This document shows, piece after piece, positions 1-24,502 of a stretch of DNA of 24,502 bases (within the stretch, counting starts at the first letter, position 1; every line of letters starts with the position of its first letter). This DNA is from a virus. A program made the translations under genes and the position numbers. Location: positions 1 through 24,502 of the IMG/VR virus record IMGVR_UViG_3300002131_000133; one strand, written 5' to 3'. The notes beneath the pieces are model-generated. The model had not been told where the DNA came from and did not search any database. It saw only the letters and a list, made by a program, of their open reading frames with translations.

Positions 1-711
1 CATATCGCCTATTTTCAAGAAGCTAAAAAACTTGGTGATATTTTATGTGTTGGAGTAAACAGTGATGATTGGTTGACTCGTAAAAAAGGTCAGCCCTTCA
101 TGTCTTTTGAAGAACGTATAAATATAGTTAATAATATCAAATGTGTTGGTCATACTTTTGGATTTGATGATAGTGATGATTCTGCTTGTGACGCTATAAA
201 ATATATCAAAAACTACTTCCCTAAAACAGCTGAGATAGTATTTGCTAATGGCGGTGACAGAACAAGATATAATATTCCAGAAATGGTATTTGATGATGTT
301 CAATTTGTGTTTGGTGTCGGTGGCCACGACAAAAAGAACAGTTCATCTTGGATTCTAAAGAACTGGGATAAGCCTAAAACACAAAGACTCTGGGGCACAT
401 ATAGAGATCTAGACCAGAACGGCCATTGGAAAGTAAAAGAACTATCTATTGATGTTGGAAAATCTTTAAGCGATCAAAGACACTTTATTAGATCTGAACA
501 TTGGCATATCGTTGATGGTAAACTTAAGATGGAATTACAGTTTACAAACGATTACAGTACTTCTAAGACATATGAAACTGGTGATAGTATTGACATACCG
601 AAGCTTTGTTGGCACAAAGCAACTAACGTTGGCAGCACTCCTGTTAAAGTAATAGAAGTTTGGATGGGTGATACATTGTCTGAAGATGATATAGAAAGAA
701 GAAACAATTAA
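1..711 (+). CDS. Nucleotidyltransferase-cupin fusion, 5' truncated by window edge
   Basis: The frame is open from base 1, so the gene starts outside the window and 236 codons are visible. The first codons read HIAYFQEAKKLGD, then VGVNSD. This is the region right after the first half of the HxGH motif in cytidylyltransferase-like enzymes (RfaE C-terminal/TagD type), so codon 1 is probably the second His of HxGH. PFMSFEER and FANGGDR further on also fit that fold. From about codon 128 a second domain begins (RLWGTYRDL) that resembles the cupin of type II mannose-6-phosphate isomerase, with likely metal ligands H161, E166, H167 and H205 (window codon numbering). The fusion suggests synthesis or modification of a nucleotide-activated sugar or polyol, but the substrate cannot be read from sequence. 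A TTG at 73 could be mistaken for a start, but homology continues upstream of it. Confidence 0.8.
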   Translation, partial: HIAYFQEAKKLGDILCVGVNSDDWLTRKKGQPFMSFEERINIVNNIKCVGHTFGFDDSDDSACDAIKYIKNYFPKTAEIVFANGGDRTRYNIPEMVFDDVQFVFGVGGHDKKNSSSWILKNWDKPKTQRLWGTYRDLDQNGHWKVKELSIDVGKSLSDQRHFIRSEHWHIVDGKLKMELQFTNDYSTSKTYETGDSIDIPKLCWHKATNVGSTPVKVIEVWMGDTLSEDDIERRNN

Positions 712-744
712 TTAACTTCTTATTATTATAAAGGACATAATCCT

Positions 745-772
745 ATTATACACTGTTTTGAAAGGTTGTCAA
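745..772 (-). promoter_or_regulatory. Predicted sigma70-type promoter pointing left
   Basis: On the minus strand TTGACA (772-767) and TATAAT (750-745) are separated by 16 bp, and the -10 is followed by AG, as in the two promoters at the right end of the window. It points into the plus-strand fusion gene and so would make antisense RNA. No minus-strand gene is visible within its reach. Confidence 0.6.
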
Positions 773-781
773 CTGTTTTTT

Positions 782-789
782 TATAAATA
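782..789 (+). promoter_or_regulatory. T4-type late promoter
   Basis: A perfect TATAAATA, the octamer recognised in T4-like phages by the phage late sigma factor gp55. It lies about 30 bp before the next start codon and upstream of the ribosome binding site AAAGGAG. Confidence 0.75.
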
Positions 790-821
790 TCAATAAATTA
801 ATACAAACAAAGGAGACAATG

Positions 822-1229
822 ATGGCTTTTCAGTTATCGGTGACCGCAAGAAACGCGACATTAACCGCGTTAGAAACAGAAATTGGTATTAACCCGATTT
901 TGACCATATCAACAGGATCTGTACCAGCAGACGCTGCAACCGCCAATACTGGTGTAGTTGTAGCAACAATGGTTCTTCCTTCAGATTGGCTAGGAGCACC
1001 TTTTGGTGGATCTATTGCTTTATCAGGAACCTGGCAAGACTTATCTGCAGACGCAGGCGGCACAGCTGGCTATTTTAGAGTGCACAACAATGCTGGTACT
1101 GTTTGCCACATGCAGGGTACTGTTACAGCTACTGGTGCCGGAGGCGACATGCAATTAGATAATACTAACATTGCAACAGGTCAGCAAATTAATATTACTA
1201 CATTCACCATCACAGCTGGCGGCGCTTAA
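822..1229 (+). CDS. Small beta-rich protein, probable virion component
   Basis: 135 residues, not assigned to a named family. There are two adjacent ATGs at 819 and 822. I chose the second because AAAGGAG (809-815) then sits six bases away instead of three. The protein is Ala/Gly/Thr-rich with almost no charged residues after the N terminus. It ends in alternating Thr/Ile segments typical of beta-sandwich virion proteins. Short motifs such as LSGTWQDL, GYFRVHN and MQGTVTATG resemble small hypothetical proteins in phage structural clusters, as I recall them. It is the first gene after a late promoter and opens the structural block, which supports a decoration or fibre-related role. No signal peptide or membrane segment is seen. 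Confidence 0.6.
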   Translation: MAFQLSVTARNATLTALETEIGINPILTISTGSVPADAATANTGVVVATMVLPSDWLGAPFGGSIALSGTWQDLSADAGGTAGYFRVHNNAGTVCHMQGTVTATGAGGDMQLDNTNIATGQQINITTFTITAGGA

Positions 1230-1251
1230 ATTTAACTTAAGGTAAAGCCTC

Positions 1252-1842
1252 ATGTCTGCAAATGGCGCGTTTTCTACAACACTAGATTTCGAATTTTTTG
1301 GCGGTGGTTACACACAGCTTTCAGGGGGAGTTTCAGGATTAATTGAAACTTCCTTTGTTTCTTATGCGCAGATCCCAATTGCTGGTACTCTAAATAACTT
1401 TAATTTAGACTTTGAGTTAATAGGTTTTATTACTGCACCAATAATTCAAGCTTCTGCTGAATTAAGTTTTGGTTTTACATCAAGTTCTACTATAGAATTT
1501 GGTGTTATACGCTACGCAACGGTAGAATACGGCGCACTTGTAATACCGTTTACTCAATCTGCGCAAGGTTATAATCTTACTCACGCACATTTCAATCCTA
1601 CTTTAGAATTTACACTTGATACAAATATATACGTATGGTCAGTAGGTGATAGTGTTGGATCATACGGCTTTAGTGTAGAAAGCGTTGGGGTAAATGTATC
1701 GACACGAACTTACTCTAAAGATGGTGCAAACTATGTTGTGTTTAACCAAATCGACTTTAATGACTTACATATCAACGATGAGTCTAATTCTATTAAGATA
1801 ATAAGCAACGGAATGACACAAGCTGAAATTATTCAGAAATAG
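1252..1842 (+). CDS. Hypothetical structural protein
   Basis: 196 residues with no recognised family. It is rich in aromatic, Ser, Thr and Gly residues in alternating patterns (FEFFGGGYTQL, AELSFGFTSS), suggesting an all-beta fold. The last about 45 residues are more polar and end in a short helix-like stretch. It starts 22 bp after the previous stop with a weak AAGGT ribosome site, so it is probably co-transcribed from the late promoter at 782. Position just upstream of the neck genes suggests a virion protein, but nothing shows where it sits. Confidence 0.55.
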   Translation: MSANGAFSTTLDFEFFGGGYTQLSGGVSGLIETSFVSYAQIPIAGTLNNFNLDFELIGFITAPIIQASAELSFGFTSSSTIEFGVIRYATVEYGALVIPFTQSAQGYNLTHAHFNPTLEFTLDTNIYVWSVGDSVGSYGFSVESVGVNVSTRTYSKDGANYVVFNQIDFNDLHINDESNSIKIISNGMTQAEIIQK

Positions 1843-1852
1843 TTTTTAGTTT

Positions 1853-1861
1853 TAATAAATA
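1853..1861 (+). promoter_or_regulatory. Late promoter, TAATAAATA variant
   Basis: TAATAAATA lies 24 bp before the next start codon. It differs from TATAAATA by one base in the core octamer (AATAAATA), and the same nonamer occurs before the tail tube and scaffold genes, which supports its use as a late promoter. Confidence 0.5.
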
Positions 1862-1884
1862 AAAGTAAACCTTGGAGAAAAATA

Positions 1885-2217
1885 ATGGCGGCTAGCTTTT
1901 ACATAAAACAGAATGACACGGCACCGTCTATCGAGGCTGCTCTTAAGGATTCTAACGGTAGAGTCAAATCAATGGCAAACGCGTCTTTAGTAAAATTTCA
2001 TATGAAAGACGAAGATGGTACTATCAAAATCAACGGCGGGACTGGTACTATTGTTAATGCTACTAAAGGTACCGTAGCATATGAATGGCAAACTGGAGAT
2101 ACTTCCAGCGTTGGTACTCATACAGCAGAATTCCAAATAGAATACGTCAATGGTCAGATTGAAACTTTTCCGAATACTGGTTATATCAAAGTAATCATTA
2201 AAGACGAACTGGCTTAA
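1885..2217 (+). CDS. BppU-N-like beta-domain protein, possible neck/fibre attachment protein
   Basis: 110 residues made of one domain. The pattern FYIKQNDTAPSIEAALKD, then VKFHMKDEDG, GTVAYEW, HTAEFQIEY and TGYIKVII resembles the N-terminal domain of phage baseplate upper proteins (BppU, PF10651), an Ig-like fold used to attach receptor-binding parts. Here the domain stands alone and directly precedes the neck genes, so it may be an adaptor on the neck or collar and not on the baseplate; that location is inference. The start has a good GGAGAAA ribosome site and its own late-type promoter at 1853. The gene ends 10 bp before gp13. Confidence 0.6.
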   Translation: MAASFYIKQNDTAPSIEAALKDSNGRVKSMANASLVKFHMKDEDGTIKINGGTGTIVNATKGTVAYEWQTGDTSSVGTHTAEFQIEYVNGQIETFPNTGYIKVIIKDELA

Positions 2218-2227
2218 GGGGAAAAAC

Positions 2228-2971
2228 ATGGCACAACCACAGTCAAGAGAAGAGTTCATTCAGTATATTTTAAGGAAAATTGGTGCACCAGTTATCCAAA
2301 TCAACGTTGCTGAAGAACAAATTGACGACCGAGTAGACGAAGCTGTTTCTTTCTGGAGAGATTACCATTATAATGGTAGCCAATTAGTTTATTTAAAGCA
2401 CATAATTACAGAACAAGATAAAGTAAATGGTTGGATTCCATTACCAGAAAAATTGCTAGGTATATCTAATATTTTTAATTTTGATACCTCAATCTCTATG
2501 GGCGGCGGTATTTTTAACGTCCAGTATCAATTTGTTCTAAATAACGTACAAGACATGTCAAGCTATAGCATGGTCAATTATTATATGACTATGCAGCACA
2601 TCGAGTTTATGCAAGAAATGCTTGTTGGTAAACCGATTATACGTTATAACAAACACGTAAACAAAGTATTCATTGATAACGATAAAGAACGCTGGACTGT
2701 TGGTACGTATATCATCGTTGAAGCATACGACATTATTGATCCGGACGAATACTCAGATGTATGGGGCGACCGTTGGTTGCAGAATTACGCGTCAGTTCTT
2801 GTACGTGAACAGTGGGGTCTTAACCTAACTAAGTTTACAAATATGCAATTAGTTGGCGGTGTTTCTTTTAACGGCGAGCAAATACTAGCTGAAGCAAGAG
2901 CCGAAAGAGAAAAGATGGAAGAAGAAGCTATTAATAATTTGCAGCCACTAACATACAATTTTATTGGGTAA
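2228..2971 (+). CDS. 13: Neck protein gp13
   Basis: 247 residues, somewhat shorter than T4 gp13 (about 309) but the size usual in cyanophage-type relatives. gp13 binds the portal after packaging and, with gp14, closes the filled head and forms the tail-docking site. Supporting features are the N-terminal SREEFIQYILRKIGAPVI, the helix DRVDEAVSFWRDYHY, and the central SYSMVNYYMTMQHIEFM with MLVGKPIIRYN. The C-terminal segment VWGDRWLQNYA then QWGLNL also matches marine T4-like gp13 as I recall it. It is followed after three bases by gp14, the conserved order. Start chosen at the ATG after GGGGAAAAAC. Confidence 0.88.
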   Translation: MAQPQSREEFIQYILRKIGAPVIQINVAEEQIDDRVDEAVSFWRDYHYNGSQLVYLKHIITEQDKVNGWIPLPEKLLGISNIFNFDTSISMGGGIFNVQYQFVLNNVQDMSSYSMVNYYMTMQHIEFMQEMLVGKPIIRYNKHVNKVFIDNDKERWTVGTYIIVEAYDIIDPDEYSDVWGDRWLQNYASVLVREQWGLNLTKFTNMQLVGGVSFNGEQILAEARAEREKMEEEAINNLQPLTYNFIG

Positions 2972-2974
2972 ATC

Positions 2975-3658
2975 ATGGCAACCAATGTATACTTTAGCAA
3001 TTACGACAACTTTAATGAGCAGAATTTAATTGATGATCTCGTAATTGAATCTATTCAGATCTTCGGCCTCGATGTAACCTACATAAGCGGGTTGTTCAAT
3101 AACATCGATAGTATCTTTAACGAAGATGATACACCTCTTTACGATGAGATGTATTCTTTTGAAGTATATGTTAAGAACGTTGATGGCTTTGAAGGTGAAG
3201 GCGACTTCCTATCTAAGTTCGGCTTACAGATCAGAGATCAAGTTACGTTTACTGTTGCGATTAGAACATTCGAAAGATTTGTTACAAGAGTTAACCAAAC
3301 TAAAGTTCGCCCTAGAGAAAACGATATTATCTGGCTTCCTTTAAACCAGAAAATGTACAGAGTAACATACGTAGAACATGAAAGTGTTTTCTATCAGTCT
3401 GGCTCTCTACAAGTATACGATATCAAATGCGAATTAATGGAATATTCAAACGAAAGATTCGATACAGGCCGCTACGATATAGATCATTATTTCGATGATA
3501 TTAATTCTACTAGTACCTTTGTGACTACGCTTGAAGATGTGGCAAACAACGATGTAATGGCACAAAACCTTGAGTTCGAACAGTTAGCAGACGACATTTT
3601 AGACTTTAGCGAGTTCGATCCGTTCAGCGAAAACATTACTATTCAGGATAACAACTAA
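2975..3658 (+). CDS. 14: Neck protein gp14
   Basis: 227 residues, close to T4 gp14 (256). It acts with gp13 to complete the head and attach the tail. The N terminus MATNVYFSNYDNFNEQNLIDDL and the internal DGFEGEGDFLSKFGLQIRD followed by TFTVAIRTFE are hallmarks of gp14 in marine T4-likes. The last about 65 residues are acidic and rich in Asp/Phe. The ribosome site lies inside the end of gp13 and is weak, so translation is probably coupled. Its stop codon shares one base with the start of gp15 (TAATG). Confidence 0.88.
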   Translation: MATNVYFSNYDNFNEQNLIDDLVIESIQIFGLDVTYISGLFNNIDSIFNEDDTPLYDEMYSFEVYVKNVDGFEGEGDFLSKFGLQIRDQVTFTVAIRTFERFVTRVNQTKVRPRENDIIWLPLNQKMYRVTYVEHESVFYQSGSLQVYDIKCELMEYSNERFDTGRYDIDHYFDDINSTSTFVTTLEDVANNDVMAQNLEFEQLADDILDFSEFDPFSENITIQDNN

Positions 3659-5751
3659 TGGCAATTGCTAATTATTTCTATAACGAAACGACTAGAAGAT
3701 ATGTCGCGTTATTTGGCACTATTTTCAATCAACTCAAAATTGAAAGAAAAGATAATGCCGGTGTGTTAATACAGTCTATGATTGTACCGTTGTCCTATGC
3801 GCCATTCCAAAAAGTTCTTTCAAGATTAAATGAAGATCCTGACCTTATTAATAGCAGAAGACCTGCTATGACTTTGCCGCGCATGTCTTTTGAAATTACA
3901 AGCTTGTCGTATGATCCAGTGCGCAAAATTGCGTCAACACAAAAGATGCGCAAAGCATCAAAAGCAGAGTCAAACTCTTCTCGTAATTTTGTTTACGCTT
4001 CTGTGCCATACAATTTAGAATTCTCTTTGTATATTATGACAAAGTATTCAGAAGATGCAACAAAACTTATGGAACAAATCATTCCGTTCTTTACACCCGA
4101 TTGGACTGTTACTGCTAAAATGGTGCCAGACTTAGATCCTATTGATATTCCTATTATTTTAAATAGTGTTACTACAGAAGATCTTTACGAAGGTGATTAC
4201 GAGACACGACAAACTATTCTGTACACTCTTACTTTTACTTTAAAAGGTTGGTACTTCGGTCCTGAGAAAACAAAGAAAGTTATCAAGTTCATTGATGTCG
4301 ATATGTCTACCACCACTGCTTCTAATGCAACTCCAGAAGAAAGAGTTATAATTAAGCCAGGTCTTGATGGAAATGGCAATCCGCTTTACGAAGACGGCAT
4401 AACTGTTACGGCAACATCTTCTCTCTCAAACGGAGCTGTATCTGGAATTACTATTGTAAATGATGGTGAAAACTACGATCCAAACAATAGCATCCCAGTT
4501 ACTGTTGCTGCACCAAGTTCTTTAAACGCACAAATTACTCCCGTTATCACTAACACTTCTATAACTTCATTCAGTATTCCCGAAGCAGGTGGATACTATT
4601 CTGCTTCTCCTGCCATAGTAATTAGTGCTCCAGACTCTCCTGTAACCACCGCCAGTGGCACTGCAGTGCTCTCTGGCGACACCGTTGGATCTATTGGTAT
4701 TACTAACAGCGGTACATATTATAACTCAGCCACCGTCTCTATATCCGAGGCACCTGTAAAATCACAATATATTAAGTTTGGTGACGACGCGCTCTATCAT
4801 GCAAACCATACTGATGTAATTCTCGACCATGTAACAACATATAATTTAGTCACTGCTGGTACTGGTTTTGCTATAGAATTTTGGATTTACCCTGAAGAGT
4901 TCCACGCTAACGATTCTCATGTTCTAAATTTCGCCGGTACTACTATGAGAATTGAAATAGAAGCTTCAGGAGAACTTGTATATCGGCCAGTTCTTAATAG
5001 TGCACCGACAAGATCTACTCCAGAAGTCTTAGTTTTAAACCAATGGAATCATTGCCGCCTTGAACATTATGGTGCAACAGCAAGATGGTTAGTAAACGGT
5101 ACTGCAGATGCTGGGGCTGCTGCACCGCAGGGTTTCTTAATTGGCGGTGGTACAAGTGTGTATATTGGCGAACGTTCTACGAATGAAAGAAGCTTTTTAG
5201 GAGCTTTAGATAACTTGACTATTAGCCAAATCTCTGGATTAACTGCAGTTGGATCGTATGTAGTACCAACCACTGCCCAGACTGGTACATATTTTACATC
5301 TAATTTTGATAAAGATAATGCTACAGCACTTGTGACTGTGTCAGCCGGCGAAGTAACAGCAATTACTATGACAAATGGTGGTGCTAATTATGCCAACACG
5401 ACACCGGAAATCACTTTTTCGGCGCCTACCGGTGTCGCTGCAGATTATCAAGCAACTGCTACGGCAGTTCTAACTGACGGTTCTGTATCTTCAATTAGTA
5501 TAAATAACAATGGTAAGTTCTATATTTCAGCGAGTGCTACTATAGATACAGTTGTTGCTAACACTGCAACAGCTACTATCTCTATCGGTGTTGATGGCCA
5601 AGCTACGGGTATTACAGTAACCAATGCTGGCTCTGGCTATAGATCTCCACCGCTAGTTACTGTTGGTGACCCAGCAGCCATATCAGTAGCTTACCAACAA
5701 ATTGAGTTCGATGATGACTGGGGTATTATTACAATATTTGAGGATGTATAA
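3658..5751 (+). CDS. 15: Tail sheath stabiliser/completion protein gp15 with inserted LamG-like domain and beta repeats
   Basis: 697 residues, against about 270 for T4 gp15, the hexameric ring that caps the tail and meets the neck. Residues 1-216 form the recognisable gp15 core (YFYNETTRRYVALFGTIF, LNEDPDLINSRRPAMTLPRMSFE, TLTFTLKGWYFGP). The last about 20 residues (YQQIEFDDDWGIITIFED) look like the normal gp15 C-terminal tail. Between them lie three short beta repeats (259-366), a concanavalin/LamG-like domain (about 368-529: GFAIEFWIYPEEF, LNQWNHCRLEH, RSFLGALDNLTIS) and three more repeats (563-671). LamG folds bind glycans or proteins, so this gp15 probably displays a surface-binding domain at the neck; that is inference. 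It overlaps its neighbours by one base at each end. Confidence 0.85.
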   Translation: MAIANYFYNETTRRYVALFGTIFNQLKIERKDNAGVLIQSMIVPLSYAPFQKVLSRLNEDPDLINSRRPAMTLPRMSFEITSLSYDPVRKIASTQKMRKASKAESNSSRNFVYASVPYNLEFSLYIMTKYSEDATKLMEQIIPFFTPDWTVTAKMVPDLDPIDIPIILNSVTTEDLYEGDYETRQTILYTLTFTLKGWYFGPEKTKKVIKFIDVDMSTTTASNATPEERVIIKPGLDGNGNPLYEDGITVTATSSLSNGAVSGITIVNDGENYDPNNSIPVTVAAPSSLNAQITPVITNTSITSFSIPEAGGYYSASPAIVISAPDSPVTTASGTAVLSGDTVGSIGITNSGTYYNSATVSISEAPVKSQYIKFGDDALYHANHTDVILDHVTTYNLVTAGTGFAIEFWIYPEEFHANDSHVLNFAGTTMRIEIEASGELVYRPVLNSAPTRSTPEVLVLNQWNHCRLEHYGATARWLVNGTADAGAAAPQGFLIGGGTSVYIGERSTNERSFLGALDNLTISQISGLTAVGSYVVPTTAQTGTYFTSNFDKDNATALVTVSAGEVTAITMTNGGANYANTTPEITFSAPTGVAADYQATATAVLTDGSVSSISINNNGKFYISASATIDTVVANTATATISIGVDGQATGITVTNAGSGYRSPPLVTVGDPAAISVAYQQIEFDDDWGIITIFEDV
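4432..4755 (+). repeat. Three beta repeats in gp15, N-terminal to the LamG-like domain
   Basis: Residues 259-366 carry three degenerate repeats with the pattern (small)-I-x-I-x-N-x-G-x-x-Y-x(5,6)-P-x-V-x-I-S-A-P. Visible anchors are VNDGENYDP, PEAGGYYSASP and TNSGTYYNSA. Similar repeats are common in phage tail and fibre proteins. Confidence 0.65.
5344..5670 (+). repeat. Three beta repeats in gp15, C-terminal to the LamG-like domain
   Basis: Residues 563-671 hold three further copies of the same motif: TNGGANYANTTPEITFSAP, NNNGKFYISASATI and TNAGSGYRSPPLVTVGDP. Together with the first three they bracket the LamG-like domain, as if the whole repeat-LamG-repeat block entered gp15 as one unit. 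Confidence 0.65.
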
Positions 5752-6209
5752 TGAGCGACGAAAAGATTTCTTCTGCACTAGGCATTAGACAAATGTCTGA
5801 CATAGATGAAGCCGAAATGCATCTGCCAGCTCAGGTTGCTCCTCCATCCGATAATCCTGTTGCAATAGTTTCAGCTGACGACGGAGAAAACTTGCGTGAT
5901 ATTGAATCGGTACGTAAGAATATCGAAAGTATTATGGAAACCGGAAGATCAGCAATGGAAGAGATGCTTGAGATCGCGAAACAATCTGAGCAACCTAGAG
6001 CATTTGAGGTCGTTTCTACTCTTATGAAAACACTGCTTGATGCTAACAAAGATTTTGCAGATATATCTTCTAAAAAGAAATACGCTTTAGAAGAAATAAA
6101 CGGCCCGAAAGAAGCAGCACAGACAAATGTTACAAACAATAATTTAATCGTCTCCACAGCAGACTTACTTAAAATGCTAAAAGATAATAGTGGAACTAAA
6201 GATGGGTGA
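5751..6209 (+). CDS. 16: Terminase small subunit gp16
   Basis: 152 residues, near the size of T4 gp16 (164). The small terminase forms a ring that recognises DNA and regulates the gp17 motor. The centre is strongly helical (IESVRKNIESIMETGRSAM, FEVVSTLMKTLLDANKDF), matching the central coiled-coil oligomerisation domain of gp16. It is followed by SKKKYALEEI and a polar tail with NVTNNNLIVSTADLLKMLK, as in other marine T4-like gp16s I recall. Its start overlaps the gp15 stop by one base, and its end overlaps the gp17 start by eight bases. This is the universal gp16-gp17 arrangement. Confidence 0.85.
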   Translation: MSDEKISSALGIRQMSDIDEAEMHLPAQVAPPSDNPVAIVSADDGENLRDIESVRKNIESIMETGRSAMEEMLEIAKQSEQPRAFEVVSTLMKTLLDANKDFADISSKKKYALEEINGPKEAAQTNVTNNNLIVSTADLLKMLKDNSGTKDG

Positions 6210-7791
6210 CGGTTACTTAGGCAATTCGCATCTTAAAAAAGTTCAAGAGAATATTGAATGGACACCTGAACTCCTTAAGGAGTACATGAAGTGTGCGGAT
6301 GACCCTATCTATTTTTCTAAAGAATACATCAAAATTGTGCATGTTGATAGAGGTCTTATTCCTTTTGATATGTACGATTACCAAAAAGAAATTTGTGATA
6401 AGATCTTTAAAAACAGACGTGTAGCCGTTCTAACTGCTAGACAATCAGGCAAAACCACTACCGCAGTTGCGGTTATTCTGCATTATATCTTGTTTAATGA
6501 GTTTAAGACTGTAGCTATCCTTGCTAACAAAGGTGATGCTTCTAGAGAGGTTATGGCAAGGGTTAAGTTAGCATATGAAGCTTTACCTAAGTGGCTTCAG
6601 CAAGGTATCGAAGAATGGAACAAGGGTAACATTGCATTAGAAAATGGTTGTCAAGTACTTGCTGGTACTACATCTTCATCAGCAATTCGTGGTAAATCTG
6701 TTAACTTTCTATATCTCGACGAGGTCGCGTTTATTGAAGGTTACGACGAATTCTTCGCTTCTGTTTATCCTACTATTTCGTCTGGTGAATCTACGAAGCT
6801 ATTAATGACTTCTACACCAAACGGTTTAAACCACTTTTGGAAAACATGCAAAGGCGCAAAAGAAGGCACAAATGGTTATCAATACCAAGAAGTTATGTGG
6901 TATGATGTTCCTGGTCGTGACGAGAATTGGCGTAAAGAAACTATTGAAGCCCTTGACCATGATGAAGAAAAGTTTAACCAAGAATATTGCTGCGAATTCT
7001 TGGGTTCTTCTGGTACTCTTATTAGTGGTAGTAAGCTAAAAGAGTTATATCCTGACCAACCTATTGCTAAAGCAGAAGGATTAACTCAGTATGAAAAAGC
7101 CGATAAAAATAAGCAATATGTAATTACTGCAGACGTTGCAAGAGGTAAAGGATTAGACTATTCTACTTTTACCATTTTCGATATTTCAGAAATGCCGTAT
7201 AGGCAAGTAGCAGTTTATAAAGACAACCTAATAGGACCAGTTGATTTTGCATCAGTTTTATATAGAGCTGGTATGATTTACAATGAAGCTGGCATATTAG
7301 TAGAAATTAATGATATTGGAGGCCAAGTTTCTGATGTTCTTACAATAGATCTTGGTTACGAAAATTTACTCTACACTCAGAACAGCGGGCGGAGCGGTAA
7401 AGTTTTAAGTCCTGGTTTTGGCAAAAACGTTGATAATGGTATTCGAACAACCAAACTTGTAAAAAATACAGGTTGTTCTATGCTTAAAATGCTCGTTGAA
7501 CAAAACCAACTCCTCATAAGAGATTATGATACTATTCAAGAATTGAGTAGATTTTCCAAGAAAGCAAACTCGTTTGAAGCAGAATCTGGGTTTCACGACG
7601 ATTTAGTAATGAACCTAGTACTATTTGCTTGGATGACTGAGCAACAATACTTCAAAGATATGACAGACATAAATACATTAACAAAGTTAAGAGAAAAAAC
7701 AGACGAGCAAATTGAACAAGATATGCTGCCGCTAGGCTTCTGCGATATCGGTGATCCATCTTTTTACGAAGACGACGGCATTAGACTATGA
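6202..7791 (+). CDS. 17: Terminase large subunit gp17 (packaging ATPase and nuclease)
   Basis: 529 residues. ATPase domain: Walker A ARQSGKTT at 79-86, Walker B with catalytic acid LYLDE at 170-174, and coupling motif TSTPNG at 203-208. Nuclease domain (RNase H fold) with likely acids D311 (ITADVARG), E369 (LVEINDIGG) and D466/D467 (GFHDDLVMN). The protein pumps DNA into the prohead and cuts the concatemer. I chose ATG 6202 because GGA at 6192-6194 is well spaced from it; a GTG at 6190 in the same frame has no ribosome site. No intein or intron interrupts the motifs. The gene is complete and ends about 90 bp before the sheath gene. Confidence 0.95.
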   Translation: MGDGYLGNSHLKKVQENIEWTPELLKEYMKCADDPIYFSKEYIKIVHVDRGLIPFDMYDYQKEICDKIFKNRRVAVLTARQSGKTTTAVAVILHYILFNEFKTVAILANKGDASREVMARVKLAYEALPKWLQQGIEEWNKGNIALENGCQVLAGTTSSSAIRGKSVNFLYLDEVAFIEGYDEFFASVYPTISSGESTKLLMTSTPNGLNHFWKTCKGAKEGTNGYQYQEVMWYDVPGRDENWRKETIEALDHDEEKFNQEYCCEFLGSSGTLISGSKLKELYPDQPIAKAEGLTQYEKADKNKQYVITADVARGKGLDYSTFTIFDISEMPYRQVAVYKDNLIGPVDFASVLYRAGMIYNEAGILVEINDIGGQVSDVLTIDLGYENLLYTQNSGRSGKVLSPGFGKNVDNGIRTTKLVKNTGCSMLKMLVEQNQLLIRDYDTIQELSRFSKKANSFEAESGFHDDLVMNLVLFAWMTEQQYFKDMTDINTLTKLREKTDEQIEQDMLPLGFCDIGDPSFYEDDGIRL

Positions 7792-7819
7792 AGCGCTCAA
7801 TAAAGCAAATCGTATAATT

Positions 7820-7827
7820 TATAAATA
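7820..7827 (+). promoter_or_regulatory. T4-type late promoter for the tail sheath gene
   Basis: Perfect TATAAATA in the 90-bp gap after gp17, 54 bp before the sheath start. The start itself is preceded by the strong ribosome site AAAGGAG. Confidence 0.75.
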
Positions 7828-7881
7828 GAAACAATAATATTAAAATATAAACGCGTTTCTAATTAATTAAAGGAGAAAAAC

Positions 7882-9816
7882 ATGGCTTTTTCCGTAAGTC
7901 CTTCCGTCATTGTTCGTGAAGTGGATGCGAGTCAAACAGTGCCGGGCGTTGCTACAGCTCCGGCAGCAATGGCCGGCATTTTTAAGTGGGGTCCAGTTAA
8001 CGATCCTATTCTAATCACTTCAGAAAATGACCTAGTAGATCGCTTTGGTAAACCAACCGACGACAACTATGAAACATTTTTCGTAGCGTCTGACTACTTA
8101 TCATACGCGAACGCGTTATATGTTGTACGTGCTGATGACGCATCTGCAACAGCATCTGGTACAACTCTTGTATATGATGCTAATAGCGTGATCGTTCCAG
8201 AAAGTAGTACATACGCCGCGTTTGATGCAAAATACCCTGGCGCATTAGGCAACTCAATTGAAGTTTCTTGGTGTACTAACTCTGCATATTCTATATCAGT
8301 TGTTGCAGTCGGTGGTATTGATGAAAACGCAGTTTCTAACAGTGCTGTTTTCCAAACTATTGCTTTCAACAGCACTGCAGTTTCTTTTGAAGTTGCGAAT
8401 ACTGTAAGTCTACCGGCTGTTAATGTCGGTGATGTTATCGTTATTGGTAACGCAAGCATTGGATACCAAGAACTTGTAGTCGCAACTGCTTCTGTTGCTG
8501 ACATTGATGAAGTGTTTGGATCAGGCAACACAGCCGTAACAGCAACTGTTGGCTTCACTCAAGCTATCGGATTTACAGGTCGCTATACACTTGCAGAAAC
8601 TGATCTTTCTAAGCTTTCAATGACTAAAAGATGGCAGCATAACGCTATCTTTGGAACAGCTCCTTCTGCCAATCATCTTCATATCGCAGTTATCGATAAA
8701 GATGGTGGAATCACTGGTACACCAAACACAGTTCTAGAAGCATTTGATAACTTATCAACAACCGCTGGAGCTACAAACGCGCAAGGTGCTACTAACTATT
8801 ATCCAATTGTTATTGAAAATAGTTCTTCGTGGATTAAACTAGCAAACTCATCAGTAATTGGTACTGCTACTCAAACAGTAAACAAATATGAAAATATGGT
8901 TGCTGGTACCGATGCTAAAACTGAATCTTCAGCAACATTGGGCTCCTTAGCTTTTGCTTGGGACACTCTTAAGAATGCAAATGAAATCGACATTGCATTT
9001 GTTCTTCAGGGCAAAGGCGATGATAATGCTACTCGTGCAAACTATATTGTTGCTAACTTAGCAGATTACAGAAAAGATTGTGTGGCATTCCTATCACCAT
9101 CTAAAGAAGCGGTAGTCGATGAGCTAAAAACAAATTCAAAACTAGATAACGCTATTGCTTATCGCAACAAAGTTCAGAACTCTTCTTACTGGTTCATGGA
9201 CAGCGGTTATAAATATCGGTATGACAAGTTTAACGACAAATATCGTTGGACTCCTCTAAACGGTGATATGGCAGGCCTTGCATCAAGAGTAGATGCGTGG
9301 GAATCTCCAGCTGGTTACAGAAAAGGTATTATTAAGAATATCGTTAAACTTGCGTTTAACCCAAGTAAACCACAAAGAGATCAATTGTACAGCGCAGACG
9401 TTAACCCAGTTATGTCTCAGACAGGACGAGGAATCGTACTATTTGGTGATAAAACAGGGCTTGGGACAGCAAGCGCATTTGACCGACTTAATGTTCGCAG
9501 ATTGTTTATTGCAGTTGAAAAGACAATTGCAACAGCAGCGGAAAGCTTCTTATTCGAGTTTAACGACGACTTTAGTCAGACTCAGTTTAAGAACATTGTA
9601 GATCCATTCCTTCGTGACATCCAAGGGCGTCGGGGCATTATTGATTTTAGAGTTGTTTCTGATTCTACAGTTAATACTGCTGAAGTTATTGATCAAAACA
9701 AATTCCGTGCAAGCATATTCATTAAGCCAGCTCGTTCTATTAATACTATCGAATTAACTTTCGTAGCAACTAGAACCGGTGTTGAGTTTGACGAAATTGT
9801 CGGACAGCTAGCGTAA
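7882..9816 (+). CDS. 18: Tail sheath protein gp18
   Basis: 644 residues, close to T4 gp18 (659). It forms the contractile sheath. The N terminus MAFSVSPSVIVREVDASQ followed by AGIFKWGPVNDP and LVDRFGKPTDDNYETFF is the classic sheath opening. The C-terminal part has YRWTPLNGDMAGL, SPAGYRKG, LNVRRLFIAVEK and the final FRASIFIKPARSINTIELTF, the conserved subunit-interlocking region. The middle (about 90-290) is Ala/Thr/Ser-rich and less conserved, corresponding to the exposed protrusion domains. It has its own late promoter and a strong ribosome site (AAAGGAG). Its TAA stop is part of the late promoter for the next gene. Confidence 0.95.
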   Translation: MAFSVSPSVIVREVDASQTVPGVATAPAAMAGIFKWGPVNDPILITSENDLVDRFGKPTDDNYETFFVASDYLSYANALYVVRADDASATASGTTLVYDANSVIVPESSTYAAFDAKYPGALGNSIEVSWCTNSAYSISVVAVGGIDENAVSNSAVFQTIAFNSTAVSFEVANTVSLPAVNVGDVIVIGNASIGYQELVVATASVADIDEVFGSGNTAVTATVGFTQAIGFTGRYTLAETDLSKLSMTKRWQHNAIFGTAPSANHLHIAVIDKDGGITGTPNTVLEAFDNLSTTAGATNAQGATNYYPIVIENSSSWIKLANSSVIGTATQTVNKYENMVAGTDAKTESSATLGSLAFAWDTLKNANEIDIAFVLQGKGDDNATRANYIVANLADYRKDCVAFLSPSKEAVVDELKTNSKLDNAIAYRNKVQNSSYWFMDSGYKYRYDKFNDKYRWTPLNGDMAGLASRVDAWESPAGYRKGIIKNIVKLAFNPSKPQRDQLYSADVNPVMSQTGRGIVLFGDKTGLGTASAFDRLNVRRLFIAVEKTIATAAESFLFEFNDDFSQTQFKNIVDPFLRDIQGRRGIIDFRVVSDSTVNTAEVIDQNKFRASIFIKPARSINTIELTFVATRTGVEFDEIVGQLA

Positions 9817-9822
9817 TAAATA
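9814..9822 (+). promoter_or_regulatory. Late promoter (TAATAAATA) overlapping the sheath stop codon
   Basis: The nonamer begins with the TAA stop codon of the sheath gene and lies 22 bp before the tube start. It is identical to the elements at 1853 and 18307. Confidence 0.55.
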
Positions 9823-9843
9823 CAATTAAAAGGAGAAAGACAC

Positions 9844-10377
9844 ATGGCATTTAACATCAACCAGTTCAAATCCGAACTCGTGGGTGGCGGTGCGCGTCCT
9901 ACGCTCTTCCAATGTCAAATCACCAATCCGATTAATTCCTCTGCCGATATCAAAGTACCATTTATGATAAGAGCAGCAGGAATTCCGGAGTCTACAATTG
10001 GCCAATATACGGTACCTTACTTTGGGCGCCAGGTCAAATATGCAGGTGATAGGGTATTCGCAGACTGGACAGTAACCGTTATCAACGATGAAGATTTCGC
10101 TATTCGTAACGCTTTAGAAGAGTGGATGAATTTTATTAACTCTCACGATTCCAACTCGAGAGGATTGCCGCAACAGTATAAGTCTACTGGGCAAGTTACT
10201 CAGTACAGCAAAGATGGTTCTGCATTGCGCACGTACGTTTTTGAAGGTATGTTCCCGATTTCCGTTGACGGTATTCAGTTAGACTGGAGCCAAACAGATT
10301 CAATCGAAGAATTTGGCGTTACATTCCAGTATGACTTATGGAGAGTTGAAGGAAACACCGGCGTACCAACAACTTAA
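9844..10377 (+). CDS. 19: Tail tube protein gp19
   Basis: 177 residues (T4 gp19 is 163). It forms the inner tube through which DNA passes. Typical features are the start MAFNINQFKSEL with GGARPTLFQC, the segment PFMIRAAGIPESTIG and the motif VPYFGRQVKYAGDR. The C-terminal part has FEGMFPISVDGIQLDWSQTD and IEEFGVTFQYDLW. The ribosome site AAAGGAGA precedes the ATG. It directly follows the sheath gene and precedes the portal, the conserved T4 order. Confidence 0.95.
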   Translation: MAFNINQFKSELVGGGARPTLFQCQITNPINSSADIKVPFMIRAAGIPESTIGQYTVPYFGRQVKYAGDRVFADWTVTVINDEDFAIRNALEEWMNFINSHDSNSRGLPQQYKSTGQVTQYSKDGSALRTYVFEGMFPISVDGIQLDWSQTDSIEEFGVTFQYDLWRVEGNTGVPTT

Positions 10378-10398
10378 TATATAATGTGAGGAATTAAA

Positions 10399-11979
10399 GT
10401 GAAGCTTTTTGGATTTGAAATAAAAAGAGAAGGCGAAGAGACTGGGCATACTCCAGTCTCTTTTGCTGAACCTTTAAATGATGACGGTGCTATTACCGTC
10501 GGCAATGCTATGGGCGGGTTTTACAGTACTATTCTAGATTTAGAAGGTAATGCTAAAACTGAATCAGAGCTTGTATCAAAATACCGCGGTTTGGCGATGC
10601 AACCTGAAATTACTCAGGCTGTAGATGAAATCGTGAATGAAGCTATTAGCGTTGATACTGATGACAAAGTAGTAGAAATCATATTAGATGACACTGATTT
10701 GCCAGACAAAGTTAAAGATAAATTAGTTGAAGAGTTTGAAAACGTACTCTCGCTTTTAGATTTTAGTAATACTGCTTACGACACATTTAGCAAATTCTAT
10801 GTAGATGGCAGAGTTAATTACCATTGTATCATAGATCCTGAAGATATTAAAGCAGGCCTCCAAGAAGTACGTTATGTGGATCCACGCAAGCTTAAACTTA
10901 TCCGTGAAATAGATAAGAGTGGAAAAGACAAACATTCTGGCGCTCCAATTAAAAAAGTTAAATCTGAATACTACATGTATTCAGAAAACGGTTTTGGTAG
11001 TGATAAAGGTTCGTCTAGTAGTTCACAAGGAACACAAGGCTTTAAGATCGCAAAAGATTCTATTGCTCGTATTACATCCGGCGTAATGACTGAAAATAAC
11101 TCTCTTGTTCTTTCTCATCTTAACGCTGCAATTAAACCGATCAACCAGTTGAGGATGCTTGAAGATGCTGTTATCATTTATACTCTTACAAGAGCTCCTG
11201 AAAGACGAGTTTTCTATATTGACGTTGGTAACTTGCCTAAATCGAAGGCTGAACAGTATCTAAGAGATATGATGGTTCGTCATAAAAACAAGCTACAGTA
11301 TAATTCATCTACTGGTGAAATATCAGATGCTCGTAAAATGATGACTATGACTGAAGACTTGTGGTTCCCACGTCGTGGTGGTGAAAGAACTACTGAAGTT
11401 GATACGTTAGCTGGCGGCAATGCTGCTGGGTTAACAAGCGACGAGAACTTGCAGTACTTCCAACGCAAACTATATAAGTCGTTGAAGGTGCCTATTTCTC
11501 GCTTAGAACCAGAAACAATGGCGACATTTGGTCGTACATCTGAAATTACTCGTGATGAGCTTAAGTTTGGCAAGTTCATTCAAAGATTACGCAATCGTTT
11601 CTCATCGCTGTTTACACAGATTCTTGAAAAGCAGCTAGTCCTTAAAGGTATTATGACACCCGAAGAGTTCGCTGAAATCAAGAATGATTTAAGATACGAC
11701 TTTATTCAAGATAACTATTTTACAGAATTGAAAGAAGCTGAGATTACCCGTGAAAGACTTACTACTCTTCGTGAAGTTGAAGAACATATTGGTACATATT
11801 ATTCTAGAGAGTGGGTTCGTAAAAACGTTCTTCGTATGTCTGATGAAGATATTAAAGAAATGGCAAAAGAGATTGCTAAAGAAGCAGCAGAAGCGCCAGA
11901 AGAAGAGCCAACTGATGACGGTGATATGGAGAGTCAGAGTAACACAGATCAGAGAGATTCAAAAATCGTTAATGGATAA
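10399..11979 (+). CDS. 20: Portal vertex protein gp20
   Basis: 526 residues, almost identical in length to T4 gp20 (524). The dodecameric portal is the DNA entry/exit channel and the seed for prohead assembly. Supporting motifs are GGFYSTILDLEG, YRGLAMQPEITQAVDEIVNEAI, VNYHCIIDPED and RYVDPRKLKLIREI. Also RAPERRVFYIDVGNLPKSKA, WFPRRGGERTTEVDTLAGG and the helix ITRDELKFGKFIQRLRNRF. The gene starts with GTG at 10399, seven bases after GAGG (10388-10391); no upstream in-frame ATG is available. The C terminus is a long acidic tail (EAPEEEPTDDGD). The stop TAA lies within a late-promoter-like sequence. Confidence 0.95.
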   Translation: MKLFGFEIKREGEETGHTPVSFAEPLNDDGAITVGNAMGGFYSTILDLEGNAKTESELVSKYRGLAMQPEITQAVDEIVNEAISVDTDDKVVEIILDDTDLPDKVKDKLVEEFENVLSLLDFSNTAYDTFSKFYVDGRVNYHCIIDPEDIKAGLQEVRYVDPRKLKLIREIDKSGKDKHSGAPIKKVKSEYYMYSENGFGSDKGSSSSSQGTQGFKIAKDSIARITSGVMTENNSLVLSHLNAAIKPINQLRMLEDAVIIYTLTRAPERRVFYIDVGNLPKSKAEQYLRDMMVRHKNKLQYNSSTGEISDARKMMTMTEDLWFPRRGGERTTEVDTLAGGNAAGLTSDENLQYFQRKLYKSLKVPISRLEPETMATFGRTSEITRDELKFGKFIQRLRNRFSSLFTQILEKQLVLKGIMTPEEFAEIKNDLRYDFIQDNYFTELKEAEITRERLTTLREVEEHIGTYYSREWVRKNVLRMSDEDIKEMAKEIAKEAAEAPEEEPTDDGDMESQSNTDQRDSKIVNG

Positions 11980-11982
11980 ATA
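11975..11982 (+). promoter_or_regulatory. Late-promoter-like octamer GATAAATA
   Basis: One mismatch to TATAAATA. It overlaps the portal stop codon (11977-11979) and lies 33 bp before the next start. Position and overlap mirror the element at 9814, but the mismatch lowers confidence. Confidence 0.4.
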
Positions 11983-12015
11983 TAATCAAATTAAAGTAAA
12001 TTCAGGAGATTTCAA

Positions 12016-13182
12016 ATGAAGTCGTTTAGACAAGTTATTGCGGAAGTTGCTGAGCCAAATTCGCGGGCAGAAGAAGAGCAAGCATTTAAGGATATGCATA
12101 CTTACGAAGTGATCGGTCACCCAGTTGCTTTAGATCACCAGTTCACTGGCGAGATTGCTAAGCCGAAAGCGGCTCGCATTGCAGACCAAGAAGGTGATGC
12201 TAATTACGATACTGCATATGCTTATGGTATGAATGCAATGTATGATAAAGCGTTCGCTATTGAACAAGTTAATGAAAATGCAGCTGAAGAAATTCCAATG
12301 ATGAGTCAGCAACTTGACTTTATCACAATGGCTGCTAAAGCTATTAAAGCTTCTTTAAGCAAGGGTGGCGATCCTGAAGAATGGTATCAAAACAAACTTG
12401 CTACTGCACATGAGGCAATCAAAACACTTCATGCTAATATTGCTAGTGACGTAACTGAAAGCGAAATGGCTAAAAGAGACGCGCTCGATAAAGCTGCTGC
12501 TCCTTCAAAAGAAGGCAAGAAAGCAGTATCTTTGAAAAAAGCTCCTTGGGATAAAACAGAAGAACTTTCTCCTAAGCAAAAGAAAATTGATCATAACAAA
12601 AATGGCAAAATTGATGGCCACGACTTAGCTATGATTAGAGCTAAAAAGAACGAAGAAGCTGAACTTGATGAAGTATCACAAGAAACTCTTAAAGATTACC
12701 ATGCAAAAGCAGCTGTTGATCTGAGAAATAAAAGAGAAAAACTTAGAAACGGCACCCTTACATCTAAAGATCTTAAAGGTGGTCAAAATAGAGTAAAAGG
12801 TCTTAATAGAGCTGCTGACAAAATGGAAGAAGTAGTTGCTGAAACTACCAACTCTGCTCTTAAAAAACCAATTACTATGACTGGCGCCGATGGCAAAACT
12901 CGTACTGTTATGAAATCTACAAAATCGAACTATACTGATGAGCGCGGTCAAGATAAGATTACAACAAAAGAATCAGTCGATCGGATTGATGAAGCGTTTT
13001 CTGCAGGTATTGTAAAGTTTAAAGATAATACTTCTGCCATTATTAAAAAAGAAGACGCGGACATTCTTAACAAATTGTTCAAGAAAATGTCATCAGCTAG
13101 TGTAAAGAAAATGACTGAAACTGCTATGAAAAACAAAGCTGGTATGGCTGAAATTCTGGAATTTGCTAGAGAAGCTCTATAA
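12016..13182 (+). CDS. Probable prohead core/internal virion protein with EF-hand-like loop
   Basis: 388 residues, not assigned with certainty. In T4 the small core genes 67 and 68 occupy this position between portal and protease. Residues 95-145 form a helical region (SQQLDFITMAAKAIKASL, GGDPEEWYQNKLA) seen in uncharacterised virion proteins of marine T4-likes, as I recall. Residues 192-203 are an EF-hand/dockerin-type loop with D192, N194, N196, D200 and D203. The protein is very rich in Lys, Glu and Ala. RIDE326-A327 fits the (I/L)xE-A/G cleavage rule of gp21-type proteases, so it may be packaged and processed. Ribosome site CAGGAG. Its stop overlaps the next start by one base. Confidence 0.65.
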   Translation: MKSFRQVIAEVAEPNSRAEEEQAFKDMHTYEVIGHPVALDHQFTGEIAKPKAARIADQEGDANYDTAYAYGMNAMYDKAFAIEQVNENAAEEIPMMSQQLDFITMAAKAIKASLSKGGDPEEWYQNKLATAHEAIKTLHANIASDVTESEMAKRDALDKAAAPSKEGKKAVSLKKAPWDKTEELSPKQKKIDHNKNGKIDGHDLAMIRAKKNEEAELDEVSQETLKDYHAKAAVDLRNKREKLRNGTLTSKDLKGGQNRVKGLNRAADKMEEVVAETTNSALKKPITMTGADGKTRTVMKSTKSNYTDERGQDKITTKESVDRIDEAFSAGIVKFKDNTSAIIKKEDADILNKLFKKMSSASVKKMTETAMKNKAGMAEILEFAREAL

Positions 13183-15383
13183 TGGCTTGGGCGGATGTTC
13201 TAGGATCTGAAGGTGGGGTAGCTAATACTTGCATCTGGGAATATGATAATGCAGCAACAGCAGCAGACACATATTTAGACGCTAATGGAACAACCGCTTC
13301 TGGCATCAGAACGTTTACACCTACTGGTGGTAATGCACAGTATACTTATGTTAAGGTCAGAAAAAAAGGTGAGACAGCATTACGTGGCGAGATCAGTAAA
13401 TCATATTGGGATTTTAGATCGTCGGTATCTGTGTATGCAATACTTACTCTTGAGCCAAGTTTCATTCTCGACTTCAAGGCGAGTGTCTTTAACAAAAATG
13501 GTGTTTCCTCTACCTTCGGTGCATCTATAACTCACGCAGCTACAACCAATGCAACTATGGTCGATAGTGATGGCTTGCTGAAGTGGCGTCCACATAACTT
13601 GGTTCCCTACAGCGAAGACCAGACGCAGTGGAACTTGTATTTAGCAACAGCCACACGTACAGCAGACCGCATTACCTTTACAACAGCCACCACTGATAGA
13701 CGTGCAGCAACTTTTAGGGCTGCGACACAGACAGTCAAGGGTTTAGACTATAAGATAGTAGCAGATTTCACCGTTGATGACGGCCTGCCTGTAATTGCCT
13801 TGGGCGCGTGGGCCTCCGCTACGAGGTTTAGTTGGGCAGCTTATGATACGACTTTATTAACGTCCTCCACCTACACAGTCAGCGACCCTACATCAGCCAT
13901 GACTGTAGATAGTTGCGTGAACATATCTGGTAACATTTGGCGGCTTACAGTCGGCTACACAGCTACCACAACAGGTAATTCCGCACCAGCAAGTATTATT
14001 GTCCATCTCGGTGCAGCAGGTCAGACAGCACAGCAGCTACGCACAGCTGGTGTGGGTACTGGTTCTTGCGGTGTTACTAACGTACACACCTACCAAAGTG
14101 ACCTCGGTGGCATGGTGAACAACCCTGATGCCTCTACAGGCTTTGAGTCATACGTTCCAACGACAACTACTCCTGTTTACCTTTCTCGTCGTGGTCATCA
14201 CGTCTACAATGGCTCTGCTTGGGTTAACGAAGGCATCCTCCACGAGAGTGAAGCTCGGACTAACTTGATGACTAGCTCTGGTGATTTGGATGGCACTGGT
14301 TGGGCTGGTACCATGACCAGAGGTGCAGTAACCTCAGGTTCACCCTTCGGTACTTATCAGACGATTTCACCTGTAAGTAGTGGTGGAGACCTTGGCACCG
14401 CGCAAAGAAACCAAGTCGGTAAAACCCTTACATTAGGTGCAACCTATGTTGGTTGGGCGTTGGTTAAGTATTCTGCTGGTTCTGGCTGGTTTGATATTAA
14501 TATGTACGACACGGGCGACACTTCTAAACGTGCTTACTTTGACGTGCAGAATGGCGCTGTAGGCACTAAGGATGCCGCTAACATAGACCACGGGATGGTA
14601 GACTATGGTGATGGCTGGTGGCTATGTTGGGCTTCGGCTGATGCAGCTTCTACCTCTGGTGGTTCGAGGTATGAGGTTCCCAACGGTGACGGTGTTGTGA
14701 CTTGCACCGCAACAGATGTTATCTTAATAGCTGGCACACAGTATGAACTAGGCTCAACTCCATCAAGTTACATCCCAACAACAACAGCTACAGCTACTCG
14801 TGCTGCTGAGACACTAACAGTCCCTGCGGCTAACCTGCCGTATAACAGCACTAACGTGTCTATCCAGATGGATGGCAAGATGACTTATGCTGATAATGGG
14901 CTTACTCCAGGCGTCGGTGGGGGGGAGGTATCTTTTCTTCTTTGGAAATCTGGCAATATAGACTACATCAGCACTGGTATTGACACTGGTGGTAATAGGT
15001 CAGGCCAATACGATGCCTCGCAAAGAACCGCGACCAGTGGAGGTCAGCAGTTATCACAAGGCTCGACTACCGACTACTCTCCTAACACCAACGTACCCTT
15101 CAACCTCGCATCAATTCACAGCTCTACGTTCATTAAAGGCGCAACCGAGGGTACACTCACAACATCTTTCTACCCAACTCGTCAAGGCCTCCCTGACCTA
15201 TCATCTACTAACTTAGACCTTGGACAACTTTTCATGGGTACAATCGGACAGTTTCGTATGTGGTCTGACGACTTAGGTGACGCTGGTATTACGGAAGCAA
15301 CTTTACCATCAACTGAACCATCTCTGAGCCTGACCTTCGATGGCAGTGAGAACAGCTTTATCATACTAGATTGGAGTGAGTAA
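13182..15383 (+). CDS. Large head-spike/fibre-like protein with two carbohydrate-binding-like modules
   Basis: 733 residues. Residues 1-135 are a separate N-terminal domain, perhaps the capsid anchor. Two related modules follow: 137-334, starting NLVPYSEDQTQWN and ending YVPTTTTPVYLSR, and 349-545, starting LHESEARTNLM and ending GSTPSSYIPTTTATATRAAE. These start and end phrases are typical of phage and prophage head-spike-fibre or CBM-like jelly rolls. Residues 546-706 look LamG-like (VSIQMDGKMTY, GTIGQFRMWSDDL). GC is visibly higher than in the flanking genes from about codon 135 on. It is joined to the preceding gene by TAATG, so it is translated as part of the prohead operon. Role as a surface adhesin is inferred. 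Confidence 0.65.
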   Translation: MAWADVLGSEGGVANTCIWEYDNAATAADTYLDANGTTASGIRTFTPTGGNAQYTYVKVRKKGETALRGEISKSYWDFRSSVSVYAILTLEPSFILDFKASVFNKNGVSSTFGASITHAATTNATMVDSDGLLKWRPHNLVPYSEDQTQWNLYLATATRTADRITFTTATTDRRAATFRAATQTVKGLDYKIVADFTVDDGLPVIALGAWASATRFSWAAYDTTLLTSSTYTVSDPTSAMTVDSCVNISGNIWRLTVGYTATTTGNSAPASIIVHLGAAGQTAQQLRTAGVGTGSCGVTNVHTYQSDLGGMVNNPDASTGFESYVPTTTTPVYLSRRGHHVYNGSAWVNEGILHESEARTNLMTSSGDLDGTGWAGTMTRGAVTSGSPFGTYQTISPVSSGGDLGTAQRNQVGKTLTLGATYVGWALVKYSAGSGWFDINMYDTGDTSKRAYFDVQNGAVGTKDAANIDHGMVDYGDGWWLCWASADAASTSGGSRYEVPNGDGVVTCTATDVILIAGTQYELGSTPSSYIPTTTATATRAAETLTVPAANLPYNSTNVSIQMDGKMTYADNGLTPGVGGGEVSFLLWKSGNIDYISTGIDTGGNRSGQYDASQRTATSGGQQLSQGSTTDYSPNTNVPFNLASIHSSTFIKGATEGTLTTSFYPTRQGLPDLSSTNLDLGQLFMGTIGQFRMWSDDLGDAGITEATLPSTEPSLSLTFDGSENSFIILDWSE
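14787..14804 (+). repeat. 18-bp direct repeat, copy 1
   Basis: GCTACAGCTACTCGTGCT encodes the end of a spike module (ATATRA). An identical copy lies at 16511-16528 in the next gene in the matching protein position, indicating common descent of the two modules. Confidence 0.7.
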
Positions 15384-15385
15384 TC

Positions 15386-17005
15386 ATGGGTACTAAACAA
15401 TACGACAGTGCAACTGATCTCATTACGTTCTCCCGTGCAAGCGGGGGGACAGCACTAAGCAAGATTAGCTATGGCAACAATTCGGTTACGAATGGCACGT
15501 TTGATACTGATTTGTCTGGTTGGACCCAAAATGGTGCTGAGTGGGTTTACAGCAATGGCAAAGCGGCACTTCTAGCTAATGCCATAGCTAATCAAAGCCT
15601 TTCATCTACTAACGCTTATGTAAAGGCAGGAAAAACATATAGAGTTAGATTTGATGCTTCAACATCTGTTGGTACTCCAGTGAACACATACATGAAAGTT
15701 CGGATTAAGAGTAATGATAACGGAACAGGTGTAATGATCTACAATCAAAACTATATACTCACTGGCTCAACCGAGATCTTTCTATCTCCAACAGCAAACG
15801 GCTATGTGAGCTTTGATAACGTAGTCTCTAGTAGCTTTGACAAGTTTATTGACAACGTATCCATTGAAGAAGTCCTCTTCGGCCAATCTGATGGCACACT
15901 ACAAGTGTTTAACCACGGTAACAACATCCCTCGCATTGAGTACGATGCTACTGGTGCAGTCAAAGGTTTACTGATTGAGGAAGCTAGGACTAACATTGCG
16001 AAGTATTCTGAGGATTTCACGCAGGGGTACTGGAAGGCATATAATGCAGTAACAACAACAGGTAATGTAGCAGTTGCACCTGATGGCAATTTAACAGCCG
16101 ACAGAATTGCCGCTAAGAATGCGACAACAAACAATGGAGCTTTTACGGATGACGATGTGCCTACTGGTGGTTGCGTTAGTGTCTTCGCTAAAGCTGACAC
16201 AGTTGATTGGCTTGGTTTCGGACAAGCTGGAGGTTGCTGGGCGTACTTTGACCTTGCAAATGGCGTTACAGGGAACAAGTCCACTACTGTTGGTTACACC
16301 AGCATAACCGCTTACCCTAATGGTTGGTATCTTTGCCAAGCATGGGGCATAACTATTAGCTGGCATCGTGTGTTGTTCTCTCCAAAGCCAACAGAGGGCA
16401 ATGGCGACCCTTGGAGTAATGTCACTAATGCGATTGGAGATAGTGTGTTCTTATGGGGCGCACAAATAGAAGCTGGCGCTTTCCCTTCGTCCTACATCCC
16501 GACGACAGGCGCTACAGCTACTCGTGCTATGGACCTCGCCGAAATCCCAACGAGTGCCTTTGGTTATAACAACGATAAGGGTAGTATCGCTGTGGAGTTC
16601 AAGAGTAATAAACCTAGTAGTCTGGATTATGGTGCTTTCGTTTTAAGTGATGGCACTCCTTACAACAGAATAATACACTTCACCTCTGCCACAGCCCACC
16701 GTGCTGCTAGTATCAATTCAGGCAACTTAGATGTAGATATAGGCGCTGGCAGTAGGGGCGCACCTTCTGAACTTGTTAAGTTTGCTATTGGATTTAGCGA
16801 CAACAACTTCGCAGCTTCTCTTAATGGCGCAACAGCAGTCACTGATACATCAGTAACCATTCCGTCTGGGTTATCTAAGTTGGCGCTTGGCTATTTTTAC
16901 GACAACTTTCAAGGTAACTTCGCTGCAGTGAATGGGCACATCAAGTCCATACAATACTATCCACGTCAACTAACTAATACACAATTACAGGAGCTAACAA
17001 CATGA
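15386..17005 (+). CDS. Head-spike/fibre-like protein with jelly-roll and CBM-like modules
   Basis: 539 residues. The N terminus has LITFSRASGGTAL, the standard opening of phage head-spike-fibre proteins. A CBM4/9-like jelly roll follows (about 30-160: VTNGTFDTDLSGWTQNG, then VKAGKTYRVRFDAS and DNVSIEEV). Next is a linker (IEYDATGAVKGLLIEEARTN) and a second module at 205-380 with YSEDFTQGYW, NGWYLCQAWG, WGAQIEAGAFPSSYIPTT and ATATRAMD. The C terminus (395-539) is LamG-like and ends GHIKSIQYYPRQLTNTQLQEL. The second module is clearly related to those of the preceding gene. It starts two bases after that gene's stop, with GGAG nine bases upstream. Probably binds host or environmental glycans; this is inference from the folds. 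Confidence 0.68.
   Translation: MGTKQYDSATDLITFSRASGGTALSKISYGNNSVTNGTFDTDLSGWTQNGAEWVYSNGKAALLANAIANQSLSSTNAYVKAGKTYRVRFDASTSVGTPVNTYMKVRIKSNDNGTGVMIYNQNYILTGSTEIFLSPTANGYVSFDNVVSSSFDKFIDNVSIEEVLFGQSDGTLQVFNHGNNIPRIEYDATGAVKGLLIEEARTNIAKYSEDFTQGYWKAYNAVTTTGNVAVAPDGNLTADRIAAKNATTNNGAFTDDDVPTGGCVSVFAKADTVDWLGFGQAGGCWAYFDLANGVTGNKSTTVGYTSITAYPNGWYLCQAWGITISWHRVLFSPKPTEGNGDPWSNVTNAIGDSVFLWGAQIEAGAFPSSYIPTTGATATRAMDLAEIPTSAFGYNNDKGSIAVEFKSNKPSSLDYGAFVLSDGTPYNRIIHFTSATAHRAASINSGNLDVDIGAGSRGAPSELVKFAIGFSDNNFAASLNGATAVTDTSVTIPSGLSKLALGYFYDNFQGNFAAVNGHIKSIQYYPRQLTNTQLQELTT
16511..16528 (+). repeat. 18-bp direct repeat, copy 2
   Basis: Identical to 14787-14804. It encodes ATATRA at the end of the second module of the spike protein. 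Confidence 0.7.
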
Positions 17006-17409
17006 CCGACGAACTAATCCTTGAAGATGGTGTAGTAACTCCAAAGAACGACTTCTATCTCAAGCTAGATGCTGAGGCGTCTATGCCATCAGTTCTCTCT
17101 GCCTTCTACAAGCAGGACTACAGCACAATCGTAGACCCTGAGACAGGCGTAGAGAGTACACAGATAGAGGGTGAGCCTTACTTTGTCAGTAGTACATCTA
17201 ACTATGCTATTGATGTTGTGGGAACACTAAGCGAACCTACAGGTAATACACTGACAGATGATAATGACATGGAGTATCCTGAGATACAAGCCTTAGATGG
17301 TTGGCACGTGAATATCCGTTTAGTGGGTGATGAAGTTAGAGCAGCAGTAGAAGCACTAGATACGTCACATGGTGTGACACCTTCTGCCCCACAGAGAATT
17401 TGGTTATAA
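17002..17409 (+). CDS. Small conserved companion of the spike proteins
   Basis: 135 residues of unknown function. It overlaps the preceding gene by four bases (ATGA), so it is translationally coupled to the spike protein and probably acts with it, for example as an adaptor or assembly factor. The sequence is acidic, with DFYLKLDAEASMPSVLSAFY near the start, YFVSSTSNYAIDVVG in the middle and GWHVNIRLVGDEVRAAVEAL near the end, ending APQRIWL. I recall similar small proteins next to head-spike proteins in other phages but cannot name a family. Its TAA stop lies within a TATAAATA late promoter. Confidence 0.6.
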   Translation: MTDELILEDGVVTPKNDFYLKLDAEASMPSVLSAFYKQDYSTIVDPETGVESTQIEGEPYFVSSTSNYAIDVVGTLSEPTGNTLTDDNDMEYPEIQALDGWHVNIRLVGDEVRAAVEALDTSHGVTPSAPQRIWL

Positions 17410-17412
17410 ATA
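17405..17412 (+). promoter_or_regulatory. T4-type late promoter, first of three before gp21
   Basis: Perfect TATAAATA that contains the stop codon of the preceding gene (17407-17409). It is followed immediately by a perfect palindrome and could serve the 20-codon ORF at 17473 and gp21. Confidence 0.6.
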
Positions 17413-17428
17413 TAGTTATATATAACTA
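17413..17428. other. Perfect 16-bp palindrome
   Basis: TAGTTATATATAACTA is its own reverse complement. It starts one base after the first late promoter octamer, about where that promoter would begin transcription. It could be a protein-binding site or a weak AT hairpin; no function is known. Confidence 0.5.
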
Positions 17429-17442
17429 CAAGTTCTAAAACG

Positions 17443-17450
17443 TATAAATA
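17443..17450 (+). promoter_or_regulatory. T4-type late promoter, second of three before gp21
   Basis: Perfect TATAAATA, 22 bp before the ATG of the 20-codon ORF at 17473, the same spacing as before other late genes here. Confidence 0.65.
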
Positions 17451-17472
17451 ATAGCAAATATGAGGAAATATT

Positions 17473-17535
17473 ATGAACCCTATTGAAACATTAGTTCAAC
17501 AATCATTTGATAAAGATTTTAATTCTGCGAATTAA
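17473..17535 (+). CDS. 20-codon ORF, possible remnant of a prohead core gene
   Basis: Reads MNPIETLVQQSFDKDFNSAN and then stops. It has a good ribosome site (TGAGGAAA, about eight bases upstream) and its own late promoter at 17443. The sequence resembles the N terminus of small prohead core proteins (gp67/gp68-like) of T4-like phages, which normally continue for 70-140 residues and sit at this place just before gp21. The downstream bases 17536-17608 are AT-rich and contain no clear continuation, though a shifted frame reads a short ELNKNYYDARV. It may therefore be a truncated gene or a real micropeptide. Confidence 0.4.
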   Translation: MNPIETLVQQSFDKDFNSAN

Positions 17536-17573
17536 ACAAAAACTATTACGACGCCAGAGTATAACAAAATAAT

Positions 17574-17581
17574 TATAAATA
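17574..17581 (+). promoter_or_regulatory. T4-type late promoter, third of three, directly before gp21
   Basis: Perfect TATAAATA 27 bp before the gp21 start, which has the ribosome site GAGGCGAT. Confidence 0.7.
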
Positions 17582-17608
17582 CAGTTAGAATAACATAGAG
17601 GCGATAAA

Positions 17609-18301
17609 ATGAAACTCATTACCGAAGTTGTAGAAGATTGCAGCGTTGCAACGGAGATCAATGAAGAAACGGGCGTTAAGTCTTACTTCATCGAAGGCAT
17701 CTTTATGCAAGGTGACATCAAAAATCGCAACGGTCGCATTTATCCATCTGCGGTTCTTGAAAAAGAAATGAATCGCTATAATAAAGATTTTATTACTACT
17801 AAGAGAGCTCTTGGTGAACTAGGTCACCCAGACGGTCCAAGCATTAACGGCGATAGAGTTTCACACCTTATCACTGAAATGAAAAAAGACGGATCAAATT
17901 TTATTGGTAAAGCAAAAATTCTCGGTACTCCAATGGGCAACATTGTTAAGACACTTATGGACGAAGGTGTTCTTATTGGCGTATCAACTAGAGGATTGGG
18001 TTCTGTAAAGCAAACAAAAGAAGGTATCATGGAAGTTCAAGACGATTTCCATCTAGCTACTGTTGATATTGTAACAGACCCATCAGGCCCTAATTGCTTC
18101 GTAAATGGCATTATGGAAAACACTGAATTCTTTTATGACATTGCTAGAGGCAACTGGTTACCGACTAACGTAACAGTTGAAGAAGCAATTGAAGAAATTC
18201 AAGAAGAAATTGAAAAAGAAGTTAGACGGGTCGTTCGTCGAGTTGATGAGAGCACAGCTGTACGTATGTTTGAACGCTTTGTAAAATCACTTAGAAATTA
18301 A
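17609..18301 (+). CDS. 21: Prohead maturation protease gp21
   Basis: 230 residues (T4 gp21 is 212). It is a serine protease of the herpesvirus-assemblin type that digests the scaffold and trims the capsid proteins. The catalytic His is probably H73 in RALGELGHPDGP and the catalytic Ser S126 in GVLIGVSTRGLGS; D153 in ATVDIVTDPSGP is conserved. NRNGRIYPSAVLEKEM near the N terminus is another signature. The C-terminal 50 residues are a charged helix (EEAIEEIQEEIEKEVRRVVRR). It lies before the scaffold and major capsid genes, the universal T4 order. Confidence 0.93.
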   Translation: MKLITEVVEDCSVATEINEETGVKSYFIEGIFMQGDIKNRNGRIYPSAVLEKEMNRYNKDFITTKRALGELGHPDGPSINGDRVSHLITEMKKDGSNFIGKAKILGTPMGNIVKTLMDEGVLIGVSTRGLGSVKQTKEGIMEVQDDFHLATVDIVTDPSGPNCFVNGIMENTEFFYDIARGNWLPTNVTVEEAIEEIQEEIEKEVRRVVRRVDESTAVRMFERFVKSLRN

Positions 18302-18306
18302 TTTTT

Positions 18307-18315
18307 TAATAAATA
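18307..18315 (+). promoter_or_regulatory. Late promoter (TAATAAATA) for the scaffold gene
   Basis: Identical to the elements at 1853 and 9814, six bases after the gp21 stop and 43 bp before the scaffold start. Confidence 0.5.
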
Positions 18316-18358
18316 GTATACATATAGAATATCACCACGAAAAAAAGGAGTAGAACAT

Positions 18359-19342
18359 ATGTCAAATGAGTTAGACGAAAAGTTCGTTGTCGATGATGGT
18401 GGATCATCAGTAAAATCTTCCGAGATTCCTGATCCAGTTACGCCAGCAGGCGGCGACATCAAAAAGAAAAAGGCAGATGTGAAAAAGTCAGCCGATCCTA
18501 AAGCCAGCAAAGTAGGGGCTGTTACACCAGGACAAGGCGCTGTTAAAGAAGAAGCCGAGGCTGATTCTGAGGTTGTTGTTGAAGAAGTTATTGAGATTGA
18601 AGAATCAATCGCATCAATGTTCGAAGGCATGGATCTTTCAGAAGAATTCACATCTAAAGTCACTATGGTTTTTGAAGCAGCTGTTAATGAAGCAGCCACT
18701 ATCAAAGCTAATGCTATTATCGCAGAAAAAACTGAAGCTCTCGAAGTTGAGATGAAAGAATCTGTTGATACTGCAGTAGAAAAAATCGTAGAAAACCTTG
18801 ATTCATATCTCGACTACGTTGTAGAAGAGTGGATGAAAGAAAATGCACTTGCTATCGAAACCGGGGTTAAGGTGGACATTGCTGAGTCATTAATGGATGG
18901 TCTTAAAACTCTTTTCGAAGAGCACAACATCGACGTCAACGATGAAACAATCGACGTAGTTGCTGGACTTGAAGAAGAAGTTGCAGAACTTAAGACCACT
19001 GCCAATGCAAAGTTCAATGAAAATGTTGAATTGCTAAAGCAGATTGCAAGTCTAAAAGCTGAATCAGCTTTCAGCGAAATGACTGAAGATCTTACAATCA
19101 CTCAGCGTGAAAGATTAAAAGTACTTTCTGAGAAACTCGGTGTTTCTGATATTGCTGAATATAAAAGCGATCTTAAAACCCTAAAAGAATCTTTCTTCAC
19201 TGCTAAAAAAGCTATTGTTGAAGAAGTTTCTGAAGAGCAAGAAATTATGACTGAAGAAACAGCAGCGCCTAAACGCACTTCTGATTACTCAAACATTAAT
19301 GCGCTTGTAGAGTCTCTTAATACAAGAAAAACAAATCAGTAA
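18359..19342 (+). CDS. 22: Prohead scaffold protein gp22
   Basis: 327 residues (T4 gp22 is 269). It forms the inner core on which the capsid assembles and is destroyed by gp21. The N-terminal 75 residues are polar, with Lys clusters and many Asp/Glu. The conserved scaffold segment SYLDYVVEEWMKENALAIE with SLMDGLKTLFEEHNIDV lies at about 149-192. A coiled coil follows at about 203-240 (GLEEEVAELKTTANAKF, ENVELLKQIASLKAE). The acidic composition and the C-terminal SDYSNINALVESL are typical of marine T4-like gp22. Ribosome site AAAGGAG. Confidence 0.9.
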   Translation: MSNELDEKFVVDDGGSSVKSSEIPDPVTPAGGDIKKKKADVKKSADPKASKVGAVTPGQGAVKEEAEADSEVVVEEVIEIEESIASMFEGMDLSEEFTSKVTMVFEAAVNEAATIKANAIIAEKTEALEVEMKESVDTAVEKIVENLDSYLDYVVEEWMKENALAIETGVKVDIAESLMDGLKTLFEEHNIDVNDETIDVVAGLEEEVAELKTTANAKFNENVELLKQIASLKAESAFSEMTEDLTITQRERLKVLSEKLGVSDIAEYKSDLKTLKESFFTAKKAIVEEVSEEQEIMTEETAAPKRTSDYSNINALVESLNTRKTNQ

Positions 19343-19354
19343 AATATTAACATT

Positions 19355-19362
19355 TATAAATA
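19355..19362 (+). promoter_or_regulatory. T4-type late promoter for the major capsid gene
   Basis: Perfect TATAAATA 35 bp before the capsid start, which also has the strong ribosome site AAGGAG, fitting the most abundant virion protein. Confidence 0.75.
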
Positions 19363-19397
19363 GATCCAGATAAACCTAATCAAGGAGATAGACAATT

Positions 19398-20711
19398 ATG
19401 GCACAGTCAAACTATCAAGCACTTGTTGAAAAGTGGGGCCCAATCTTAGAGCACTCAAACTTTTCTGCAATCACTGATCAACACAAGAAGTCGGTAACGG
19501 CAACAATTCTTGAAAACACCGAGCGGGCTCTTATGGAATCAGGCGATATTTCTGCCTCCATGACCGGTCTTCTTTCAGAAGCCTCACCAACTAACTCAGC
19601 TGGTACTGGCGGATTCTCTGCTGGCTCAACTGCTACTGGTCCAGTAGCTGGTTATGATCCAGTACTTATTTCATTAGTACGTCGCGCAATGCCTAACCTA
19701 ATGGCATACGACATTGCTGGCGTTCAGCCAATGACAGGACCAACTGGTCTTATCTTTGCAATGCGTTCTAAGTACGCAACTCAAGGCGGCGCCGAAGCAT
19801 TCTATGCTGAAGCCGATACTGACTTCTCTGGTGCTGGTACTCACGCAAATACTTTACCTGGTGGCGCTGTCACAACTGGTACTGGTATGGCTACTGCTGC
19901 TGCTGAAGCACTTGGCGACGGTGCTGGTGCTGGTTTCGCAGAAATGGCCTTCTCAATCGAGAAAGTTACTGTTGCTGCTAAATCAAGAGCTTTGAAAGCT
20001 GAGTACACTACTGAGCTTGCACAAGATCTTAAAGCTGTACACGGCCTAGACGCTGAAACAGAACTAGCAAACATTCTACAGTCTGAAATCCTTGTGGAAA
20101 TCAACCGTGAATTAGTTCGTACCATTTATGGTACAGCTGTTGCAGGTGCTGTTGCTACAGCCGTTCCTGGTACTTTCGATCTTGACGTAGATGCTAATGG
20201 CCGTTGGTCAGTAGAGAAATTCAAAGGTCTTATGTTCCAAATCGAACAAGAAGCTAACAAGATTGCTCAGCAAACTCGTCGTGGTAAAGGTAACTTGGTT
20301 ATCTGTTCTTCCGATGTAGCTTCTGCATTGCAAATGGCTGGTGTACTTGATTACACTCCAGCTCTTAACGCTAATGCTCTTAACGTTGACGACACAGGCA
20401 ATACTTTTGCTGGTGTACTAAACGGTCGTTACAGAGTGTATATCGATCCATACGCTGGTGCAAACTACCTAGTAGTTGGCTATAAAGGTTCTTCTTCATT
20501 CGACGCGGGTCTATTCTATTGCCCATACGTTCCATTGCAAATGGTTCGTGCAGTTGGTGAGAACAGCTTCCAGCCAAAAATCGGCTTCAAAACCCGTTAT
20601 GGCATGGTTGCTAACCCATTCGCTCGTGGCGGCGCTGCTGCTAACGATGGTGGCTTAGTTGCTAACACTAACGTTTACTACCGTAGAGTTGCTATCGCGA
20701 ATTTGTTCTAA
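19398..20711 (+). CDS. 23: Major capsid protein gp23
   Basis: 437 residues, HK97 fold, shorter than T4 gp23 (521) as in other marine relatives. Hallmarks are LISLVRRAMPNLMAYDIAGVQPMTGPTG, FAMRSKYATQGGAEAFY, MAFSIEKVTVAAKSRALKAEY and the C-terminal FQPKIGFKTRYGMVANPFARG. The N-terminal about 61 residues look like the propeptide removed by gp21: LLSE61-A62 matches the (I/L)xE-A cleavage rule. It ends the rightward structural block and is followed by a strong terminator. No gp24 vertex paralogue is visible in the window. Confidence 0.97.
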   Translation: MAQSNYQALVEKWGPILEHSNFSAITDQHKKSVTATILENTERALMESGDISASMTGLLSEASPTNSAGTGGFSAGSTATGPVAGYDPVLISLVRRAMPNLMAYDIAGVQPMTGPTGLIFAMRSKYATQGGAEAFYAEADTDFSGAGTHANTLPGGAVTTGTGMATAAAEALGDGAGAGFAEMAFSIEKVTVAAKSRALKAEYTTELAQDLKAVHGLDAETELANILQSEILVEINRELVRTIYGTAVAGAVATAVPGTFDLDVDANGRWSVEKFKGLMFQIEQEANKIAQQTRRGKGNLVICSSDVASALQMAGVLDYTPALNANALNVDDTGNTFAGVLNGRYRVYIDPYAGANYLVVGYKGSSSFDAGLFYCPYVPLQMVRAVGENSFQPKIGFKTRYGMVANPFARGGAAANDGGLVANTNVYYRRVAIANLF

Positions 20712-20732
20712 GATAGCAAATAAAAATAAGAA

Positions 20733-20750
20733 AGCCGGGTTTAACCGGCT
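20733..20750 (+). other. Hairpin after the capsid gene
   Basis: AGCCGG and CCGGCT form a 6-bp GC-rich stem with a 6-base loop, 21 bases after the capsid stop. It is not followed by a T run, so it is more likely a 3' mRNA stabiliser or an accessory to the terminator just downstream. Confidence 0.55.
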
Positions 20751-20765
20751 CGATTAAAACTAATT

Positions 20766-20792
20766 GGGATCCTTTCGAGGATCCCTTTTTTT
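20766..20792 (+). terminator. Rho-independent terminator of the capsid operon
   Basis: GGGATCCT and AGGATCCC form a perfect 8-bp stem with a TTCG loop, followed by seven T residues on the plus strand. The T run touches the stop codon of the convergent minus-strand gene (20791-20793). On the minus strand the stem is not followed by T residues. Confidence 0.9.
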
Positions 20793-21543
20793 ATGCTAAG
20801 TAATCTGACAAATTATCTACTTTAGTTAAGAAATCGCTATAAGCTGCATTAACTTTTGTTTGATCATAAAAGAAGTATTTTTTAACTGCTTTCCAAAAGC
20901 TTGTTTCTACCATAGGGTAACCAAAAGAAAAGACTATGCATTCATAATGCGAGTAATTTCTATTTGATTGAATATTCCAAAACTTTGTTAATTCTTCATC
21001 AGTGTATGGATTTTCTCTGCATTTTTGCTGAGGAACCTCGTGAAATTTCTTATCATCATAAACAATATGCACTGTCATGCCGCCGTCATCCCACCACTCA
21101 GATTCTGTGCATGGTCTTTCTACTGAGTTAAGAACGTTGTCGTACCAATATACATTACAATCAAGCTTATCTACTTCAGAAATAAAATCGTGTTTTTGTT
21201 CTTTAGTGTTGAATAGCACACCAATATATCTGTGTCTAGAATCGTCATGTCCTTGGCAACTCGTAAACGTTAGATAACCTTTTTCATGTAAACTAAGAAC
21301 TGCTTTTCTTATGCCAGGTTCTAAATTACGTTCTATGATATCAGAGTACTGGCTTACAAAACAGCTAATATAGTTGCCATCTTCATCTTTAGAGCAATAT
21401 GTTCTGCCGTTAATTAAGTGATCATTACCTTTGACGAACATAGCATACTTGTGACGAGCTTCCGGAGATATCAAATCAGGTTCATTTGATTCCTGCTGGT
21501 ATTGCTGCCGATACGGAGCTAATATTTCATAATGACTTTTCAT
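20791..21543 (-). CDS. Unknown protein with SCxGH motif
   Basis: 250 residues, not recognised. I chose the ATG at 21543 because GGAG lies six bases upstream. An ATG four codons earlier (21555) has no ribosome site. Visible features: GIRKAVLSLHEKGYLTFTSCQGHDD at about 77-101, where SCQGH (95-99) with a following HRYIGV recalls a motif in uncharacterised phage proteins. Several Trp/Tyr-rich segments (NVYWYDNV, ESEWWDDGGMTVHIVYDD) also occur. The Cys/His content could bind metal, but this is a guess. It is the last gene of the leftward operon and converges on the capsid gene. Confidence 0.7.
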   Translation of the reverse strand: MKSHYEILAPYRQQYQQESNEPDLISPEARHKYAMFVKGNDHLINGRTYCSKDEDGNYISCFVSQYSDIIERNLEPGIRKAVLSLHEKGYLTFTSCQGHDDSRHRYIGVLFNTKEQKHDFISEVDKLDCNVYWYDNVLNSVERPCTESEWWDDGGMTVHIVYDDKKFHEVPQQKCRENPYTDEELTKFWNIQSNRNYSHYECIVFSFGYPMVETSFWKAVKKYFFYDQTKVNAAYSDFLTKVDNLSDYLA

Positions 21544-21564
21544 AAGATACTCCATGAGGTTGAA

Positions 21565-21580
21565 GGGAGCCGAAGCTCCC
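21565..21580 (-). other. C(UUCG)G tetraloop hairpin between operon genes
   Basis: In the leftward RNA GGGAGC and GCUCCC enclose UUCG, a very stable tetraloop, starting six bases after the stop of the 21586 gene. No U run follows, so it is probably a processing or mRNA-stability element and not an efficient terminator. Confidence 0.6.
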
Positions 21581-21585
21581 CTCTG

Positions 21586-21765
21586 TTATCGATCTACTAA
21601 AGCAACTGCGCTTTGTGAATCATGATAATCCCCACTTTTGTAATACTCTCGGACAGCAGATTCTTTGTACATTGTGCCATCTTTAATACGGAACGACGTA
21701 ATTTCGCGACGTACTACACCGTTTGTATCAGCATCAAAAGCATTTTTAAATGGTCCATTAGTCAT
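21586..21765 (-). CDS. Small hypothetical protein
   Basis: 59 residues, unknown function. I chose ATG 21765, seven bases after GGA, over a TTG four codons upstream. Its start overlaps the end of the DsbA-like gene by eight bases. The centre VVRREITSFRIKDGTMYKE followed by REYYKSGDYHDSQS looks like a small beta-sheet domain and resembles short hypothetical proteins in marine T4-like phages. A UUCG hairpin follows its stop. Confidence 0.6.
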   Translation of the reverse strand: MTNGPFKNAFDADTNGVVRREITSFRIKDGTMYKESAVREYYKSGDYHDSQSAVALVDR

Positions 21766-22072
21766 TGCTAATTCCAATCCGCTTGCTCAGTGGCTCTAAC
21801 ACAGCTTCAGCGAATTGCATAAACTCTTCACTCTTTGCAGCTTCTTGTGCCAAGTTAGATGCGTGATAGATGCGAGCTAGCTTATTAAAGTCTTTCTTAG
21901 GTACTAAGCAGTCTTCAAGAATTTTCTCTGCAATAGACTTCATGTGATCTTTTTCAGCTTCAATGCGCACCATAGAATTAGACATTTCTTTTAGTGCGTC
22001 TTGGATTTGCTTACGGTGATCTTCTGAAATTATAGTTGGTAGTGTATCGCCGCCAGTTTGTATAATACCCAT
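21758..22072 (-). CDS. DsbA-like double-stranded DNA-binding protein
   Basis: 104 residues. The pattern of two long helices followed by PKKDFNKLARIYHASNLAQE and EEFMQFAEAVL resembles T4 DsbA (89 residues, with FNRLLALYHKDN), a DNA-binding protein that promotes transcription from late promoters. The match is by eye and covers mostly the C-terminal half. Ribosome site AAAGGAAA upstream of ATG 22072. If correct, this product of the leftward operon would help switch on the rightward late promoters found in this window. Confidence 0.55.
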   Translation of the reverse strand: MGIIQTGGDTLPTIISEDHRKQIQDALKEMSNSMVRIEAEKDHMKSIAEKILEDCLVPKKDFNKLARIYHASNLAQEAAKSEEFMQFAEAVLEPLSKRIGISND

Positions 22073-22087
22073 TTTACTTTCCTTTAG

Positions 22088-22516
22088 TTATGTGAGTTTG
22101 CCTTCTTCGCGAAGTTTAGCTCTGATTTTAGTTGCGCTTATGTTGTGAACTTCTTCACCGAGATCGTGTTGTGTAAACGTGTACCCAACTCCTCGGCCGT
22201 AGCTAATGTCGACAATATTAGGTACACACACGATAATATATTCGTAACCGTTATGATAACCTTCTTTTGAAAGACCTTCGCTGATACCTTCAATCACTTG
22301 AATTTCTCCAAAGGGGTTGTCACTTTGCTCTACTGTTCTACCAGCCCCTGCGTCTTTTCCTATAATACCACCAACATCTCTGACCATTATACAGACCTGT
22401 CCAGTGACGGCCAGAGCCTTTTTAAACAAGGCTGTATGACCAGTATGCCAAGGTTGCCAACGCCCTAGCATCTGAGCTGTGGGCTTCTGATAGTCAAACA
22501 AAGCCTTATCGTACAT
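22088..22516 (-). CDS. HxGH nucleotidyltransferase (cytidylyl/adenylyltransferase family)
   Basis: 142 residues. GRWQPWHTGHTALFKKAL at 18-35 contains the HxGH nucleotide-binding motif (H24, H27). ISATKIR at 126-132 is the second signature of the NMNAT/cytidylyltransferase superfamily. Such enzymes join a nucleotide to a phosphorylated small molecule with release of pyrophosphate. The substrate cannot be told; the NAD precursor NMN is one option. It overlaps the DUF2061 gene by 11 bases, and that gene overlaps a kinase gene, so the three are probably made together. It is not closely similar to the nucleotidyltransferase at the left edge. Confidence 0.8.
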   Translation of the reverse strand: MYDKALFDYQKPTAQMLGRWQPWHTGHTALFKKALAVTGQVCIMVRDVGGIIGKDAGAGRTVEQSDNPFGEIQVIEGISEGLSKEGYHNGYEYIIVCVPNIVDISYGRGVGYTFTQHDLGEEVHNISATKIRAKLREEGKLT

Positions 22517-22733
22517 CTCTTTTTCCTTTCAATCCAATCTTAATATGCTGATACCACACACGTTCGTGAGCATAATATAAACCAAATTTAATAACTAAAT
22601 CTGCTAAAAATACTGCTCCAATTGCTTTCGGTGGTAAACCAAAATACCAAGCAATTAATACTGTGGTTATACTAGCTATTATACGCCAAGTTACGGCTTT
22701 TGTCAAATGACGAATTTTACTTACTTCACTCAT
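22506..22733 (-). CDS. DUF2061 small membrane protein
   Basis: 75 residues with two predicted membrane segments (about 14-33, AVTWRIIASITTVLIAWYFG, and about 38-56, IGAVFLADLVIKFGLYY). KAVTWRIIAS, then DLVIKFGLYYAHERVWY, is the signature of DUF2061 (PF09834). This family is often found near adenylylsulfate-kinase-like proteins in marine bacteria and phages, as I recall. Its start overlaps the kinase stop by eight bases and its end overlaps the nucleotidyltransferase by 11. That indicates tight co-translation of a kinase, a membrane protein and a transferase. Confidence 0.8.
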   Translation of the reverse strand: MSEVSKIRHLTKAVTWRIIASITTVLIAWYFGLPPKAIGAVFLADLVIKFGLYYAHERVWYQHIKIGLKGKRDVR

Positions 22734-23163
22734 TATGTTTTTTACTTTGCTTTAGTTGGAACGCTCTAATCACTTCAACAAGTTGTGCATGAGTATCGGT
22801 AAACCATTCACTCACGTGATAATCAGCATTAATAGGTGATACAAACATTGCATTTGTATCTGCAAACCGACCTTCTTTAATCGTGTCCATCCATATAGTA
22901 AAGTCTGGATCAAAAGCAACACGAGCTTCTTCTGTAGGACACACAAAGTCTGCTACTGCAGTCTTACCAGCTCGGACGACACCATCACTTAAGTGTCGCA
23001 TCCTATTTGCTTGTCGCATTCGTCCTTCTAGACTGAAATCCCAATCGTCGTAGTGAGTGCGAACTTCATCAGCATTAATATGTACAGCATCAATTAGCTT
23101 TGCAAAAGGGGCTGCCAAGGTAGTCTTTCCACTACCCGGCAATCCAAAGATCAGAATTTTCAT
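22726..23163 (-). CDS. Adenylylsulfate-kinase-like P-loop kinase
   Basis: 145 residues. Walker A GLPGSGKT at 7-14, then INADEVR at 28-34, DWDFSLEGR at 39-47, LSDGVVRAGKTAVADFVCPT at 57-76 and FTIWMDTIKEGRF at 87-99. This layout matches the APS kinase (CysC) family, which phosphorylates adenosine 5'-phosphosulfate. The protein is shorter than bacterial CysC (about 200), so another substrate is quite possible. It starts one base after the stop of the DUF932 gene and has no separate promoter that I can see. Confidence 0.75.
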   Translation of the reverse strand: MKILIFGLPGSGKTTLAAPFAKLIDAVHINADEVRTHYDDWDFSLEGRMRQANRMRHLSDGVVRAGKTAVADFVCPTEEARVAFDPDFTIWMDTIKEGRFADTNAMFVSPINADYHVSEWFTDTHAQLVEVIRAFQLKQSKKHNE

Positions 23164-23164
23164 A

Positions 23165-24118
23165 TTAAGCGTCCGCCATTTCCAACGCTACATCTAACGC
23201 TTCAACTTTACGTTTTGCGTTAGTACCAAACCACGCCGAAGTCATACGAGTATCAGCTGAACGCCCAAGCTTGTGGTCAGCCATATAGGTAACAGCGTTG
23301 TATGCATTCCACCATGATCCTGGACGGAAGTGATCGCCGGGTTGGTTCTCAACGTATTCCATAGCTTGTTCTGCAGTGCGAGATAAAACTTTATCTTCAC
23401 GGCTAGACTCACCAAAGATTTTACCAAAGAACCGCTCAAGCTGTGCACGATCATATTGCTTAGATCCGAGAAACTCTGCAGCTTCTTTGAATTTCTCTAC
23501 CTTGTTGTGTGACAAGCCAAGAATTTCTTTTACTGCTGCTGGATCAAAGACTGAACGGTGATTAACACGTACTGAAGGCTGGTTTTTCTCATTAAGAGCC
23601 ACTGCCAAAGTGTTATTGCATACAACACGTTCCATTACGAACTTAATGTCGATTGCTTTACCGTATTGATGTGGATTAGAGAATAACAAGTAGCCTTTAA
23701 CTTCATCACCACCAAATAGTGAGAAACCGTCTTTGACGTCAGCTAATGCCCATACGATCTGACCATCTTTAAGAGAACCGGCGGTGTCCATCTGCATGTC
23801 ACCAGCACTTACGAATTCAGAAAAGAAGTCGAATGCATCAGAGTTTTGAACTGGGTTCCAATTTTCACCAACTTGGGTAAGAATTTTACTATCAGTTGAA
23901 CGAACTAGCGCTTGTTGGCCAGTTTTAAAAGTATCACCTTTGTGGCGATATAGAGTATCGATCTTTTCGACATTCCAGTCGAGACCTGCAGCTTGCATCA
24001 TCTCACGCGGAGTCATGTCGTCTGATACTGGAGTACCAAGACCGTGCCAAGGTAGGCCTTTGCTTTCGCGGTAAGCCATTTGTGCAACGCCGTCAATCAT
24101 TTCAAGTTCGTGTGCCAT
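23165..24118 (-). CDS. DUF932 / phage-plasmid-like protein
   Basis: 317 residues. MAHELEMIDGVAQMAYRES followed by PWHGLGTPVSDDMTPREM is the opening typical of the DUF932 family (TIGR03299). Later signatures are VERVVCNNTLAVAL and VRVNHRSVFDPAAV, with WNAYNAVTYMADHKLG near the end. The function is not established; the family is common in phages and plasmids. I chose ATG 24118 with ribosome site AAAGGA. An in-frame start at 24166 would lie upstream of the -10 box of the promoter at 24155-24183 and so would not be in the transcript. First gene of the leftward operon. Confidence 0.85.
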   Translation of the reverse strand: MAHELEMIDGVAQMAYRESKGLPWHGLGTPVSDDMTPREMMQAAGLDWNVEKIDTLYRHKGDTFKTGQQALVRSTDSKILTQVGENWNPVQNSDAFDFFSEFVSAGDMQMDTAGSLKDGQIVWALADVKDGFSLFGGDEVKGYLLFSNPHQYGKAIDIKFVMERVVCNNTLAVALNEKNQPSVRVNHRSVFDPAAVKEILGLSHNKVEKFKEAAEFLGSKQYDRAQLERFFGKIFGESSREDKVLSRTAEQAMEYVENQPGDHFRPGSWWNAYNAVTYMADHKLGRSADTRMTSAWFGTNAKRKVEALDVALEMADA

Positions 24119-24154
24119 AATATAATTTCCTTTAGTGTGTTTGTTTATAATACT

Positions 24155-24183
24155 ATTATACATCATTTAAGATGATATGTCAA
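24155..24183 (-). promoter_or_regulatory. Consensus sigma70 promoter of the DUF932 operon
   Basis: Minus strand: TTGACA (24183-24178), 17-bp spacer, TATAAT (24160-24155) followed by AG. The spacer contains CTTAAATGAT ending one base before the -10, also present in the promoter at 24472-24500. It starts just after the stop of the upstream gene. Confidence 0.9.
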
Positions 24184-24192
24184 CAGTTATTT

Positions 24193-24438
24193 TCATTTAA
24201 TTCCAAGTATTTTCTTTAGCATGATTTTAGCTTCTCCATCATCATAGAAGCCTTCTTCAGATGCAAAATCCATATTAGATGAAAGGAACAAATCTTCAGA
24301 AACTCCGTAGCAGCCAACCCAAAATTGACCATCTTCGATAGTGTCACACCGACGTCGTATCTGACCTTTGTCAGTATTGATAGTAAAGATAAGACCGGCT
24401 TCGTTTGCATTTACAAAGTTGATACCTAGATTTTCCAT
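24193..24438 (-). CDS. Small acidic hypothetical protein
   Basis: 81 residues, not recognised. It contains GLIFTINTDKGQIRRRCDT and QFWVGCYGVSEDLF, suggesting a small beta-rich fold, and ends in a short basic helix (KIMLKKILGIK). Start ATG 24438 has AGGGAA six bases upstream and its own strong promoter at 24472-24500. Early expression by host polymerase is likely from the promoter type. A host-takeover role is conceivable but nothing in the sequence proves it. Confidence 0.7.
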   Translation of the reverse strand: MENLGINFVNANEAGLIFTINTDKGQIRRRCDTIEDGQFWVGCYGVSEDLFLSSNMDFASEEGFYDDGEAKIMLKKILGIK

Positions 24439-24471
24439 AATGTATTCCCTGTTGATTTACTTTATATAGCT

Positions 24472-24500
24472 ATTATAGATCATTTAAGAACGAATGTCAA
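24472..24500 (-). promoter_or_regulatory. Consensus sigma70 promoter at the right edge
   Basis: Minus strand: TTGACA (24500-24495), 17-bp spacer, TATAAT (24477-24472) followed by AG. The spacer carries CTTAAATGAT in the same place as in the promoter at 24155-24183. It drives the 81-residue gene. Confidence 0.88.
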
Positions 24501-24502
24501 CA

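Follow-up and report, generated by a model that had tools for sequence, protein, structure and literature searches.

The exchange of fibre-tip modules is well known in phages. Fibres carried on the head have been described in the gene transfer agent RcGTA, in which they bind the capsule of the host cell and a small jellyroll base, present as a pentamer, holds them at the capsid vertex (PMC7296036, PMC10218006). The base protein is a free jellyroll, and its pentamer grips a fibre peptide made of Ile/Leu-Gly repeats (PMC7296036). Another capsid fibre, Hoc of phage T4, combines Ig-like domains with a capsid-binding domain at its C-terminus (PMC10385173).

The stretch of DNA analyzed here (the window, 24,502 nucleotides) is a 24.5-kb marine T4-like virus record with a structural operon that contains gp13/gp14-like connectors, gp15, terminase genes, gp18, gp19, gp20, a 388-aa core-type gene, ORF733, ORF539, ORF135, gp21, gp22 and gp23, the last two also identified in the downstream flank. 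The T4-like order gp18-gp19-gp20-core-gp21-gp22-gp23 is therefore found in the window, and the core-type gene occupies the same place, with conserved N- and C-termini, in L154, L159, L161 and L009. A first-pass annotation had placed three genes of 733, 539 and 135 residues between the gp20-side core gene and gp21, joined by a 1-base overlap with the upstream ORF (which ends at 13182), a 2-base gap and a 4-base overlap, and all of this was confirmed (Table 1). Its premise that the gp20-gp21 interval normally holds only small core genes was too simple, since nearly all marine T4-like loci examined add one or two small genes just before gp21.

Table 1. Features of the gp20-gp21 interval and its landmarks (window coordinates).
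Feature	Position	Strand	Evidence
gp20 portal protein, upstream landmark	10399..11979	+	PF07230 E 1.3e-158; phrog_213
388-aa prohead-core-type gene, MKSF... N-terminus, length varies among relatives	12016..13182	+	
ORF733 (733 aa), native MAW anchor plus fibre, in-frame fusion	13182..15383	+	NF048003; phrog_5939
Native MAW part of ORF733, codons 1-69	13182..13390	+	82% aa identity to free 80-aa gene of L154; GC3 0.25
Left junction GCGA, L154-like before, L169-like after	13387..13390	+	end alignment
Fibre entry motif SVYAILTLEPSFILDF, follows several different anchors in other phages	13428..13475	+	
GTA head-spike-fibre domain of ORF733, residues 357-542	14250..14807	+	NF048003 E 5e-30, 105 bits
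ORF539 (539 aa), second fibre gene	15386..17005	+	CBM_4_9, NF048003, Rcc01080 match, phrog_5939
ORF135 (135 aa), small gene coupled to fibre gene, probable fibre-assembly helper or accessory	17002..17409	+	4-base overlap in homologues; phrog_18574
Late promoter core TATAAATA, T4-type, at cassette end	17405..17412	+	
Second late promoter core TATAAATA; DNA tract shared with L169 to about 17453	17443..17450	+	
Tract of uncertain origin with short open stretch MNPIETLVQQSFDKDFNSAN	17454..17526	+	sequence
Right junction, second GCGA	17527..17530	+	end alignment
Orphaned native MAW 3' end (..ELNKNYYDARV stop) and native gp21 leader	17529..17608	+	86% DNA identity to L154
Late promoter core TATAAATA in native gp21 leader	17574-17581	+	
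gp21 prohead protease, downstream landmark	17609..18301	+	PF03420 E 8e-37

Close relatives lack the three genes, contrary to the refuting condition set in the first-pass annotation, that all of them carry the same genes. The closest relatives found, L154 and L155 (92%, 93% and 93% amino acid identity in gp20, gp21 and gp23, respectively), present an empty site, in which an intact 80-aa gene (MAWADVLGSE...GELNKNYYDAKI) lies at the position of the ORF733 start and gp21 follows directly. DNA identity between the window and L154 extends up to 13399 and is found again from 17529 (86% from there onwards), and identity with L169, a distant T4-like lineage, runs from 13385 to 17453. At the left end, native ...CGTGGCGA is followed by GATCAGTAAATC, the latter common to L169, and at the right end ...TCTGCGA leads into ATTAAACAAAAACTATTACGACGCC, the closing codons of the native gene, here named MAW (residues 1-78 of ORF733). 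The alignments thus show a 4,140-bp insert that interrupts MAW close to its 3' end, within the final codons, is flanked by GCGA at both ends and is fused to MAW in frame. Neither terminal inverted repeats at the insert ends nor a transposase or mobile-element gene within the cassette were found. The break point falls in a conserved GE(L/I)SK motif that is also present in the L169 gene, which fits recombination at homologous anchor codons, and the paired GCGA would be equally compatible with a short target duplication and with a trace of recombination at the GE(L/I)SK codons. For the tract just before the right junction, no convincing homologue was found outside copies of the window phage and no donor was identified; its open stretch is possibly the start of a gp67-like gene carried in with the cassette.

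MAW is usually a free protein. ORF733 matches its full-length profile (an alignment of 52), including the GE(L/I)SK end, at E 1e-36, and the MAW part shows a dN/dS of 0.17 against L154. In eight viral contigs (L154-L156, L158, L159 and L161-L163) the match is limited to the first 79-83 residues of ORF733, and in the Pelagibacter phage Mosig, the sole match in a search of phage records with ORF135 and both MAW subtypes, a tblastn match covers only residues 1-77 and corresponds to a small gene of the gp20-gp21 interval, whose product (Mosig_00041, a hypothetical protein) is a free MAW protein with 45% identity. Every searched record that matched had a single copy. Of the 60 distinct MAW sequences sampled, 57 are encoded by free genes of 73-92 aa; in the other three, those of L169 (839 aa), L013/L261 (about 510 aa) and the window phage, MAW is fused to a long C-terminal part. 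Flanking genes gave the location of 90 copies, which are the best-matching loci and therefore give biased fractions. Of these, 58 are free genes with gp20 upstream and gp21 downstream; within the available sequence, 11 other free copies have gp21 only and one has gp20 only, and 14 have neither, some of them lying beside neck/terminase genes and some elsewhere in T4-like genomes. An AlphaFold2 model of residues 1-79 (mean pLDDT 92.9) predicts a small beta fold with a short helix at its end, for which a structure search of the PDB and viral models gave nothing significant, so that a capsid- or tail-binding role is not readable from the fold. For the same lack of a significant match in those two collections, the identification of MAW as a GTA-type jellyroll base was rejected.

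Downstream of MAW, the spike-fibre or adhesin identity proposed at first sight is supported by two kinds of domain. ORF539 contains the GTA_spike_fiber domain NF048003 at residues 196-381 (E 7e-38, 131 bits) and, as anticipated, a CBM-like module (CBM_4_9, residues 31-122, E 4e-6, above the cut-off); the NF048003 scores of both fibre ORFs exceed the curated cut-off of 36 bits. ORF539 also has matches to Rcc01080, the head spike fibre of RcGTA (PDB 6tb9), over residues 181-396 at E 1e-21 and to two baseplate proteins, including 8env gp45, at about 1e-7. Both ORFs match the profile phrog_5939 (phage tail protein; 4e-21 for ORF733 and 7e-60 for ORF539), the spike-fibre domain is also present in the RcapMu tail fibre, and none of the three ORFs matches Hoc/Ig families in Pfam or PHROGs. 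ORF733 begins with the MAW domain and ORF539 with MGTKQYDSATDLITFSRASGG, the alternating Ile/Leu N-terminus of RcGTA-type fibres being absent from both, and a profile of five base proteins finds no Rcc01079-like jellyroll base gene among the window ORFs. Lacking both the anchoring peptide and a base gene, the window system falls, as judged from its ORFs, outside the two-part spikes of the RcGTA type, and its fibres belong to the NF048003 domain family. Of 36 distinct homologues of ORF135, 33 share exactly 4 bases with the fibre gene before them, and ORF135 is under purifying constraint across its homologues (dN/dS 0.17-0.25), suggesting that it could be a helper whose synthesis is coupled to that of the fibre; structure and profile searches with it gave no relative and no fold match.

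The nearest T4-like copy of the cassette found is that of L169 (three contigs, counted as one), which carries it at the same site behind its own diverged MAW domain. Using Nei-Gojobori counts, which are approximate, backbone genes of the window and L169 are far apart (gp20, 46% amino acid identity and dS 3.2; gp21, 53% and dS saturated; gp23, 67% and dS 1.2), whereas the cassette genes are much closer (ORF539, 70% and dS 0.32; ORF135, 79% and dS 0.63), with 88% DNA identity over 15121-16503. The dN/dS of ORF539 in this comparison (0.79) is partly due to a swapped C-terminal segment, so that this figure does not prove constraint on ORF539. The cassette is itself a mosaic, the 5' parts of ORF135 resembling L091 and its 3' part and trailer resembling L169/L114. 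The empty-site relative, the junction remnants, the dS contrast and the relatives in unrelated phages strongly support that the cassette was gained horizontally from another phage, as the first-pass annotation had proposed, with the correction that its first gene is not wholly foreign. A search with the junction motif for further fusions recovered only the two known lineages.

Base composition had been one of the original arguments for this gain. The hand-counted 60-base rows were roughly right (13981, 55%; 14281, 53%; 14641, 53%; 16201, 50%; 12721, 33%; 16561, 38%), except for the row at 12481, which is 41.7% and not 45%. The G+C content of the fibre part of ORF733 (48.6%), ORF539 (44.8%) and ORF135 (44.6%) is above the 36-41% of most window genes, but gp23 (46%) and gp19 (44%) are likewise high, and bulk G+C was therefore rejected as sole proof of transfer. 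GC3 is a better marker of the foreign cassette: it rises from 0.25 in codons 1-68 of ORF733, which lie just before the junction, to 0.43 in the remainder of that gene, and is 0.39 in ORF539 and 0.38 in ORF135, vs. 0.26-0.30 in gp20, the core gene, gp21 and gp22; elsewhere it reaches 0.33 in gp23, 0.43 in gp19 and 0.39 in the gene at 2975.

Outside the window, no fewer than five unrelated anchors precede the distal fibre module in marine phages (45 distinct fibre genes), the module often coming directly after the entry motif S-YA(I/V)..(F/L)(E/D)P.(L/F)V.DF. One anchor class, with 12 distinct members, begins with a peptide such as MQIGLSLSLTAQLRL, whose alternating hydrophobic residues resemble those of the RcGTA fibre, and a small base-like gene lies close by in 11 of the 12, the twelfth (L104) having almost no upstream sequence. 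The base-protein profile finds bases beside cassettes in 13 other loci, and the one base tested, that of L103, matches RcGTA Rcc01079 at E 9e-6 and lies in the order portal, base, fibre, ORF135 homologue, scaffold and major capsid protein. By inference from these gene neighbourhoods, head spikes would be a normal use of the module, and other anchors may be of tail type.

The cassette is transcribed in the direction of the head genes, and the window contains nine TATAAATA cores, all on the + strand, vs. 2.0 expected (0 of 100 shuffles reach nine); for these two reasons, the cassette is likely expressed late together with the head genes. We consider it on balance probable that a mobile adhesin cassette fused to the native MAW anchor yields a polysaccharide-binding spike, most likely borne on the head. 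A cassette composed of the distal part of fibre A, fibre B and the coupled small gene entered the 3' end of a native single-domain late gene from another phage. Since translation continues in frame out of the native domain into fibre A, the native protein would act as virion anchor, holding the fused protein with its GTA-spike-type domains displayed outward. ORF733 and ORF539, expressed late with the head genes, could form a spike, with ORF135 aiding the folding or assembly of the fibres, and this spike would bind host surface polysaccharide, so that the virion makes an initial, reversible contact ahead of tail engagement. The sequences themselves show the insertion, the in-frame fusion, the foreign origin, the domain identities and the promoter cores; virion incorporation, polysaccharide binding, head position and the role of ORF135 are what we infer from these comparisons. 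A more specific proposal, possible although we advance it tentatively, is that a single step, in which a mobile fibre became covalently joined to a native domain that is bound to the capsid and has a fold unmatched in the PDB, made a small head protein into a GTA-style head spike, at least two T4-like lineages having such a fusion at the same site.

The capsid-surface location assumed in the first-pass annotation agrees with the gene position and the homology to the RcGTA head spike; it is weakened by the presence of the domain in tail and baseplate proteins, by the unmatched fold of the anchor and by the few free MAW genes located outside the head operon. The same insertion and fusion could thus have produced a tail- or neck-borne adhesin, MAW being a neck, tail or baseplate component, as would agree with the PHROGs annotation of the fibre domain as a tail protein, with the uncertain or tail type of most other anchors of the module and with L251, in which the free MAW gene comes after neck/gp15-like genes. 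Most free MAW genes sit among head genes, between gp20 and gp21, and in L103-type phages the cassette comes after a GTA-like head-spike base, which makes this alternative rather unlikely, and MAW is favoured as an anchor on the head because of its gene position among head genes and the GTA parallel.

It is quite improbable that the insertion is merely recent, neutral or transient, with its proteins missing from virions: the fusion as found in the window occurs in one population only (window, L089, L110 and L173) and the dN/dS of ORF539 is high, but all three ORFs are intact, ORF135 is constrained, the region has late promoter cores and the cassette has been kept in the same position in a distant phage. 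A chimeric assembly joining the head operon to the fibre operon of another phage, which the compositional shift at the junction might suggest, is hardly credible and largely refuted. The same arrangement is present at 99-100% identity in contigs of other assemblies (L089 and L110 for the left junction, L173 for the right), so that it is not an assembly error; furthermore, the native 3' end is retained and L169 has the same architecture.

The preferred reading, a fibre fused to a head-borne MAW anchor, would describe how a phage gains a new surface adhesin through fusion to a small structural protein, and the gain is cleanly resolved, with an empty site, both junctions, a left-over gene end and donor-like relatives. 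It establishes a link between T4-like phages and GTA head-spike fibres, with the same distal module on at least five anchors, and proposes a testable function for MAW, a widespread protein usually encoded beside gp21 in marine T4-like phages. Whichever place MAW binds on the virion, this place would be permissive for the display of a 650-residue fibre.

In its mode of action the fused protein would resemble a GTA head spike or the captured tip of a tail fibre. Compared with Rcc01080/Rcc01079 of RcGTA, ORF733 and ORF539 share the fibre domain, distal to a small separate structural domain, although that of ORF733 is unlike the jellyroll base in fold and is covalently fused. If the head location is correct, the fused protein would, like Hoc, be an adhesin that points outward from a T4-like head, but no sequence relation was found and the window anchor is N-terminal whereas that of Hoc is C-terminal. 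Mosig_00041 is likewise a MAW protein encoded between gp20 and gp21, although unfused. Tail-fibre module exchange (phrog_5939/phrog_1419) has in common with this locus a retained N-terminal anchor, a distal receptor-binding part swapped between unrelated phages and a small coupled downstream gene; it differs in that the acceptor here is a free small gene of a T4-like head operon with no prior fibre. What is new here is that the fibre is not replaced but created, through its fusion with a small protein that is otherwise free and encoded between gp20 and gp21.

The tail sheath stabiliser gp15 of the window is extended at its C-terminus. This extension contains a Laminin_G_3 lectin domain at residues 390-523 (E 2.5e-14), followed by a repeat domain at residues 550-680. 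The full 692-residue form is common to the near relatives G002 and G015 (52-53%), and a core of about 250 residues is the sole part matched in more distant T4-like records, suggesting that the extended gp15 is an older adhesin-like fusion within the clade of the window phage. A small gene for a 110-aa protein lies 5' of the neck genes, and two ORFs matching phrog_10255, separated by a 75-aa ORF, probably represent a split or interrupted gene.

Features in the window and in contig L013
Feature	Location	Strand	Remarks
110-aa protein	window 1885-2217	+	weak BppU N-terminal-like match, slightly below cut-off
gp15 with C-terminal extension	window 3658-5751	+	gp15 part, residues 6-227
ORF, half of kinase-type family	window 22088-22516	-	phrog_10255 positions 122-228
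ORF, other half of same family	window 22726-23163	-	phrog_10255 positions 2-129
Third MAW fusion found, 509 aa	L013 13178-14707	-	after gp23, opposite strand

MAW, a small protein encoded by a free gene in most relatives, is fused in L013 to a C-terminal part that differs from the window cassette, and a TATAAATA core lies a short way upstream of this gene. T4-type late promoter cores are located 30-37 nt 5' of the MAW genes beyond the head operon (L255, L256, L261), an arrangement consistent with late, virion-related expression.

Several podovirus-like marine contigs (L103, L105, L113, L125, L128 and others) contain a gene for a head-spike base like that of RcGTA, a gene transfer agent, accompanied by a fibre with an alternating-hydrophobic peptide; in L103, both genes are positioned between the portal and scaffold genes. 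In PHROGs this RcGTA-like base falls under phrog_12296, whose label 'tail fiber protein' may be a misannotation.
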